Source: Pseudoclavibacter triregionum
GTDB lineage: Bacteria > Actinomycetota > Actinomycetes > Actinomycetales > Microbacteriaceae
Direction of reading: 5' to 3'
Length of the DNA: 64,000 nt
Assembly: GCA_910822395.1 (NCBI GenBank)
Contig: OU365335.1
Location: forward strand, 1-64,000
The position numbers and the translations under genes were made by a program. The notes beneath the pieces are model-generated. The model was not told where the DNA came from. It saw only the letters and a program-made list of their open reading frames with translations, and made no database searches. This document shows positions 1 through 64,000 of this stretch, in pieces; position 1 is the first letter of the stretch, and each line of letters opens with the position of its first letter.

Positions 1-1123
1 TCATCTGGGTCTCGTGGTACTTCCGGGCGAGGTCGTACATCGAGTAGTTGAGGGCGTGGAAGCCGGCGAGGGTGATGAACTGGAAGGTGTAGCCCATCGA
101 GGCGAGCTCGCGCTGGAAGCGGGCGATGTCGGCGTCGTCGAGGGCGCGCTTCCAGTTGAACGACGGCGAGCAGTTGTAGGCGAGCTTCTTGTCCGGGTGC
201 TTCGACTTCATGTGCTCGGCGACGGTGCGGGCGAGCTCGATGTCCGGGACGCTCGTCTCCACCCAGAGCATGTCGGCGACCTCGAGGTACGCCTCGCCGC
301 GGGCGAGGACGGGCTCGATGCCGGGCTTCACCTCGTAGAAGCCCTCGGCGGTGCGCTCGCCGGTGACGAAGGGGCGGTCGCGCTCGTCGATGTCGCTCGT
401 CATGAGGTTCGCGGCGAGCGAGTCGGTGCGGGCGATGATGACGCTCGGCACGCCCGCGACGTCGGCCGCGAGGCGGGCGGCCTGGAGGGTGCGCTCGTGC
501 TGCGCGGTGGGGACGAGCACCTTGCCGCCCATGTGGCCGCACTTCTTCTCCGAGCCGAGCTGGTCCTCCCAGTGGACGCCCGCGGCGCCCGCCTGGATCA
601 TCGACTTCATGAGCTCGTAGGCGTTGAGCTGGCCGCCGAAGCCGGCCTCGGCGTCGGCGACGATCGGGGCGAGCCAGTCGCGCTCGGCGGCGCCCTTCTC
701 GGCGACCTCGATCTGGTCGGCGCGGAGCAGCGCGTTGTTGATGCGACGGACGACGGCGGGCACCGAGTTCGCCGGGTAGAGCGACTGGTCCGGGTAGGTG
801 TTCGACGAGAGGTTCGCGTCGGCGGCGACCTGCCAGCCGGAGAGGTAGATGGCCTTGAGGCCGGCGCGCACCTGCTGCACGGCCTGGTTGCCGGTGAGCG
901 CGCCGAGCGCGTACGCCCACTCGCCGCCCTCCTCGTGCGTGAGCTCCCAGAGCTTCTCAGCGCCGCGGCGGGCGAGGGTGTGCTCCTCGACGACCGAGCC
1001 GCGGAGGGCGACGACGTCCTCGGCGCTGTAGTCGCGGCGGACGTTCGCCCAGCGCGGGTTCTCGTCCCAGTCGCGCTGGATGTCGGCGGCGGTGGTGTTC
1101 GGGGTGCCGGGGCGGTCGGTCAT
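1..1123 (-). CDS. aceA: Isocitrate lyase (3' end outside window)
   Basis: Isocitrate lyase splits isocitrate into glyoxylate and succinate, the first step of the glyoxylate shunt used for growth on acetate or fatty acids. The protein starts [19 protein letters not shown] and carries the family's catalytic loop KKCGHMGGK (catalytic Cys near residue 195) followed by VLVPTAQH, as well as the [16 protein letters not shown] segment. About 374 residues lie in the window; the frame is open to base 1, so the C-terminus (roughly 60 residues in usual family members) is missing. The ATG is preceded by an AAAGGAG ribosome site at about 7 bases. It is divergent from a RamB-like regulator across 210 bp, an arrangement that fits control of aceA by that protein. 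Family assignment is certain. Confidence 0.97.
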
Positions 1124-1333
1124 GTCGGGCTCCTTTGCTCGGTGCTTCGCTGCGGCGCTGCGGCGCGCCGCGGTCGGGGCTCGGCCGGGCTGGTCAATTC
1201 GGTGAGGAGCTCGGCCGTGCTTCGATCCTGACCGGTCCCTCGACATCGAGATACCGATTCGCGCGCAGAAGATCTGCGCTTCTTCTACAATTCCGAACTA
1301 CATCGCCGCATCGCGGCGGCGAAAGGACGGAAG

Positions 1334-2800
1334 ATGCCCGCTGATCTCGACGACGAGCTCGATGCCCTCACCATCGGTCGCCGTATCCGCAGCCTCCGCA
1401 CGGCGCGTCGGATGACCCTCGACGACCTCGCCGAGCGCGTCGGCCGCGCTCCCTCGCAGGTGTCGGTCGTCGAGAACGGCCGCCGCGAGCTGCGACTCTC
1501 GGAGCTGCGCGCCTACGCCCGCGCGCTCGGCGCGACGGTCGCCGAGCTGCTCGACGCCGAGGGGCTGAGCCGCCGCGAGGAGCTCGAGATCGCGCTCGAG
1601 CGCCTCCAGCGCTCCACCCGCTACGAGGGGCTCGGCCTCCCGCCGCTGCCGGCCCGGAAGTCGCTCTCCGACGATGCGCTGCGCGCCATCGTCGGCCTCT
1701 TCCGCGAGATCGAGCGGCTCGACGAGGAGCGGGCGGCGACGCCCGAGCAGGCGCGCCGCGCGAACGCCGCGCTCCGCGCCGCGATGCGCGCCGCCGGCAA
1801 CCACTTCCCCGAGCTCGAGACGCGGGCGACGGCGCTCCGCGAGGCGATCGGGATGCCGAAGGGGCCGCTCCCCCAGCGCGGCGCCGGCGAGCTCGCGGCG
1901 CACCTCGGCTTCACGATCCACTACGTGCCGGACCTGCCGAATTCGACCCGCTCCGTCCTCGACCGCGAGCACGGCCGCCTCTACGTGCCCCGCTCGCACC
2001 GGCCCGACGCCGATCAGCGCTCGGTCGTGCTCCAGGCGCTCTCCTCCCACCTGCTCGGCCACGAGGCGCCGGACGACTACGCCGCGTTCCTTCGCCAGCG
2101 GGTCGAGGCGAACTACCTCACCGGCGCGCTCCTCATGCCGGAGGCGAGCTGCCTCGAGCACCTCGGGGCCGCGAAGAAGGCGCGGCAGCTCTCGATCGAG
2201 GATCTCCGGGACGCCTTCGGCGTGACCTACGAGACCGCGGCGCATCGCTTCACGAACCTCGCGACCGAGCACCTCGGCATCCCGGTGCACTTCCTCAAGG
2301 TCCACGAGTCGGGCACGATCTCGAAGGCGTACGAGAACGACCGGGTCGCGTTCCCGACGGACGCCTCCGGCGCCGTCGAGGGGCAGCTCGTGTGCCGGCA
2401 GTGGAGCGCCCGCCGCGTGTTCGAGGTCGAGGACCGCTTCAACGCGTACCACCAGTACACCGACAAGCCCGCGGGCACGTACTGGTGCACCTCGCGCATC
2501 CAGCAGACCTCGCGCGGCGCCTACTCGGTGTCGGTGGGCACCCCCTTCGAGCACGTGAAGTGGTTCCGCGGCCGGGAGACCGCGAACCGGTGCGTCTCGA
2601 CGTGCCCGGACCCCGCGTGCTGCCGCGAGCCGGCGCCCGCGCTCCGGGAGCGCTGGGCGAGCTCGGCGTTCCCGAGCGCCCGGATGCCGTCGACGCTCCT
2701 CGCGGCGATGCCCACCGGGCGCTTCCCCGGCGTCGAGCCCACCGCGCTCTACGCGTTCCTCGAGCGCCACGCCCCGGCCTCCACCCCGCAGCCGGAGTAG
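1334..2800 (+). CDS. ramB: RamB-like XRE regulator of acetate metabolism
   Basis: A 488-residue transcription factor. Residues about 14-68 form an XRE-type helix-turn-helix (IGRRIRSLRTARRMTLDDLA then SQVSVVENGRRELRLSEL). The middle (about 200-290) resembles the IrrE/ImmA peptidase-like domain, and the C-terminal third is the cysteine-containing domain of short-chain acyl-CoA regulators (DUF2083), with CVSTCPDPACC near residue 422. In Corynebacterium, RamB controls aceA, aceB and acetate activation genes; here the gene is divergent from aceA, so the same role is inferred. The ATG at 1334 follows a GAAAGGAC site. Length is typical of the family. Whether it binds the 210-bp divergent region was not testable; no convincing RamB operator was recognised by eye. 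Confidence 0.85.
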   Translation: MPADLDDELDALTIGRRIRSLRTARRMTLDDLAERVGRAPSQVSVVENGRRELRLSELRAYARALGATVAELLDAEGLSRREELEIALERLQRSTRYEGLGLPPLPARKSLSDDALRAIVGLFREIERLDEERAATPEQARRANAALRAAMRAAGNHFPELETRATALREAIGMPKGPLPQRGAGELAAHLGFTIHYVPDLPNSTRSVLDREHGRLYVPRSHRPDADQRSVVLQALSSHLLGHEAPDDYAAFLRQRVEANYLTGALLMPEASCLEHLGAAKKARQLSIEDLRDAFGVTYETAAHRFTNLATEHLGIPVHFLKVHESGTISKAYENDRVAFPTDASGAVEGQLVCRQWSARRVFEVEDRFNAYHQYTDKPAGTYWCTSRIQQTSRGAYSVSVGTPFEHVKWFRGRETANRCVSTCPDPACCREPAPALRERWASSAFPSARMPSTLLAAMPTGRFPGVEPTALYAFLERHAPASTPQPE

Positions 2801-2866
2801 CGGCGCGCCCGCGGGGAGCGACATCACGCCGCGAGCTCGCTGCGCGGCGTCGAGCCTTCGCGCTCG

Positions 2867-3199
2867 CTACGAGCGCCCGCTCGAGAGCGGGCGGTAGCTC
2901 GAGGCGACGCTGCGGACGAGCTCGTCCGGGACCGTGTCCGGGATGGCGGCGCCGGGCTGCATGCGCTCGTGCAGGCGCAGGCGCTCGCCGACCTCCAAGT
3001 AGATCTCCGAGAGCGGCGTGTCGAGCGCCTCGGCGACCGAGGCGAGGATCTCGCTCGACGCCTCCTTCTGGCCGCGCTCCACCTCGGAGAGGTAGCCGAG
3101 CGCGACCGAGGCGCGGCCGGCGACCTGCCGCAGCGTGTGCCCCTTGCGAATGCGGTGCTCGCGCAGGACCTCGCCGATCTCGTGGCGGGCAAGCGTCAT
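2867..3199 (-). CDS. clgR: ClgR-like XRE transcriptional regulator
   Basis: A 110-residue protein with one helix-turn-helix at about residues 8-65: IGEVLREHRIRKGHTLRQV, then LGYLSEVERGQKEASSE, closely matching the actinobacterial ClgR family, which activates clp protease and other proteostasis genes. The C-terminal tail is short and ends YRPLSSGRS; several ClgR proteins carry a C-terminal degron read by Clp protease, but nothing here proves that. In mycobacteria clgR follows cinA and pgsA; here cinA is separated from clgR by one gene on the opposite strand, so a local rearrangement of the usual order is implied. The ATG is preceded by AAAGGAG. Confidence 0.85.
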   Translation of the reverse strand: MTLARHEIGEVLREHRIRKGHTLRQVAGRASVALGYLSEVERGQKEASSEILASVAEALDTPLSEIYLEVGERLRLHERMQPGAAIPDTVPDELVRSVASSYRPLSSGRS

Positions 3200-3516
3200 C
3201 TGGGGCTCCTTTCATAGATGCTGGAACGGTAGCCGAAGCCTCGGACATTCGCGCATCCGCCCCCGCGTGGTCGGAGACGGTACGCCATGCCCCGTCGGCC
3301 CGGGCTGTGAGTCGCCTCGCGGCCCGCGCCGGGCTCGGCCCGTGCAAGGTGCAACGGCCGTGCCGGGGCGGGCATTCCCGGCCAGCTGGGAGAATGCCCA
3401 GAACCTGAGTCGACGCGGCTCAACCTCAGCGCGGGTCGCGCCGCCGCGAGGCGTCGGCCGCGGCCGTGACCGCCCCGAGACCTCCCCCTCACAGAACGCC
3501 CACATTGGCTGGAGGC
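3200..3516. other. Divergent intergenic region clgR / flavin-fold gene
   Basis: A 317-bp stretch between divergent starts. It should hold promoters for both genes, but no unambiguous -35/-10 pair was recognised. One CGC-N5-GCG pattern, the shape reported for ClgR sites, occurs at 3430-3440; at this GC content it is expected often by chance. No small gene with a ribosome site was found. Confidence 0.4.
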
Positions 3517-3993
3517 ATGTCCGAGAACACCGAGATCATCGCCCCTCTCCCCACCAAGGAGTGCCGCCGCCTCCTCGCCTCCCAGCAGCTGGGCCGCCTC
3601 ATCGAGCGCGTCGGCGAGCAGCTCGAGGTGTTCCCCGTGTCGTACGTGCTCGACGAGGAGCGCATCATCTTCCGCACTGCGCCCGGCACGAAGCTCGCCG
3701 GCCTCATCGCCGCGAGCGAGGTGCTCTTCGAGGTCGACGCCGCCGACGAGGACGACGGCTGGAGCGTCGTCGCCCGCGTCTCGCCGCGCATCCTCGAGCG
3801 CGAAGACGAGCTCGCCCGCGTGGCTGAGCTGCCCCTGCGCCCGCTCGCGCCGACGGTGAAGGAGGTCGTCGTCGAGCTCGCAATCGACTCGATGACCGGC
3901 CGCCGCTTCACCCCGGGCCCGGAGCCGGAGGCGCAGCCCGAGACGATCGCCTTGCGGGACTCGTCGGCGCAGGAGGCGCTGCGCGGCGCCTAA
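3517..3993 (+). CDS. Pyridoxamine 5'-phosphate oxidase family protein
   Basis: A 158-residue small protein of the split-barrel flavin/nucleotide-binding fold (pyridoxamine 5'-phosphate oxidase-like). The typical N-terminal pattern is present: LPTKECRRLLASQQLGRL, then VFPVSYVLDEERIIFRT and APGTKLAGLIAASEVLFEVD. Such proteins bind FMN, F420 or similar cofactors; the substrate cannot be told. The ATG at 3517 follows GGAGG with only one base between, so a start slightly different from this cannot be excluded; an in-frame upstream ATG at 3466 would add a proline/arginine-rich stretch unlike the family. Its stop overlaps the cinA stop on the other strand (convergent genes sharing 4 bases). Confidence 0.75.
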   Translation: MSENTEIIAPLPTKECRRLLASQQLGRLIERVGEQLEVFPVSYVLDEERIIFRTAPGTKLAGLIAASEVLFEVDAADEDDGWSVVARVSPRILEREDELARVAELPLRPLAPTVKEVVVELAIDSMTGRRFTPGPEPEAQPETIALRDSSAQEALRGA

Positions 3994-4541
3994 CGCCCCT
4001 CGTCGGCCGGCGCGCCGAGCGCGTCGAGCTCCCGCGCGAGCTCGGCGAGCGCGGCCGCGACCGTCGCGCGGCGGATGCGCTCCCGCGAGGCGATCGGATC
4101 GGCGGCCTCGATGAGCCCGACGAGCCGCAGCTGCGCCGCTCGATCGCCGAGGCGCGAGGAGACGCCGACGAAGACCGTGCCCGCCGCGCGGCCGTCCTGC
4201 GGATCCGGACCCGCGACGCCGGTCGTGCCGAGCCCGATGGCGGCCGGCTCCCCGAGCGCCGTCACCCGTTCGCGCGCGCCCCGCGCCAGCTGCCGGGCCA
4301 CCTCCGGATGCACCGCGCCCTCCCGCGCGAGGAGCTGCTCGTCGACGCCGATGAGCAGGTGCTTGAGCGGCGTCTGGTAGGCGACGACACCGCCCTGGAA
4401 GACCGCCGAGATGCCGGGCACGCGGCAGAGCTCCGCGGCGAGCAGGCCGCCGGTGAGCGACTCGGCGCAGGAGATCGCGAGCCCGGCCTCGATGAGGCGG
4501 CGGCCGATGGCGAAGACGGCGTCGTCGGGCGCGGCGGTCAC
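3990..4541 (-). CDS. cinA: CinA-family nicotinamide-nucleotide amidohydrolase
   Basis: A 183-residue stand-alone C-terminal CinA domain (PncC type), which deamidates nicotinamide mononucleotide in pyridine nucleotide recycling. Diagnostic segments are AISCAESLTGGLLAAEL near residue 22, GGVVAYQTPLKHLLIGV and GTTGVAGPDPQDGRAAGTVFVG. The N-terminal MoCF-like domain of long CinA proteins is absent, as in many actinobacteria. Translation starts at GTG, which overlaps the pgsA stop (GTGA), so the two are translationally coupled. The order ftsK-pgsA-cinA is conserved in actinobacteria. The link of the name to competence is historical. Confidence 0.9.
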   Translation of the reverse strand: MTAAPDDAVFAIGRRLIEAGLAISCAESLTGGLLAAELCRVPGISAVFQGGVVAYQTPLKHLLIGVDEQLLAREGAVHPEVARQLARGARERVTALGEPAAIGLGTTGVAGPDPQDGRAAGTVFVGVSSRLGDRAAQLRLVGLIEAADPIASRERIRRATVAAALAELARELDALGAPADEGR

Positions 4542-5239
4542 GGGTGCTCCGGGTCCTCGAAGGCGATCGGCGCGGCCACCGCCTGCCGAGCGGCGCTCCC
4601 GCCCGCCTCGGGCCCGGGTCGGCCCGCGGGCTCCGCCGCTCGGGGCGCAGTCGCGCCCGGTCGGTACGCCTGCCAGAGATAGTCGGCGCCCGACCACAGC
4701 GTGAGCGCGAGCGCGAGCCCCATGAGGACGACGTTGGCGAGGTGCCACGCCTCCCAGCCGATGAGCCGGTGGAGCGGCAGGAGCGCGGCGGAGAGCGCGA
4801 CCGCCTGGAGCGCGGTCTTCGCCTTCCCGCCGCGACCGGCGGGAAGGACGATCCGCCTCGCCTCGACGAGGCGCCAGAAGGTGATGCCGAGCTCGCGCAC
4901 GAGGATCGCGATGGTCACCCACCACGGCAGCTCGCCGAGGACGGACAGCCCGATGAACGCCGCGCCCGTGAGCGCCTTGTCGGCGATCGGGTCGAGGAGC
5001 TTGCCGAGGTCGGTGATGAGGCCGCGGCTGCGCGCGAGGTGGCCGTCGAGGGCGTCCGTCGCGATCGCGACGATGAAGAGCGCCCCGGCCCACCAGCGCA
5101 TCGGCCCGTGCGCGCCCGCATCGGCGAGCAGCAGCCAGAGGAACGCGGGGACGCAGAGGATGCGGACGATCGTGATGAGGTTCGGCACGCACCACGCGCT
5201 CGCGGGCCCCTCGCCCGCGCTGAGCATCCGTCCGGCCAT
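4538..5239 (-). CDS. pgsA: CDP-diacylglycerol-glycerol-3-phosphate phosphatidyltransferase
   Basis: A 233-residue membrane enzyme of the CDP-alcohol phosphatidyltransferase family that makes phosphatidylglycerol phosphate from CDP-diacylglycerol. The full signature D-x2-DG-x2-AR-x8-G-x3-D-x3-D is visible (DALDGHLAR, then GKLLDPIAD, residues about 64-86). Hydrophobic segments follow at about 25-45, 100-120, 145-165 and 170-190; the C-terminal 45 residues are a hydrophilic, alanine-rich tail. The ATG at 5239 has a GAAGAGGA site upstream. In mycobacteria a pgsA copy sits in the same place between ftsK and cinA, so the exact phospholipid product is assigned by family only. A 74-base G run lies 60 bases upstream of the start. 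Confidence 0.9.
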   Translation of the reverse strand: MAGRMLSAGEGPASAWCVPNLITIVRILCVPAFLWLLLADAGAHGPMRWWAGALFIVAIATDALDGHLARSRGLITDLGKLLDPIADKALTGAAFIGLSVLGELPWWVTIAILVRELGITFWRLVEARRIVLPAGRGGKAKTALQAVALSAALLPLHRLIGWEAWHLANVVLMGLALALTLWSGADYLWQAYRPGATAPRAAEPAGRPGPEAGGSAARQAVAAPIAFEDPEHP

Positions 5240-5298
5240 CAGGTCCTCTTCCGTGTCGGGCGGCCAGCCTGGCCGCCGCGGGTCCGAGCCTAGCGGCG

Positions 5299-5373
<75 letters not shown>

Positions 5374-5406
5374 CGCGCGGCGTGAGGCGGTGCGGTCGGC
5401 GGGGCG

Positions 5407-8379
5407 CTAGTCGCGGCCCGTGAGGCTCCAGGCGTCCTCGTCGGAGCCGTCGGCCTCGACCACCTCGAGGCCCCCCACGGCGGCCTCGCGATCGGCGGCG
5501 ATGAGGTCCTCCGGCTCGCGCTCGTCGTACTCCTCCTCGCCGTACGCCTCGGGAGCCGACGGCGACGGCCCGGCGCTCTCGGCCGGCGGCTCCTCGCCGC
5601 GGATGCGGGCGAGCACGCCCGGCAGCTCCTCGGGCGTGACGAGCACGTCGCGGGCCTTCGAGCCCTCCGAGGGGCCGACGATGTCGCGCGACTCGAGGAG
5701 GTCCATGAGGCGGCCGGCCTTCGCGAAGCCGACGCGGAGCTTGCGCTGGAGCATCGAGGTCGAGCCGAACTGCGAGTTCACGATGAGCTCGGCGGCGGCG
5801 AGGAGCACCTCGAGGTCGTCCCCGATGTCGGAGTCGATCTCGCGCTTCTCGGCAGGCGCCGCGACGTCCTGACGGTACTCGGGCTGCGCCTGCTTCTTGA
5901 CGTGCTGGACGACCTCGTGGATCTCGGCGTCGTTCACCCACGCGCCCTGGATGCGCATGGGCTTCGTGCCCGCCGGCGAGAAGAGCCCGTCGCCCTGGCC
6001 GATGAGCGCCTCGGCGCCGACCTGGTCGAGGATGACGCGCGAGTCGGTCGAGCTCGTCACGGCGAAGGCGAGGCGCGAGGGCACGTTCGCCTTGATGAGG
6101 CCGGTGACGACGTCGACCGAGGGTCGCTGCGTCGCGAGCACGAGGTGGATGCCGGCGGCTCGGGCGAGCTGCGTGACGCGGACGATCGAGTCCTCGACAT
6201 CGCGCGGCGCGACCATCATGAGCTCGGCGAGCTCGTCGACGACGACGAGGAGGTACGGGTACGGCTTGAGCTGGCGCTTCGAGCCCTCGGGGAGCTCGAT
6301 GCGGCCCTCGCGGAGCGCGGCGTTGAAGTCGTCGACGTGGCGGAACCCGAAGTTCTCGAGGTCGTCGTACCGCATCTCCATCTCCTTCACGACCCACTGG
6401 AGCGCCTCGGCGGCCTTCTTCGGGTTCGTGATGATGGGGGTGATGAGGTGCGGGACGCCCTGGTACGGCGTGAGCTCGACCCGCTTCGGGTCGACGAGGA
6501 CCATCCGCACCTCGCTCGGCTTCGAGCGGATGAGGAGCGAGACGATCATCGAGTTCACGAAGGACGACTTGCCGGAGCCGGTGGAGCCCGCGACGAGGAG
6601 GTGCGGCATCTTCGCGAGGTTCGCGATGACGTAGCCGCCCTCGACGTCCTTGCCGACGCCGATGGTCATGGGGTGCGTGGCGCCCATGGCCTTCGAGGAC
6701 TGAAGCACGTCGCCGAGCGAGACGACCTCGCGGTCGGTGTTCGGGATCTCGATGCCGATGGCGCTCTTGCCGGGGATCGGCGAGAGGATGCGCACCTGAT
6801 TCGACTTCACCGCGTACGAGATGTTCTTCGAGAGCTGGGTGACGCGCTCGACCTTCGTGCCCGGGCCGACCTCGACCTCGTAGCGCGTGACGGTCGGGCC
6901 GCGCGAGAAGCCGGTGACCTTCGCGTCGACCTTGAACTCGGCGAAGACCGCATCGAGGGCGGCCATGATCTCGTCGTTCGCCTCGGTGCGGGCCTTCGCC
7001 GGGGTGCCGGTGGAGAGCATGCCGACCGAGGGCAGCGCGTAGTCGCCGTCGAGGTCCGAGCCGCGCGAGTCCCAGGCGGCCTCCGCGGCCTCGAGGGCCT
7101 CGGAGTCGCCCTCGGCCTCGCCGGGGGCGGCGGCCGGCTGCGGGGCGGCGGGCTGCGCGGCGGGAGCCGCGGCGGTCGCGCCGGCGGTCGCCGGAGCCGC
7201 GGTCGGGGCGGCCGCCTGCGTCGGCGTCTGCACGGTCGGGGGGACGGCCGTCGCGCCGGCGCGCGGGCGGCTCGGCGCATCGAAGGCCTCGGCGTCGAGG
7301 AGGCCCGAGACGTCGGCGGCGCTCCACTCGTCGCCGCCGAGGTCGCTCGTGGGCGCCTCGACGTCGGGCAGGGCGTCCGTGTCGGAGTCGGGGTCGATGC
7401 TCAGCACGCGCGTGCGGGCGTCGTCGCGGCCGCGGCCCTTGCGGCCCTTGCCGCCGTCGAGGAGCTCGCCGATCGAGTCGTCCGTGCCCTTCGGGTCGTC
7501 GTCGCCGAGGACGGGCGAGTCGTACGCCGGGTCGACCTCGCGGCCGGTCGCGTTGCGGCGCCACCAGGGCAGCCCGTCGTCGTCCGAGGAGGCCGAGTCG
7601 TCGGCCGTCGCGGACGCACCGCCCGAGCGGCGCGAGGAGGTCGCAGGCTTCTCCTCGGCGCCGGCGCCGTGCTCGAGGCCGAACATCCACGACCACAGCT
7701 CGCGCAGGCGGTCGGGGACGCGGTTCGGCGGCGTCTTCGTGATGACGAAGAGCGAGAGGACGAGGAGCAGCCCCGCGACGATCGAGGCGCCGATGGGCGT
7801 GATGAGGAACGAGAGCGGCGCGGCGAGGAGCCAGCCGAGGACGCCGCCGGCCTCCGCGAGCGCGGGCATGCCGAGCGAGGGCTGGGGCGAGCCGCCCGCG
7901 ACGTGGCAGATGGCCGAGGCCGAGATCGTCCCGAGCGCGACGCCCGCGCCGATGCGGGAGTTGTCGGAGACGGACGCCGGGTGGCGGAACAGCCAGAGCG
8001 CGAGCGCCACGAAGATGACGGGCAGTGCGAACGCGACGCGGCCGAAGAGGCCGCCGAAGGTGTAGGCGTTGATCGCCTGGGCGACCTCGCTCGCCGGGAA
8101 GAACCACACGGCGATGCCCCCGAGCACGGCGAGCACGACGAGGAGGAACGGAAAGCCGTCGCGTCGCTCCTCGGGCTGGATGCGCTCGAGGCCGAACGCG
8201 CGCGCGCCGGCGCCGGTGGCGTGGGCGGCGCCCATCCACGCGCGCTCGAGCACGCTCGGACCCGCCTCGAACTCAGGCCGGCGGCCGCCGGCGCGCGCCG
8301 AGGTCGCCCCGGAGCGCCCTGATCCTCTGCGCGGGGAGGGCGTGGCGGCAGGCTGGCGCTTGGTCGTCGAGGTGGCCAT
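5407..8379 (-). CDS. ftsK: FtsK/SpoIIIE DNA translocase
   Basis: A 990-residue septal DNA pump. The first 75 residues are basic and hydrophilic. Transmembrane segments lie between about residues 77 and 225 (starting [16 protein letters not shown]). A long acidic, alanine/proline-rich linker follows to about residue 440. The RecA-like motor comes next, with Walker [10 protein letters not shown] near residue 598, [18 protein letters not shown], and the Walker B-type segment [13 protein letters not shown]. The C-terminal winged-helix gamma domain, which reads KOPS, is at about 870-935 ([20 protein letters not shown]). A short acidic tail ends the protein. The ATG at 8379 begins MATSTTKRQ. It is upstream of pgsA and cinA in the usual actinobacterial order. 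Confidence 0.97.
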
Positions 8380-8530
8380 GGATCGGACTGTATCCCGGAC
8401 CTCGGACGTTCGACCGGAGGCTGAACGGGTGTCAGCTCAAGTGATCCCTGTCATCCACCCAGGTCAGAGTGAAGAAAGACAGCCACTGTGACCAATGTGA
8501 CTGGTGTGAAACTTGATGAAATCGTGAACG

Positions 8531-8565
8531 AAGCGGCCCCGCGTCCGGAGGGACGGGGGCCGCTT
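8531..8565 (-). terminator. Hairpin terminator after rnj
   Basis: AAGCGGCCCC-GC-GTCC pairs with GGAC-G-GGGGCCGCTT around a GGAG loop, about 23 bases beyond the rnj stop. There is no marked U-tract, which is common for terminators in GC-rich actinobacteria. Confidence 0.7.
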
Positions 8566-8587
8566 CGAGTCCGAGCTGCGCGGAGGC

Positions 8588-10261
8588 CTACGCCTCGATG
8601 ACGATCGGGACGATCATCGGCTTCCGGCGGTGCTTCGTCGACACCCAGCGCCCGACCGTCCGACGCACGACCTGCGAGAGCTGGTGCATGTCGTGCGTGC
8701 CGGCCTGGACGGCCTCGACGAGCGCCTTCTCGATCTGCGGCGCGACCTCCTTGAAGATCTCCTCGTCGGGCGCGAAGCCGCGGGCGTGGATCTCCGGGCC
8801 GACGATGATCTTGCCGGTGGCCGCCTCGATGACGGTGAAGATCGAGATGAAGCCCTCCTCGGCGAGGACGCGCCGGTCCTTGAGGTCGGCATCGGTGATC
8901 GTGCCGACCGTCGAGCCGTCGACGTAGATGAAGCCGATGTCGATCTGGTCGGCCTTGCGGACGACGCCGCCCTCCATCTCGATGACGCCGCCGTTCTCGG
9001 TGACGATGAGGTTCTGCTCCGGGATGCCCGACTTCCGCGCGATGTCCGCGTTCGCGACGAGGTGGCGGATCTCGCCGTGCACCGGCATCGCGTACTTCGG
9101 CTTGAGGATGTTGTAGCAGTAGAGCAGCTCGCCGGCCGCGGCGTGGCCCGAGACGTGGACCTTCGCGTTCGCCTTGTGGACGACGTTCGCGCCGAGCGAG
9201 ATGAGCTGGTTGATGACGCGGAACACCGAGTTCTCGTTGCCCGGGATGAGGCTCGAGGCGAGGATGACCGTGTCGCCCTCCCCCACCTCGATGGCGTGGC
9301 TCCGGTTCGCGATGCGGCTGAGGACGGCCATCGGCTCGCCCTGCGATCCGGTCGACATGTAGACGATCTCGTGGTCGGCGAGGTTGCCGGCTTTCTTGTG
9401 GTCGATGAGGACCCCGTCCGGCACGTCCAGGTAGCCGAGCTCGGACGCGATGCCCATGTTTCGGGTCATCGAGCGGCCCATGAGGGCGACGCGGCGGCCG
9501 TTCTCGACGGCCGCGTCGATGACCTGCTGGACGCGGTGGACGTGGCTCGAGAACGACGCGACGACGACCTTGCCGGGCGTGCGGCGGATGACCTCGGAGA
9601 TGACCGGCCCGATCTCGCGCTCGGTCGGCGTGAAGCCGGGGACCTCGGCGTTCGTGGAGTCGGCCATGAAGAGGTCGACGCCGCGCTCGCCGAGGCGGCC
9701 GAAGGCGCGGAGGTCGGTGAGGCGGCCGTCGAGCGGCAGCTGGTCCATCTTGAAGTCGCCCGTGTGGAGCACGGTGCCGGCCTTCGTCGTGATGTGCACG
9801 GCGAGGGCGTCCGGGATCGAGTGGTTCACCGCGACGAACTCGAGGCGGAACGGGCCCATCTCCTCGACGTCGCCCTCCGTCACCGTGAGCGTGTACGGCT
9901 TGATGCGGTGCTCCTTGAGCTTCGCCTCGACGAGCGCGAGCGTGAGGTTCGAGCCGATGAGCGGGATGTCCTCCTTGAGGCGCAGGAGGTAGGGGACGCC
10001 GCCGATGTGGTCCTCGTGGCCGTGCGTGAGCACGATGCCGATGACGTCGTCGAGGCGGTCGCGGACCGACTCGATGTCCGGGAGGATGAGGTCGACGCCG
10101 GGCTGCGTCTCCTCGGGGAAGAGGACGCCGCAGTCGACGATGAGGATCTTGCCGTCGATCTCGAACATCGCCATGTTGCGGCCGACCTCGCCGAGGCCTC
10201 CGAGCGGGATGATGCGGAGGACTCCGGGGCGGAGGGGTGCGAGCTGGCTGGCTTCGGTCAT
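8588..10261 (-). CDS. rnj: Ribonuclease J
   Basis: A 557-residue metallo-beta-lactamase/beta-CASP ribonuclease with endo- and 5'-exonuclease activity in RNA processing and decay. The zinc site HGHEDHIGG lies near residue 79, further ligands are in VNHSIPDA and LHTGDFKMD, and the beta-CASP part contains MADSTNAEVPGFTPTE and FSSHVHRVQQVID. The C-terminal dimerisation domain is complete (to PMIVPIVIEA). It starts at ATG 10261, 79 bp after dapA on the same strand; dapA-rnj is a conserved pair. A hairpin terminator follows. Its RNA ligands and partners are not shown by the sequence. Confidence 0.97.
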   Translation of the reverse strand: MTEASQLAPLRPGVLRIIPLGGLGEVGRNMAMFEIDGKILIVDCGVLFPEETQPGVDLILPDIESVRDRLDDVIGIVLTHGHEDHIGGVPYLLRLKEDIPLIGSNLTLALVEAKLKEHRIKPYTLTVTEGDVEEMGPFRLEFVAVNHSIPDALAVHITTKAGTVLHTGDFKMDQLPLDGRLTDLRAFGRLGERGVDLFMADSTNAEVPGFTPTEREIGPVISEVIRRTPGKVVVASFSSHVHRVQQVIDAAVENGRRVALMGRSMTRNMGIASELGYLDVPDGVLIDHKKAGNLADHEIVYMSTGSQGEPMAVLSRIANRSHAIEVGEGDTVILASSLIPGNENSVFRVINQLISLGANVVHKANAKVHVSGHAAAGELLYCYNILKPKYAMPVHGEIRHLVANADIARKSGIPEQNLIVTENGGVIEMEGGVVRKADQIDIGFIYVDGSTVGTITDADLKDRRVLAEEGFISIFTVIEAATGKIIVGPEIHARGFAPDEEIFKEVAPQIEKALVEAVQAGTHDMHQLSQVVRRTVGRWVSTKHRRKPMIVPIVIEA

Positions 10262-10340
10262 GGTGCCTTACGTGGTCGGGCGCCGGCCCGGTCCACGGGT
10301 CGGCGCGTTCGGTGGTGCCGGCCTCCCATGAGGCGACGGC

Positions 10341-11318
10341 CTAGCGCGTGGTGCCCGCGATCTTCGGCAGGGCGCCGCCGGCGGCCGCGTTGCGGTCGGG
10401 GCGGAAGTTCGAGAAGTCGACGCCGTCGAGGCCCTTCACGAGGGCGACCTCGTCCTCGATGAGGGCGGCCTCCCACTCCTCCGGGCCGACGAGCGGCAGG
10501 CGCACGCGCGGCGAGCCGATGCGGCCGAGGCCGTGGAGGAGGTACTTCGTGGAGACGGTGCCGGGCACGTGCGTCATCGTGGCGCGCACGAGCGGCTCGA
10601 GGAGGCGGTGCTGCTCGGTGGCGGCGGCGAGGTCGCCGCGGTTCACGGCGTCGACCATGGTGCGGTACGGGCCGGGGGCGAGGTTCGCCGTGACGCCGAT
10701 GAGGCCGGAGGCGCCGATCGCCATCTCCGGCAGCGCGTTCGCGTCGTCGCCGGCGAAGTAGAGCATGTCGGTCTGGTTCATGACCCGCGACACCTCGGCG
10801 AGGTCGCCCTTGGCGTCCTTCACGGCGAGGATGTTCGGGTGCTTCGCGAGGCGGAGGATCGTCTCGTAGCGGATCGGGATGCCCGAGCGGCCGGGGATGT
10901 CGTAGAGGATCATCGGCAGGTCGGTGGCGTCCGCGATCATGCGGAAGTGCGTGAGGACGCCCGCCTGCGTCGGCTTGTTGTAGTACGGCGTGACGGCCAT
11001 GATGCCGTCGGCGCCGGCCGCGGCCGACTGCTTCGCGAGCTGGATGGCGTGGGCCGTCTCGTTCGAGGGGCCGCCCGTGATGATCTTCGCGCGGCCGGCG
11101 GAGACGGACTTGCCGACCTCGACGAGCTTGAGCTTCTCGGCGTCCGTGAGGGTGGAGGTCTCGCCCGTGGTGCCGGTGACGACGATGCCGTCGGCCCCGT
11201 TCGAGATGACGTCGTCCATGTGCCGCTCGACGCCGTCCCAGTCGACCTCGCCGTCGACGGTCATCGGCGTCACGAGCGCGACCAGGACCTGGCCGAAGGG
11301 GTTCTCGCGAGTGCTCAC
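10341..11318 (-). CDS. dapA: 4-hydroxy-tetrahydrodipicolinate synthase
   Basis: A 325-residue class I aldolase that condenses pyruvate with aspartate semialdehyde, the first committed step of lysine and diaminopimelate synthesis. Key features are TGTTGETSTLT (pyruvate binding), the tyrosine of ILYDIPGRSG near 139, and the Schiff-base lysine of LAVKDAKGD near 165. GTG at 11318 (start VSTRENPFGQVL) is chosen because it gives the usual family N-terminus; the upstream in-frame extension is arginine-rich and unlike the family, although no strong ribosome site precedes the GTG. It is likely co-transcribed with rnj. Confidence 0.95.
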   Translation of the reverse strand: MSTRENPFGQVLVALVTPMTVDGEVDWDGVERHMDDVISNGADGIVVTGTTGETSTLTDAEKLKLVEVGKSVSAGRAKIITGGPSNETAHAIQLAKQSAAAGADGIMAVTPYYNKPTQAGVLTHFRMIADATDLPMILYDIPGRSGIPIRYETILRLAKHPNILAVKDAKGDLAEVSRVMNQTDMLYFAGDDANALPEMAIGASGLIGVTANLAPGPYRTMVDAVNRGDLAAATEQHRLLEPLVRATMTHVPGTVSTKYLLHGLGRIGSPRVRLPLVGPEEWEAALIEDEVALVKGLDGVDFSNFRPDRNAAAGGALPKIAGTTR

Positions 11319-11502
11319 GGGACCCAGACTACCCGCCGCGACTCCGCGCGCCCGGGATGGGCTCCGCGGAGGGTTCGCCGCGCAAGCGATCGTCACCTCC
11401 GCGTCACGCGCGCAGCACCGACGGGACATCCGACCCGAATACGGTCCGAATCGTTCTCGCCGCTGGCGCGCCCGCGCCGGCGGCAGCGCCGCCTTCGGCG
11501 CC

Positions 11503-13137
11503 ATGACCACGACGACCGGCCCGTCGTCGTCGGCCTCGCCGTACCTCGTCCCCGTCGCGGACGGCTACTCGACGACGTCGATCCTCACGGTCGGCGACAC
11601 GGTGGGCGGCTACCCCATGGCCGGCATCGCGGACGGCCTCGGCGCGTACGACAACGGCGACGGCACCTTCACGATCCTCATGAACCACGAGCTCAAGGCG
11701 GGCCAAGGCGCGGTGCACGCGCACGGCGCGACCGGCTCCTTCATCTCGAAGTACGTCGTGAAGAACGACCTCACGGTCGTCTCGGGCTCGGACCTCATCC
11801 AGCGCGTCATGGTGTGGGACGCCGCGACGAGCACGTGGTCGCAGCAGGTCGTCGAGGTCTCGCGCTTCTGCTCGTCCGACCTCGCCCCGGCCGGCGCGTA
11901 CTTCGACGCCGCCACGGGCGCGGGCTCGCAGGAGCTCATCTACCTCACGGGCGAGGAGAACGGCGCGACGGGCCGCGCCACCGCCACGGTCGCCACGGGC
12001 GCCGAGGCCGGCACGACGTACGTGCTCCCCTGGATGGGCCAGATGAGCTTCGAGAACATGACGACGCTCCCCGACACCGGCTCGAAGACGATCGTCGCCC
12101 TCACCGACGACTCGAACGGCGGCGAGGTCTACTTCTACGTCGGCGACAAGAAGACGACGGGCAACGCCGTCGAGCGCGCGGGCCTCACGGGCGGCAATCT
12201 CTACGGCCTCTCGATCGCGGGCGTCGCGGACGAGACCGACGCGACAGACGTCGGCGCGGGCGCGACCTTCACGCTCGTCGAGATCCCGAACGCGGCGGCG
12301 ATCACGGGCGACGAGCTCGAGGCGGTCTCGGCCTCGCTCGGCGTCTCGTCGATGGCCCGCCCGGAGGACAGCGCCTGGAACCCGGCGAACCAGAACGGCC
12401 TCTACTTCACGACGACGGCCTCGTTCAAGGGCATCAGCCGCATGTGGCACCTCCAGTTCATCGACGTCGCCGGCAACCCGGCGGCGGGCGGCGTCGCCAC
12501 GGTCGCCGCGCAGTCGCCGGCCTACGACGCGGCGCTCGCGGACGCCCAGCAGGGCGGCCCGCGCATGATGGACAACATGACGGTGAACGCCGACGGCACC
12601 GTCTACATCCAGGAGGACCCGGGCAACAACCCGTACCTCTCGGGCGTGTGGCGCCTCGACCCGGCGACGGGCTCGCTCGAGCGCATCCTCCAGCATGACC
12701 CGGCCCGCTTCGGCGAGGGCGTCGCGGGCGCGCTCACGAACGACGAGGAGTCGTCGGGCATCATCCCCGTGCCGTTCCTCGGCGAGGGGAAGTACCTCCT
12801 CGACGTCCAGGCGCACTACCCGCTCGACGCCACGCTCGTGGAGGGCGGCCAGCTCCTCCTCCTCGACGTCGCGGCCGAGCAGCCGACGCCGACGCCGACG
12901 GCCACCCCGACCGAGACCGCCACGGTCGAGCCGACGGCGACGGCCGAGCCCACGGTCGCCCCGACCGAGTCGGCGACGGCCGCCCCGGTCGCCACGTCGA
13001 CCCCGAAGCCGGGCGCCTCGGCCCCGCTCGCGAACACCGGCGCCGAGGGCCTCTTCGCCCTCGTCTCCGGCGCGGCGGCCGCGCTCGTCCTCGGCGGCGC
13101 GACCTGGATCATCTCGCGCTCGCGCGGCGACGCGTAG
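11503..13137 (+). CDS. DUF839/PhoX-like protein with LANTG wall-sorting signal
   Basis: A 544-residue protein with the beta-propeller-like DUF839 fold found in PhoX-type phosphatases: GDTVGGYPMAGIADGLGAYD, ILMNHELKAGQG, LTGEENGATGR and FENMTTLPDTGSKTIVALTDD. The last 110 residues are a Thr/Pro/Glu/Ala-rich spacer, then PLANTG, a hydrophobic stretch and SRSRGDA, a complete sortase signal of the LAxTG (class E) type. Oddly, no signal peptide is visible: the in-frame ATG at 11503 starts MTTTTGPSSSASPY and the bases upstream encode only arginine-rich sequence in this frame. Either the export signal was lost by deletion or frameshift, or the true start was not recognised. Substrate is unknown. Confidence 0.75.
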   Translation: MTTTTGPSSSASPYLVPVADGYSTTSILTVGDTVGGYPMAGIADGLGAYDNGDGTFTILMNHELKAGQGAVHAHGATGSFISKYVVKNDLTVVSGSDLIQRVMVWDAATSTWSQQVVEVSRFCSSDLAPAGAYFDAATGAGSQELIYLTGEENGATGRATATVATGAEAGTTYVLPWMGQMSFENMTTLPDTGSKTIVALTDDSNGGEVYFYVGDKKTTGNAVERAGLTGGNLYGLSIAGVADETDATDVGAGATFTLVEIPNAAAITGDELEAVSASLGVSSMARPEDSAWNPANQNGLYFTTTASFKGISRMWHLQFIDVAGNPAAGGVATVAAQSPAYDAALADAQQGGPRMMDNMTVNADGTVYIQEDPGNNPYLSGVWRLDPATGSLERILQHDPARFGEGVAGALTNDEESSGIIPVPFLGEGKYLLDVQAHYPLDATLVEGGQLLLLDVAAEQPTPTPTATPTETATVEPTATAEPTVAPTESATAAPVATSTPKPGASAPLANTGAEGLFALVSGAAAALVLGGATWIISRSRGDA

Positions 13138-13331
13138 GGTCCGGACGGCCCGGGTCGCCTGGGCCGCGGCCCGGGTCGGCACGATCACGGAGGGCGTCCG
13201 CCGTATGGCGGGCGCCCTCCGGCGTGCCCGCGGCGGGACGGCGCCTCGGCGCCTGCTCCTGCGCGCCAGGCATCCCCGAATCCCCCTCGACTCGCCCCGC
13301 GCCGAGCGATCAAATACGATCCCTGCGCGTG

Positions 13332-13820
13332 ATGAACGCACTCACGAAGATCGCGTCCCTGTCCGCGCTCGCGCTCGCCGGCCTCACCCTGGCCGGATGC
13401 GCGACGACCCCCGCCGCGTCGACCTCCCCGACCGCGCCGGCCACCGCGGTCGCCTCGACCTCGGCGCCCTCGCTCGACGACATCGCGTACGTCCTGCAGG
13501 CGAAGTGCGGCGACGAGCCCCGCAACACCTTCATCTCGCTCGAGGCCGCCTGGACCCGCAGCGACCTGCCCGACGGCTGCACGGGCATCACCTACGGCGG
13601 CACCCACTTCGCGCCGGAGGACCAGGCGATCATCGACGCCCACCCCTCGCTCGGCGAGGACGGCTTCCTCGCGGCGTACGGCGCCTGCGCCTACGCCGAC
13701 CTTCGCCCGTACTTCGCGGCCCCGCTCGAGGGCGAGCTCGCCGAGCAGGCCCGCGCCTCGCTCGAGATCTGCCCGACGAACCCCGCGACGCCGCAGCTGC
13801 AGGCGGCGCTCGGCCAGTAG
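13332..13820 (+). CDS. Small secreted lipoprotein of unknown function
   Basis: A 162-residue lipoprotein. A basic/hydrophobic signal (MNALTKIASLSALALAGL) ends in the lipobox LAGC at residues 19-22, so the mature protein should be lipid-anchored outside the membrane. A Ser/Thr/Ala/Pro-rich linker follows, then a compact domain with four cysteines (AKCGDEPRNTF, DGCTGITYGG, YGACAYADL, EICPTNPATP) that may form two disulfides. I do not recognise the domain. A TACGAT -10-like element lies at 13313-13318, implying a very short leader. A GTG immediately upstream of the ATG is an alternative start. Confidence 0.7.
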   Translation: MNALTKIASLSALALAGLTLAGCATTPAASTSPTAPATAVASTSAPSLDDIAYVLQAKCGDEPRNTFISLEAAWTRSDLPDGCTGITYGGTHFAPEDQAIIDAHPSLGEDGFLAAYGACAYADLRPYFAAPLEGELAEQARASLEICPTNPATPQLQAALGQ

Positions 13821-13849
13821 CGCCGGCGGTCCGACCGGCCCGCCATGAC

Positions 13850-13896
13850 GAGGGCCCGGCGCAGGGAGGCGTCCACTCCCCCGCGCCCGGGCCCTC
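13850..13896. terminator. Bidirectional hairpin terminator
   Basis: GAGGGCCCGGCGC pairs with GCGCCCGGGCCCTC around a G/C-rich loop. It lies between the ends of the convergent lipoprotein and acyl-CoA synthetase genes and can serve both. Confidence 0.75.
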
Positions 13897-13929
13897 GCTG
13901 GATCGGCGGCGGTGCGGCTCGGCCGCCCG

Positions 13930-15777
13930 CTAGCCCGTCTTGAGGTCCGGGAAGTCCTCTTCGCGCCACTCGTTCGGGATCCGCTCGCCGCGCCAGGCGA
14001 TCCGCTGCTCGCGGTCGCGCAGCTCGACGCGGCGGATCTTGCCCGAGGCGGTCTTCGGCAGCTCGCGGAACTCGAGGCGCCGCACGCGCATGTAGGGCGG
14101 GAGGGTGCGGCGGGCGTGGCGGAGGATCTCGAGCGCGGTCGCGTCGTCCTCCTCGTAGCCCGCGGCGAGGCCCACGTACGCCTTCGTGATGTTGAGGCGC
14201 GTCGCGTCGGGCGCGCCGACGACCGCCGCCTCGGCGACGGCCGGGTGCTCGACGAGCGCCGACTCGACCTCGAACGGCGAGACCTTGTAGTCGGACGACT
14301 TGAAGATGTCGTCCGTCCGGCCGACGAAGGTGTAGCGGCCCTCGGGGTCGCGCTGGGCGACGTCGCCGGTGTGGAAGATGCCGCCGCGGCAGCGCTCGGC
14401 CGTGGCCTCCTCGTCGCCGAAGTAGCCGATCATGAGGTTGAGCGGACGGCCCTGCTCGAGCTCGATGCACACCTCGCCCTCGGCGCGCGGGGCGTCGTCG
14501 GGGATCCGCTCCCCCGTGTGCTCGTCGGCGAGCACGATCCGCACGCCCGGCAGCGGACGCCCCATCGAGCCCGGGACGACGCCCGACTCGCCGGGCGCAT
14601 TGCCGATGATCGCGGTCGTCTCGGTCTGGCCGTAGCCGTCGCGGATCTCGAGGCCCCACCACTCGCGGATGCGGGCGATGACCTCGGGGTTGAGCGGCTC
14701 GCCGGCAGAGAGGAGTTCCCGCAGGCCGGACGGCTTCTCCGAGCGGCCGGCCTTGATGACCATGCGCCACACGGTCGGCGGCGCGCAGAAGGTGTTCACG
14801 CCCGAGGAGTCGAGGACCTCGATGAGGCGCTCCGGCGAGAAGCGGACGACGTTGTCGACGACGACGGTCGCGCCCACGTGCCAGGGGGCGAAGAAGGCGC
14901 TCCAGGCGTGCTTGCCCCAGCCGGGCGAGGAGATGACCATGTGCGTGTCGCCGGGGCGCACGCCGATCCACGCCATCGTCGAGAGGTGGCCGACGGGGTA
15001 CGAGCGGTGCGAGTGGACGACGATCTTCGGCTTCGAGGTCGTGCCCGAGGTGAAGTAGATGATGGCCGGATCGTGGCCGCCCGCGCGCGCCTCGAGCGGC
15101 GCCTCGCTCGCCTCGAGGGCCTCCTCGAAGGGGATGCGGGGGCGGTTCCGGTCCTCGGCCGGGTCGTTGCGGAAGCCGAGGGCGACGCGCTCGGCGCCGC
15201 GGGCGCCGCCGACGGCGATGAGCTGGAAGTCGCCGTCGACGCCGTCGAACTTCTCGGCGTCGGCCTCGTCGGTGATGACCCAGCGGACCTGGCCGCGCTC
15301 GACGCGGTCGTCGAGCTCGCCGGGGCCGAGGACGATCGCGGTCGGGAGCATGACCGCGCCGGCCTTCATGACGGCGAGCATGGCGATCCACAGCTCGACG
15401 CGATTAGCGAGCATGAGCATGACGACCTCGCCGGGCGCGACGCCGCGCTCGACGAGCCAGTTCGCGACGCGGTTCGAGCGTCGGCGGAGCTCGTCGAAGG
15501 TGTAGCTCGACTCCTCGCGGTCGTCCTCGATGATGCGCAGGGCGACCGTGTCGGGGTGCTCGGCCGCGAGGACGTCGAACCAGTGCTGCGCCCAGTTGAA
15601 TTCGTCGCCGACCTCGGGCCAGGAGAACTCCGCGCGGGTCTTCGCCGGGTCGCCGGCGTGCTCGAGGAGCCAATCGCGCGAGGCGCGGAACGCGGCGGTG
15701 CCGGGGTGGGCGGCAAGGGCCTGGGCGGGGCTCTCGGGGCGGCTCGTGTCGGGAACAGCGGCGTTCAGGTCGTCCAT
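13930..15777 (-). CDS. Acetyl/acyl-CoA synthetase-like AMP-forming ligase
   Basis: A 615-residue ANL-superfamily enzyme that activates a carboxylic acid as acyl-AMP and then the CoA thioester. Motifs: the P-loop IIYFTSGTTSKPKIV near residue 245, DGYGQTETTAIIG (A5), HTGDVAQRDPEGRYTFVGR (A7/A8), and PKTASGKIRR with the A10 lysine near the C-terminus. Overall layout and length resemble the medium-chain/acetyl-CoA synthetase group; the acid used cannot be decided. The ATG at 15775-15777 (MDDLNAAVP) is chosen; GGAGG lies 14 bases upstream, so an in-frame GTG a little further upstream is possible. It is divergent from the HNH gene. Confidence 0.85.
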   Translation of the reverse strand: MDDLNAAVPDTSRPESPAQALAAHPGTAAFRASRDWLLEHAGDPAKTRAEFSWPEVGDEFNWAQHWFDVLAAEHPDTVALRIIEDDREESSYTFDELRRRSNRVANWLVERGVAPGEVVMLMLANRVELWIAMLAVMKAGAVMLPTAIVLGPGELDDRVERGQVRWVITDEADAEKFDGVDGDFQLIAVGGARGAERVALGFRNDPAEDRNRPRIPFEEALEASEAPLEARAGGHDPAIIYFTSGTTSKPKIVVHSHRSYPVGHLSTMAWIGVRPGDTHMVISSPGWGKHAWSAFFAPWHVGATVVVDNVVRFSPERLIEVLDSSGVNTFCAPPTVWRMVIKAGRSEKPSGLRELLSAGEPLNPEVIARIREWWGLEIRDGYGQTETTAIIGNAPGESGVVPGSMGRPLPGVRIVLADEHTGERIPDDAPRAEGEVCIELEQGRPLNLMIGYFGDEEATAERCRGGIFHTGDVAQRDPEGRYTFVGRTDDIFKSSDYKVSPFEVESALVEHPAVAEAAVVGAPDATRLNITKAYVGLAAGYEEDDATALEILRHARRTLPPYMRVRRLEFRELPKTASGKIRRVELRDREQRIAWRGERIPNEWREEDFPDLKTG

Positions 15778-15839
15778 GGAGATATCTAACACCTCCGCGG
15801 AGGGCGGGGAGGCGGATGCGAGGCGGATCGAGGACCTGT

Positions 15840-15855
15840 TCGAACATCTGTTCCC
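15840..15855 (+). promoter_or_regulatory. Candidate LexA (SOS) box
   Basis: TCGAACATCTGTTCCC matches 10 of the 12 defined bases of the actinobacterial SOS box TCGAAC-N4-GTTCGA. It sits in the divergent region, about 87 bases before the HNH protein start. LexA control of 13E12 proteins is known in mycobacteria. A match this imperfect could be chance. Confidence 0.5.
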
Positions 15856-15926
15856 AGCACTCTCCCAGGCGATGTGTTTGTTTGTTCGATACACTGATGG
15901 TGCGCGGGGAACGGGGGTGCGAATCC

Positions 15927-17459
15927 ATGGGGATGGCGAGCGAGCCGAACAGGCGGGCTTCGACGAGGAGCCTGCCGGAGACCGCGGACACTTCGAGCCC
16001 CGCGCCCTCGAGCGACCCCATCGCGGGGGCCGAGGGCGCGCGCCGCCTCATCGCGGCCGGCCAGGCGGCGCTGTCGATGTTCATCGCGAACGTCTACGAC
16101 CGCACGCTCGCCGAGAGCGAGGGGCGCTCCGATGTCGCGCTCGATCACGCCCTGCGGTCGGCCGCCGCCGAGCTCGGGGTCGCCCTCCGGCGTCCGCCGC
16201 AGAGCCTGCTCGCCGAGATGGAGCGCGCGCACGCGCTCGTCTCGGCGTTCCCCGCGACGCAGCGGGCCTGGCTCGAAGGGCGCATCGACCAGGGGCATGC
16301 GCGCGCGATCGAGCGTCACGGCTCCCCCATCGAGTCCGAAGACCGCCGCGCCCGATACGAAGAGATCCTGCTGGAGGAGGCACCGGAGCTCACGCCGCGC
16401 CAGCTCGACGCCCGCGCCCGCGCGCTCGCCGCCGAGGCGCGGGAGCAGTCCGCCGAGGAGCGGCACGAGGAGGCCGCCCGCGAGCGCCGCGTCATCGTGC
16501 AGGACGAGGCCGAGGGGATGTCCTGGCTCATGGCGCTCCTCCCGAGCTGGCAGGCGCACGCGATCCACGACCGGCTCACCGAGCACGCGAAGGGTCTCCG
16601 CGAGGCGGATCGCCAGGTTCGCGAGGCCGACGCCGCGGCCATGCCCGACGAGCGCAGCTTCGACGCGCTCCGGGCGGACTCCCTCGCGGACCTCCTGCTC
16701 GGCGCCGAGAGCCAGCAGCTCGCCCAGGCCTTCGGCGGCGCGGCGCCGCGCATCCAGGCCAAGGTGGCGGTCCAGGTGCCCGTCATGACGCTGCTCGGGC
16801 GCAGCGACGAGCCCGCGGAGCTGCTCGGCGTGGGCCCTGTGCCCCTCGCGACGGTGCGGGAGATCGCGGCCGAGGAGCCCGCGTTCGAGCGCGTGCTCCT
16901 CGACCCGGTGCGCCAGATCCCGGTGGCCGTCGAGACCTATCAGCCGTCCGCGGCGCTGCGCCGGACGCTCGCCGCCCGCGACCGGACCTGCCGCTTCCCC
17001 GGATGCCGGCGTCCCGCGGCCCGCTCCGACCTCGACCACACGGAGGACTGGGCGCACGGCGGCGCGACGAGCGTGGGCAACCTCGCCCACCTCTGCCGCG
17101 GGCATCACACGATCAAGCACCAGACCCCGTGGAAGGTTCGGCAGCTCGGCGGCGGCCGCCTCGAATGGACGACGCCCGGCGGGCGCGTGGTCGGCACCGC
17201 TCCCCCGCGCATCGGTCCGTGGTTCGAGCGCAACTCCAGCCCCGGCCAAGATCGACCGCCCGGCCGCCGGCGCGGCAGCGAGAACGAGCCCGGGTGCGGA
17301 TCCGCAGCCGATTCGGCGGCGTCAACGAGGTCAGGCTCGTCTACCTCCGAGCAGCAGACCTCAGAGCGCCTCACCTCCGAGCAGCAGAAGTCAGAGCATC
17401 AGACCTCCGAGCAGCAGACCTCCGAGCAGCAGACCTCCGGACCGCCGCCGCCCTTCTAG
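15927..17459 (+). CDS. 13E12/DUF222 HNH endonuclease family protein
   Basis: A 510-residue protein of the actinobacterial 13E12 repeat family. The DUF222 region occupies about residues 40-330. The HNH nuclease domain is near 350-400: CRFPGCRRPAARSDLDH, GGATSVGNLAHLCRGHH, TIKHQTPW, with the His-Asn-His residues and a Cys pair present. The C-terminus is an unusual low-complexity tail built of TSEQQ-like pentapeptides. Function of the family is not established; copies are numerous in actinobacteria and often DNA-damage induced. The start is uncertain: ATG 15927 is used because a GGGGG tract precedes it and a TACACT -10-like element lies at 15890-15895; in-frame ATGs at 15897 and 15933 are alternatives. 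Confidence 0.85.
   Translation: MGMASEPNRRASTRSLPETADTSSPAPSSDPIAGAEGARRLIAAGQAALSMFIANVYDRTLAESEGRSDVALDHALRSAAAELGVALRRPPQSLLAEMERAHALVSAFPATQRAWLEGRIDQGHARAIERHGSPIESEDRRARYEEILLEEAPELTPRQLDARARALAAEAREQSAEERHEEAARERRVIVQDEAEGMSWLMALLPSWQAHAIHDRLTEHAKGLREADRQVREADAAAMPDERSFDALRADSLADLLLGAESQQLAQAFGGAAPRIQAKVAVQVPVMTLLGRSDEPAELLGVGPVPLATVREIAAEEPAFERVLLDPVRQIPVAVETYQPSAALRRTLAARDRTCRFPGCRRPAARSDLDHTEDWAHGGATSVGNLAHLCRGHHTIKHQTPWKVRQLGGGRLEWTTPGGRVVGTAPPRIGPWFERNSSPGQDRPPGRRRGSENEPGCGSAADSAASTRSGSSTSEQQTSERLTSEQQKSEHQTSEQQTSEQQTSGPPPPF
17343..17432 (+). repeat. 15-bp coding minisatellite (TSEQQ pentapeptides)
   Basis: Six in-frame 15-base units; four are exactly ACCTCCGAGCAGCAG and two are variants, followed by a partial seventh. 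They encode TSEQQ, TSERL, TSEQQ, KSEHQ, TSEQQ, TSEQQ at the C-terminus of the HNH protein. Unit length is a multiple of three, so copy-number changes keep the frame. Confidence 0.9.
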
Positions 17460-17540
17460 GCGGCGCGATCCACCGCGACGCGACCCGCACCCGGCACCCC
17501 TCGCCACGTGCGGGCCGCTTCAGCGTGCCCGGCCGCGAGC

Positions 17541-17578
17541 GCGGGGCGGATGGCATCCCCCGACACCATCCGCCCCGC
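17541..17578. terminator. Bidirectional hairpin terminator
   Basis: A perfect 13-bp stem (GCGGGGCGGATGG / CCATCCGCCCCGC) with a 12-base loop, between the convergent HNH and carbamate kinase genes. Confidence 0.75.
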
Positions 17579-17633
17579 CGTCTCTCCAGGCGACCGTCTC
17601 GTTGGTCGACCGTCTGGCCAGGCGACCCGGCCG

Positions 17634-18572
17634 CTATCCGCCCGGCTCCGCCGTGCGCAGGCTCGCCCCGCTCACAACCGAGGTCCCGGCCTCGCCGGCG
17701 ACGATCCGGTCGATGTCCGGGAGCGAGCCGATCGCCGCCCGCATCCCAGTCGCGCGGACGAAGTTGCACCCGCCCTCGACCTTCGGCCCCATCGACCCCT
17801 TGGGCAGATCGAGTCCCTCGAGGTCCTCCGGCGCCGCCTCGACGACCTTGCGCTGTCGATCCGTCCCCCAGTCGAGGAAGAGCCCTTCGACATCGGTGGC
17901 GATGACGAGGAGATCCGCCCCGAGGCCCTCCGCGAGCTTCGCCGCGCAGAGGTCCTTGTCGATGACCGCCTCGACGCCCTCGAGCCGCCCGTCGTCGCGG
18001 ACGATCGTCGGGATCCCGCCGCCGCCCGCGCAGATGACGATGCAGCCACGCTCCGCGAGCGCCCGGATCTCGTCGATCTCGAGGATCTCCTGCGGCAGCG
18101 GGCTCGGCACCACGCGCCGGAACGCGTCCCCGTCGGGCGCGATCGCCCACCCCTTCTCGGTCTTGAGCGCCTCCGCCGCGGCCTCGTCGTAGACGGGTCC
18201 GATCGGCTTCGTCGGGTTCGCGAAGGCCGGATCCGAGGCGTCGACGCGCACGAGCGTGAGCATCGTCGCGACGTGCTGCCCCTCATCCGCGTGGTTCCGG
18301 ATCTCCTGCTCGATCGTGTACCCGATCATGGCCTCGGTCTGAGCCCCGAGCACGTCGAGCGGATACGGCGCGACCTTCGTGTACGACGCCGCCTGGAGCG
18401 CGAGCAGCCCCACCTGCGGCCCGTTGCCGTGGGTGATGACGAGCTCGTGCTCGGGCAGCAGCGAGCAGATCCGCTGCGCCGCCTCCACGATGTTCGCGTG
18501 CTGGTTCTCGTACGTCATCGGCTGGCCGCGCTTGAGGAGCGCGTTGCCGCCGAGGGCGATGACGATCTTCAT
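17634..18572 (-). CDS. arcC: Carbamate kinase
   Basis: A 312-residue amino-acid-kinase-fold enzyme that makes ATP from carbamoyl phosphate, last step of the arginine deiminase pathway. Evidence: [19 protein letters not shown] at the N-terminus, [53 protein letters not shown], and [14 protein letters not shown] near the end. The ATG has AAGGAG at good spacing. It lies 28 bp after the remains of arcB on the same strand, the usual arcBC order, so it was once part of an arginine deiminase operon; the rest is absent from the window and its promoter may have been lost with the 5' part of arcB. Confidence 0.95.
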
Positions 18573-18600
18573 GGCCTGGCTCCTTCCGTGCCGCGCGCCG

Positions 18601-18966
18601 CTAGCCGAGGGTCGAGACGAGGATCGCCTTGATCGTGTGCATTCGGTTCTCCGCCTGCTCGAAGGAGATGTTCGCCGGGCCCTCGAAGACGTCCTCGGTC
18701 ACCTCGATGCCGTTCGCGAGCTCGGGGTGCTGCTCCGCGATCTGCGCCCCGATCTTCGTCTCCGAGTTGTGGAACGCGGGCAGGCAGTGCATGAACTTCA
18801 CGCGCGGGTTCTCGGCCGCCTGCATGAGCTCGCTGTTCACTTGGTACGGCAGGAGCTGCTCGATGCGCGGCCCCCACGTCTCGATCGGCTCGGCCATCGA
18901 CACCCACACGTCCGTGTAGATGAAGTCGACCTCGCGCACGGCCTCCTTCGGGTCGTCCGTGATCGT
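18601..18966 (-). pseudogene. arcB: Ornithine carbamoyltransferase, 5'-truncated remnant
   Basis: About 121 C-terminal residues of a catabolic ornithine carbamoyltransferase, from [15 protein letters not shown] through [22 protein letters not shown] (the HCLP ornithine-binding motif) and VTEDVFEGP to the natural end VSTLG. The N-terminal carbamoyl-phosphate domain, about 215 residues with the STRTR motif, is missing. Upstream of the break at about 18967, 77 bp of unrelated sequence lead straight into the lepA stop codon. The remnant cannot make an active enzyme. A deletion, inversion breakpoint or assembly join would each explain it. Confidence 0.85.
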
Positions 18967-19043
18967 CGGGCGTCCAAAGGAAGAGCCTTTTCCGGGTGGT
19001 GCCTTGGAGAAAAGGTCGAAGCGCTGCGCCGCAGAGCCCCTGC
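18967..19043. other. Rearrangement junction between arcB remnant and lepA
   Basis: A 77-bp segment that matches neither arcB nor a lepA trailer. It contains a locally AT-richer piece with GGAAGAGCCTTTTCC. No insertion sequence end or target duplication could be defined. Confidence 0.4.
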
Positions 19044-20894
19044 CTACTTCTTCTCCTTCGACTCCACGTCGCCCGAGAGCGCGGCGATGAACGCCTCCTG
19101 GGGCACCTCCACGCGGCCGACCATCTTCATGCGCTTCTTGCCCTCCTTCTGCTTCTCGAGGAGCTTGCGCTTGCGGGAGATGTCGCCGCCGTAGCACTTC
19201 GCGAGGACGTCCTTGCGCATGGCCCGGATGTTCTCGCGGGCGATGATCCGGGCGCCGATGGCGGCCTGGATCGGCACCTCGAACTGCTGGCGAGGGATGA
19301 GCTTGCGCAGGCGCTCGGTCATGAGCGTGCCGTACGCGTACGCCTTGTCCTTGTGGACGATGGCAGAGAAGGCGTCCACCTTGTCGCCCTGGAGCAGGAT
19401 GTCGACCTTCACGAGGTCGGCCGCCTGATCGCCCATGGGCTCGTAGTCGAGCGAGGCATAGCCCTGCGTGCGGCTCTTGAGCTGGTCGAAGAAGTCGAAG
19501 ACGATCTCGCCGAGCGGGATCGAGTAGCGAAGCTCGACGCGCTCCTCGGACAGGTAGTCCATGTTGAGGAGCGAGCCGCGGCGGGACTCGCACAGCTCCA
19601 TGACCTTGCCGACGTACTCCTTCGGCGTGAGGATCGCGGCGCGGACGACCGGCTCGCGCACCTCGAGGATGCGGCCCTCCGGATACTCGGACGGGTTCGT
19701 CACGACGTGCGTCACGTTGTCCTCCGTCGTCACCTCGTAGACCACGGAGGGTGCGGTCGTGATGAGGTCGAGGTCGAACTCGCGCGAGAGGCGCTCGGTG
19801 ACGATCTCGAGGTGGAGGAGGCCCAGGAAGCCGACGCGGAAGCCGAAGCCGAGCGCGACCGAGGTCTCGGGCTCGTAGTTGAGCGCCGCGTCGGAGAGCT
19901 TGAGCTTGTCGAGCGCCTCGCGCAGCTCCGGATAGTCGCTCGCGTCGATCGGGTAGAGGCCCGAGAAGACCATCGGCTTCGGGTCGACGTAGCCCGCGAG
20001 CGCCTCCGTGGCCGGCTTCTGCGAGGTCGTGACCGTGTCGCCGACCTTCGACTGGCGCACGTCCTTCACGCCCGTGATGAGGTAGCCCACCTCGCCGACG
20101 CCGAGGCCCTTCGTCGGGGCCGGCTCGGGCGAGGAGACGCCGATCTCGAGCAGCTCGTGCGTCGCGCCCGTCGACATCATCTGGATCTTCTCGCGGGGCG
20201 TGAGCTTGCCGTCGATCATGCGGACGTAGGTGACGACGCCGCGGTACGGGTCGTACACGGAGTCGAAGATCATCGCGCGGGCGGCGGCGTCCGCGTCGCC
20301 CTTCGGGGCCGGGATGCGCTCGACGACGCGATCGAGGAGCGCGTCGACGCCGACGCCGGTCTTGCCCGAGACGCGGAGCACGTCGTCCGGGTCGCCGCCG
20401 ATGAGGTTCGCGAGCTCGGCCGCGAAGCGCTCCGGGTCGGCCGCCGGGAGGTCGATCTTGTTGAGGACGGGGATGATCTCGAGGTCGTTCTCGAGCGCGA
20501 GGTAGAGGTTCGCGAGCGTCTGCGCCTCGATGCCCTGCGCGGCGTCGACGAGGAGGATCGCGCCCTCGCAGGCCGCGAGCGAGCGCGACACCTCGTACGA
20601 GAAGTCGACGTGGCCCGGGGTGTCGATCATGTTCAGCGCGTACGTCTCGCCGTCGGCGGCCCACGGCATGCGGACGGCCTGCGACTTGATCGTGATGCCG
20701 CGCTCGCGCTCGATGTCCATGCGGTCGAGGTACTGGGCCCGCATCTCGCGGTCCGGCACGGATCCCGTGAGCTGCAGCATCCGGTCGGCGAGCGTCGACT
20801 TGCCGTGGTCGATGTGCGCGATGATGCAGAAGTTGCGGATCCGCGAGGGGTCGGTCCGGGCCGGCTCGAGCGGCGTCGTGGCGCGTGGTGACAT
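19044..20894 (-). CDS. lepA: Elongation factor 4 (LepA)
   Basis: A 616-residue ribosome-associated translational GTPase. The P-loop [15 protein letters not shown] lies near residue 26; [22 protein letters not shown] and the NKID motif follow. The LepA-specific C-terminal domain is complete ([25 protein letters not shown] close to the end). ATG at 20894 (MSPRATT) is used; another in-frame ATG four codons upstream is possible. In related genomes lepA lies near holA and rpsT, as here, but what follows lepA in this window is an arcB remnant, which marks a break in the usual order. Confidence 0.97.
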
Positions 20895-21068
20895 GGTGCC
20901 GCCCATTGTCCCACGAGGCCGGGGCGGCGGCTCACGCGCGCGGCTGGCCGGCCCGCCCCCTCCCTCCTCCCGCACGCACGGCTCCCCTGCGCGGATCGGC
21001 CGCGCGGCGGCCTCGTTCGCCCGCTCGGACGATCCGCGGAGCCGCCTCGCTTCGACATCGTGGTGGCC

Positions 21069-22175
21069 ATGAGCGAGCACACGATCACCCAGCCCCAGAC
21101 GGATCCCGCCAAGATCATCGACGCCCACGGCGTCCCCGGCCGCGTGCCGTGGAAGGCCGTCGCGGCCTACCTCCTCATCGCCTTCGCGGGCGCCTGGCTC
21201 GCGACCATCTCCCTCTGGACCTCGGGCATGGACCTCTCCACGGCCGACCCGGGCTCCTTCGCGACCCAGACGCTCATGATGATGTACACGCCGACGATCG
21301 CGGCCCTCGTCGCGGTCTTCGCCATCCAGCGGCCCGACCGCCCGCTCCGGATGCTCGGCCTCGTCATCCGCCCCGTCGGCCGCACGATCGCCTACCTCCT
21401 CCTCGCGGCGGTCGCGCCGACCGTCCTCGCCATCGCCGGCTCGTGGATCGCGGGCCTCCTCGGCGCCTTCCCGATGGACGCCGCCCGCCAGGGCTTCCTG
21501 CTCGAGCAGTGGCAGTTGCTCGCCCCCGGCATGGAGCTCGACGCCCCGACGGCGACCTGGATGACGCTCTTCCAGACGCTCACGATCGCGATCCCCATGT
21601 CGACGCTCGCCGCCTTCGGCGAGGAGCTCGGCTGGCGCGGCTTCCTCCTCTCGGCGCTCCGACCGCTCGGCCGCTGGCCGATGCTCGCGATCTCGACGGT
21701 CGTCTGGGGCCTCTGGCACGCGCCCCTCATCCTCCTCGGCTACAACTTCGCCGACCGCACCCCGATGGGCCTCGTCTACATGGTGCTGTTCTGCCTCACG
21801 GTCGGCCTCACGATCTCGTGGCTGCGCATCCGCAGCGAGTCGGTCTTCCCCTCGGCGGTCGCGCACGGCGCCGTCAACGCCACCGCGACGCTCGGCATCT
21901 TGCTCCTCGCGGCCGGCGGCACGACCCTCGACTCGATGACCCTCTTCTCGATCTGGCCGGTGTGGGCCCTCCACCTCCTCGTCTTCGGCATCCTCTTCGC
22001 GACCTCGCTCGGCCGCTCCCCGAAGGCCCAGGAGCACCGTCTCGGCGGCCCCACCCACCACGCGCCGGACGACCTCGACGAGGACGCCCGCTCGATGGCG
22101 CACGTCCGCGAGGCCGGCCACGATCCGGTCGCGACGGCCGAGGAGCTCCCGCGCGGCGCCGAGGCCGGCTCCTAG
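21069..22175 (+). CDS. CPBP family intramembrane metalloprotease
   Basis: A 368-residue polytopic membrane protein of the CPBP (CAAX protease/bacteriocin-processing) family. The conserved motifs are in order: [19 protein letters not shown] (EExxxR, near residue 190), WGLWHAPLI with the conserved His, and VAHGAVNA (HxxxN, near 265). Roughly eight hydrophobic segments span residues 30-310, followed by a 55-residue hydrophilic tail. Substrates are unknown; relatives process prenylated proteins or give self-immunity to bacteriocins. The ATG at 21069 is the second of two close starts. It is divergent from lepA. Confidence 0.85.
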
Positions 22176-22221
22176 CGCTCGGCGGGCTCGCGCCCGACTC
22201 CAGGCGCTCGCCCCCCAAAGA

Positions 22222-22278
22222 AAACTGGTCCCAACTTGCTGTTCCGGGCGCTCCCGAACAGCAAGTTGGGACCAGTTT
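22222..22278. repeat. Near-perfect 57-bp palindrome
   Basis: Two 23-base arms starting AAACTGGTCCC are exact reverse complements (22222-22244 and 22256-22278) around an 11-base centre that itself can pair GGG with CCC. The arms are clearly AT-richer than their surroundings. It lies between the CPBP gene and rpsT and could act as a terminator, but arm length and composition suggest a miniature palindromic element. Confidence 0.9.
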
Positions 22279-22453
22279 CGTGATGCGCAGGCCCCGCCAT
22301 CCCACGGGACGCGCCGATTGAGGTGGCGCGACGGCGCTGATAGTGTTGACCTTTGGCTTCCGCGTCGCACGACACCCCGCTCGACGCGAGTTCGCCAGGC
22401 GGCCCCTCTACCGCCCGGCAATCCCACATACCCGCATCCAGCGAAAGAGTCCC

Positions 22454-22720
22454 ATGGCGAACATCAAGTCGCAGATCAAGCGCATCGGCACGAACCGCAA
22501 GGCCACCGAGCGCAACAAGGCCTACAAGTCCGAGCTCCGCACGGCCATCCGCCGCGTCCGCGAGGCCGTCGCCGCCGGCGACGCCAAGAAGGCCGGCGAG
22601 GCACTCGCCTTCGCGTCGAAGAAGCTCGACAAGGCCGTCTCGAAGGGCGTCATCCACAAGAACCAGGCGGCGAACCGCAAGTCGGCCATCGCGAAGAAGG
22701 TCCAGTCGCTCTCGGCCTAG
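22454..22720 (+). CDS. rpsT: 30S ribosomal protein S20
   Basis: An 88-residue, lysine-rich protein binding 16S rRNA early in 30S assembly. [26 protein letters not shown] and the ending [17 protein letters not shown] are diagnostic. The ATG at 22454 has a GAAAGAG site upstream. A strong hairpin terminator follows. In many actinobacteria rpsT lies next to holA on the opposite strand; here a composite transposon separates them. Confidence 0.98.
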
Positions 22721-22748
22721 CCGCAGCTTCGGCGCACGAGCGCTTCCG

Positions 22749-22774
22749 AAGGCCCCCGCTCCGGCGGGGGCCTT
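22749..22774 (+). terminator. rpsT terminator
   Basis: AAGGCCCCCGC pairs with GCGGGGGCCTT around a short CTCCG loop, about 29 bases after the rpsT stop. Confidence 0.85.
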
Positions 22775-22882
22775 CGTCGTTCCCGGGCGACCGCGTCCGC
22801 TCCCCCGAGTTGGCTCCTGCAGGGCGCGGTCTAGGCCGTGTTGCTAAATGCTGGTTCGGGGCCTTCGGGTGATCCTTGAGTC

Positions 22883-23272
22883 GTGTCGCGAGATGTCATC
22901 ACGGACGAGGTCTGGGAGCTGATCCGGGACGTGTTCCCGCCGGCGAGGACACGGGGCCGTCCTCCGGTGGATCGGCGCACAGTGGTCGAGGCGACCGCGT
23001 GGCGGTTCCGCACGGGATCGGCGTGGCGAGACCTCCCCGATCGGTTCGGGAGCTGGAACACGATCTACAAGAACTTCCGCCGGTGGGCGAGCGACGGCGT
23101 CTGGGAGGACCTGCTCACCCATGTGCAGAAGCGGGCGTCGCTCGCTGGTGAGATCGACTGGGTCGTGTCGGTGGATTCCTCGATCGCGCGTGTCCATCAG
23201 CATGGCGCGACCTTGCCCCGGGTCACAGGGGGATCCGTCGAACGACAAGAAGTCCGGGCCGGAGCCTCCTGA
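22883..23272 (+). CDS. IS5-family transposase, OrfA (copy 1)
   Basis: A 129-residue frame with the N-terminal DUF4096-type region (ITDEVWELIRDVFPP, FRTGSAWRDLPDRFGSWNT) and the first catalytic aspartate in VVSVDSSIARVHQHGA. It starts at GTG. The second half of the transposase is in the +1 frame, so active enzyme needs ribosomal frameshifting in the overlap near 23215-23240, where a run of five G occurs. Confidence 0.88.
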   Translation: MSRDVITDEVWELIRDVFPPARTRGRPPVDRRTVVEATAWRFRTGSAWRDLPDRFGSWNTIYKNFRRWASDGVWEDLLTHVQKRASLAGEIDWVVSVDSSIARVHQHGATLPRVTGGSVERQEVRAGAS

Positions 23273-23747
23273 CCACGCGATCGGCCGGTCACGGGGTGGT
23301 TTGACGACGAAGATCCATCTCGTCTGCGACGGGAAGGCCCGGGCGCTGGCGTTCGTCCTCACTGGCGGGCAGGTCGCAGACACGAGCATGTTCACCTGCG
23401 TACTCGACGAGATCCACGTCCCCGGCCGAGGGCCTGTGCGCACGAGGCCGGACCGGGTGCTCGCGGACAAGGGCTACCCGTCGAAGAAGAACCGGGCCTG
23501 GCTGCGCGAGCGCGGCGTCAAGGCCACGATCCCCGAACGCGACGACCAGATCGCGCACCGTCGCAAGCGGCCGGGCCGTCCGATCGACTTCGGCGATGAG
23601 CAGCGGGAGCGCTACAAGGGCCGCAACGTCGTCGAGCGGTGCTTCAACTTCGTGAAGCAGTGGCGCGGACTCGCTTCCCGCTACGACAAGACTGCCCGGT
23701 CATACGCGGCAGGGCTCTGCCTCTCCGCCGCTTTGCAATGGATTTAG
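23121..23747 (+). CDS. IS5-family transposase, OrfB (copy 1)
   Basis: The downstream frame supplies the rest of the DDE domain: HAIGRSRGGLTTKIHL, the second aspartate in VLADKGYPSKKNRAWL, and the catalytic glutamate in GRNVVERCFNFVKQWRG. The real fused product leaves OrfA in the overlap, so residues before about 23215 in this frame are probably not used. The sequence ends ALQWI close to the right terminal repeat. Confidence 0.88.
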   Translation: MCRSGRRSLVRSTGSCRWIPRSRVSISMARPCPGSQGDPSNDKKSGPEPPDHAIGRSRGGLTTKIHLVCDGKARALAFVLTGGQVADTSMFTCVLDEIHVPGRGPVRTRPDRVLADKGYPSKKNRAWLRERGVKATIPERDDQIAHRRKRPGRPIDFGDEQRERYKGRNVVERCFNFVKQWRGLASRYDKTARSYAAGLCLSAALQWI

Positions 23748-23757
23748 CAACACGGCC

Positions 23758-23988
23758 TAGCAGCGTCGTCGGCCGGTGCCCGAACGGTTCATGCGCCAGC
23801 GGGCGCGTCACCGTGTCCTGTGGCGCGCCCTCGGCGCCGCACTTCCGACACCACGGGTCGTCCTCGACGACGCGGCACTCGATCACCGCCCGATCTGGCT
23901 CGAGACGCTGCCCAACGACCTCGAGGCCGAGCTCGTCGAGACGGCAGAACGTGGTCAGGTCGGGCGCGGCGAAGGTAGCGTGGTGCAA
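23758..23988 (-). pseudogene. ISL3-family transposase, N-terminal fragment
   Basis: About 75 residues (TTG start, HHATFAAPDLTTFCRLDEL) of an ISL3 transposase, with one CxxC pair of the N-terminal zinc-binding region. The frame runs into the right end of IS copy 1, adding unrelated residues. Not functional. Confidence 0.8.
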
Positions 23989-24100
23989 GTCGAGGTCTTC
24001 CGGCGGATGGGCAGTGTAGGAACTTCCATCTTGGAAGACCTCGACGTCTATCCACGAACCAGCCGCCCACCCCCGACTACACCGTCAACTGCGAAGAGCC
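23758..24100 (-). mobile_element. Truncated ISL3-family element (5' end only)
   Basis: The outer end is at 24100, where the minus strand begins GGCTCTTCGCAGTTGACG, a typical ISL3-type terminal repeat. A transposase start follows (TTG at 23988) encoding APDLTTFCRLDELGLEVV and the zinc-finger pair DPWCRKCGAEGAP; the gene is cut after HRPTTLL by IS copy 1 at a CTAG. The remainder, including the other end, is absent. It differs in terminal repeat and protein from the complete ISL3-family element at 60934-62391. Confidence 0.8.
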
Positions 24101-24248
24101 CCTTACAGTTGGCAGAGACTATGCGGTGGGATGCTCCCCGTAGGGGGAGATCGCCGGTGTCTTGCGAAGAGGCGCCGGCGGTCCACCTCTTTCGCCGTCG
24201 CGGCGCATCGTGCGCCGCTGCGCTGTCCATGAGAGGGGTAGATCAGGG

Positions 24249-25385
24249 ATGAGGATCACGTGGCCGAGCACGATCAGGACGATCCGACGGGTGAGAGGCA
24301 CCGCTGCACCAGTGGTCCTGGTATCCTGTGTGGCCCTGGCATTGGCGGGGTGCACAGGCGCGGACACCGGTTCCGCTGCCCCGGACGCATCGCCTGCCTC
24401 CTCCGCTTCGGAACCGGCCTCTGAGCCGGCTGCCGTCGCGGCATCGGCGGGCGGGGACTGGTCTGCCACGGCAGCGCAGGTCGCACCGAGCGTGGTCTCG
24501 ATCTCGGTGCGCACCTCGCAGGGCGGTGGCGCCGGATCCGGCGTGATCATCGACGAGCAGGGCCACGTGGTCACCAACCACCACGTCATCGCCGGGGCCA
24601 CCGAGGGCGGGCAGATCCTGGTGACGCTCGCCGACGAGCGGGTCTTCGAGGCGTCCGTGCTGGGCAGCGATCAGGTCAGCGACCTCGCGGTCCTGGAGAT
24701 CGCCGATGCTCCCGCAGACCTGACCCCGATCGAGGTCGCCGATTCCGACGAATTGGTGGTCGGCGAACCCGTGATGGCCGTGGGCAACCCGCTGGGACTG
24801 TCCGGCACGGTCACCACCGGCATCATCAGCGCGCTGGATCGTCCCGTGACGGCTGGCAGCGCTGAACCGTCGGCGTCGGGGGCGCAGGAGCCCGTGGTCA
24901 CCAACGCCATCCAGACCAGCGCCGCGATCAACCCCGGCAACTCCGGGGGCGCCCTGGTCGACGCGAACGGCCAGCTGGTGGGCATCAACTCCTCGATCGC
25001 CGCACTTGGCCCCGAATCCGGCAACATCGGCATCGGCTTCGCGATCACCTCACGGCAGATGCGGTCCGTGGTTGACCAGATCCTGGAGACCGGCACCGTC
25101 CAGCACGCCTACCTGGGCGTTGGTGTGGGCGACGTGATCGTCGAGGTCGACGGGGCCCAGCGGTGGGCCGCAGGTGTCGCGAACGTGGCACCCGACGGCC
25201 CCGCAGCGCAGGCCGGCCTGCAGGAGGGCGATGGCATCCTCGCGATCGACGACGAGGCCGTGGACTCCGCCCTCTCGCTGATCGCGCAGATCCGTGAACG
25301 GCCGGTGGGCACCGAGGTCACCCTCGACATCATCCGCGACGGTGAGGCCCAGGAGGTCACGGTCACCCTCGACGCACGGCCCTGA
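24249..25385 (+). CDS. Secreted HtrA/DegP-like serine protease lipoprotein
   Basis: A 378-residue trypsin-like (S1C) protease with one PDZ domain. The signal ends with lipobox LAGC (CVALALAGCTGAD), so it is probably anchored on the outer face of the membrane. The catalytic triad is visible: His in VVTNHHVIAG near 112, Asp in SDLAVLEI near 145, Ser in NPGNSGGAL near 231. PDZ is at about 280-370 (YLGVGVGDV, DGPAAQAGLQEGDGI). ATG at 24249 follows a weak GGG site. It is the only intact gene inside the composite transposon; CTG is its favoured leucine codon while surrounding chromosomal genes use CTC, which supports acquisition from elsewhere. No sensor kinase or substrate gene accompanies it. Confidence 0.9.
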   Translation: MRITWPSTIRTIRRVRGTAAPVVLVSCVALALAGCTGADTGSAAPDASPASSASEPASEPAAVAASAGGDWSATAAQVAPSVVSISVRTSQGGGAGSGVIIDEQGHVVTNHHVIAGATEGGQILVTLADERVFEASVLGSDQVSDLAVLEIADAPADLTPIEVADSDELVVGEPVMAVGNPLGLSGTVTTGIISALDRPVTAGSAEPSASGAQEPVVTNAIQTSAAINPGNSGGALVDANGQLVGINSSIAALGPESGNIGIGFAITSRQMRSVVDQILETGTVQHAYLGVGVGDVIVEVDGAQRWAAGVANVAPDGPAAQAGLQEGDGILAIDDEAVDSALSLIAQIRERPVGTEVTLDIIRDGEAQEVTVTLDARP

Positions 25386-25467
25386 GCAGTGGGCTTCGGG
25401 AGTGAGTCGGCGGCAGAGCCGACGAAGCACGGTCACCCGCCGCGTCGGTTGTCGCGCGTCAGACTTA
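25386..25467. other. Short cargo segment between protease gene and IS copy 2
   Basis: 82 bp after the protease stop with no recognisable gene. It ends in TTAG at the left end of IS copy 2. Confidence 0.4.
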
Positions 25468-25477
25468 GGCCGTGTTG

Positions 25478-26104
25478 CTAAATCCATTGCAGAGCGGCGG
25501 AGAGGCAGAGCCCTGCCGCGTATGACCGGGCAGTCTTGTCGTAGCGGGAAGCGAGTCCGCGCCACTGCTTCACGAAGTTGAAGCACCGCTCGACGACGTT
25601 GCGGCCCTTGTAGCGCTCCCGCTGCTCATCGCCGAAGTCGATCGGACGGCCCGGCCGCTTGCGACGGTGCGCGATCTGGTCGTCGCGTTCGGGGATCGTG
25701 GCCTTGACGCCGCGCTCGCGCAGCCAGGCCCGGTTCTTCTTCGACGGGTAGCCCTTGTCCGCGAGCACCCGGTCCGGTCTCGTGCACACAGGCCCTCGGC
25801 CGGGGACGTGGATCTCGTCGAGTACGCAGGTGAACATGCTCGTGTCTGCGACCTGCCCGCCAGTGAGGACGAACGCCAGCGCCCGGGCCTTCCCGTCGCA
25901 GACGAGATGGATCTTCGTCGTCAAACCACCCCGTGACCGGCCGATCGCGTGGTCAGGAGGCTCCGGCCCGGACTTCTTGTAGTTCGACGGATCCCCCTGT
26001 GACCCGGGGCAAGGTCGCGCCATGCTGATGGACACGCGCGATCGAGGAATCCACCGACACGACCCAGTCGATCTCACCAGCGAGCGACGCCCGCTTCTGC
26101 ACAT
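25478..26104 (-). CDS. IS5-family transposase, OrfB (copy 2)
   Basis: Equivalent to OrfB of copy 1: HAIGRSRGGLTTKIHL, VLADKGYPSKK and NVVERCFNFVKQWRG give the second and third DDE residues. One cysteine (VCTRPD) replaces arginine. It needs a +1 shift from OrfA. Confidence 0.88.
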   Translation of the reverse strand: MCRSGRRSLVRSTGSCRWIPRSRVSISMARPCPGSQGDPSNYKKSGPEPPDHAIGRSRGGLTTKIHLVCDGKARALAFVLTGGQVADTSMFTCVLDEIHVPGRGPVCTRPDRVLADKGYPSKKNRAWLRERGVKATIPERDDQIAHRRKRPGRPIDFGDEQRERYKGRNVVERCFNFVKQWRGLASRYDKTARSYAAGLCLSAALQWI

Positions 26105-26342
26105 GGGTGAGCAGGTCCTCCCAGACGCCGTCGCTCGCCCACCGGCGGAAGTTCTTGTAGATCGTGTTCCAGCTCCCGAACCGATCGGGCAGGTCTCGCC
26201 ACGCCGATCCCGTGCGGAACCGCCACGCGGTCGCCTCGACCACCGTGCGCCGATCCACCGGAGGACGGCCCCGCGTCCTCACCGGCGGGAACACGTCCCG
26301 GATCAGCTCCCAGACCTCGTCCGTGATGACATCTCGCGACAC
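25953..26342 (-). CDS. IS5-family transposase, OrfA (copy 2)
   Basis: 129 residues, same as copy 1 apart from FPPVRTRG in place of FPPARTRG and a few others. It carries the first catalytic aspartate in SVDSSIARVHQHG and starts at GTG. Confidence 0.88.
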   Translation of the reverse strand: MSRDVITDEVWELIRDVFPPVRTRGRPPVDRRTVVEATAWRFRTGSAWRDLPDRFGSWNTIYKNFRRWASDGVWEDLLTHVQKRASLAGEIDWVVSVDSSIARVHQHGATLPRVTGGSVELQEVRAGAS

Positions 26343-26390
26343 GACTCAAGGATCACCCGAAGGCCCCGAACCAGCATTTAGCAACACGGC

Positions 26391-27455
26391 CTAGACGTCC
26401 CGCGCCGCGATCTTCCGGAGCATCCGCTCCACGGCGAACTCCGCGTCGCGGCTCGCGCCCTTGACCCGGTGGTCCGTCTCGGCGACGAGCTGGATGGCGC
26501 GGCCGAGCGAGCCGTCGTCCCAGCCGCGGAGGTCGCGGCGCGCCTGCCCGACCTGCCAGGGCGCCGCCCCGGCCGTCTTCGCGAGCTGCGCGTCCGAGCC
26601 GGAGAGCCCCGAGACCTTCGCCATGAGCCGCAGCTTCGCGGCGACCGCGGCGACGATCGGCACGGGGCTGATGCCCGTCGAGAAGCCGTGGCGCGCGAGG
26701 GCGAGGGCGTCGCGCACGCGGCCCGCGAGCGCCGCGTCGGCGATCTTGAAGCCGGTCGTCTCGACGCGGCCGCCGTAGTACTCCTCGACGAGGTCGTCCG
26801 TCACGATGTCGTCGACGAGCGTCATGAGCTGCCGGCAGGCGCCCGCGAGCTCGGAGAGGTCGGCGTTGAAGGCGGCGACGAGCTGCCCCGCGGCGCTCGG
26901 CACGATGCGCCGGCGCTCGGCGCGGAACTCCGACATGACGAAGTCGACGAGCTCGTTCGCCTTGAGCGGCTCGCACACGACCTCGATCGCGGTGCCCTCC
27001 GGCGCGCTCCGCACCGCGTCGAGGAGCTTCTTCCCGCGCACGCCCGAGCGGTGGCGGATGACGAGCGTCGTGCCGTCGACGGGGGCCTCGAGGTACGAGA
27101 TGCCGTCCTCGAGCAACGAGTCGGACATCTTCTCGGCGCCCTCGACGACGACGAGGCGCGGCTCCATGAAGAGCGAGGGGCTCACGTAGGTCGAGAGCTC
27201 CCCCGCCGCGTACTCGGCGGCGGCGAGCTCGGTGACCTCGAGCTCGGGATCCTCGGCGAGGAGCGTTCGGCGCAGAAGCGTAAGGGCGGCGTCGGCGAAG
27301 TAGTCCTCGGCGCCGGAGATGAGCACGACCGGCGCGGGGCGGATCTCGCGATGCGGCACGACCGGGGTCGTGCGCTTCGAGCCGGCCTTGGCGCCCGTCT
27401 TCGCGGCGGGCTTCGAGGGGGCCTTCCCTGAGCCGGAGCGCGGCGCTGCGGCCAT
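26391..27455 (-). CDS. holA: DNA polymerase III subunit delta
   Basis: A 354-residue clamp-loader subunit that opens the beta clamp. After a basic Ala/Lys-rich leader of about 35 residues come VVLISGAEDYFADAALTLLRR, the AAA+-like part, and the C-terminal collar (ISPVPIVAAVAAKLRLM, then GAAPWQVGQARRDLRGW, ending MLRKIAARDV). The stop codon TAG is built from the last base of the IS copy and the TA target duplication; the original CTAG site would have given the same stop, so the protein is unchanged. The ATG has GGGAGG upstream. Its own terminator or downstream neighbour has been displaced by the transposon. Confidence 0.93.
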   Translation of the reverse strand: MAAAPRSGSGKAPSKPAAKTGAKAGSKRTTPVVPHREIRPAPVVLISGAEDYFADAALTLLRRTLLAEDPELEVTELAAAEYAAGELSTYVSPSLFMEPRLVVVEGAEKMSDSLLEDGISYLEAPVDGTTLVIRHRSGVRGKKLLDAVRSAPEGTAIEVVCEPLKANELVDFVMSEFRAERRRIVPSAAGQLVAAFNADLSELAGACRQLMTLVDDIVTDDLVEEYYGGRVETTGFKIADAALAGRVRDALALARHGFSTGISPVPIVAAVAAKLRLMAKVSGLSGSDAQLAKTAGAAPWQVGQARRDLRGWDDGSLGRAIQLVAETDHRVKGASRDAEFAVERMLRKIAARDV

Positions 27456-27668
27456 CCGCGCCTCCCTTCGCCCGGCGATCCGCTCGGATCGCGCCCTGTG
27501 CGCCAAGGGTACCGGCGGGCGCGGACATCGGCTGTCTGCGCCTGCTCGCGCCCCGCCCGCGGACGTCCGAGCTGATCGCTCGACCACGATGGGGTGACGG
27601 ATTCCCCGGATGACCGCCGATCCCCGGCTTCCCCAGGTTCCGTCGGGCACGCTGGCGGAGTGAGCGAC

Positions 27669-29780
27669 ATGAACACCTCCGGCGCCGTGCGCCTCGACGC
27701 CCTCCGCGACGCGATCGAGGCCGTGCGCCTCCCCCTCGACCTCGCGGGCGCCGACGAGGCCCGAGACCTCCAGAAGCGCTCGATCCGGCAGATCGACGAC
27801 TACATCGCGCCCCGCCTCGCGAACCTCGACGCGCCGCTCCTCGCGGTCGTCGGCGGCTCCACGGGCGCGGGCAAGTCGACGATCGTGAACGCGCTCGTCG
27901 GGCACCCGGTCACGCGAACCGGCGCGATCCGGCCCACGACGCGGCAGCCGATCCTCCTCCACTCCCCGCGCGACCGCGACGCCTTCGCGAGCGCCCGCAT
28001 CCTCCCCGACCTCGCGCGCATCACCGGCGTGCCGGTCCGCGAGGGCACGCCCTCGACGAAGGCGGGCGAGGACCCGAACGCGGCCCTCATCTCCTCGGTC
28101 GTCCTCGTCGCCGACGAGCGGATCCCCGACGACCTCGCCGTGCTCGACGCGCCGGACGTCGACTCCATCGCCGACGAGAACCGCGCCCTCGCCGCGCAGC
28201 TGCTCGCCGCCGCCGACCTCTGGCTCTTCGTCACGACCGCGAACCGCTACGCGGACGCCGTGCCGTGGAAGCTCCTCGACGACGCGGCCGGCCGCGACAT
28301 CACCGTCGGCGTCGTCCTCAACCGCGTGCCCGCCGAGGCGCACGAGGTCGAGGCCGACCTCCGCGAGATGCTCGCGCAGCGCGGGCTCGGCTCGGCGCCC
28401 GTCTTCGTCATCCCCGAGGCCCCGCTCGACGAGCTCGGCATGCTGCCGGACGCCGCGGTCGCGCCCATCCGCCAGTGGCTCGGCGCGATCGCCGCCGACC
28501 GCGCCTCCCGCCAGGAGGTCGCCCGCCGCACCGTCGCCGGCGCCGTCTCGCAGCTCACCGCGGGCGCCCGCAAGGTCGCCGAGGCGCGCGCCGGGCAGCT
28601 CGCCGCCGCCGCCGAGCTCGAGCGCACGGTCCGCTCCCGCTACGACGAGGCCGTGGATCGCGTCATCGAGGCGACGAAGGACGGCACGCTCCTGCGCACC
28701 GAGGTGCTCGCCCGCTGGCAGGACTTCGTCGGCACGAGCGACGTCTTCCGCTCGGTCGAGTCGTGGTTCGGCCGCGCCCGCGACCAGGTCACCGCCTGGA
28801 TCCAGGGCAAGCCCGCGCCGATCCGCGAGGTCGAGACCGAGATCGAGCACGGCCTCCACTCCGTCATCGTCGACCAGGCCGGACGCGCCGCGGGCGAGTC
28901 GTGGCAGCAGCTGCGCCAGTCCCCCGCCGGCCGCCAGCTCGCCACCGACTCCCGCCTCGGCCGCGAGAGCGACGAGCTCTCGGACGAGGCCTCGCGCCTC
29001 ATCCGCGACTGGCAGGGCACGCTCATGCAGCTCATCCGCGACAACGCGGGCTCGAAGCGCGTCGAGGCGCGCCTCATGTCGCTCGGCCTCAACGCCGTCA
29101 CCGTCGCGCTCATGATCGCGCTCTTCGCCTCGACCGGCGGCCTCACGGGCGGCGAGATCGCCATCGCCGGCGGCTCGGCCGTCGTGAGCCAGAAGCTGCT
29201 CGAGACGATCTTCGGCGACGAGACCGTCCGCCGCCTCGCGAAGCAGGCCCGCGAGGACCTCGAGTGGCGCGTCGAAGAGCTCTTCACGCGCGAGTTCGAC
29301 CGCTACGGCAAGCTCCTCGAGGCCGTCGCGGGCGGACCGGGCCAGGTCGAGGTCCAGGACGCCGCGATGGCGCTCGAGCAGTCGCTCCGCCTCGCGAAGC
29401 GGGACGACCTCCCCGCGCTCGCCGAGCCGGCCGGGTCGTCGTACCAGGACGTCGCGCCGGCCGTGCAGGCGGCGGCCGAGACGCGCGCGACGGCGCCGAC
29501 GCAGGCTCCGGTCGCGCCGGCTCCCGCCCCGCAGCCTCCCGCCTACGAGCTGCGCGAGGCCATCGACGCGGACGCCGAGGCTCCGGCCCCCGCTCCCGTC
29601 GAGGCCCCTCGCCGCGGCCAGGGTCTCCAGGGCGCGCCGCCGCCCCCGCCGGCCGCGGCGGAGCCGTCCGCCGACCGCCGCGTTGACGAGCAGTACGGGC
29701 AGCTCGGCGCCTACGGCGACCACGGTCAGCAGAGCCAGCAGGGCCAGCAGGGCCAGCAGGGTCAGGAGCCGCGCGCATGA
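27669..29780 (+). CDS. Dynamin-like membrane GTPase
   Basis: A 703-residue P-loop GTPase. Walker A GGSTGAGKST lies near residue 62; TRQPILL and VLDAPDVDSIADEN give the switch regions, and VVLNRVP is the NKxD-like region. A long helical part follows, a hydrophobic hairpin at about 475-510 (NAVTVALMIALFASTGGL) suggests membrane attachment, and the last 130 residues are Pro/Ala-rich, ending in Gln/Gly repeats (SQQGQQGQQGQEP). Actinobacteria often carry such genes in pairs; roles in membrane remodelling or septation are known for dynamin-like pairs, but nothing here fixes the function. ATG 27669 is preferred for its GGAG at 8 bases; GTGs at 27660 and 27594 are alternatives. It overlaps the next gene by 4 bases. 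Confidence 0.8.
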   Translation: MNTSGAVRLDALRDAIEAVRLPLDLAGADEARDLQKRSIRQIDDYIAPRLANLDAPLLAVVGGSTGAGKSTIVNALVGHPVTRTGAIRPTTRQPILLHSPRDRDAFASARILPDLARITGVPVREGTPSTKAGEDPNAALISSVVLVADERIPDDLAVLDAPDVDSIADENRALAAQLLAAADLWLFVTTANRYADAVPWKLLDDAAGRDITVGVVLNRVPAEAHEVEADLREMLAQRGLGSAPVFVIPEAPLDELGMLPDAAVAPIRQWLGAIAADRASRQEVARRTVAGAVSQLTAGARKVAEARAGQLAAAAELERTVRSRYDEAVDRVIEATKDGTLLRTEVLARWQDFVGTSDVFRSVESWFGRARDQVTAWIQGKPAPIREVETEIEHGLHSVIVDQAGRAAGESWQQLRQSPAGRQLATDSRLGRESDELSDEASRLIRDWQGTLMQLIRDNAGSKRVEARLMSLGLNAVTVALMIALFASTGGLTGGEIAIAGGSAVVSQKLLETIFGDETVRRLAKQAREDLEWRVEELFTREFDRYGKLLEAVAGGPGQVEVQDAAMALEQSLRLAKRDDLPALAEPAGSSYQDVAPAVQAAAETRATAPTQAPVAPAPAPQPPAYELREAIDADAEAPAPAPVEAPRRGQGLQGAPPPPPAAAEPSADRRVDEQYGQLGAYGDHGQQSQQGQQGQQGQEPRA

Positions 29781-31387
29781 GCCGCACCACCCTCGATGAG
29801 CGCCTCAAGGCCCTCGAGAAGGCCGTCGAGCTCGGCCGCGGCCGGATCGACGAGGTCCGCATCTCCGAGCTCGAGAAGGTGATCTCGAGCGCCGGCGAGC
29901 GCCGCGCCCTCTCGGCCGACCACACGGTCGTGGGCTTCTTCGGCGCGACGGGCTCGGGCAAGTCGTCCCTCTTCAACGCCGTGACCGGCACGGACTACGC
30001 GCGCGCCCATGTCACCCGCCCGACGACGAGCGAGCCGCTCGCCGCCGTCTGGAACTCGGAGGGCTCCGACCCGCTCCTCGACTGGCTCAAGGTCAACGAC
30101 CGCCGACCGGTCAAGGAGCCGTTCGCGGGCGACCCCGGCCTCTCGCTCATCCTCCTCGATCTGCCCGACTTCGACTCGATCGCGCTCGAGCACCGCGCGA
30201 TCGTCGAGCGGCTCGTCGGCCAGGTCGACGTGCTCGTGTGGGTCGTCGATCCGCAGAAGTACGCGGACGAGACGATCCACAACGACTTCATCAAGCCGCT
30301 CGCGAGCCACGCGGCCGTGACGGCGTGCGTGCTCAATCAGGTCGACCGCCTGCCGAAGCAGGAGGTGCCGCGCGTGCTCGCCTCGCTCGAAGATCTGCTC
30401 CGCAAGGACGGGCTCGGCAAGGTGCGGATCCTCCCGGCGTCCGCGAAGACGGGCGACGGCATCCCCGCGGTGCGGCAGATGATCGCCCGCTTCGCGCACT
30501 CGAAGGCCGCGAACGCGCAGCGCCTCTCGGCCGACGTCGACGCGGCCGCCGCGAAGCTCGACGGCGACGAGGCGCCCGGCAAGCTCGCGAAGCAGCGCAC
30601 GGGCGACATGGTGCGCCAGATCGCCTCGGGCGCCGGCGTCGACGTCGTCGCCGATGCCGTCGGCGCCTCGTACCGCCAGCGCGCGGGCAAGGTGACCGGA
30701 TGGCCGCTCACGGCGTGGATCCTGGGGCTCCGCCCCGACCCGCTCAAGCGCCTCCACCTGCCCGAGAGCCAGAAGCTCGAGGCGAGGCGCGAGGGCCGCG
30801 ACGCCGACGTGCACCGGACCGCGCTGCCGCCGCTCACGGCCGGCCAGTCGGCCTCGATCGCGCGCGCCGTCCGCAACTATGCGGACGAGTCGGCGAAGGG
30901 CCTCGGCCCGGGGTGGCACCAGGCGATCCGCGACACGGCGAACGCGGCCGTCGAGCGGCTGCCGGGCGAGCTCGACCGCGCGATCGCGGGCACCTCGCTC
31001 GGCGCGCGCGGCTCGTGGTGGTGGGCGATCGTCGCGATCGTCCAGTGGATCGCCCTCCTCGCCGCGCTCGTCGGCGTCGGCTGGTACCTCGCGGCCTTCC
31101 TGCTGCCGATCTGGCAGCTGCCGGCGCCCGAGATCGCGATCTACGAGGGATGGCCGATCCCGGGCCTGCTCATCGCGGCGGGCGTGCTGCTCGGCATCCT
31201 GCTGGGGCTCGCCTCGACCGCGATCGGCGCCGCCGTGGGCGCGGCGCGGCGGGCGCGCGCGAAGCGCAGGCTCACGGCCTCGGTCGAGAAGGTCGTCGAC
31301 GCGGAGGTCGTGCAGCCCATCGAGGCGGAGCGGCAGCGCGCCGTCGAGTTCCACAAGGCGCTGCGGGCGGCGGCGGGGCGGAAGTAA
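29777..31387 (+). CDS. Membrane GTPase, partner of the preceding gene
   Basis: A 536-residue GTPase. Walker A GATGSGKSS near residue 56, G3 LLDLPDFDSI, G4-like NQVDRLPKQ and a G5-like SAKTGDG are visible. Two hydrophobic hairpins at about 413-440 and 455-487 (WWAIVAIVQWIALLAALVG, then PGLLIAAGVLLGILLGL) place the C-terminus in the membrane. The start ATG overlaps the upstream stop (ATGA), so both GTPases are made from one transcript and probably form a heteromer, as bacterial dynamin-like pairs do. Similar to YfjP-type GTPases. Its end is convergent with comEC after 16 bases. Confidence 0.8.
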   Translation: MSRTTLDERLKALEKAVELGRGRIDEVRISELEKVISSAGERRALSADHTVVGFFGATGSGKSSLFNAVTGTDYARAHVTRPTTSEPLAAVWNSEGSDPLLDWLKVNDRRPVKEPFAGDPGLSLILLDLPDFDSIALEHRAIVERLVGQVDVLVWVVDPQKYADETIHNDFIKPLASHAAVTACVLNQVDRLPKQEVPRVLASLEDLLRKDGLGKVRILPASAKTGDGIPAVRQMIARFAHSKAANAQRLSADVDAAAAKLDGDEAPGKLAKQRTGDMVRQIASGAGVDVVADAVGASYRQRAGKVTGWPLTAWILGLRPDPLKRLHLPESQKLEARREGRDADVHRTALPPLTAGQSASIARAVRNYADESAKGLGPGWHQAIRDTANAAVERLPGELDRAIAGTSLGARGSWWWAIVAIVQWIALLAALVGVGWYLAAFLLPIWQLPAPEIAIYEGWPIPGLLIAAGVLLGILLGLASTAIGAAVGAARRARAKRRLTASVEKVVDAEVVQPIEAERQRAVEFHKALRAAAGRK

Positions 31388-31403
31388 GGCACGAGACCGT
31401 CCC

Positions 31404-33857
31404 TCACTCTGCCGGCGCGAGCCGGATCGCGTCGGCCTCGCCGCCGACGAGGATCGTGCCGAGCTCGTCGGTGCGGGCGGGGTGCGCGTGGACAGCGGCG
31501 AGCAGGTCGAGGGCGTCCTGCGTCGGGTGGCCGTAGCCGTTGGTCGCGCCCACGGAGATGAGCGCCAAGCGCGGGCGGATGGCTGCGTAGAGCTCCGGCG
31601 CCTGGTCGCGGGAGCCGTGGTGGGAGACCTTCACGACGTGGGCCGCGAGCCTGGCCGGGTCGTCGATGCGGCGCAGGAGCTGCAATTGGGCGTCCGCGTC
31701 GAGGTCGGCGAGGGCCGCGAGGCTGAGACAGGCTGACTCGCAGGATGCCGTCGGTCTCGCGAGCAGCGCGAGGCTCTCGGGATTGCCGCCCTCGAGCGCG
31801 GGTCCTCCGTCGGATCGGCGCGGAGGCCAGAGGATCTCGAGGGCGAGGTCGCCCATCTCGAGGCGGTCCCCGAACGCGCCGAAGCCGACGGGGATGCCGT
31901 TCGCGAGGGCGATCGCGGGAATCCGCTCGCCCCGCGCCTCCTCGGTGTCGGGCACGAGCAGGGCATCGGCACGGTCGAGCACGTCGAGCGCCGATCCGGA
32001 GTGGTCGTGGTCGAAGTGCGTGAGCACGAGGAGCGCGAGGCGGTCGACGCCGAGCTCGCGGAGGCAGGCGAGGAGGTCGGCGGGCTCGGGACCGGTGTCG
32101 ACGAGGACGTCGCCCGCGGAGGTGCGGATGATGAGGGCGTCGCCCTGCCCGACATCGCAGGCGGCGTAGCGCCAGGGGTCCGGCCGTCCGAGCGCGGCGC
32201 CGACCGTGCGGCCCGCGAGCAGGCCGGCCGCGACGACGGCCGAGAGCGCGAGTCCGACGGCGAGGACGCGGCGGCGGACTCGCGCGGTACGGTCGCCTTC
32301 CGGGAGCAGCGCGAAGATCGCGACCGTCGGCGCCGCGAGCAGGAGCGCGCCGGCCGGGCCCTCCGGCCAGGGGATCCTGGCCATCGGCCATCCGGCGCAG
32401 ACCTCGGCGACGGCGCCGATCCACGACGCGGGGAGCCAGGCGATCCAGGCCGCGGCGAGCGCGAGCGGCGGGGCGACGCCCACGAGCAGGCAGGCGACGA
32501 GGCCCGCGACGGTGGCAATCGGGGCGGCGGGCGCGGCGAGAAGGTTCGCGAGCACGCCGTAGAGCGGGAGCGCCGGGTCGAGGAGCACGAGGACCGGCTG
32601 GCACGCGAGCTGCGCCGCGACGGGCACGGCGATCGCGAGGGCGAGCGGGCGGGGCATCCACCCCTCGAGACGTCGGGCGAGCGGGCCGGCTCCGACGAGG
32701 AGTCCGAGCGTCGCGGCGGCGCTGAGTGCGAAGCCGAGATCGAGCGCGAGCCCGGGATCCGCGGCGAGGAGCGCGATGACGGCGAGGCAGAGCACGGGCG
32801 GGCCGGACACGCGTCTCCCCGCGCCCTCGACGAGGAGCACGATCCCGGCCATCGCGGAGGCGCGGATGACCGAGCCCTGCGGCGTCACGAGCGCGACGAA
32901 GGCGGCGAGCGCGAGGCCGGCGAAGGCGAGCCGCACGCCGCGTCGCAGGCCCACCGCGCGGCCGCCGAGGAGCACGAGCCCGACGACGAGCGCGCAGTTC
33001 GCGCCGGAGACCGCGGTGAGGTGCGTGAGCGAGGAGTCCTTCATCGCCTGCTCGAGCCCCTCGCCGACGCGGCGGTCGTCGCCGACGGCGAGGCCCGGCA
33101 GGAGCTCGCCGCCGGCCCCGGGCAGCCCGGCCGAGAGCTCCAGGAAGCCGGCGCGGAGCGACGCGGTCGCGCCGAGGGGTCCGTCGGCGGTCGCGATCAC
33201 CGTCGCCGCCCCGCTCAGCCGGGCGAAGGCGGCGACCCGTTCGGAGGGCGGGGCCGGACGCAGCCGCAGCGGGCCGGCGATGCGGTCGCCGGGGCCCGGC
33301 GGGGTGTCGGCGGCGATGGACCCGGAGACGAGGACGGGCGCCTCGAGCTCGCGCATGACGCCGTCCGGCCCCGCGAGCGCGACGAGGACGGCGCGGAAGC
33401 GGGTGCCGAAGGACGGCGGCCCGGATCGACCGGATTCGCCCTCGTCTCGCTCCGCGAGGACCTCGTCGTCGAGGAGGCCGACCACGACGAGCTCCGCGGC
33501 GCGCGGACCGGCGCCCAGAGCCTCGCCGAGCGCCGGAGGGGTGCGCGCCTCGAGCCAGACGAGCGCCGAGCACGCGACGAGCGCGGCCGCCGCGAAGGAG
33601 ACCGAGGCGAGTCCGGAGACGGCAAGGAGCTTGGCGCCCGAGCTAGGCCGCAGGCCCCTCGATGCCCGGGTCTCCCGCGTGCCGGCGGCGAGCGCGGCCG
33701 CGAGCGCCGCCGCCGATGCGAGCGCGAGGCCGATCGCCATCCCGCTCGCGAGCTCGGGGGCGCCGAGCGCGATGGCCGCCGCCGCCCAGGCGAGCACGGC
33801 GCCGGGCGCGAGGCGCCAGTCGGCGGGAGCTTCCGGAGTCGTGTCGTCGTCCGCCAT
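31404..33857 (-). CDS. comEC: ComEC/Rec2 DNA-uptake channel
   Basis: An 817-residue polytopic membrane protein forming the inner-membrane channel for transforming DNA. An N-terminal hydrophobic region is followed by the OB-like domain, then the competence domain with many transmembrane helices (HLTAVSGANCALVVGLVLL near 275, IRASAMAGIVLLVEGAGRR). The C-terminal metallo-beta-lactamase domain has LVLTHFDHDHSGSALDVL and KVSHHGSRDQAP, possibly the nuclease that degrades the non-transported strand. The ATG is 7 bases after comEA. Whether this strain is naturally competent cannot be told. Confidence 0.93.
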   Translation of the reverse strand: MADDDTTPEAPADWRLAPGAVLAWAAAAIALGAPELASGMAIGLALASAAALAAALAAGTRETRASRGLRPSSGAKLLAVSGLASVSFAAAALVACSALVWLEARTPPALGEALGAGPRAAELVVVGLLDDEVLAERDEGESGRSGPPSFGTRFRAVLVALAGPDGVMRELEAPVLVSGSIAADTPPGPGDRIAGPLRLRPAPPSERVAAFARLSGAATVIATADGPLGATASLRAGFLELSAGLPGAGGELLPGLAVGDDRRVGEGLEQAMKDSSLTHLTAVSGANCALVVGLVLLGGRAVGLRRGVRLAFAGLALAAFVALVTPQGSVIRASAMAGIVLLVEGAGRRVSGPPVLCLAVIALLAADPGLALDLGFALSAAATLGLLVGAGPLARRLEGWMPRPLALAIAVPVAAQLACQPVLVLLDPALPLYGVLANLLAAPAAPIATVAGLVACLLVGVAPPLALAAAWIAWLPASWIGAVAEVCAGWPMARIPWPEGPAGALLLAAPTVAIFALLPEGDRTARVRRRVLAVGLALSAVVAAGLLAGRTVGAALGRPDPWRYAACDVGQGDALIIRTSAGDVLVDTGPEPADLLACLRELGVDRLALLVLTHFDHDHSGSALDVLDRADALLVPDTEEARGERIPAIALANGIPVGFGAFGDRLEMGDLALEILWPPRRSDGGPALEGGNPESLALLARPTASCESACLSLAALADLDADAQLQLLRRIDDPARLAAHVVKVSHHGSRDQAPELYAAIRPRLALISVGATNGYGHPTQDALDLLAAVHAHPARTDELGTILVGGEADAIRLAPAE

Positions 33858-33864
33858 CCGCGCC

Positions 33865-34695
33865 TCACACGGTCACGAGCGGCGCGAGCTGCTCGTAGGT
33901 CGCGTCGCCGATGCCGGAGACGTTGCGGAGCTCCTCGACCGCGGTGAAGCCGCCGTGCTGCGCGCGGTAGTCGAGGATGCGCTGGGCCATCGCCGGGCCG
34001 ATCCGCGGCAGCGTCTCGAGCTCGGCCTGCGTCGCCGTGTTGAGGTTGACGAGCGCGGGCGCGGTGCCGGACGAGCCTCCGGACGTCCCGGCCGCCGTTC
34101 CTCCGGCCGCGCCTCCATTGGACGCTCCAGCGGCGGGCTCGCTCGGCGGCGGCTCCCCCATTCGCGGGATCCGCGCCTGCTCCCCGTCGACGAGCGTCCT
34201 CGCGAGGTTCACCAGGCTCGGGTCGGCGTCGTCCGCGAGGCCGCCGGCCGCCGCCACGGCGTCGACGAGACGCGAGCCCGCCGGCAGCTCGTAGACGCCG
34301 GGCGCGCGCACGGCCCCGAGCACGTGGACGAGGATCGTCGCGGCCGACGGAGTAGTCGACGCGCCCGTGCCCGCGCCCCCGAACGCGCCGGCCACCGGCG
34401 GGGACGTCGTCGACGCCGGCAGCGTCATCGCCCCGCTCGGCCGCAGCGCCGCCATCGCCACCGCGATCGCCGCGGCGACGAGCACGAGCACGATCGCCGC
34501 GCCCGCGCCCACGCGCCATCGCGGCGGCGAGCCCCGCTCGAGCACGTCGTCGAAGAGCGCGAGCGCCGCCTGCGCTTCGGGTGGCGAGGCCGACACGACC
34601 GTCGACGCGGACGCCACCGCACGCGAGCGCGGCGCCCGGTCATCCGGGTCCGCCTCGTCGACCGCGCCTGCTCGTTCCAGCTCGTCCGCCCTCAC
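33865..34695 (-). CDS. comEA: ComEA-like DNA-binding protein
   Basis: A 276-residue membrane-anchored DNA receptor for transformation. One hydrophobic helix lies near residues 65-85 (AAIVLVLVAAAIAVAMAAL). It is followed by a Ser/Thr/Ala linker, a SLBB domain (ILVHVLGAVRAPGVYELPAG), a Gly/Ser/Ala-rich spacer, and a C-terminal helix-hairpin-helix pair (LVNLNTATQAELETLPRIG, GGFTAVEELRNVSGIG) that binds DNA. GTG at 34695 is chosen; a longer frame upstream is arginine-rich. It is transcribed just ahead of comEC. Confidence 0.88.
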   Translation of the reverse strand: MRADELERAGAVDEADPDDRAPRSRAVASASTVVSASPPEAQAALALFDDVLERGSPPRWRVGAGAAIVLVLVAAAIAVAMAALRPSGAMTLPASTTSPPVAGAFGGAGTGASTTPSAATILVHVLGAVRAPGVYELPAGSRLVDAVAAAGGLADDADPSLVNLARTLVDGEQARIPRMGEPPPSEPAAGASNGGAAGGTAAGTSGGSSGTAPALVNLNTATQAELETLPRIGPAMAQRILDYRAQHGGFTAVEELRNVSGIGDATYEQLAPLVTV

Positions 34696-34790
34696 GCCGC
34701 GCCACGGTAGGCGGACCGCTGTCGGCGTGCACGAGCCGAGGCCGCGCCCTCGGGATCGTTCGCCCTCCACAGCCCCGCGGCGGAAGACCG

Positions 34791-34821
34791 ACGCGCCGGC
34801 CCCGAGTCGGGGCCGGCGCGT
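34791..34821 (-). terminator. leuS terminator
   Basis: A perfect 14-bp stem (ACGCGCCGGCCCCG with its complement) and AGT loop, 29 bases after the leuS stop. Confidence 0.85.
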
Positions 34822-34849
34822 CGAGAACGTTCAGAGAGCAGCGCGCGAG

Positions 34850-37408
34850 CTACCCCTTCACCGCGATGTTCACGAGCTTCGGCGCGCGCACGATGACCTT
34901 CGCGATCTCCTTGCCCTCGATGAAGCGCTGCACCTTCGCGGAGGACTTCGCGAGCTCCTCGAGCTCGGCCTCGGAGATGTCGGCCGCCACCTGGAGCTGG
35001 TCGCGCACCTTGCCATTCACCTGCACGACGGCGGTGAGGGTGTCCTCGACGAGGAGCGACTCGTCGACCTCGGGCCACACGGCGTACGCGACGCCGGGCT
35101 CGTGGCCGAGCTGCTCCCAGAGATCCTCGGCCGTGTACGGCGCGAAGCAGTCGAGCGCCATCGCGACGACCTCGGCGCCTTCGCGGACGGCCGGGTCTGC
35201 CCCGCCGACGCCCGAGTCGATCGCCTTGCGCAGCGCGTTCACGAGCTCCATGAGCTTCGCGACGACGACGTTGAACTTGTGCTGCTCGAAGAGCCTGCCG
35301 GCCTCCGCGAGGAAGCGGTGCGTCGCCGAGCGCACGGCGCGGTCGCCCGTCGTCGGGTCGGCGCCGACTTCGCTCGTCACGTCGGCGCCGAGGCGCCAGG
35401 CGCGCGCGAGGAAGCGGTTCATCGAGGGCAGCGAGACGTCGTTCCAGTCGATGTCGTCCTCGGCCGGGCCCGCGAAGCACATCGCCGTGCGCATCGCGTC
35501 GGCGCCGTGCACGTCGAGCTGCTCGCCGAAGAGCACGACGTTGCCCTTCGACTTCGACATCTTCGCGCCGTCGAGGAGCACCATGCCCTGGTTGAGCAGC
35601 ACGTCGAAGGGCTCGTCGACCTCGACCATCCCGAGGTCGTGGAGCACCTTCGTGATGAAGCGGGCGTAGAGCAGGTGGAGGATCGCGTGCTCGACGCCGC
35701 CGATGTACGTGTCGACCGGCAGCCACGCGTTCGCCTTCGCCGAGTCGAACGGCACCTCGGCGTTCTGCGGGTCGGTGAAGCGGAGGAAGTACCAGGACGA
35801 GTCGACGAAGGTGTCCATCGTGTCCGTGTCGCGCGTGGCGGGACGGCCGTCCGGCAGCGTCGTCGTCTTCCACTCCGTCGCGGCGCCGAGGGGCGAGGTG
35901 CCCTTCGGCTTGAGGTCCATGCCCTTGCCCTCGGGCAGGAGCACCGGCAGCTGCTCCTCGGGGACGAGGTGCTCGCCGCCCTCCTCGTCGTACATGACGG
36001 GGATCGGCGTGCCCCAGTAGCGCTGGCGCGAGATGAGCCAGTCGCGGAGGCGGTAGTTCGTCGCGGCGCGGCCGGTGCCCTTGCCCTCGAGGATCTCGAT
36101 GGCCTTCGTCACGGCCTGGTCCTTCGTGAGCCCGTCGAGCTCGCCCGAGTTCACGAGCACGCCGTCGCCGAGGATGGGCGCGGAGGCCGTGGCCGGGTCG
36201 ATGTCGGCGAACGCGACCTCGGGGTCGGCGCCCTCGAGCTTCGTCGGGTCGAGCACGGCGCGGATCGGCAGCTCGAAGGCCTTCGCGAAGTCGAAGTCGC
36301 GCTGGTCGTGCGCGGGCACGGCCATGATCGCGCCGTGGCCGTAGTCGGCGAGCACGTAGTCGCTCGTCCAGATCGGGAGGCGCTCGCCCGTGAGCGGGTT
36401 CACGCCGTAGCGCTCGAGGAAGAGGCCCGTCTTCGGACGGTCGGCGGTCTGGCGGTCGATCGAGCCCATCGCTCGCGTCTCGTCGAGGTAGGCCTGGAAG
36501 CGCATGCGCGTCTCGGGCGAAGCCTCCGAGACGAGCTCGGCGGCGAGGTCCGCGTCGGGGGCGACGACCATGAAGGTCGCGCCGGCGAGCGTGTCCGGGC
36601 GCGTCGTGAAGACGGTCACCGGCTCGGAGCGGCCCTCGATCTCGAACTCGACGTCGGCGCCGTGCGAGCGGCCGATCCAGTTGCGCTGCATCTGGAGCAC
36701 CTTGTGCGGCCACTTGCCCTCGAGGCGGTCGAGGTCGTCGAGCAGGCGATCGGCGTACTCGGTGATCCGGAGGAACCACTGCGTGAGCTCCTTCTTCTCG
36801 ACCTTCGCGCCAGAGCGGTCGCTCGTGCCGTCGGGGAGCACCTGCTCGTTCGCGAGCACGGTCTGGTCCACCGGGTCCCAGTTCACGAGCGACTTCTTGC
36901 GGTAGGCGAGGCCGCGCTCGTACATCTTCCGGAAGATCCACTGGTTGAAGCGGTAGTACTCCGGGTCCGAGGTGCGCACGAGGCGCGTCCAGTCGACGGA
37001 CGGCGCGTAGCGGCGCAGCGACTGGCGCTGCTGCTCGATGTTGTCGTAAGTCCAGGTGCGCGGGTCGCCGCCCGACTTGATCGCGGCGTTCTCGGCGGGG
37101 AGGCCGAAGGAGTCCCAGCCCATCGGGTGCATGACGGCGCAGCCGCGGTGACGCCAGTAGCGCGCGACGGCGTCGCCGAGGGCGTAGTTCTCGGCGTGGC
37201 CCATGTGGAGGTCGCCCGAGGGGTACGGGAACATCTCGAGGATGTACTTGCGCGGGCGCTCGTCGCCCTCCGCGAGCTCGCGGTCGACCTCGAAGAAGCC
37301 GCGCTCCTCCCAGACCGGGAGCCACTTCGCCTCGAGGGCGAGCGGGTCGTAGCCGGCCTGCTCGGCCTGGTCGGCGGGCGCTGCGGAGGGGACGTGCTCG
37401 GAGGCCAT
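34850..37408 (-). CDS. leuS: Leucyl-tRNA synthetase
   Basis: An 852-residue class I synthetase charging tRNA-Leu. The HIGH motif appears as [15 protein letters not shown] near residue 62, the editing domain is between about 240 and 440 ([17 protein letters not shown]), and [10 protein letters not shown] near 620 is the catalytic lysine loop. The C-terminal anticodon-binding and tail domains are complete (VNGKVRDQL, ending NIAVKG). ATG at 37408 gives [11 protein letters not shown]; the open frame continues upstream but has no family similarity. No T-box leader was recognised upstream. Confidence 0.97.
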
Positions 37409-37813
37409 GGGATCGCTTTCGACGTGAGGAGCGGAGGCGCCGCGGCGAGGTGCCCGATGGCGCGGGCCCGGATGCCTGGACCCGGGCGCGAGGGAGCCGC
37501 GCGGCGCGTCCCTCCAGGCTACCGGCCGCGCGGGCCGCGCCGGATCGCGCCGGGCTCGCCGCCGGCCCGGCACAGTCTGCAGTGCGGATCTCTGCCGGCC
37601 CGTGCTGCGGCGGGCGCGCAGCCCGAGATCGTGCGGATCGCGGGGCGGCAGTCGGAGGACGCGGCGGATCGGCACTGCGAAGTGTGCCGGCTCCTGCGGG
37701 GCCGGTGGTTTCGAGACGCTCGCTGCGCTCGCTCCTCAGCCACCTGCGGTCAGGGATGCCGGTGGTTGAGGAGACGCCGCAGGCGCCGTCTCGAAACCAC
37801 CACCCCAGGCCGG
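37409..37813. other. Non-coding region leuS / cydC with palindromic repeat
   Basis: 405 bp between leuS and the end of cydC. It should contain the leuS promoter and the end of the cyd transcript. No gene was found. The half next to cydC holds a REP-like palindrome (separate entry). Confidence 0.6.
37704..37801. repeat. REP-like palindromic repeat
   Basis: The outer arms GGTGGTTTCGAGACG (37704-37718) and CGTCTCGAAACCACC (37787-37801) are perfect reverse complements. Inside, CTCCTCAGCCACC and GGTGGTTGAGGAG form a second imperfect pair, so the unit can fold into a cruciform or two hairpins. Elements with this core (GGTTTCGAGACG...CTCAACCACC) are widespread in intergenic DNA of Microbacteriaceae. 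It lies just past the cydC stop. Confidence 0.8.
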
Positions 37814-39586
37814 CTAGCGAGGCGGCTCGAGCCGCAGGCGCTTCGTGGGGATCGCGGGCTCGACGGGCGTGTGCGAGATGAGGATGACCGTCCGCTCCGG
37901 CCCGGCCGCCGCGACGAGCTCGCGGATGAGGGCGTCCGCCCGGGGCGGGTCGACGTTCGCCGTCGGCTCGTCGAGCACGAGGATCGGGAACTCGGCGAGG
38001 AGCGCCCGCGCGAGCGCGATCCGCTGCCCCTGGCCGCCGGAGACGAGGCCCGCGCGCTCCCCCAGCTGCGCGTCGAGTCCGCCGCGCTCGCGCAGCCACG
38101 GGGCGAGGCCGACGCGCTCGAGGGCGGCCTCGAGCTCGGCGTCCGAGGCGTCCGGCTTCGCGAAGAGGAGGTTCTGCCGCACCGACTCGGCGAAGAGGTG
38201 CGGCCGCTGCTCGATGAGGCCGACGACGCGGCGCACCTCGGCGGGATCGGCCTCGCGCACGTCGACGCCGCCGAGGCGGTATTCGCCCTCGAAGTCGAGG
38301 AAGCGCACGAGCACGTTCGCGAGCGTCGACTTCCCGCCGCCCGAGGGACCCTCGACGAGCACTCGGTCGCCGGGCTCGGCGACGAGGTCGACGGGCCCGA
38401 GGGCGACGGGGCCGCCGGGCCAGCGGGCGGTGAGGCCGCGCAGCTCGAGGCGGCAGGGGCCGGCGGGCAGCGGGCCCGTGCCCGGGCCGGCCGCATCGAG
38501 GTCGTCGGCGGCCGCCTCCGCGGGGATCTCCGCGGGCCGCTCGGCCGGCACGACCTCGGCGATCCGGCGCGCGCTCGCGCGGACCGTCCGCCACGCCGAC
38601 GCCGCGCTCGGCACTGCCGCGAACACCTCGAAGGTCGCCATGGGCACGAGCACGATGAGCGTGAGGAGCGGGCCGCTCAGCTCGCCGGCGGCCGCGGGGC
38701 CGGCGCCGAGCAGCAGCGCGCCCGCGGTCGCGAGGCCCGAGAAGAGCGTCATCGCCCCGCCCACGATCCCCTCGCCCGCGGCGCGGCGGGCCACGGCCGA
38801 GCGGAGGCGGGCGTCGGCCTCGCGCACCCGCTCGAGCCGCTCGTCGAGGGCGCCGTAGGCGGCGAGGGTCTCGAGCCCGGTGATCGTCTCGTCGATGCGA
38901 TCCGCGACCTCGGCGCGCAGCGGCGCGACCTCGCGCTCGGCGCGGCCCGAGAACCGCTCGTTCGCGACGACGGCGACGAGGGCCGAGACGAGCAGGCAGG
39001 CGAGCAGCACGAGCGCCGCAGGGACGGAGACGAGCCCGACGCCGACGACGGCGCACGCGACCGCGAGCAGGGCGACGAGCGCGGGCTGGACGACCCTGAG
39101 CGGGAGGAACTGCAGCTCGTCGACGTCCGCCACGAGCCGCGCGAGGAGGTCGCCGCGGCGCGTGCCGCCGAGGCCGGCGGGGGCGACGGGGACGAGCCGC
39201 TCGAGGATGCCGACGCGCAGCTCGGCGAGCTGGCGGAACGACGCGTCGTGGCCGGCGATCCGCTCGAGGTAGCGGAAGACCGAGCGGCCGATCGCGAAGG
39301 CGCGCACCCCGACGATCGGCGCCTGGAGCAGGAGGATGTGGATCGTCTGCGACGACGCCGTGATGAGGTACGCGCTCGTCGCGAGCAGCGCGATGACGCA
39401 GATCGCCCAGAGCAGGCCGAAGAGCACGCTCGGCGCGAGGCGGCGCGCGCTCGGCATGGCGAGGCGGAGGACGCGGCGCTCCTCGGGCGTGGGACCGAGG
39501 CGATCGGCGTCTCCGCGGCGCTCCTCCTCGAGGCCGGCCGCCGTGCCGATCGCGAGGGATGACGCGGCGGCGAGGTGCTCGGTCAT
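37814..39586 (-). CDS. cydC: Cytochrome bd assembly ABC exporter, CydC
   Basis: A 590-residue half-transporter (membrane plus ATPase) that with CydD exports cysteine/glutathione and is required for cytochrome bd assembly. Six hydrophobic segments lie between about 45 and 330; the ATPase has Walker A EGPSGGGKST near 420, signature LVSGGQGQR and Walker B ILVLDEPTANVD, and the H-loop LISHTPVEP. Its start overlaps the cydD stop by 4 bases. Last gene of the cydABDC cluster. Confidence 0.92.
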   Translation of the reverse strand: MTEHLAAASSLAIGTAAGLEEERRGDADRLGPTPEERRVLRLAMPSARRLAPSVLFGLLWAICVIALLATSAYLITASSQTIHILLLQAPIVGVRAFAIGRSVFRYLERIAGHDASFRQLAELRVGILERLVPVAPAGLGGTRRGDLLARLVADVDELQFLPLRVVQPALVALLAVACAVVGVGLVSVPAALVLLACLLVSALVAVVANERFSGRAEREVAPLRAEVADRIDETITGLETLAAYGALDERLERVREADARLRSAVARRAAGEGIVGGAMTLFSGLATAGALLLGAGPAAAGELSGPLLTLIVLVPMATFEVFAAVPSAASAWRTVRASARRIAEVVPAERPAEIPAEAAADDLDAAGPGTGPLPAGPCRLELRGLTARWPGGPVALGPVDLVAEPGDRVLVEGPSGGGKSTLANVLVRFLDFEGEYRLGGVDVREADPAEVRRVVGLIEQRPHLFAESVRQNLLFAKPDASDAELEAALERVGLAPWLRERGGLDAQLGERAGLVSGGQGQRIALARALLAEFPILVLDEPTANVDPPRADALIRELVAAAGPERTVILISHTPVEPAIPTKRLRLEPPR

Positions 39587-41361
39587 GCGGCGCGTCCTTC
39601 TGCTGCGGCGTCGCGGGCGTCGCGGGCGGCCGGCCCGGCGGACGCGAGCGCCTCGAGACGCACCCGGCGGTCCGCCGCTCTGAGCACGGCCTCCCGGTGG
39701 CTCACGACGACGACCGCGCGGCCCTCTTCGGCGAGCGCCCGGAGCGCGGCGACGACGGCGCGCTCGCTCTCGGCGTCGAGGGCCGAGCTCGGCTCGTCGG
39801 CGAGCACGATCGCGGCGTCGACGGCGCGGGCGCGCACGATCGCGCGGGCGAGGGCGAGGCGCTGGGACTGGCCGCCCGAGAGGCCGCCGCCGCGGGCGTC
39901 GATGCGGAGGTCGAGCGGGTCGGCGGCCGCGGTGCCCTCGCCTGACCGCGCCTGCTCGCGCGCGAGCTCGCCGTCGAGCGCGACGAGGCGGAGGGCGTCG
40001 AGCAGCTCGGCATCCGTTGCGCCGCGGGAGTCGCCGAGCGCGAGGTTCTCCCGGATCGTCCCCTCCAGGAGCGCCGGCTGCTGCCCGACCCAGGCGATGC
40101 GCCGCGCCCGGTTCGCGCCGAGCGGCCGGCCGTCGAGGAGGAGCTCCCCCGCCGCAGCCGGCACGACGCCCCGGATCGCGGCGAGGAGCGTCGACTTCCC
40201 GGCGCCGGATTCGCCCTCGATCGCGGTCATGGCCCCGCGGGGCGCGGCGAGCGAGCGCCCCTCGAGCACGGGGCGCCCGTCGCGCTCGACCGCGAGCCCG
40301 CGGACCTCGAGCCCGGAGCCCGCGAGGCGCCGGTCAGCCTCCCCCGGCGCGGCCGAGGCAGCGTCATCGGCCGAGGCGACAGGCAGGGCGCCGCTCGCCT
40401 TCGCCGCCCCGGCTTCGTCGAGGATGTCCGCCGCCTGCTCGAACGCGGCGAGCCCGTCGCCCGCGGCATGGAACTGCGCCCCGACCATCCGCAGCGGCAG
40501 GTACGCCTCGGGCGCGAGCAGGAGCACGAAGAGCCCCGGCTCGAGCGGCATCTCCCGGTTCACGAGGCGGATGCCGATCGTCACGGCGATGATCGCGACG
40601 GCGAGGCTCGCGAGCAGCTCGAGCGTGAAGCCCGAGGCGAAGGAGAGCCGCAGCACCGACATCGTCGAGGCGCGGTACGACTCCGTGATCGCCCGGATGC
40701 GCCCGCTCTGCCGCCCGGCGCGGCCGAAGATCTTCAGCGTCGACAGGCCCTCGACGACGTCGAGGAAGCCCACCGCGAGGCGCGTGAGCTCGCCCCACTG
40801 GCGGCGCTGGACCCGCTCCGTGGCCAGGCCGATGAGGATCATGAAGATCGGGATGAGCGGCAGCGTGCAGAGCACGGTGATGAGCGACGGGATGTCGGTG
40901 AGGCCGATGACCGCGATGAGCACGGGCGTCGCGAGGCCCGCGAGGAGCAGCTGGGGCAGGTAGCGCCCGAAGTAGGCGTCGAGTCCGTCGAGGCCCCGCC
41001 CGGCGACCGTCGTGAGCTCGGCGCTGCGGCGGCCGGCGACCCATCCGGGACCGAGCGCCGCGATGGCGTCGAGGAGGCCCGCCCGGAGCTCGCTCTTCGA
41101 GAGCGCGCCGGCGCGGGCGGCCGCGGCGTCCATGCCCCAGGCCGCGAGGGCGCGCACGACGACCGCGGCGAGCAGGATCCAGGCGATCGGGGCGAGCTCC
41201 GACATCGGGCGTCCGGCGATCGCCTCGACGACGCCGTGGGCGATGCACCAGGCCGCGACGACGATCGCCGCCGTCGTGACGAGGCCGAGGAGCCCGCCGA
41301 TGACGAGGAACCGCCGCGCCGAGGAGGCGTAGCGGAGCAGCCGCGGATCGAGGGGTCGCAT
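39583..41361 (-). CDS. cydD: Cytochrome bd assembly ABC exporter, CydD
   Basis: A 592-residue half-transporter pairing with CydC. Transmembrane region about 20-310; ATPase with Walker A EGESGAGKSTLLAAI, Q-loop WVGQQPALLEGTIREN, signature LSGGQSQRLALARA, Walker B IVLADEPSSALD and H-loop VVSHREA. ATG 41361 (MRPLDPRLLRYA) has AGAGG upstream; a GTG four codons earlier is possible. 126 bp with a hairpin separate it from cydB. Confidence 0.92.
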   Translation of the reverse strand: MRPLDPRLLRYASSARRFLVIGGLLGLVTTAAIVVAAWCIAHGVVEAIAGRPMSELAPIAWILLAAVVVRALAAWGMDAAAARAGALSKSELRAGLLDAIAALGPGWVAGRRSAELTTVAGRGLDGLDAYFGRYLPQLLLAGLATPVLIAVIGLTDIPSLITVLCTLPLIPIFMILIGLATERVQRRQWGELTRLAVGFLDVVEGLSTLKIFGRAGRQSGRIRAITESYRASTMSVLRLSFASGFTLELLASLAVAIIAVTIGIRLVNREMPLEPGLFVLLLAPEAYLPLRMVGAQFHAAGDGLAAFEQAADILDEAGAAKASGALPVASADDAASAAPGEADRRLAGSGLEVRGLAVERDGRPVLEGRSLAAPRGAMTAIEGESGAGKSTLLAAIRGVVPAAAGELLLDGRPLGANRARRIAWVGQQPALLEGTIRENLALGDSRGATDAELLDALRLVALDGELAREQARSGEGTAAADPLDLRIDARGGGLSGGQSQRLALARAIVRARAVDAAIVLADEPSSALDAESERAVVAALRALAEEGRAVVVVSHREAVLRAADRRVRLEALASAGPAARDARDAAAEGRAA

Positions 41362-41419
41362 GACGCCTCTCACGCTACCCCCGTGCAGAGGCCGATCGCC
41401 CGCACGGGGCCGCGCACGC

Positions 41420-41455
41420 GGAGGAGGCCGGCGCCCGACGACGCCGGCCCCCTCC
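41420..41455 (-). terminator. Hairpin between cydB and cydD
   Basis: GGAGGAGGCCGGCG pairs with CGCCGGCCCCCTCC (one mismatch) around an 8-base loop. Placed inside the operon, it could reduce read-through and keep the exporter level below that of the oxidase. Confidence 0.6.
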
Positions 41456-41487
41456 GGACCCTGGACCGCGGCGGTTCCGCGGTGCCG

Positions 41488-42555
41488 CTACTCGGCCGCG
41501 ACGAGCGCGGGGCGGCCGCGCTCGGCCTCGATGCGCGCATCCTCGCGGTCGTCCGCGACGTCGCCCGTGATGTGGCTGCGGCGGATGCGCTTGCGGAACA
41601 CCCAGAACGTCCACGCCTGGTACGCGAGCACGAACGGCAGGATGCAGATCGCCGCCCACACCATGATCGTGAGCGTGTACTCGCTCGACGAGCCGTTGTG
41701 GATCGTCATCGTGAACGCGGGGTCGGCCGTGTTCGGGAGCAGGTTCGGGAAGAGCGAGGCGAACAGCGCCGCGACCGCCGCCGCGACCGTGAGCGCCCCG
41801 AGGCCGAAGGCGAGCCCGTCCCGGTGGAGGAGGTTCCCGAGGTAGGAGCCGACGAAGGCGAGCACCGCGACGAGCGCGAGCACGAGGCCGAGCACCGAGA
41901 AGTGCGCGAGCACCGTCCAGCCGAGGAACGCGATCGCGAGCACCGCGACGACGACGCCGACCTTCATCGCGAGGGCGCGGGCGCGCTCGCGGAGCTCCCC
42001 CACCGTCTTCCGCGTGATGAACACGAGACCGTGGTACAGGAACAGCGTGAGCGTCGTGAGGCCGCCGAGGAGCGCGTAGCCGTTGAGCAGGTCGAAGAAC
42101 GAGCCCGTGTAGTTGAAGCTCGCGTCCATGTCGAGGCCCTGCACGATGTTCGCGAAGGCCACGCCCCAGAGGAGCGCCGGGAGGGCGGAGCCGACGAAGA
42201 TCATCCAGTCGAACCACCTCGTCCACTTCGCGCCGTGCCCCTGGTGGCGGTACTCGAAGGAGACGCCGCGCGCGATGAGCGCGAGGAGGATGACGAGGAG
42301 GGCGAGGTAGAAGCCCGAGAAGATCGTGGCGTACCACTCCGGGAAGGCCGCGAAGAGCGAGGCGCCCGCCACGATGACCCAGGTCTCGTTGAGGTCCCAG
42401 ACCGGGCCGATCGTGTTGATGAGGACGCGGCGGTCCGTGTCGGTCTTCCCGATGAAGGGCAGCGCCATGCCGACGCCGAAGTCGAAGCCGTCGAGGATGA
42501 AGTACCCGATGAACAGGAACCCGACGATCCAGAACCAGACTGCTGCGAGATCCAT
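41488..42555 (-). CDS. cydB: Cytochrome bd ubiquinol/menaquinol oxidase subunit II
   Basis: A 355-residue polytopic membrane subunit. It starts MDLAAVWFWIVGFLFIGYF and shows the family pattern GFDFGVGMALPFIG, INTIGPVWDLNETWVI and AFPEWYATIFSGFYL. Eight or so hydrophobic helices follow. Start and cydA stop share a base (TGATG), so the subunits are translationally coupled. The hydrophilic C-terminal tail of about 30 residues is variable in the family. Confidence 0.95.
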   Translation of the reverse strand: MDLAAVWFWIVGFLFIGYFILDGFDFGVGMALPFIGKTDTDRRVLINTIGPVWDLNETWVIVAGASLFAAFPEWYATIFSGFYLALLVILLALIARGVSFEYRHQGHGAKWTRWFDWMIFVGSALPALLWGVAFANIVQGLDMDASFNYTGSFFDLLNGYALLGGLTTLTLFLYHGLVFITRKTVGELRERARALAMKVGVVVAVLAIAFLGWTVLAHFSVLGLVLALVAVLAFVGSYLGNLLHRDGLAFGLGALTVAAAVAALFASLFPNLLPNTADPAFTMTIHNGSSSEYTLTIMVWAAICILPFVLAYQAWTFWVFRKRIRRSHITGDVADDREDARIEAERGRPALVAAE

Positions 42556-44012
42556 CAGTACACGCTCGCTTCCACGGTGATGCGGTCAGGGGACGCGACG
42601 GCCTCGGCCTCGCCCGAGTCGATGCCGGCCGACTCGACGGCGGCGATCGGCGCCGGGTCGGACTGCGCGGCCTTGAGCAGCAGGCGCAGCTCGACCACCG
42701 CGAGCGCCCCGTAGATGAGGGTGAACGCGACGAGCGAGAGCAGCACCGCGAAGCCGGTGACGTTCGGCGAGACGGCCGCCTCGGTCTTCAGGAGCGAGAA
42801 CACGATCCACGGCTGGCGGCCCATCTCCGTGAAGATCCAGCCGATGAGGATGCCGAGGAGCGGGAAGAACGACGTCCAGATCGCGACCGACCACTGCCAG
42901 CCCTTGGGCTCGCGGGCGAGGCCCGTCGCCTTGTCCTTCCGCGTGAGCCAGAGGCCGACGAGCGCGACGAGGATCGAGGCGAAGCCGAAGAACATCATCC
43001 AGCGGAACGACCAGTACGTGACCCAGATGATCGGCGAGTAGTCGCCGGGGCCGTAGAGCGCCGAGTACTCCGCCTGGAGGTCGTTGATGCCCTCGACCGT
43101 GCCGTCGAGCGTGTGCGTCGAGAGGAACGAGAGCAGGTGCGGGATGCGGATCGAGAAGAGCTCGTGCTGCCCGTCGGGCGTGCCGAGCGTGAAGATCGAG
43201 AACGAGGCGTTCGAGCTCGTGTTGTAGAGCGCCTCGGCCGCGGCCATCTTCATCGGCTGCGTCTGCACCATGACGAGGCCGAGCGCGTCGCCCGACCAGA
43301 TGACGCCGGCGCCGCCGACGAGCATCGAGATGAGGCCGTACTTCAGCGCGGGGCGCATGATCTCGACGTTGCGGCCGCGCTTGAGGTGGTACGCGGCCGT
43401 GCCGGCGATGACGCCGGCCGCGAACATGACGGAGGCGAAGAGGGTGTGCGGCAGCTGCGCGAGCGCGACCGGGTTGGTGAGGACGGCGAGGAAGTCGACG
43501 AGCTCGGCGCGGCCGGTCTGCTCGTTGATGACGAAGCCCACGGGATTCTGCATGAAGGCGTTCGCCGCGAGGATGAAGTACGCCGAGATCCAGGTGCCGA
43601 TCATCGTGCCCCAGATCGTGAGGAGGTGGAGCTTCGGGGGCAGCTTGTCCCAGCCGAAGATCCACAGGCCGATCATCGTCGCCTCGAGGAAGAAGGCGAT
43701 GAGGCCCTCGAAGGCGAGCGGGGCGCCGAAGATGTCGCCGACGAAGCGGGAGTACTCCGACCAGTTCATGCCGAACTGGAACTCCTGCACGATGCCGGTG
43801 ACGATGCCCATCGCGAAGTTGATGAGGAAGAGCTTCCCGAAGAATCGCGTGAGCTGCAGGTACTTCACCTTGCCGGTGCGGACCCACGCGGTCTGCCAGA
43901 TGGCGACCGCGAGCACCATGCCGAGCGTGAGCGGGACGAACAGGAAGTGGTACAGGGTCGTGAGACCGAACTGCCACCTCGCCAGGATGAGCGGATCGAG
44001 GATGCCGTCCAC
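42555..44012 (-). CDS. cydA: Cytochrome bd oxidase subunit I
   Basis: A 485-residue haem-bearing subunit of the high-affinity terminal oxidase that reduces oxygen with quinol at low oxygen. Conserved parts: RWQFGLTTLYHFLFVPLTLG with the haem b595 His, QEFQFGMNWSEYSRFVGDIFG, MKMAAAEALY, and GRQPW near residue 390. The Q-loop is short, as in Gram-positive enzymes, without the long insertion of E. coli. Translation starts at GTG with GGAGG at 8 bases. First gene of cydABDC, divergent from dedA across 260 bp, where its oxygen- or redox-responsive promoter should lie. Confidence 0.95.
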   Translation of the reverse strand: MDGILDPLILARWQFGLTTLYHFLFVPLTLGMVLAVAIWQTAWVRTGKVKYLQLTRFFGKLFLINFAMGIVTGIVQEFQFGMNWSEYSRFVGDIFGAPLAFEGLIAFFLEATMIGLWIFGWDKLPPKLHLLTIWGTMIGTWISAYFILAANAFMQNPVGFVINEQTGRAELVDFLAVLTNPVALAQLPHTLFASVMFAAGVIAGTAAYHLKRGRNVEIMRPALKYGLISMLVGGAGVIWSGDALGLVMVQTQPMKMAAAEALYNTSSNASFSIFTLGTPDGQHELFSIRIPHLLSFLSTHTLDGTVEGINDLQAEYSALYGPGDYSPIIWVTYWSFRWMMFFGFASILVALVGLWLTRKDKATGLAREPKGWQWSVAIWTSFFPLLGILIGWIFTEMGRQPWIVFSLLKTEAAVSPNVTGFAVLLSLVAFTLIYGALAVVELRLLLKAAQSDPAPIAAVESAGIDSGEAEAVASPDRITVEASVY

Positions 44013-44260
44013 TGGCGCGACCTCCGTGGGTCTGGTGCGGCGCGGCGGCGCCGCTCGAGGGGCCGCGGAGAGCGCCCCCTCGGAAGCCTAGCACCGCCTG
44101 ATCGTCCGCATACGGATGACCGCGAGTCATGTCGTCGGGGCACATCCCGGGCGCGTCGCGTCGGGCGCCCCATTGTGGGAGTCCGCCATGCCCGCCGCGG
44201 CTGCCGCGCGGCCGTCCTGGAGCGGCCCGAGATCCCGGCTGGGAGGCGGGGCGGCGCGGC

Positions 44261-44266
44261 TAGCAT
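44261..44266 (+). promoter_or_regulatory. Putative -10 element for a leaderless dedA transcript
   Basis: TAGCAT (TANNNT) ends six bases before the ATG of the DedA gene, the spacing typical of leaderless actinobacterial messages. The same GGCTAGCATGC block occurs before the SRAP gene. Confidence 0.5.
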
Positions 44267-44272
44267 GCCGGG

Positions 44273-45007
44273 ATGCTCAACGACTGGATCGACGCCGCGC
44301 TCGGCGCGATCGCGAGCCTCGATCCGGCGCTGCGGACGATCGTCGCCGGCATCGGGATCCTCCTCGAGACGAGCGTGCTCGTGGGACTCGTCGTGCCGGG
44401 CGAATCGGTCGTGCTCCTCGCGAGCACGGCGATCCAGGGCCCGTGGGAGTGGGCCGCGATGATCGTCGCCGTCGTGCTCGGCGCGATCGGCGGCGAGACG
44501 ATCGGCTACGCGATCGGCTCCTGGCTCGGGCCGCGCGCGCACCGATCCGGGCTTGCGCGCCGCATCGGACTCGAGCGGATCGCCCGCGCCGACGCGCTCC
44601 TGCGGCGGCGCGGCGGCCCGGCGATCTTCGCCTCCCGCTTCGTGCCGGTGCTCCACTCGGTCGTGCCGCTCGCGGCGGGGATGGCCGGGCTCGGCTATCG
44701 CCGCTTCATCTCGTGGGCGGCCCCCGCAGCCGCGTGCTGGGCGCTCCTCTACGTGACCGTCGCCGCGGTCGCCTCGACCGGCTACCGGGAGCTCTCGCAC
44801 GAGCTGCACTGGGCGGGCGCGGCGGTCGTCGGCGTGGTCGTCCTCGCGATGCTCGGGATGTGGCTCGCGAAGCGGCGGATCGCGATGGCGCTCGAGGAGC
44901 CGACGGCGGTCGAGGAGCCGGTCGACGTCGAGGACGCCGGACGCGACGACGCGGCGCCCGGGGATCCGGACGCCGCATCGGAGGCGGAGGGGCTCGGCCC
45001 GCGCTAG
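44273..45007 (+). CDS. DedA-family membrane protein
   Basis: A 244-residue membrane protein of the DedA/VTT family, members of which flip undecaprenyl phosphate or other lipids. It shows GILLETSVLVGLVVPGESVVL, GGETIGYAIGSWLGPRA, and FASRFVPVLHSVVPLAAGM with the conserved Arg. Four to five hydrophobic segments; the last 55 residues are acidic. No ribosome site precedes the ATG, and a -10-like TAGCAT sits directly upstream, so a leaderless message is likely. Its stop overlaps that of the convergent TetR gene. Confidence 0.85.
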   Translation: MLNDWIDAALGAIASLDPALRTIVAGIGILLETSVLVGLVVPGESVVLLASTAIQGPWEWAAMIVAVVLGAIGGETIGYAIGSWLGPRAHRSGLARRIGLERIARADALLRRRGGPAIFASRFVPVLHSVVPLAAGMAGLGYRRFISWAAPAAACWALLYVTVAAVASTGYRELSHELHWAGAAVVGVVVLAMLGMWLAKRRIAMALEEPTAVEEPVDVEDAGRDDAAPGDPDAASEAEGLGPR

Positions 45008-45708
45008 GAGAGCGGGATGAGCGTGCCCATCGAGGCCGGCAGCTCGTCGTTCTTGAGCTGCTCGAAGCGCTCGCGCATGAGCGCGATCGTCACGGCGAGG
45101 CAGCGCTCCGCCCAGGCGAGCTCGGGGCCGGCGTCGAGGCCGCTCGCGCGGTACGCGGCGGCGCGGTCGACGAGGGCGAAGCCGATGAGGGTGACGTAGT
45201 CGAGGTCGCGCGCGAGCTGCTCGCGCGGCCGGCCCTCGGGGAGGAACTCGGCCGCGACCTCCGCGCTCACCTGGGTGCGCGGCGTCTCGCCGGCATCGAG
45301 GGCGCCGCCGAGCATGGCGGCCTCGTCCTTCGTGACGGGGGTGTCGAGCAGGTGCGCGTAGCCGAGGGCGGCCGCGCCCGAGGCGCCGCCGTGCCACTCG
45401 AGGAACATCGCCTGGAGGCCGTGGAGGAAGCGCTCGTAGTCCGCGGCCTCGCGGCCGCGGCCCTCGAGGAGCTCCATGGCCTTCTGGCGGATCTCGCCGC
45501 ACTGGCGCAGGCCGAGCGCGCGGAGGACGGCGATCCGGTCGGGGAAGTAGCGGTAGATCGTGCCGATCGAGCACCCGGCGCGCTCGGCGACGAGGTTCGT
45601 CGTGACGTGCTCGATGCCGACCTCGTCGATGACCTCGGCGCAGGCGTCGAGGAGCTCGGTCACGCGGGCCGCGCTCCTGGCCTGGATCGGGGTGGTCCGC
45701 AGAGTCAA
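45004..45708 (-). CDS. TetR-family transcriptional regulator
   Basis: A 234-residue regulator. The DNA-binding part covers about residues 12-60: VTELLDACAEVIDEVG, then TTNLVAERAGCSIGTIYRY. The C-terminal ligand-binding domain (TetR_C type) shows no diagnostic ligand residues. It starts at TTG with AGGAGA at 6 bases. Its target is unclear: it is convergent with dedA and divergent from the SRAP gene across 303 bp, so autoregulation or control of that neighbour is possible. Confidence 0.85.
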   Translation of the reverse strand: MTLRTTPIQARSAARVTELLDACAEVIDEVGIEHVTTNLVAERAGCSIGTIYRYFPDRIAVLRALGLRQCGEIRQKAMELLEGRGREAADYERFLHGLQAMFLEWHGGASGAAALGYAHLLDTPVTKDEAAMLGGALDAGETPRTQVSAEVAAEFLPEGRPREQLARDLDYVTLIGFALVDRAAAYRASGLDAGPELAWAERCLAVTIALMRERFEQLKNDELPASMGTLIPLS

Positions 45709-46011
45709 AGCTGGTCTCCTGAAGGGGTCGCTCGAGCGGTCTCGCCGCGCGGGGTGCTGGGGGGCAATCGTCGATCATATTCGCGGGCGAGCGGATGGCC
45801 AGTTCCAAAACGTCTGATCACCGCGCGATTTTCTGTGCACGCGCATGGGAAAGGGTTCAGCTGGCTCGGTCGGCGGAGCGACCGACCAGTTCGATTTCCC
45901 AGCTGACGGGGCCTTCCGCGCTCCGCCCGCTCCGGCCGACTCGCGGCCGGTCGGAAATCTGTGAATCTTCTTCGACGCGCGGGCGCAGACGGCCCGGCTA
46001 GCATGCGCCGC
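45709..46011. other. Divergent region tetR / SRAP gene
   Basis: 303 bp. Contains an AT-richer stretch at about 45775-45835, an imperfect inverted repeat around 45862-45890 (CTGG..GGTCG-gcggag-CGACC..CCAG) that could be a regulator site, and the -10 element of the SRAP gene. No gene was found. Confidence 0.5.
45999..46004 (+). promoter_or_regulatory. Putative -10 element for a leaderless SRAP transcript
   Basis: TAGCAT ends seven bases before the ATG chosen from the catalytic Cys2 rule, fitting a leaderless message. Confidence 0.5.
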
Positions 46012-46740
46012 ATGTGCGGACGTTTCGTCGTCGCGAAGGCGGCCAGCGAGCTCATCGCCGAGTTCGACGTGGAGCTCGAGGGCGAGGAGCTGCCCGAGCC
46101 GAGCTACAACATCCCTCCGACCTCGCGGATCCCGATCATCCTCGACGCCGTCCCCCGCGGCGCCGGCGAGGGCGCGGAGCCGGCCCGTCGCCTCGAGGCC
46201 GCGAAGTGGGGCCTCGTGCCGAGCTGGGCGAAGGATCCCTCGGTCGGCGTCCGCTCGTTCAACGCGCGCAGCGAGACGGCCGCCTCGAAGCCGACCTTCC
46301 GCTCGGCCGTGCGCCAGCGCCGCGCGATGATCCCCGCGACCGGGTACTACGAGTGGCGCAAGCACCCGGACGGCTCGAAGACGCCCCACTTCATCCGCCC
46401 CGCCGACGGCTCGACGCTGCCGATGGCGGGCCTCTACGAGTGGTGGCGCGACCCCGAGGCGGGCGAGGACGCCTCATGGCTGCTCAGCGCGACGATCCTC
46501 ACTCGCACCTCGGCGGGGCATCTCGCGGAGATCCACGATCGGATGCCCGTCTTCCTCGACCGCCGCGAGCTCGCCGAATGGCTCGACCCCCGCGCCCGCG
46601 ACGCCGAGGGGCTCCTCGCGGCGGTCGCGGCGAAGGGCGAGGAGGTCGCCGAGACGCTCGAGGCGATCATCGTCGGGCCGGAGGTCGGGAACGTCCGCGC
46701 CCAGGGCCCCTCGCTCATCGAGCCGGCCGAGGGCCGCTGA
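46012..46740 (+). CDS. SRAP/HMCES-type abasic-site shielding protein
   Basis: A 242-residue SOS-response-associated peptidase-like protein (YedK/HMCES family) that forms a stable covalent link with abasic sites in single-stranded DNA through Cys2. It begins MCGRF, and further family residues are PSYNIPPTSR, WGLVPSWAKD, FNARSETAASKPTFR, AMIPATGYYEWRK (conserved Glu) and IHDRMPVFL (conserved His). ATG 46012 is required to place the catalytic cysteine at position 2; two further ATGs upstream would bury it. Confidence 0.93.
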   Translation: MCGRFVVAKAASELIAEFDVELEGEELPEPSYNIPPTSRIPIILDAVPRGAGEGAEPARRLEAAKWGLVPSWAKDPSVGVRSFNARSETAASKPTFRSAVRQRRAMIPATGYYEWRKHPDGSKTPHFIRPADGSTLPMAGLYEWWRDPEAGEDASWLLSATILTRTSAGHLAEIHDRMPVFLDRRELAEWLDPRARDAEGLLAAVAAKGEEVAETLEAIIVGPEVGNVRAQGPSLIEPAEGR

Positions 46741-46795
46741 TCGGCGTCCGCCCGGGCGATCCGCGCGCGGCGCCCGTTCGATCGCGCATGCGAGG

Positions 46796-48001
46796 ATGGC
46801 GCCCGTGACCTCGAAGAACTCCGTCGGCAAGCTCATCGGGCAGGCGATGAAGGCGTTCCCGCCGGTCCGCTCGGCGATGCGCAACGCGTTCCGGGTCGAG
46901 GACTGGTTCCACGGCGTGCGGCTGCGCGCCGTGCGACGACGACGCTACCGCATGATCGTCGAGCCGTACACCGCCTACGGCTCCACCTCGTGGGTGCGCG
47001 TGCTCGCGCGCGTGCAGATGGCGCCGCCCGCCCCGACCCGCCTCCCCTCGGCGGCCCGCAGCCGGCCGAAGAAGGAGCGGACCGTCCGCGGGTGGCGCGC
47101 CTTCACGCGCATCGCGGTCGCGAACGCGAACGTGACGGTGCGCATCGACGGCACGACGCATCGCGTGAGCTCCGACCGCGGCGGCGTCATCGACGTGAAC
47201 CTGCCGGCGACGCTCGAGCCCGGCTGGCAGACGATCTCCTTCGTGAGCGCCGACGGATTCGAGACGACCGCGCCGGTCTTCATCGTCGGCGACGAGCAGA
47301 AGGTCGGCATCGTCTCGGACATCGACGACACGGTCATGGTGACCGCGCTCCCGCGACCGCTGCTCGCGGCCTGGAACACCTTCGTGCTCGACGTCCACGC
47401 GCGCACGCCCACGCCCGGCATGAACGTGCTCGACGAGCGCCTCCTCGAGCACTTCGGGCGCGGCACGACGCCCGTCATCTACCTCTCGACCGGCCCCTGG
47501 AACGTCGCGCCGACCCTCGCGCGCTTCCTCGGCCGGAACCTCTACCCCGCGGGCCCGCTCCTGCTCACCGACTGGGGTCCGACGCCGGATCGCTTCTTCC
47601 GCTCGGGGTACGACCACAAGGTCGGCAACCTCGAGCGCCTCGCGGCCGAGTTCCCCGACGTGAAGTGGATCCTCATCGGCGACGACGGCCAGCACGACGA
47701 GGAGATCTACGGCAACTTCGCGAAGGCGCACCCCGAGAACGTGCTCGCGGTCGCCATCCGGCAGCTCTCCACGAGCGAGGCGATCCTCGCCGGCGGCCGC
47801 TCGATCCTCGCCGCGCACGAGGAGGAGCCGCCCCCGGTGCCGTGGTTCTCGGCGCCCGACGGCGCGGGCCTCGTCGAGGCGTTCCGCGACGCGGGCATCA
47901 TCCGCGAGCACCCCGAGCTGCGCGCGGCCGAGGAGCTCCGCGAGGAGTTCCTCGCCGAGATGTCGGCGCGCGAGGGGACGTACGAGCCGGGCTCGCGCTA
48001 G
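46796..48001 (+). CDS. App1-like phosphatidate phosphatase (DUF2183)
   Basis: A 401-residue protein of the App1 family, HAD-type enzymes that dephosphorylate phosphatidate in yeast. The catalytic DxDxT motif is VSDIDDTVMVTALPRP near residue 175; YLSTGPWNVAPTLARFL and LIGDDGQHDEEIYGNFA supply the other HAD motifs. The N-terminal third carries a small beta domain. No membrane segment is visible. ATG 46796 is used; GTG 46805, better spaced from GAGG, is an alternative. The bacterial substrate is not established. Confidence 0.85.
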   Translation: MAPVTSKNSVGKLIGQAMKAFPPVRSAMRNAFRVEDWFHGVRLRAVRRRRYRMIVEPYTAYGSTSWVRVLARVQMAPPAPTRLPSAARSRPKKERTVRGWRAFTRIAVANANVTVRIDGTTHRVSSDRGGVIDVNLPATLEPGWQTISFVSADGFETTAPVFIVGDEQKVGIVSDIDDTVMVTALPRPLLAAWNTFVLDVHARTPTPGMNVLDERLLEHFGRGTTPVIYLSTGPWNVAPTLARFLGRNLYPAGPLLLTDWGPTPDRFFRSGYDHKVGNLERLAAEFPDVKWILIGDDGQHDEEIYGNFAKAHPENVLAVAIRQLSTSEAILAGGRSILAAHEEEPPPVPWFSAPDGAGLVEAFRDAGIIREHPELRAAEELREEFLAEMSAREGTYEPGSR

Positions 48002-48027
48002 CGCCGGCCCGTCCCTCGCCCGGCCCC

Positions 48028-48063
48028 GACGGCCCCGGTCCGCTCTCCGCGGTCGGGGCCGTC
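48028..48063 (+). terminator. Terminator after App1 gene
   Basis: GACGGCCCCG pairs with CGGGGCCGTC; loop 16 bases. It is 27 bases after the stop. Confidence 0.75.
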
Positions 48064-48243
48064 CTCGTTGCCGCTCGCCGCCGGGCATGTCGCCCACTGC
48101 TCGCTCATTCGTTCGAACGGATGCAGGCCGGGCGCGTCGCGCATGACGGCGCGGATCGCCGCGGAAAGCCTCAGGTGGAGGTCGAAGCCTTCTCGCCTCC
48201 GCCCCTTCGGAATGTCCGAGGTTGCTCCTACACTCGGCAGTGC

Positions 48244-48259
48244 TCGAACAGGTTTTCGA
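48244..48259 (+). promoter_or_regulatory. LexA (SOS) box of the DUF6504-dnaE2 unit
   Basis: TCGAACAGGTTTTCGA matches 11 of the 12 defined bases of TCGAAC-N4-GTTCGA. It lies 57 bases before the DUF6504 start. DnaE2 is a classical SOS-induced polymerase, which supports the call. Confidence 0.85.
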
Positions 48260-48315
48260 ACTCCCCTGCTCGAGCATCCGTTTCGACCGCCGCCGGATGA
48301 CCGAGAGGAGCCCCT

Positions 48316-48648
48316 ATGCGCATCGACGAGCCCGTGACCGTGGAGCTCTCCCCCGGCGGCGCGCCCGTGCGCTTCGAGTGGCGCGGCGAGCGCTACGGGG
48401 TCGTGAGCGTCCCCGAGCCGTGGATCGGGCGCCGGGCCTGGTGGGACGAGCCGGGCGGGCGGGCCCCGCGCGGCGCGGGCCCCGCCCTGCTCGAGACGAG
48501 CTGCTGGCGCGTCGACGCGATCGCCCTCACGGGGCGGGGCGTCGGCTCCCCCGACGCGAGCTACGACCTCGCCCGCCGGCCCGGCACCCGCGAGTGGCGG
48601 CTCGCGGCCGCCCACGACGACGCGCTCGACGAGCGCCTCTTCGCCTGA
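48316..48648 (+). CDS. DUF6504 small protein, SOS mutagenesis accessory
   Basis: A 110-residue protein of the DUF6504 family, found next to imuB/dnaE2 in actinobacteria; function unknown. It starts MRIDEPVTVELSPGGAPVRF and contains a Trp-rich core (FEWRGERYGVVSV, WIGRRAWWDEPG, CWRVDAIAL), ending EWRLAAAHDDALDERLFA. It has GAGAGGAG upstream. The gene is 17 bp before dnaE2 and shares its SOS box. Confidence 0.8.
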   Translation: MRIDEPVTVELSPGGAPVRFEWRGERYGVVSVPEPWIGRRAWWDEPGGRAPRGAGPALLETSCWRVDAIALTGRGVGSPDASYDLARRPGTREWRLAAAHDDALDERLFA

Positions 48649-48664
48649 GGCCGCGGAGCGCGCC

Positions 48665-51600
48665 GTGCCCTCCTTCGTCCACCTCCACGTCGCCTCGGCG
48701 TTCTCGGCCCACCACGGCACGAGCGCGCCGGAGGCGCTCGTCGCCGCGGCCGCCGAGCAGGGCGCGCCCGCGGCGGCGATCGCCGACCGCGACTGCCTCT
48801 CCGGCGCCGTGCGGCACCTGCGCGCGTGCCAGGCGCACGGCATCGGGGCGATCGTCGGCGTCGACCTCGAGCTCGTCCCCTCGCATCGCGAGGAGCGCGA
48901 GCCGCTGCCGGCCGGGCGGCCGCGCATCGCCGTGCTCGCGCATGGACAGGAAGGCGGTCAGGGCTGGGCGGCGCTGTGCCGGCTCGTCTCCGCCGCCCAC
49001 ACCCCGCCTCGAGGCGCGTCGAAGGCCGCCGCCGCGCGCCGCGGACCCGGCATCTCCCGCGATCGCCTCGCGCCCTTCCTCCTCGGCGAGGAGGGGCCGA
49101 TCGGCACGCTCCTCCTCGGCCCGCGCTCCGACGTCGGCCTCGCGCTCGCGGCGGGCGACCGCGGCCTCGCCGAGCGGATGCTCCGCGCCCACGCCCGCCG
49201 CCTCCCCGGCGCGCTCGCGGTCGAGGTCGTCTGCCACCTCGCCGAGCCCGGCGCCCCGGCCAGCCTCCGGCACGCGGCCGCGATGCTCGAGCTCGCGGAG
49301 GCGTGCGGGGTGCCGGCCGTCCTCTCGAATCAGGTGCGCTACCTCGCCCCCGACGACGCCCTCACCGCCGACGTGCTCGACGCCGCCGGCACCCTCCGCC
49401 CGCTCGGCGCCTTCGAGCCGCAGCCCAACGGGCAGGCCTGGCTCAAGGGCCCCGAGCGCATGCGCGCGCTCGCGCGGCTCGTCGTCGACCGCTCGACGCT
49501 CCCCCGCCGCGCCGCCGAGCGCCTCCTCGCCGAGACCGAGCGGCTCGCCGAGCGCTGCATGCTCGACCCCGTCGCCGACGTCGGATGGCGGGTGCCGAAG
49601 ACCCCGGAGCCGGAGGTCCTCGGCATCGAGGGCGATCCCGACCGCGCCCTCTGGCAGCGCTGCGAGCGGGGGCTCGACGAGCGCCTCGGCGAGCTCGCCG
49701 GCTCCGAGCGGGAGCGGGCCGAGCGGCGGCTGCGCGACGAGCTGCTCACGATCTCCGGCTTCGGCTTCGCGACCTTCTTCCTCGCCGTCGCCGACGTCAC
49801 CGACCTCATCCGCTCGATGGGCATCCGCAACCAGGCCCGAGGCTCGGGCGCCGGCAGCCTCGTGAACTACCTCCTGCGCATCTCGAACGTGAACCCGCTC
49901 GAGCACGACCTCCTCTTCGAGCGCTTCCTCGGGAAGCGCCGCTCGACCCTCCCCGACATCGACGTCGACGTCGAGTCGGCCAGGCGGCACGAGGTGTACG
50001 AGGCGATCTTCCGCCGCTACGGCTCGACCCGCGTGACGCTCCTCTCGATGCAGTCCACGTACCGCGCCCGCGGCGCCGCGCGCGACGCGGGCCTCGCGCT
50101 CGGGCTCGAGGAGGAGCGCATCGACCTCATCGCGAAGCAGCTCTGGCGCTTCAACGCGCGCGAGTTCCGCTCGGCGCTCGGCGAGAAGCCCGAGCTGCGG
50201 CCCGTCGCCGAGCTCGTCGGCGAGGACGCCCGCGTCGACCTCCTCGTCGACCTCGCCGAGCGGCTCGACCGGCTCCCCCGGCACATCTCGATGCACCCGT
50301 GCGGGGTGCTCCTCGGCGACGACACGCTCCTCTCGACCACGCCCGTGCAGCCGAGCGGCATCGGGCTGCCGATGAGCCAGTTCGACAAGGACGACATCGA
50401 CGACCTGGGGCTCCTCAAGCTCGACGTGCTGGGGGTGCGGATGCAGTCGTCCCTCGCCTTCGCCGTCGACGAGATCGAGCGGCTCCACGGCCCGCGGGCG
50501 GCGATCGCGGGCGGGGTGCCGGTCGACGCCCGCTACGTCGCCCCGAGCGGCCGGATCGAGCTCGACGAGATCCCCCACGACGACGAGCCGACCTTCGAGC
50601 AGATCCGCTCGACGCACACGCTCGGCATGTTCCAGATCGAGTCGCCGGGCCAGCGCGAGCTCGTCGGCAAGATGCAGCCGGACGTCTACGAGGACCTCAT
50701 CGCCGACATCTCGCTGTTCCGGCCGGGGCCCATGAAGGGCAACATGGTCGCCCCCTTCCTCGACGTGAAGCACGGCCTCGCGAAGCCCGACTACCTCCAC
50801 CCGACGTTCGTGACCTTCCTCGAGGAGACGCACGGCGTCGTCATCTACCACGAGCAGGTCCTGCGCATCCTCCACCTCTGCATGGGCATCGACCTCGCCG
50901 AGGCCGACGAGCTGCGGCGGCTCTTCGAGAAGCGCGGCGGCGACATCGAGGAGCGCTTCCGGCGCGAGACCGCCGCGAACCGCGACGAGCGGGGACGCCG
51001 CCGCTACACCGACCGCGACATCGACCGCATCTGGGAGGTGCTTCGCGGCTTCGGGTCCTTCGGCTTCTGCAAGGCGCACGGCGCGGCCTTCGCGCTGCCG
51101 ACCTGGCAGAGCGCGTGGCTGAAGACCCACTACCCGGCGGAGTTCTTCGCGGGGCTGCTCACCCATGACCCGGGCATGTACCCGAAGCGGCTGCTCGTGG
51201 GCGACGCGCGGCGGATGGGCATCCCGATCCTCCCCCTCGACGTGAACCGCTCGGCGGAGGACTGGCGCGTCGAGCGGGTGCGGGCGACGCCGCCGGGGCA
51301 CCCGACGCGGCCGGGCGACCTCGGCATCCGGGTCGCGCTCGCCGACGTGCAGGGGATGACCGCGGCCGAGCGCGCGCGGATCCTCGCCGAGCGGCCCTTC
51401 GAGTCGCTCGGCGACTTCTGGGAGCGGGCGCGCCCCTCGCGGCGGCTCGCCGAGCGGCTCGCGCTCGTCGGCGCGCTCGACTCGCTCGAGGCGACGCCCG
51501 GGAGCACCGAGGCGCCGTCGCGGGGCGATCTGCTCGCCCGCATCCGCGCGCTCGCGGGGGCCTCCCGCCGTCCGCGGGCGCTGCGGCCCGACGAGCTGCA

Positions 51601-52099
51601 GCTCCCCCTCGACTTCGACGGCGTGCACGGGCGCGTCGAGCGCGAGGCGGAGGACCTCGAGGCGCGGGAGCGCGTGAAGGCCGAGCTCGACGTCCTCGCG
51701 ATCGACCTCTCCGAGCACGTCATCGAGAGCTACCGTCCGCTGCTCGACGAGCTCGGCGTCGTGCCGGCCTCCTCCCTGCTCGGGCTCCGGGGCGGCGCGG
51801 AGGTGGTCGTCGCGGGCATCCGCGTCGCGACGCAGACGCCGCCGATGCGCAGCGGCAAGCGGGTCGTGTTCATCAGCGTCGACGACGGCACCGGATGCGC
51901 CGACGCGGCCTTCTTCGACGAGGCGCAGCAGCTCACGGGGCCGGCGCTGTTCGGCACGAGCCTGCTCGTCATCCAGGGCACGACCCGGCGCACGGGCGAG
52001 CGCGGGGTGTCGGTGCAGGCCGAGCGGGCCTGGGACCTCAAGCAGCTCTGGGCCGAGTGGACGCGCACGCGGCCGCGGGCGCTCGAGGCGGCGGGCTAG
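48665..52099 (+). CDS. dnaE2: Error-prone DNA polymerase DnaE2
   Basis: A 1144-residue C-family polymerase for damage-induced mutagenic synthesis. The PHP domain starts at FVHLHVASAFSAHHG. The palm shows RGSGAGSLVNYLLRI, PDIDVDVES (two catalytic aspartates), then FDKDDIDDLGLLKLDVLG with the third. EETHGVVIYHEQVLRI and FCKAHGAAFALPTWQSAWLK follow, and an OB domain lies near the C-terminus. Length is as in DnaE2, shorter than replicative DnaE1. Translation starts at GTG. It works with ImuA'/ImuB in other bacteria; imuB is not adjacent here. Its stop overlaps the convergent lipase stop. Confidence 0.93.
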   Translation: MPSFVHLHVASAFSAHHGTSAPEALVAAAAEQGAPAAAIADRDCLSGAVRHLRACQAHGIGAIVGVDLELVPSHREEREPLPAGRPRIAVLAHGQEGGQGWAALCRLVSAAHTPPRGASKAAAARRGPGISRDRLAPFLLGEEGPIGTLLLGPRSDVGLALAAGDRGLAERMLRAHARRLPGALAVEVVCHLAEPGAPASLRHAAAMLELAEACGVPAVLSNQVRYLAPDDALTADVLDAAGTLRPLGAFEPQPNGQAWLKGPERMRALARLVVDRSTLPRRAAERLLAETERLAERCMLDPVADVGWRVPKTPEPEVLGIEGDPDRALWQRCERGLDERLGELAGSERERAERRLRDELLTISGFGFATFFLAVADVTDLIRSMGIRNQARGSGAGSLVNYLLRISNVNPLEHDLLFERFLGKRRSTLPDIDVDVESARRHEVYEAIFRRYGSTRVTLLSMQSTYRARGAARDAGLALGLEEERIDLIAKQLWRFNAREFRSALGEKPELRPVAELVGEDARVDLLVDLAERLDRLPRHISMHPCGVLLGDDTLLSTTPVQPSGIGLPMSQFDKDDIDDLGLLKLDVLGVRMQSSLAFAVDEIERLHGPRAAIAGGVPVDARYVAPSGRIELDEIPHDDEPTFEQIRSTHTLGMFQIESPGQRELVGKMQPDVYEDLIADISLFRPGPMKGNMVAPFLDVKHGLAKPDYLHPTFVTFLEETHGVVIYHEQVLRILHLCMGIDLAEADELRRLFEKRGGDIEERFRRETAANRDERGRRRYTDRDIDRIWEVLRGFGSFGFCKAHGAAFALPTWQSAWLKTHYPAEFFAGLLTHDPGMYPKRLLVGDARRMGIPILPLDVNRSAEDWRVERVRATPPGHPTRPGDLGIRVALADVQGMTAAERARILAERPFESLGDFWERARPSRRLAERLALVGALDSLEATPGSTEAPSRGDLLARIRALAGASRRPRALRPDELQLPLDFDGVHGRVEREAEDLEARERVKAELDVLAIDLSEHVIESYRPLLDELGVVPASSLLGLRGGAEVVVAGIRVATQTPPMRSGKRVVFISVDDGTGCADAAFFDEAQQLTGPALFGTSLLVIQGTTRRTGERGVSVQAERAWDLKQLWAEWTRTRPRALEAAG

Positions 52100-54039
52100 C
52101 CGTGGGCGGGGTCGTGCTCGCCGTCGGGGGCGGCGTCGGCGGGGGTGCCGGGGCAAGCGTCGGCGGGGGTCGAGGCGGGAGCGGCCGGCGGCGTCGGCGA
52201 GGTCGGCGACGCTCCTCCGGTCGGCCGCAGCTCCCCCACGAGCTGCGCCACGAGCTCGAGCAGCCGCGGCTCCGAGAGGATCGCGAAGTGCCCGTCGAGC
52301 GGCAGCCGGAGGTTCCGCGCCGCGCCCTGGAGCGTGCGGTCGCCGGGGATGTGCGGGTCGAAGCGGGGCGTGATCGAGGTGATCCTGGAGTTCGCCGCGA
52401 TCTCCCGGGCGAGGGCGCGCAGGCGCGGGCTCGCGGGCGAGAAGGCGCGGATGGCCGGGTCGAGGAAGGCCCGCGCGTACGCGGAGCCGCCGAAGGGCGT
52501 CGCGATCGCGATGAGGTGGCGGATCCGCCATCCTGCGTCCCGCCGCAGCATCGCCGTCTTCGCGATGAGCCCGCCCTTCGAGTGCGCCACGACGACGACG
52601 TCCTCGAGCTCGCGCCGCTCGAGCTCGCGGACGAGCAGCTCCGCCGACGCGTCGAAGTCGCGCAGGTTCCAGCCGAGGTCCTCGACGACGTGCACCGCGT
52701 GGCCCGCCGCATGGAGCCGCTCGCCGAGCGGAGCGAGGAACCACCACCGCTCGAACACGCCCGGCACGAGCACGACCGTCGCCCCGCCCGGGCGTCCCGC
52801 CCGCCAGCCCTCGGCGTCGACGCCCGGCCCGAGCAGGCCGCCGAGCTGGCCGACGACGGCGGCCCGGTAGTCCCTCGCCCACGAGCGAAGGCCTCCGGGC
52901 GTGAGCGCCATCGGGATGCCGCTGAGCGGGCCTCGCCCCTCCGCGTCGATCGAGCGCATCGCGGCCGCGGCAGCCTCCCGTGGCGCCGGCTCCGGGATGC
53001 CGTCGATGCCCTCCTCCGCCGCGAGGATCCGCGCCGCCTCGAGGCAGACGTGCAAGGTGCGCACATCCGAGAGCAGCCGCGCGTGGCCGTGCACGGGGAT
53101 GACGACGTTCCGGCCCTTCTCGAGCCGGCCGGGGTCGGACACGATCTCGTCCTCGATCGGCAGGATCGAGACGATCCGGTGGTCGAAGGCGTCGTGCACG
53201 CGCAGCCGCACCGTCGAGCGACTCGAGGGCTTGAACGCCGCGAGCTCGCGGCTGCGCCGCACGAAGCTCACGAGACGGGTGCCGCGGAACGGCGCCGCGA
53301 TCGCGATGACGCCGATGACCCGGGGCGGCACGAGCGGGGCGCGCGAGGCGGGCGGCTCCTTGCCGATCTCCGGGATGCCCTCGTCGGGCCGTCGCTCCTC
53401 GATGAGCTCGGCCGCCGTCTCCGCGCGCTCGCGCTCGGCCGCGGGGCCGGCGTCGGGGGCCGCGTCGACGTCCGGCTCGACCGGCTCGACCGGCTCGTCC
53501 CGCTCGTCCGGCTTGTCCGGCGCATCGCCGGCCTCGGCGCTCTCGCTCGCCGTCCGCGCGAGCAGGAGCACCGCCTTCGCGACGAGACCGCCCTTCGAGT
53601 GCCCCACGAGGATGGCGTCCCGCACGCCCTTCGCCTCGAGGTCCGCGAGCACGTACTCCGCGAGCTCGGCGACGCCGCCGAAGTTCCGACCGAGCGCTTC
53701 GATGACGTGGATCGGGTACCCCTCGCGGCTGAAGCCCTCGAGGATCGGCAGGAGGAAGTCCCACGGCTCGAAGATGCCCGCGAGCGCGACGATCGTCGGG
53801 TAGCCCTCGCGCCCTGGCCCAAAGCGCTTCGGCGAGGCCGGCCGCAGGGTGGTCACGGCATGGCGCCGCGCCGAGTAGCCGAGGTCGAGCCCGAAGCCGA
53901 GCAGCCGCTCGCCCGTCCGGGAGGCCGCGTCGAGACCCTCCGCCGCGCGCTCCGCGAGCGCGCCGGCGACGGCCCGCGCAGTCGAGGCGGGCGCGGACGA
54001 GCCTCGCGCCGAGGCGCGCGGTCCCCGCCGCCGGGTCAC
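52096..54039 (-). CDS. Tandem-domain alpha/beta hydrolase (lipase-like)
   Basis: A 647-residue protein with two alpha/beta-hydrolase domains in one chain. Domain 1 (about 60-330) has PTIVALAGIFEPWDFLLPIL and nucleophile elbow LVGHSKGGLVAK near 155. Domain 2 (about 400-600) has ATVVLVPGVFERWWFLAPLG and VVAHSKGGLIAK. The matching layout shows an internal duplication. An acidic Pro/Glu/Asp insert separates strands in domain 1 and a Pro/Ala/Thr tail ends the protein. No signal peptide is seen. The GSxG-type serines suggest both halves could be active. Starts at GTG overlapping the alkyltransferase stop (GTGA), so the two are co-translated. Substrate unknown. Confidence 0.75.
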   Translation of the reverse strand: MTRRRGPRASARGSSAPASTARAVAGALAERAAEGLDAASRTGERLLGFGLDLGYSARRHAVTTLRPASPKRFGPGREGYPTIVALAGIFEPWDFLLPILEGFSREGYPIHVIEALGRNFGGVAELAEYVLADLEAKGVRDAILVGHSKGGLVAKAVLLLARTASESAEAGDAPDKPDERDEPVEPVEPDVDAAPDAGPAAERERAETAAELIEERRPDEGIPEIGKEPPASRAPLVPPRVIGVIAIAAPFRGTRLVSFVRRSRELAAFKPSSRSTVRLRVHDAFDHRIVSILPIEDEIVSDPGRLEKGRNVVIPVHGHARLLSDVRTLHVCLEAARILAAEEGIDGIPEPAPREAAAAAMRSIDAEGRGPLSGIPMALTPGGLRSWARDYRAAVVGQLGGLLGPGVDAEGWRAGRPGGATVVLVPGVFERWWFLAPLGERLHAAGHAVHVVEDLGWNLRDFDASAELLVRELERRELEDVVVVAHSKGGLIAKTAMLRRDAGWRIRHLIAIATPFGGSAYARAFLDPAIRAFSPASPRLRALAREIAANSRITSITPRFDPHIPGDRTLQGAARNLRLPLDGHFAILSEPRLLELVAQLVGELRPTGGASPTSPTPPAAPASTPADACPGTPADAAPDGEHDPAHG

Positions 54040-54617
54040 GGCAGCTCGACGCCCTCGAGGCGCAGGAGGCGGCGCTTCACCGCCTGCCCCCGGGCCAGCC
54101 CGAGCCGCGCGCCGTAGGGCCCGATCGTGCCGTCGGCGCGGACGACCCGGTGGCAGGGCGCGAAGAGCGGCACCGGGTTCGTCGCGCACGCCGACCCCAC
54201 CGCGCGGGCGGCGCGGGGGCGCCCGGTGTCCTCGGCGAGCTCGCCGTAGCTGCGCACCTCGCCGCGCGGGATCGTCGTGAGCGCCCGCTGCACCTCCGCG
54301 CGGTACTCGCCGCGCGCGAGGCGCCAGTCGACGGGGCACTCGAGCGCGTCGCGGCGCCCGCCGAACCAGTCCTCGAGCTCGAGCACGGCCCGGTCGAGCT
54401 TGCCGTTCGGGGTGCGCGCGTACGGGCCGAAGGCCTCGAGCACGACGGCGTGGGCGGGCCGCGCGTCGGCCTCGCGGAACGCCACGTGCGCCACGCCCTG
54501 GGGCGTCGCGACGACGAGCAGCGCGCCGATGGGCGAGTCGATCTCGGCCCAGTCCAGCTCGACGGGGCCGGCCGCCTGGCCCGACCGTTCGCCGACGGTC
54601 ATCCGCGCAGCCGCCAT
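54036..54617 (-). CDS. ogt: Methylated-DNA-protein-cysteine methyltransferase
   Basis: A 193-residue suicide repair enzyme that moves the alkyl group from O6-alkylguanine to its own cysteine. The active site FAPCHRVVRADG lies near residue 152, with IPRGEVRSYGELAEDTGRP (DNA-binding helix-turn-helix) and GYGxGL-like IGPYGARLGLARG around it; an N-terminal ribonuclease-like domain is present. No AdaA regulatory domain. ATG 54617 has GGGAG at 6 bases; another in-frame ATG is five codons further in. Confidence 0.9.
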   Translation of the reverse strand: MAAARMTVGERSGQAAGPVELDWAEIDSPIGALLVVATPQGVAHVAFREADARPAHAVVLEAFGPYARTPNGKLDRAVLELEDWFGGRRDALECPVDWRLARGEYRAEVQRALTTIPRGEVRSYGELAEDTGRPRAARAVGSACATNPVPLFAPCHRVVRADGTIGPYGARLGLARGQAVKRRLLRLEGVELP

Positions 54618-54718
54618 GGTCCGCTCCCTTCTCGTCGCCGTGCCCTGTCGCATGCCGCGGCTCGCGCGACCATCCTCCCGCACTCGCCCGAGACGGGCCG
54701 GGGCGAGCCGGCGTAAGG

Positions 54719-55213
54719 CTAGGCCGTCGTGACCTCGCGCAGGAGCCCCGTGTCGACGTCCGCGACGAAGCCGCGCACGTGGTCGACGTGCTCCACGAAG
54801 GGGCTCTGCGTGATACGGCGGATCGACTCGCGCACCGAGGCGTCGACGTCCTTGAACGACTCGGCCTTCCAGTGCGCGCGGGCGCCCGTCTCGCGCAGCA
54901 GCAGCTCGTCGAACTCGTCCTCGCTGAAGGTCGAGAGGCCGCAGTTCGTGTGGTGCACGAGGATGATCTCGCGCGTGCCGAGCATGCGCTGCGAGATCGT
55001 GAGCGAGCGAATCATGTCGTCCGTGATGACGCCGCCGGCGTTCCGGATGATGTGCGCGTCGCCGAGGTCGAGCCCGAGCATCTCGAAGATGTCGAGGCGC
55101 GAGTCCATGCACGCGATGACCGCGAGGTGCTTGACGGGACGCAGGGGCAGCGGCCCCGGGTAGCCCTCGGCGTAGCGGCGATTGCGCTCGACGATCTCGT
55201 CGATGATGCTCAT
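54719..55213 (-). CDS. Beta-class carbonic anhydrase
   Basis: A 164-residue zinc enzyme interconverting CO2 and bicarbonate. Zinc ligands: Cys in VIACMDSRLDIF near 35 (with the Asp-Arg dyad), and His and Cys in LVHHTNCGLSTF near 87-91. IIRNAGGVITDDMIRSL is also characteristic. The short form with a partner glycine-rich loop belongs to the Rv1284-like group. ATG at 55213 starts MSIIDEIVERN. It is on the same strand as ogt, 101 bp upstream, and divergent from the P-type ATPase. Confidence 0.93.
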   Translation of the reverse strand: MSIIDEIVERNRRYAEGYPGPLPLRPVKHLAVIACMDSRLDIFEMLGLDLGDAHIIRNAGGVITDDMIRSLTISQRMLGTREIILVHHTNCGLSTFSEDEFDELLLRETGARAHWKAESFKDVDASVRESIRRITQSPFVEHVDHVRGFVADVDTGLLREVTTA

Positions 55214-55334
55214 GACGTCCTCCCCGCCCGGGACGGCCGCGCCGGGCTCAGCCGTACGAGTCTACGGCCGCCGGAGCCGGGTGAGGCGAGGCTCACCTCG
55301 CTCGCGCGCGCCGGAGACGAGGGATGGTCGAAGC

Positions 55335-57299
55335 ATGAGCAGCGTCTTCGGCGCTCTGCGCCGCTACCCCCTCGTCGCGGCCACGCTCCTCGTGCTCGCG
55401 ACGGTCCTCGTCCTCGAGGCGACCGGGCTCGGCGAGCCGGCCCGCTGGATCGCGACGGTCTACGTCGGCGGGATCATCGTCTGGACCGCGATCGGGATGA
55501 TCCGCGACATCATCGCCGGCCACTGGGGCCTCGACATCCTCGCGGTCGTCGCGATGGGCGCCTCGCTCGCGGTCGCCGAGCACCTCGCCGCGCTCATCAT
55601 CGTGCTCATGCTCACCGGCGGCGAGGCCCTCGAGGACTACGCCTCGCACCGCGCCGCCGCCTCCCTCGACGCCCTTCTCGACCGCGCCCCGCGGCGGGCG
55701 CACCGCATCGCGGCGGCCGGCGCGGGCGCGACCGGTGCCGACGCGGCGGGGCCGGATGGCTCCGCCCTCGCCCAGCCCGACCCCGGCGCCGCCCTCGGCG
55801 AAGTCGAGGAGATCCCCGTCGACGCCGTCCGCCCGGGCGACCTCCTCCTCGTCCGCCCCGCCGAGCTCGTCCCGGTCGACGGCGTCCTCCTCGACGCCGA
55901 GGCCGAGCTCGACGAGTCCTCGCTCACGGGCGAGAGCCTGCCCGTGCTCCGCCGCGAGGGCGAGGACGTCCTCGCCGGCGCGGTGAACGGCGTCCGCGCC
56001 GTTCGGATGCGGGCGACCGCGGCCGCGGGCGACTCGCAGTACCAGCGCATCATCGCGCTCGTGCGAGAGGCGGAGGAGGCGAAGGCCCCGACCGTCCGGG
56101 TCGCCGACCGCTTCGCGATCCCCTTCACGCTCGTCTCGCTCGCGATCGCGGGCCTGGCCTGGTGGCTCTCGGGCGACCCGGTGCGCTTCGCCGAGGTGCT
56201 CGTGCTCGCCACCCCGTGTCCCCTCCTCATCGCGGCGCCGGTCGCCTTCATGGGCGGCATGAGCCGCGCGGCCCGCGAGGGCGTCATCGTGAAGGGCGGC
56301 GCGACCCTCGAGGCGCTCGCCCACGCGCGCTCCGCCGCCTTCGACAAGACCGGCACCCTGAGCCGCGGCGAGCCCGAGCTCGCCCGCATCGAGCTCGCCC
56401 CGGGCGGACCCGTCGCCGCCGAGGACGAGCTCCTGCGCCTCGCCGCCTCCGCCGAGCGCTACTCCTCCCATGTGCTCGCGGCCGGCGTCATCGAGGCCGC
56501 CGAGGCGCGCGGCCTCGCCCTGGCGCCCTCCGACGACGCCGAGGAATATGCGACGAACGGCGTGGACGCGACGATCGACGGCCGCCGGGTCCGCATCGGC
56601 AAGCTCGCCTACGTGCGCGAGCTCGACCCGGCCGCGCCCGCCGTCGAGCTCGCCCCCGGCGAGACCGCCGTCTCGGTCGCCGTCGACGGCCGCTACGCCG
56701 GCTCGCTCCTCCTCGCCGACGAGCTCCGCTCGAACGCGGCCGAGGTCATCGCGCGCCTCCGGAAGGACGGCATCCGCCGCATCGCCATGCTCACGGGCGA
56801 CGCCGAGGCCACGGCCCGCAGCCTCGCGGGCGAGGCCGGCATCGACGAGGTGCACGCCTCGCTCCTGCCGGCCGACAAGGTGCGGCTCGTCGCGGAGATG
56901 CCCGAGCGGCCCGTCATCATGGTCGGCGACGGCGTGAACGACGCGCCCGTGCTCGCCGCTGCCGACGTCGGCATCGCCATGGCCGCGCGCGGCTCGACCG
57001 CGGCGAGCGAGTCGGCGGACGTCGTCATCCTCGCCGACGACCTCGGCCGAGCGGCCCGCGCCGTCTCGATCGGACGCCGCACCTACGGCGTCGCGCTCTC
57101 GGCGATCTGGCTCGGGATCCTGCTCTCGCTCGGCCTCATGATCGTCGCGGCCTTCGGCGTCATCCCCGCGGTCGTCGGCGCGCTCACGCAGGAGCTCGTC
57201 GACCTCGCGGCGATCCTCTCGGCCCTCCGCGCCCTCGGCGGCGGCCCCGCGGACGAGCCGATCTCGGCCGACTCGCGCGCCGAGCGCGACCGCGACTAG
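55335..57299 (+). CDS. P1B-type heavy-metal ATPase
   Basis: A 654-residue metal-exporting or -importing ATPase without an N-terminal metal-binding domain. Order: two hydrophobic pairs (about 10-100), actuator LDESSLTGESLPVL near 198, the metal-site helix LATPCPLLIAAPVAF near 292, phosphorylation loop FDKTGTLSRG near 336, VGDGVNDAPVLAAADVG near 530, and a final helix pair. The intramembrane motif reads TPC instead of CPC, so metal preference cannot be assigned with confidence. The ATG follows GGTCGAAGC rather than a strong ribosome site. No metal-sensing regulator is adjacent. Confidence 0.88.
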   Translation: MSSVFGALRRYPLVAATLLVLATVLVLEATGLGEPARWIATVYVGGIIVWTAIGMIRDIIAGHWGLDILAVVAMGASLAVAEHLAALIIVLMLTGGEALEDYASHRAAASLDALLDRAPRRAHRIAAAGAGATGADAAGPDGSALAQPDPGAALGEVEEIPVDAVRPGDLLLVRPAELVPVDGVLLDAEAELDESSLTGESLPVLRREGEDVLAGAVNGVRAVRMRATAAAGDSQYQRIIALVREAEEAKAPTVRVADRFAIPFTLVSLAIAGLAWWLSGDPVRFAEVLVLATPCPLLIAAPVAFMGGMSRAAREGVIVKGGATLEALAHARSAAFDKTGTLSRGEPELARIELAPGGPVAAEDELLRLAASAERYSSHVLAAGVIEAAEARGLALAPSDDAEEYATNGVDATIDGRRVRIGKLAYVRELDPAAPAVELAPGETAVSVAVDGRYAGSLLLADELRSNAAEVIARLRKDGIRRIAMLTGDAEATARSLAGEAGIDEVHASLLPADKVRLVAEMPERPVIMVGDGVNDAPVLAAADVGIAMAARGSTAASESADVVILADDLGRAARAVSIGRRTYGVALSAIWLGILLSLGLMIVAAFGVIPAVVGALTQELVDLAAILSALRALGGGPADEPISADSRAERDRD

Positions 57300-57329
57300 G
57301 CACGGCACGGGCCGAGACAGCCCAGCCCG

Positions 57330-58262
57330 CTACGGGTGCAGCAGCACGACCCCGACGAACACGATCGGCACCGCGAGGAGCGTCGTGACGAGCACGACCT
57401 CCTTCGCGAGCCGCGTCGCGATGCCGTACTGCGAGGCGTAGGTGAAGACGTTCTGCGCCGAGGGCAGCGCCGCGGTGACGACGACGGCGAGGAGCGTCGC
57501 CGGGTCGACGCGGATGACGAAGGCGCCGAGCGCCCACGCGACGACCGGGTGCACGAACGACTTCAGCACCGTGGCCGTGAGCACCTGCGCACGCTCCGGC
57601 CCGCGGAACGGGATCGTCGACTCGTGCATCGACATGCCGAAGGCGAGGAGCACGGCAGGCACGCTCATCGCGCCGATGAGCTCGAGCGGGTCGAAGATGA
57701 AGCCAGGCACCTCGAGGCGGAGCGCCGAGAAGAGCAGGCCAGAGAGCGAGCCGATGACGACGGGGTTCCGGAACGGCCGCACGACGAGGCTCCACCAGCG
57801 CAGCGGCGGAGCGTCCTTCCCGCGGCTCGCGATGTCGAGGATCGCCATGAAGATCGGCGCCATGATGAGCTGCTGCGTGAGCATGACGGGCGCGACGAGC
57901 GTCGCGTCGCCGAGCACGTAGATCGCGATCGGGATGCCGAGATTGCCGGAGTTCACGAAGCTCGCGGCCATCGAGCCGACCGTGGTCGGCCCCAGCCCCC
58001 ACTTCATGACGGCGCCGATCGCGGCGTAGAGGAGCATCATCGAGACCATGCCGATCGCGGTCACGACGAACTGCGAGGAGGCGAGGATCCCGAGATCCGC
58101 GCGCGACATGATCGTGAACATGAGCGCCGGGGTCGCGACCCAGAACGCGAGCTTCGTGAGCACGCTCGCGCCGGCCTCGCCGAGCCACTTCGTGGAGCCG
58201 AGGAGCACGCCGACGGCGATGACGATGCCGATGACGGCGAATCCCTGGAGCACTCCGAGCAT
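57330..58262 (-). CDS. AEC-family (auxin efflux carrier-like) transporter
   Basis: A 310-residue membrane protein with about ten helices in two inverted halves. Signature features are the first-half SMAASFVNSGNLGIPIAIYV and the second-half TAALPSAQNVFTYASQYG, each breaking a transmembrane helix. Members move organic acids such as malate or malonate by secondary transport; the substrate is unknown. ATG 58262 (MLGVLQGFAVIG) starts directly with the first helix; the longer upstream frame is not family-like. It is convergent with the P-type ATPase gene, 30 bases apart. Confidence 0.88.
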   Translation of the reverse strand: MLGVLQGFAVIGIVIAVGVLLGSTKWLGEAGASVLTKLAFWVATPALMFTIMSRADLGILASSQFVVTAIGMVSMMLLYAAIGAVMKWGLGPTTVGSMAASFVNSGNLGIPIAIYVLGDATLVAPVMLTQQLIMAPIFMAILDIASRGKDAPPLRWWSLVVRPFRNPVVIGSLSGLLFSALRLEVPGFIFDPLELIGAMSVPAVLLAFGMSMHESTIPFRGPERAQVLTATVLKSFVHPVVAWALGAFVIRVDPATLLAVVVTAALPSAQNVFTYASQYGIATRLAKEVVLVTTLLAVPIVFVGVVLLHP

Positions 58263-58473
58263 CGGGCCATTGTCCCACCTGGCGACGATCGAGGGGTACG
58301 GAGTGCACCCGCCTTCTCCGACTGCGCCCGGCGGCTGCGCTGGAGAATCGAGATATCGCGAATCATCCTCGGGATTTCTCTTTGCCGTTGGATGAGCAAG
58401 TTCAGCAGATATCGGCACTTGCGGAATAGACTTCCCAAGCAACGGAACGACATTCGCTCTGAAAGGCACGCAC

Positions 58474-58830
58474 ATGGCTCAGAAGGTCCTCATCCAGCTC
58501 GTCGACGATCTCGACGGCACGGAGCTCTCGGAGGGCGCCGGCGAGACCGTCGAGTTCGCGCTCGACGGCCGCTCCTACGAGATCGACCTCTCGACCGAGA
58601 ACGCGAAGCGCCTCCGCGACGCGCTCGCCGAGTTCGTCGACGCCGCCCGCCCGGCCTCCTCGCGCGGCGGACGCCGCTCGTCCGGATCGGTCTCGGCCCG
58701 CGGCGGCCAGTCGGGCAAGCGCCGCGACCTCGCCGAGGTGCGCGTCTGGGCGCGCGCGAACGGCTTCAAGGTCTCCGACCGCGGCCGCGTCCCGCAGAAC
58801 GTCCTGGACGCCTACGACGAGGCGCAGTAG
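58474..58830 (+). CDS. lsr2: Lsr2 nucleoid-associated xenogeneic silencer
   Basis: A 118-residue H-NS-like protein that binds and bridges AT-rich DNA and silences acquired genes. The dimerisation part is MAQKVLIQLVDDLDGTELSE to about residue 60; the DNA-binding part (about 80-118) holds VRVWARANGFKVSDRGRVPQ with the RGR minor-groove hook. GAAAGG precedes the ATG. The 100 bp upstream are markedly AT-richer than their surroundings, which would suit autoregulation. A strong terminator follows. Confidence 0.95.
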   Translation: MAQKVLIQLVDDLDGTELSEGAGETVEFALDGRSYEIDLSTENAKRLRDALAEFVDAARPASSRGGRRSSGSVSARGGQSGKRRDLAEVRVWARANGFKVSDRGRVPQNVLDAYDEAQ

Positions 58831-58856
58831 GCCGCAGCCCGGCCCAGCTGACATTC

Positions 58857-58892
58857 GACGGCCCCGCACCAGAGATCCGGTGCGGGGCCGTC
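58857..58892. terminator. Bidirectional terminator lsr2 / DUF2130
   Basis: A perfect 14-bp stem (GACGGCCCCGCACC with its complement) and 8-base loop between two converging genes. Confidence 0.88.
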
Positions 58893-58916
58893 GCCGGGAG
58901 CGGGGTGGTCGGCGCG

Positions 58917-60356
58917 CTACTCCCCCGACGCCTCGCCCGCTCCGGAGCCTGCGCTCGGGCCCTTCGGCGCCTCGACCGCGAGCTGCCGGAACTTCTCCGC
59001 CATCGTGGGGTTCCCTCGCGTGAGCTTCTTGATGGTGATGTCCTGGGCCTTGTCGTTCGCGAGGCGGAGGTTCCGCTCGGAGCCGAGCAGCGCCTCCTTC
59101 ACCTTGTTGAGGCGCGCGATGGCCTTGTCGATCTCCTCGATCGCCTCGCCGAACTTCCGCTCGGCGAGCTCGTAGTTGCGCCCGAACCGCGACTTGAAGT
59201 CGTCGAGCTCGGCTTCGAAGTTCGCGATGTCGATGTTCTGCGCCTTCACCTGCTCGAGCTCGGCGCGGTACTGGAACGAGCCGAGCGCGGCGTTGCGCAG
59301 GAGCGTGATCATCGGGATGAAGAACTGCGGCCGGATGACGAACATCTTCTCGTAGCGGTGCGAGACGTCGACGATGCCGGCGTTGTAGAGCTCGCTGTCG
59401 GGCTCGAGCAGCGACACGAGGACCGCGAATTCGCAGCCCTTCTCGCGGCGGTCCTTCTCGAGCTCCTTGAGGAAGTCCTCGTTCTTCTTCTTCGTAGCGG
59501 TCTCGTCGCCCTCGTTCTTCATCTCGAACATGATCGAGAGGAATTCGATGCCGTCGCGCGACTCTCGGAAGATGTAGTCGCCCTTGCTGCCCGAGGAGGC
59601 GTCGTTGTCCTTCTCGAAGTAGGCGTTCGGGAAGGCGGTGTGGCGGATGCGGTTGAACTCGACCTCGCAGTGCTGCTCGAGCGTCTCGCCGAGCATCTTC
59701 GTCGAGAGGCGCGCCTTGAGGTCCTTGAGGCGCTCGATCATCTCGTCGCGGTCCTTGATCTGGGTCTGGAACTGCTCGCGCAGGGCGCTCTCCTGGAGGC
59801 GCCGCTCGAGCTCGGCCTGCTCGAGCCTGCTCTGCAGCTCGGCGCGGCGCTGGTCGACCTCGCCGACCTTCTTCGCGATTTCGAGCTCCTTCGCCGTGTC
59901 GGCCGCGGCGACGGCGGCGGAGAGGCGCTGGATCTCGGCGTCCTTCTCGGCGGCCACCCGCTGCAGCTCGGCGGCGAGTGTCGCGGCCGCGAGCTCGTCC
60001 GCGGCCTTGCGCGCCTGCTCGGCCTCGCGGGCCTTCGCCCGCGCCTCGTCGCGCTCCTGCTCGAGCGCCTCCCGCGCGCGGGAGACGGCGAGCTCGCGCT
60101 CGGTCGCCTCCGCGTCGAGCTTCGCGCGCAGCCGCTGGATCTCGGAGTCCTTCTCGACCGCCTTCGCCCCGAGCTCCTCCCGCACGCGGGCCTCCGCGGC
60201 CGCGATCTCGAGCTGCTTCGCCTTGCCCTCGGCCTCGAGCCGCTCGTGGAGCTCGCGCTCGAAGCTCTCGTCGCGCACCTGGCGCATGATGTCGGCATAG
60301 CCCGCATCGTCGAGGGCGAAGGTCTTCTGGCAGTGGGGGCAGACGATCTCGTGCAT
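58917..60356 (-). CDS. DUF2130 protein with zinc-ribbon-like N-terminus and coiled coil
   Basis: A 479-residue cytoplasmic protein. It starts [20 protein letters not shown], with a CxxC pair at residues 6-9. Residues about 30-230 are a long, charged, alanine/glutamate-rich coiled coil. The DUF2130 core lies at about 240-440: [51 protein letters not shown], and [15 protein letters not shown]. The ExK-type motif MFEMKNE and acidic residues around it recall restriction-endonuclease-like (PD-(D/E)XK) folds, and the coiled-coil layout recalls RmuC, but the activity is unknown. Its start begins just before a degraded island that carries the first codons of a paralogue. Confidence 0.85.
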
Positions 60357-60661
60357 GGGCGGTCCCTTCGTCGATCCGGCGCGATCCCTCCGAATGTAGC
60401 CCTCGCCTCGGACATCGCGAGCCGCGGGCCGACGCGCCACCGTGCCGTGCCCCGGAGACGACGAAGGACGCCTCGCGAGAGACGGCCTTCGGTTGGTGGG
60501 ACTGTTCTCCTCGCATGCAAACGAACTGCGGACGGCACACCAGCACCTGTCAACCGAGCGAGCCCGCGAGCTTCCGCAGGCGACCAGCCGTCGCAAGCGC
60601 ACGACGCAGCCGCGGCTCTCGGACGAGAAGATCGGCCAGATCGTCAGCGCCTGCGAGACGG
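60357..60661. other. Mosaic segment with recombinase-like HTH remnant
   Basis: About 305 bp between DUF2130 and its truncated paralogue. The + strand at roughly 60500-60661 encodes, without a good start, [17 protein letters not shown] and then [19 protein letters not shown], which resembles the helix-turn-helix region of resolvase/recombinase-type proteins. The reading frame is cut where the paralogue fragment begins. The rest is promoter-sized DNA for DUF2130. Confidence 0.4.
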
Positions 60662-60724
60662 GGAAAACCCAGCCTCATCGATGGTGAACGTCCTCCCGCA
60701 ATGTGGACACTCAATCTTATGCAT
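60662..60724 (-). pseudogene. Second DUF2130 gene, 5' fragment only
   Basis: ATG at 60724 opens [20 protein letters not shown], clearly homologous to the first 20 residues of the intact DUF2130 protein but with lower-GC codons. After the glycine/phenylalanine the match stops and the frame enters unrelated sequence. The start lies two bases after the stop of the OLD-family gene, and GGAGG inside the last codons of that gene is its ribosome site, so both genes formed one operon. Confidence 0.8.
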
Positions 60725-60726
60725 GA

Positions 60727-60933
60727 TCAACCCTCCATTGCTTTCGTCAAGATATCGGTGAGCATCGAGGGAACTGAACCGGCCGCCTCGAGCGTTGCTG
60801 CCCGATAGGCAAGCTGGTTCTTCGACAGGCTGATGCCCGAAGCCGCCTCGACTGCTTTGCACGCCGTCACCCATTCGGGCCAGGCAGCTCCGAGGAATGC
60901 TTCGAGATGATCATCGAAGATCGCAACATTGTC
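60727..60933 (-). pseudogene. OLD-family endonuclease, 3' part (interrupted by IS)
   Basis: The C-terminal 68 or so residues of the OLD gene, from DNVAIFDDHLEAFLGAAW through GISLSKNQLAYRAATLEA to ILTKAMEG. It follows in frame from the 5' part at 62392-64000 once the insertion element and one 8-base repeat are removed. The last codons contain the ribosome site of the following DUF2130 fragment. Confidence 0.88.
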
Positions 60934-60989
60934 GGCTCTTCGGACATCCGGTGGGGTGAGGGTGGCCGGGCGGTGATTCGGCGGTAGGG

Positions 60990-61047
60990 GTCGAGGTCCC
61001 CGAGGATCAGAAGCGCTAACTCTCTGATTCCGACCGAGGACCTCGAC
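60990..61047 (+). promoter_or_regulatory. Leader hairpin just before the ISL3 transposase start
   Basis: GTCGAGGTCC (60990-60999) and GGACCTCGAC (61038-61047) are perfect complements, with an inner ATCAGA/TCTGAT pair. The stem ends one base before the GTG start, so it could hide the ribosome site when transcription enters from outside, a control known for other insertion sequences. Confidence 0.65.
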
Positions 61048-62367
61048 GTGCTTCACCCTACTTCGGGGTGCGCTGACGCGCGCCCCGCCGACTGTCCGTG
61101 TGCCCGCTGCGACCTGCTTCTCGGCCTCGACGGTGTCCATGTCGAGCACGTCGAGCGTCGCGACGGACTTCTTGTGGTGACCGTTTCGACTCCGGCGTCC
61201 CCGACGGGCTGCCCGGGGTGCGGCGTGCTCGTGACGAGCCGTGGTCGGCGCCTTCGGGTGCTGCATGACGTGCCGGGTGTGACGCGGGTGAGGGTGGTGT
61301 GGCGGCAGCGGATGTGGCGGTGCGGCGAGTCCGGCTGTCCGCGGAAGACGTTCGTGGAACAGGTCCCGTCGCTGGTCGCGCCGCGCGGGTCGATCACGAA
61401 GCGCGCCGTCGCGTGGGCGATCGGGCAGCTGCGTCGCGAGCACGCCACCATCCAAGGACTCGCCCGGCAGCTCGGGACGTCGTGGAAGACGGTGTGGCGG
61501 GCCGTCGAACCCGAACTGGTCAAGCTCGCGGCGGACGAGTCCCGGTTCGAGAATGTCACCAGCCTCGGCGTCGACGAGCACGTCTGGCATCACGTCGACC
61601 CGCGTCGACGGGGGCCGAAGGAGCTGACCGGGATGGTCGACCTCACCCGCGACAGCCAAGGGAAGACGCGGGCCAGGCTGCTGGATCTGGTGCCCGGTCG
61701 ATCCGGGAAGGCGTACGCGACCTGGCTCGGTGAGCGCGGCGACGCGTTCCGGAAGCAGGTGAAGGTCGCCGCGTTGGATCCGTTCGCCGGATACAAGACC
61801 GCGATCGACGACAAGCTCGACGACGCCGTCGCCGTCCTCGACGCGTTCCACGTTGTGAAGCTCGGCACCGCCGCGGTCGACGAGGTCCGCCGTCGCGTTC
61901 AGCAGGACACCCTCGGGCACCGCGGACGCAAGGGCGACCCGCTCTACGGGGTGCAGACCATCCTGCGCGCCGGGGCCGAGAACCTCACCGAGAAGCAGCG
62001 GGTGAGGCTGACCGCGGCGATGGAAGCCGACCCCGCGCACGACGAAGTGTTCGTCGCTTGGCAGTGCGCGCAGCAACTCCGCTCCGCCTACCACCAGGGC
62101 GATCTGGCCGCGGGGCGGCGGATCGCTGAGCAAGTCGTCGACACGTTCCACACCTGCCCGATCCCCGAGATCGCACGACTGGGCCGCACCCTCCGCCGCT
62201 GGCGCGACGCGTTCCTGGCGTACTTCACGACGAGGCGGTCATCGAACGGTGGCACCGAGGCCGTGAACGGGATCATCGAGCTCCACCGCCGCCTCGCCCG
62301 CGGCTACCGCAACAGGCACAACTACCGGCTCCGCATGCTCCTCGCCGCCGGCGGACTCACCCCATGA
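61048..62367 (+). CDS. ISL3-family transposase
   Basis: A 439-residue DDE transposase. The N-terminal zinc-binding part has CPCARCD and TGCPGCG, CGESGCPRKTF; a helix-turn-helix region follows (ATIQGLARQLGTSWKTVWRA). Catalytic residues lie in LGVDEHVWHH, then AVLDAFHVVKLG, with the terminal glutamate in NGGTEAVNGIIELHR. Translation starts at GTG 61048 directly after a leader hairpin. The gene is intact, and it is read opposite to the OLD gene it interrupts. Confidence 0.93.
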   Translation: MLHPTSGCADARPADCPCARCDLLLGLDGVHVEHVERRDGLLVVTVSTPASPTGCPGCGVLVTSRGRRLRVLHDVPGVTRVRVVWRQRMWRCGESGCPRKTFVEQVPSLVAPRGSITKRAVAWAIGQLRREHATIQGLARQLGTSWKTVWRAVEPELVKLAADESRFENVTSLGVDEHVWHHVDPRRRGPKELTGMVDLTRDSQGKTRARLLDLVPGRSGKAYATWLGERGDAFRKQVKVAALDPFAGYKTAIDDKLDDAVAVLDAFHVVKLGTAAVDEVRRRVQQDTLGHRGRKGDPLYGVQTILRAGAENLTEKQRVRLTAAMEADPAHDEVFVAWQCAQQLRSAYHQGDLAAGRRIAEQVVDTFHTCPIPEIARLGRTLRRWRDAFLAYFTTRRSSNGGTEAVNGIIELHRRLARGYRNRHNYRLRMLLAAGGLTP

Positions 62368-62391
62368 CCCCCACCGAATGTCCGAAGAGCC

Positions 62392-64000
62392 ACATTGTCG
62401 GCAACGACTGCCGTCGGGAAGTCCTCCTCCGTGCGCCCGAAGTACTTGAGGGCAGAGCGGTTGGCAGCGGCATGGCCAGCCCGCTCCTCATCGATCTTGT
62501 CTTGCTCCTTACCATTCGCCTGAGCGCGCGCCTCGAACCCGCCGTCAGCGTCAAAGAGCGCGTAGGTGGGAATCCCAAGGGCGGTCAAGATGGCATGCGC
62601 CAGCGGGATCGACTGCTTTCCGCCAACCGGCACGATTGACAAGCCAGCAGCTTCCAAGGAACTCACTCGTTCTCGGTCGCCGACGCCATAGAACACTGCG
62701 GACTCCGTGGCACCTTCGACAAGAAGAACCCGGTGAGCGAACAGCGCAACCGAGAGCTGATTCGTCACGATGCCGTCGAGCTGGCGACCAACGACCGACT
62801 CCTCGACGACTCCCGCGAGCTTTGCGTTCACGTCCGCGATGTTTGCGGAGTGCACAGTGACGACCGGAGTGTCATCGGTTGACCGCGTGAGGCGGCGTAC
62901 CTGGTCGAAATGGCGCGCCTCCAGGAAGTACGGACTGTGGGTGGCGTAACACACCTGAATCCGCTTATCAGCGTCCTCCGCCAAGGAGCGCAGCACCTTC
63001 GCGAAGGTCTGAGCCTGGATCGGGTGCTGGAAGAGCTCCGGCTCCTCGATCGCCAAGCAAATGACGCCCTCCGTCGACGCCGCACCAGACTGCGCCAGCA
63101 ACTGCAAGGCAGAGATCAGCAGGGTGCGTTGGAAGCCATGCCCCTGGCGCTCGACGGCAGTCTCCGTCTCGCCGTCCAAGATCGACACACCAAACGTCGT
63201 CCGCGGAGCCTTGAGTTCCACTTCCGCGGGTGTGACCGAGACTGCTCGCCCCGGCGCGTACGACGTCACGACCTCGTTGAGCTGCTCCGTCATCACTTCG
63301 AGTTGCGCCTTGAACTTGTCCTCGTAGACCCGTTGCTGTCGAACTCGGGCATCCTCAAGGATCGTCGCGATCTCCTCGTCGGCCGCAGTGCGGTCAACAG
63401 AACGCTCGAGGATGCGTCCGATAACGCTCGCCTTTCCGTCGAGCGACTCTTCGCTGGCGCGAAGATCGGCAGTGACAAGCACGAAGTCGAACAGTCCGCT
63501 CATCTTGCCACCACTGTTGAAGCCGAAGAAGTTGGTCTGCAGCGCCTCTGGGGCCTCAACCAATTGCGCGGTGTTCGCTGCTTCCCAGGCTGTGATCGCT
63601 TGATCCACCGCCGTCCCCGTCGTCGCCGCGGGAAGCCCCAGATCCGAACGGGTTCGACGGAGCTCTGCGTAGAGTTCCTTTTTCGCAGCGGCGCTCGTTG
63701 CAGCCTTGATGTCATTGAACTCGGGTAGGCCCTTTGCATTCGCCGAGAAGACCTCCACGCCGCTGGGGAGACGCTGCTTCCAAGCGGTGAAGGTGTCGGC
63801 CTCGGCTGGAGCGTACTTGCCCAACGCCTCACGGTCTTTCTCGGTCAAATCGTAGAAGGTTACCTGCACCTCGATGTCTTCATCGGTCGCTCCGAACGAG
63901 CAGTCCGTCTCACTCAACGACCCGGGTTTGCCGTTGAAGTACCAGTCGAGAGCACGGAGCACTGTTGATTTGCCGGTGCCGTTCGGCCCGATGAAGGTAG
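62392..64000 (-). pseudogene. OLD-family ATP-dependent endonuclease, 5' part (interrupted by IS; extends past window)
   Basis: An AAA/ABC-type ATPase joined to a TOPRIM nuclease domain. Walker A GPNGTGKSTV is at the window edge (about 63966-63995), so only some 25-30 N-terminal residues lie outside. Further on: ABC-signature-like RQGHGFQRTLLI, Walker B ICLAIEEPELFQHP, H-loop YATHSPYF, then TOPRIM residues in VLLVEGATESAVF (Glu) and YALFDADGG (DxD). It breaks after VVADNV, where the ISL3 element lies; with its 3' part the protein would have about 600 residues. GC and codon use are lower than in the chromosome. Relatives include phage P2 Old and Gabija GajA; which subgroup this belongs to needs a full alignment. 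Confidence 0.88.

Follow-up and report, generated by a model that had tools for sequence, protein, structure and literature searches.

At one end of a 64,000-nucleotide stretch of the Pseudoclavibacter triregionum genome (here called the window), a gene of the OLD type stops two bases before the start codon of a DUF2130 gene. The question raised by this locus is whether the two genes belong together, possibly as an anti-phage system, or are neighbors by accident.

A broken gene pair behind a restriction operon

Both genes of the pair lie on the minus strand, and both are broken in P. triregionum. The OLD gene is split by an ISL3-family insertion sequence of 1458 bp (60934..62391, plus strand), whose transposase (61048-62367) matches DDE_Tnp_ISL3 (1e-52) and NF033550 (4.4e-81) and which is flanked by an 8-bp target duplication, ACATTGTC, on its left (60926..60933) and right (62392..62399) sides. 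The N-terminal piece of OLD, which by its domain matches contains the ABC ATPase together with the larger part of the TOPRIM domain, covers 62392..64000 on the minus strand of the window and continues to a GTG start codon at genome position 64073, 73 bases past the window end (genome and window coordinates are the same for this contig). The C-terminal piece with the stop codon (60727..60933, minus strand) matches the OLD C termini of relatives at the expected place. Without the insertion, the reconstructed empty site gives a gene of 626 codons, the usual length among relatives. The insertion is young, since the genome has a second copy of the element (C1:1222940-1224398) that does not differ from it anywhere along its length and lies within an 8-bp duplication of its own.

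In Pfam, the same OLD chain matches AAA_15 (6.6e-40) and the OLD-like TOPRIM domain (4.1e-18), and among the PADLOC models it matches Old (6.3e-57) and, over the ATPase, AriA (2.4e-42). In the alignment of relatives, the G, K, and S of Walker A are present in 78 of 79 rows (one has a gap) and the Walker B region EEPE in all 79. The positions E453/E457/D508/D510 have the same spacing as E400/E404/D455/D457 of the class 2 enzyme (PMC6755086); E453 and the D508xD510 pair of the TOPRIM domain are kept in 79/79 rows, and position 457 is E in 52 rows and D in 27. With an N-terminal ABC ATPase (Walker A and B) and a C-terminal TOPRIM (E and DxD), the predicted protein is assigned to the OLD family.

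At the junction of the two genes, the minus strand contains AAAGCAATGGAGGGTTGATCATGCATAAG and reads TGA-TC-ATG, so that the OLD stop codon TGA (60729-60727) is separated by 2 nt from the DUF2130 ATG (60724-60722). A GGAGGG motif within the last OLD codons (60731..60736, minus strand) is the likely ribosome-binding site for DUF2130. Both the spacing and the ribosome site had been read in this way in the preliminary description and are correct at the base level, and since other genomes have this pair too, again 2 nt apart (see below), the junction is more than chance. What is left of DUF2130 is a stub recognized by its similarity to relatives (60644..60724, minus strand), with a zinc-ribbon-like start followed by an unrelated tail and a stop codon ending at 60644. 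About 20 codons (60724-60665) still match, with 55 to 74% identity over 17 to 20 residues to the DUF2130 starts found behind OLD in relatives; the stub matches these starts and stops short of the modeled core of PF09903 (residues 192-447 of the intact protein). The pair is thus broken, as had been suspected, with OLD split by ISL3 and DUF2130 reduced to about 20 matching codons.

OLD is the fifth gene of a minus-strand operon, hsdM-hsdS-prrC-hsdR, whose other members, directly upstream, had been missed in the preliminary description. These are hsdM (69311-70879; TIGR00497, 2.7e-223), hsdS (68169-69314; Methylase_S, 1.4e-36), a prrC-like gene (67092-68168; PADLOC PrrC, 3.9e-91), and hsdR (64073-67105; EcoR124_C, 3.9e-76), all with full-length reading frames; the stop codon TAG of hsdR and the start codon GTG of OLD share 1 base. 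A tRNA-Ala gene is found at 72031-72106, also on the minus strand. In Prr loci the gene order is hsdM, hsdS, prrC, hsdR. The same order with a PrrC-type protein makes the operon of P. triregionum a putative Prr locus of type IC. In EcoprrI, prrC is likewise embedded in a type IC restriction-modification (R-M) locus (PMC12707154), whereas in P. triregionum hsdR is followed by one more unit, made up of OLD and the DUF2130 stub. The low GC of the operon (prrC 0.525, hsdS 0.572, hsdR 0.60, hsdM 0.60, OLD 0.61), compared with 0.725 and 0.745 on the two flanks, gives the R-M/OLD block a foreign look.

The genome also contains an intact DUF2130 gene of 479 aa (58917..60356, minus strand; PF09903, 9.4e-90, 300.8 bits against a cut-off of 26.7), another feature that had gone unnoticed. 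It starts at 60356, 287 bases past the stop codon of the stub, and groups with the DUF2130 proteins of its own genus, apart from the OLD-linked ones; one same-genus DUF2130 (G008) sits behind another type I R-M system.

The pair recurs with fixed order and spacing

With the N-terminal piece of OLD as query against a single genome of each species, 150 relatives were confirmed, and the best 80 of them were retained. Fifty of these 80 were close relatives (identity of at least 59%), and 47 were counted, three loci (L040, L046, and L060) being unreadable past OLD. Within this set of 47 close readable loci, an intact DUF2130 gene lies directly downstream of OLD in 20, a DUF2130 gene runs into the contig end in 4, and a broken gene or 5' remnant is present in 11, all scoring at least 23.5 against maxima of at most 16 in 30 shuffles each. 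No trace of DUF2130 was found downstream in 12 of the 47 loci, nor in any of the 30 distant relatives (in L080, just 72 bases follow the stop). Seventeen of the 20 intact pairs have a gap of 2 nt between the genes, and the other three have gaps of 5, -1, and 99 nt. The pair recurs in many genomes with the same order and spacing, and it does so near other defense genes, including those of type III R-M and BREX loci, as had been expected of a real module.

In the tree of OLD sequences (79 rows, without two loci that were too short), a single clade of 46 rows (support, 95/98) takes in every one of the 23 intact and 12 remnant rows. This clade mixes Pseudomonadota, Actinomycetota, Chloroflexota, Armatimonadota, Bacillota, and other phyla; several of the nonproteobacterial hosts are MAGs, in which contigs may have been wrongly assigned. 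These sequences suggest a single pairing event and wide transfer, with DUF2130 lost repeatedly. The reverse loss is represented by two independent DUF2130 loci (L195 and L202/L203) in which the 3' end of OLD survives as a stub; these stubs score 23, and the highest scores among 200 shuffles were 13 to 16.5.

The gene neighborhoods were searched with 18 query proteins (E values up to 1e-12), 14 of which came from these same loci. Type I, type III, or BREX genes were detected in the fetched DNA of 16 of the 80 OLD loci, in L051 on the opposite strand. The order SNF2 helicase, DUF4391, OLD, DUF2130, Mod, (YhcG), Res is found in L014, L016, L028, and L030, and L043 has an intact pair with a Res-like gene upstream. 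Type III R-M operons of the same kind are annotated on plasmids of Citrobacter freundii and Enterobacter asburiae. Five of 5426 Escherichia coli genomes gave a match, two of them across the whole pair; in strain H6 the intact pair is part of a type III R-M operon in a region adjoining tRNA-Thr, and in strain SCU-113 an OLD relative sits amid prophage genes and lacks DUF2130. Locus L049 is a BREX locus with the order BrxC, PglX, unknown gene, OLD, DUF2130, PDC-S04 gene, PglZ, BrxL, in which the intact pair sits between PglX and PglZ. Behind type I R-M systems, OLD is accompanied by a DUF2130 stub or remnant in P. triregionum and L047 and lacks DUF2130 in L041, L044, and L057. In L041, hsdM and hsdR are 84 to 85% identical to those of P. 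triregionum and OLD comes next, with neither a prrC match nor DUF2130. By the 18 queries, 14 of the 20 intact pairs, some on short contigs, have no R-M or BREX genes, and these 14 may be self-contained.

DUF2130 and its other neighbors

DUF2130 is predicted to be a PD-(D/E)XK nuclease with a long coiled coil and a zinc-ribbon-like start. The predicted catalytic residues E227, D260, and E278xK280 (E, D, ExK) are kept in 35/35 DUF2130 sequences, and the structure matches are Can2, McrC, and BstEII. The protein had been described beforehand as having an RmuC-like nuclease core; fold and motif agree with a nuclease core, and no RmuC family appears among the Pfam matches listed up to an E value of 1, a result that is silent on a shared fold. 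An RmuC-domain nuclease, ShdA of the Shield system, acts in defense (PMC10270631). DUF2130 differs from it in having no listed RmuC Pfam match, a zinc-ribbon-like start instead of a membrane anchor, and an OLD ATPase as its partner. Four scanned proteins of the OLD-linked DUF2130 subfamily gave no match to a PADLOC model, and none of the papers found to name DUF2130, PF09903, or COG4487, judged by title, was on defense.

Seen from the DUF2130 side, the link to OLD is weak, which is the chief finding that speaks against a strict pairing. PF09903 was present in 28 of 296 sampled actinobacterial genomes, P. triregionum included (27 above the cut-off), and in 40 of 369 genomes of a class sample around L014 (36 above the cut-off). 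A close OLD gene beside DUF2130 was found in none of 33 DUF2130-bearing actinobacterial genomes (27 of the phylum sample and 6 near kin) and in 1 of the 40 of the class sample, namely the center genome, which had been picked for its pair (0/39 in the others). The preliminary description had taken the lack of a neighborhood link between DUF2130 homologs and OLD as a sign of accidental coupling; these samples bear out such a lack in part, and the recurrence seen from the OLD side holds.

The class sample was examined in 34 genomes (33 fetched regions and the center), of which 7 carry the OLD-linked DUF2130 subfamily (L221 to L226 and the center). An ABC-type ATPase gene lies upstream on the same strand in four of these seven: OLD in the center genome, an AAA_15 ATPase with no TOPRIM among its listed matches in L221 (gap of 33), an OLD-type ATPase, AAA_15 with TOPRIM, in L226 (gap of 42), and, in L225, a PDC-S06-type AAA_13 protein (gap of 289). 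In L221 and L226, DUF2130 is the very next gene. Three viral contigs show other neighbors. In L207 a CBASS cyclase (SMODS, 1.2e-7; AGS_C, 6.1e-14; PADLOC Cyclase, 1.7e-180) ends 12 bases before DUF2130, a Res-like gene of type III accompanies DUF2130 in L201, and a single operon of L210 has the order HsdM, OLD-like ATPase (no listed TOPRIM match), HsdS, HsdR, DUF2130.

Possible function of the pair

We consider it probable, at roughly 0.6, that the locus holds the remains of a mobile OLD-DUF2130 defense module behind a type I R-M/prrC operon, with OLD as the sensor and DUF2130 as the effector. The OLD ATPase would act as a gate that senses infection or the inhibition or failure of restriction and, together with its own TOPRIM nuclease, would allow DNA cleavage by DUF2130. 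This cleavage would serve as a backup or suicide layer, in many cases next to R-M or BREX. The case for a sensor and an effector comes from the loci where the partner of DUF2130 is an ATPase without a listed TOPRIM (L221 and L210) or a cyclase (L207). In P. triregionum, a single restriction system would have two guards, prrC and OLD-DUF2130, of which the latter would now be dead, the module having been switched off by the loss of DUF2130 and the recent breakage of OLD by the insertion sequence. As an anti-phage module, which is what we infer, the pair would give the OLD group a two-nuclease form and add one more unit to those attached to restriction systems. DUF2130 is so far an unexplained family, and the pair is directly testable in E. 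coli, since both genes are present at full length in strains H5 and H6.

This guard logic follows that published for PrrC (PMC12707154) and PARIS (PMC12839542), a guard that fires upon inhibited restriction being the idea shared with the Prr locus. Known settings of OLD proteins include those with a helicase (Gabija), with a separate TOPRIM protein (PARIS), and in retrons (PMC10568477; PMC12839542). Gabija (GajA OLD nuclease and GajB UvrD-like helicase; class 2 OLD) likewise has an OLD ATPase-TOPRIM followed by a tightly coupled second gene, although that gene codes for a helicase and not for a predicted PD-(D/E)XK coiled-coil protein. PARIS (AriA ATPase and AriB TOPRIM) also places an OLD-kind ABC ATPase beside restriction systems, whereas in OLD-DUF2130 the TOPRIM is fused to the ATPase and the second gene codes for another predicted nuclease. 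PARIS has its TOPRIM in a separate protein next to the ATPase (AriB), and in P. triregionum the TOPRIM belongs to the ATPase chain itself. A survey of BREX loci described OLD-type ATPases with PD-(D/E)XK, HNH, or PIN nucleases in 594 taxa (PMC12839542). L049 is a case of such a dyad, although the main text of that survey does not name DUF2130, and intact OLD-DUF2130 pairs are also found in type III R-M loci and alone.

A broader reading, which we hold tentatively and at somewhat under even odds, would make DUF2130 a hitherto unrecognized family of interchangeable nuclease effectors in prokaryotic immunity, coupled to OLD-TOPRIM, TOPRIM-less ABC, or AAA_13 proteins, a CBASS cyclase, or type I, type III, and BREX systems. 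OLD-DUF2130 would then be a widespread form made of two genes, probably triggered by the failure of restriction.

It seems unlikely that OLD alone is the defense protein and DUF2130 a dispensable passenger or enhancer, fixed by chance beside one OLD lineage. Such a role would suit the 12 of 47 close loci without DUF2130 and the 11 with a broken gene or remnant, OLD matching as one full-length piece in 10 of these 11 (in two pieces in L082), as well as the OLD relative of SCU-113. However, widely differing hosts retain the 2-nt gap and the overlapping ribosome site, and the catalytic residues of DUF2130 are invariant in 35 sequences, which argues for selection on both genes.

That the pair acts in DNA repair or recombination rather than in defense is improbable. 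RmuC has been linked to limiting inversions (PMC1189080), the OLD authors have speculated on repair (PMC6755086), and several actinobacterial families have DUF2130 without OLD, but the distribution of the pair is patchy and horizontally spread, and it is embedded in type III R-M and BREX loci, with DUF2130 found also beside a CBASS cyclase. We regard as very improbable a selfish addiction unit that stabilizes the host R-M system or plasmid, with DUF2130 as toxin and OLD as its restraint. The carriage of the pair on plasmids and the repeated loss of DUF2130 while OLD stays, as expected of a costly nuclease, would fit; DUF2130 without OLD does exist, including at loci with an OLD 3' stub, so it is probably not toxic by itself in those hosts. 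Finally, an accidental adjacency in P. triregionum, where the pair is broken and another intact DUF2130 lies next door, is refuted by 17 of the 20 intact relatives, in which order, strand, and 2-nt gap are all the same.

DUF2130 behind a CBASS-type cyclase

On a viral contig (L207:6501-9155), a CBASS-type cyclase with SMODS and AGS_C domains is directly followed by a DUF2130 gene, the product of which does not have the usual CxxC start. This DUF2130 protein may be a new CBASS effector.

OLD and DUF2130 in and near restriction-modification operons

A second viral contig carries a type I restriction-modification (R-M) operon (L210:425-10499) in the order HsdM, OLD-like ATPase, HsdS, HsdR and DUF2130, with the ATPase and DUF2130 at separate positions, and then a gene that, judged by eye, resembles one for a serine recombinase. 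Full-length OLD and DUF2130 were found in a type III R-M operon of Escherichia coli H6, in a region adjoining tRNA-Thr (L281:9097-22301); the whole pair was present in 2 of 5426 E. coli genomes. Immediately beyond the window, the Pseudoclavibacter triregionum genome has an hsdM-hsdS-prrC-hsdR operon of the Prr kind (C1:64073-70879, corresponding to L009:8074-14880), in which the reading frames are full-length and the GC content of prrC is 0.525, versus 0.725 to 0.745 in the flanks of the operon.

Other arrangements and ISL3 copies

Three loci from the same genus as the window (L101, L104 and L105) all showed a similar NTPase-like gene after DUF2130, the product matching Double-GTPase 2 (2.3e-8) in L104. 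Ahead of DUF2130 in L105 lie a gene of the EcsC family and also a type I R-M system. On a Paraburkholderia sabiae plasmid (L147:12001-16374), the genes that come after DUF2130 encode a DUF4297 anti-phage-associated protein and a DUF87 protein. In Thiomonas (L035:11884-18676), two DUF2130 genes lie behind one OLD gene inside 7 kb, recalling the stub-plus-intact DUF2130 layout of the window. The order of the window pair is reversed in genome G588 (C2:118369-120730), where an OLD-like frame begins ca. 125 bases past the matched core of a DUF2130 gene assigned to the other subfamily by local profile. Besides its identical copy at C1:1222940-1224398, the ISL3 element splitting the window OLD gene has partial DNA matches (66 to 81% identity) at C1:454492-455599 and other places in the genome.
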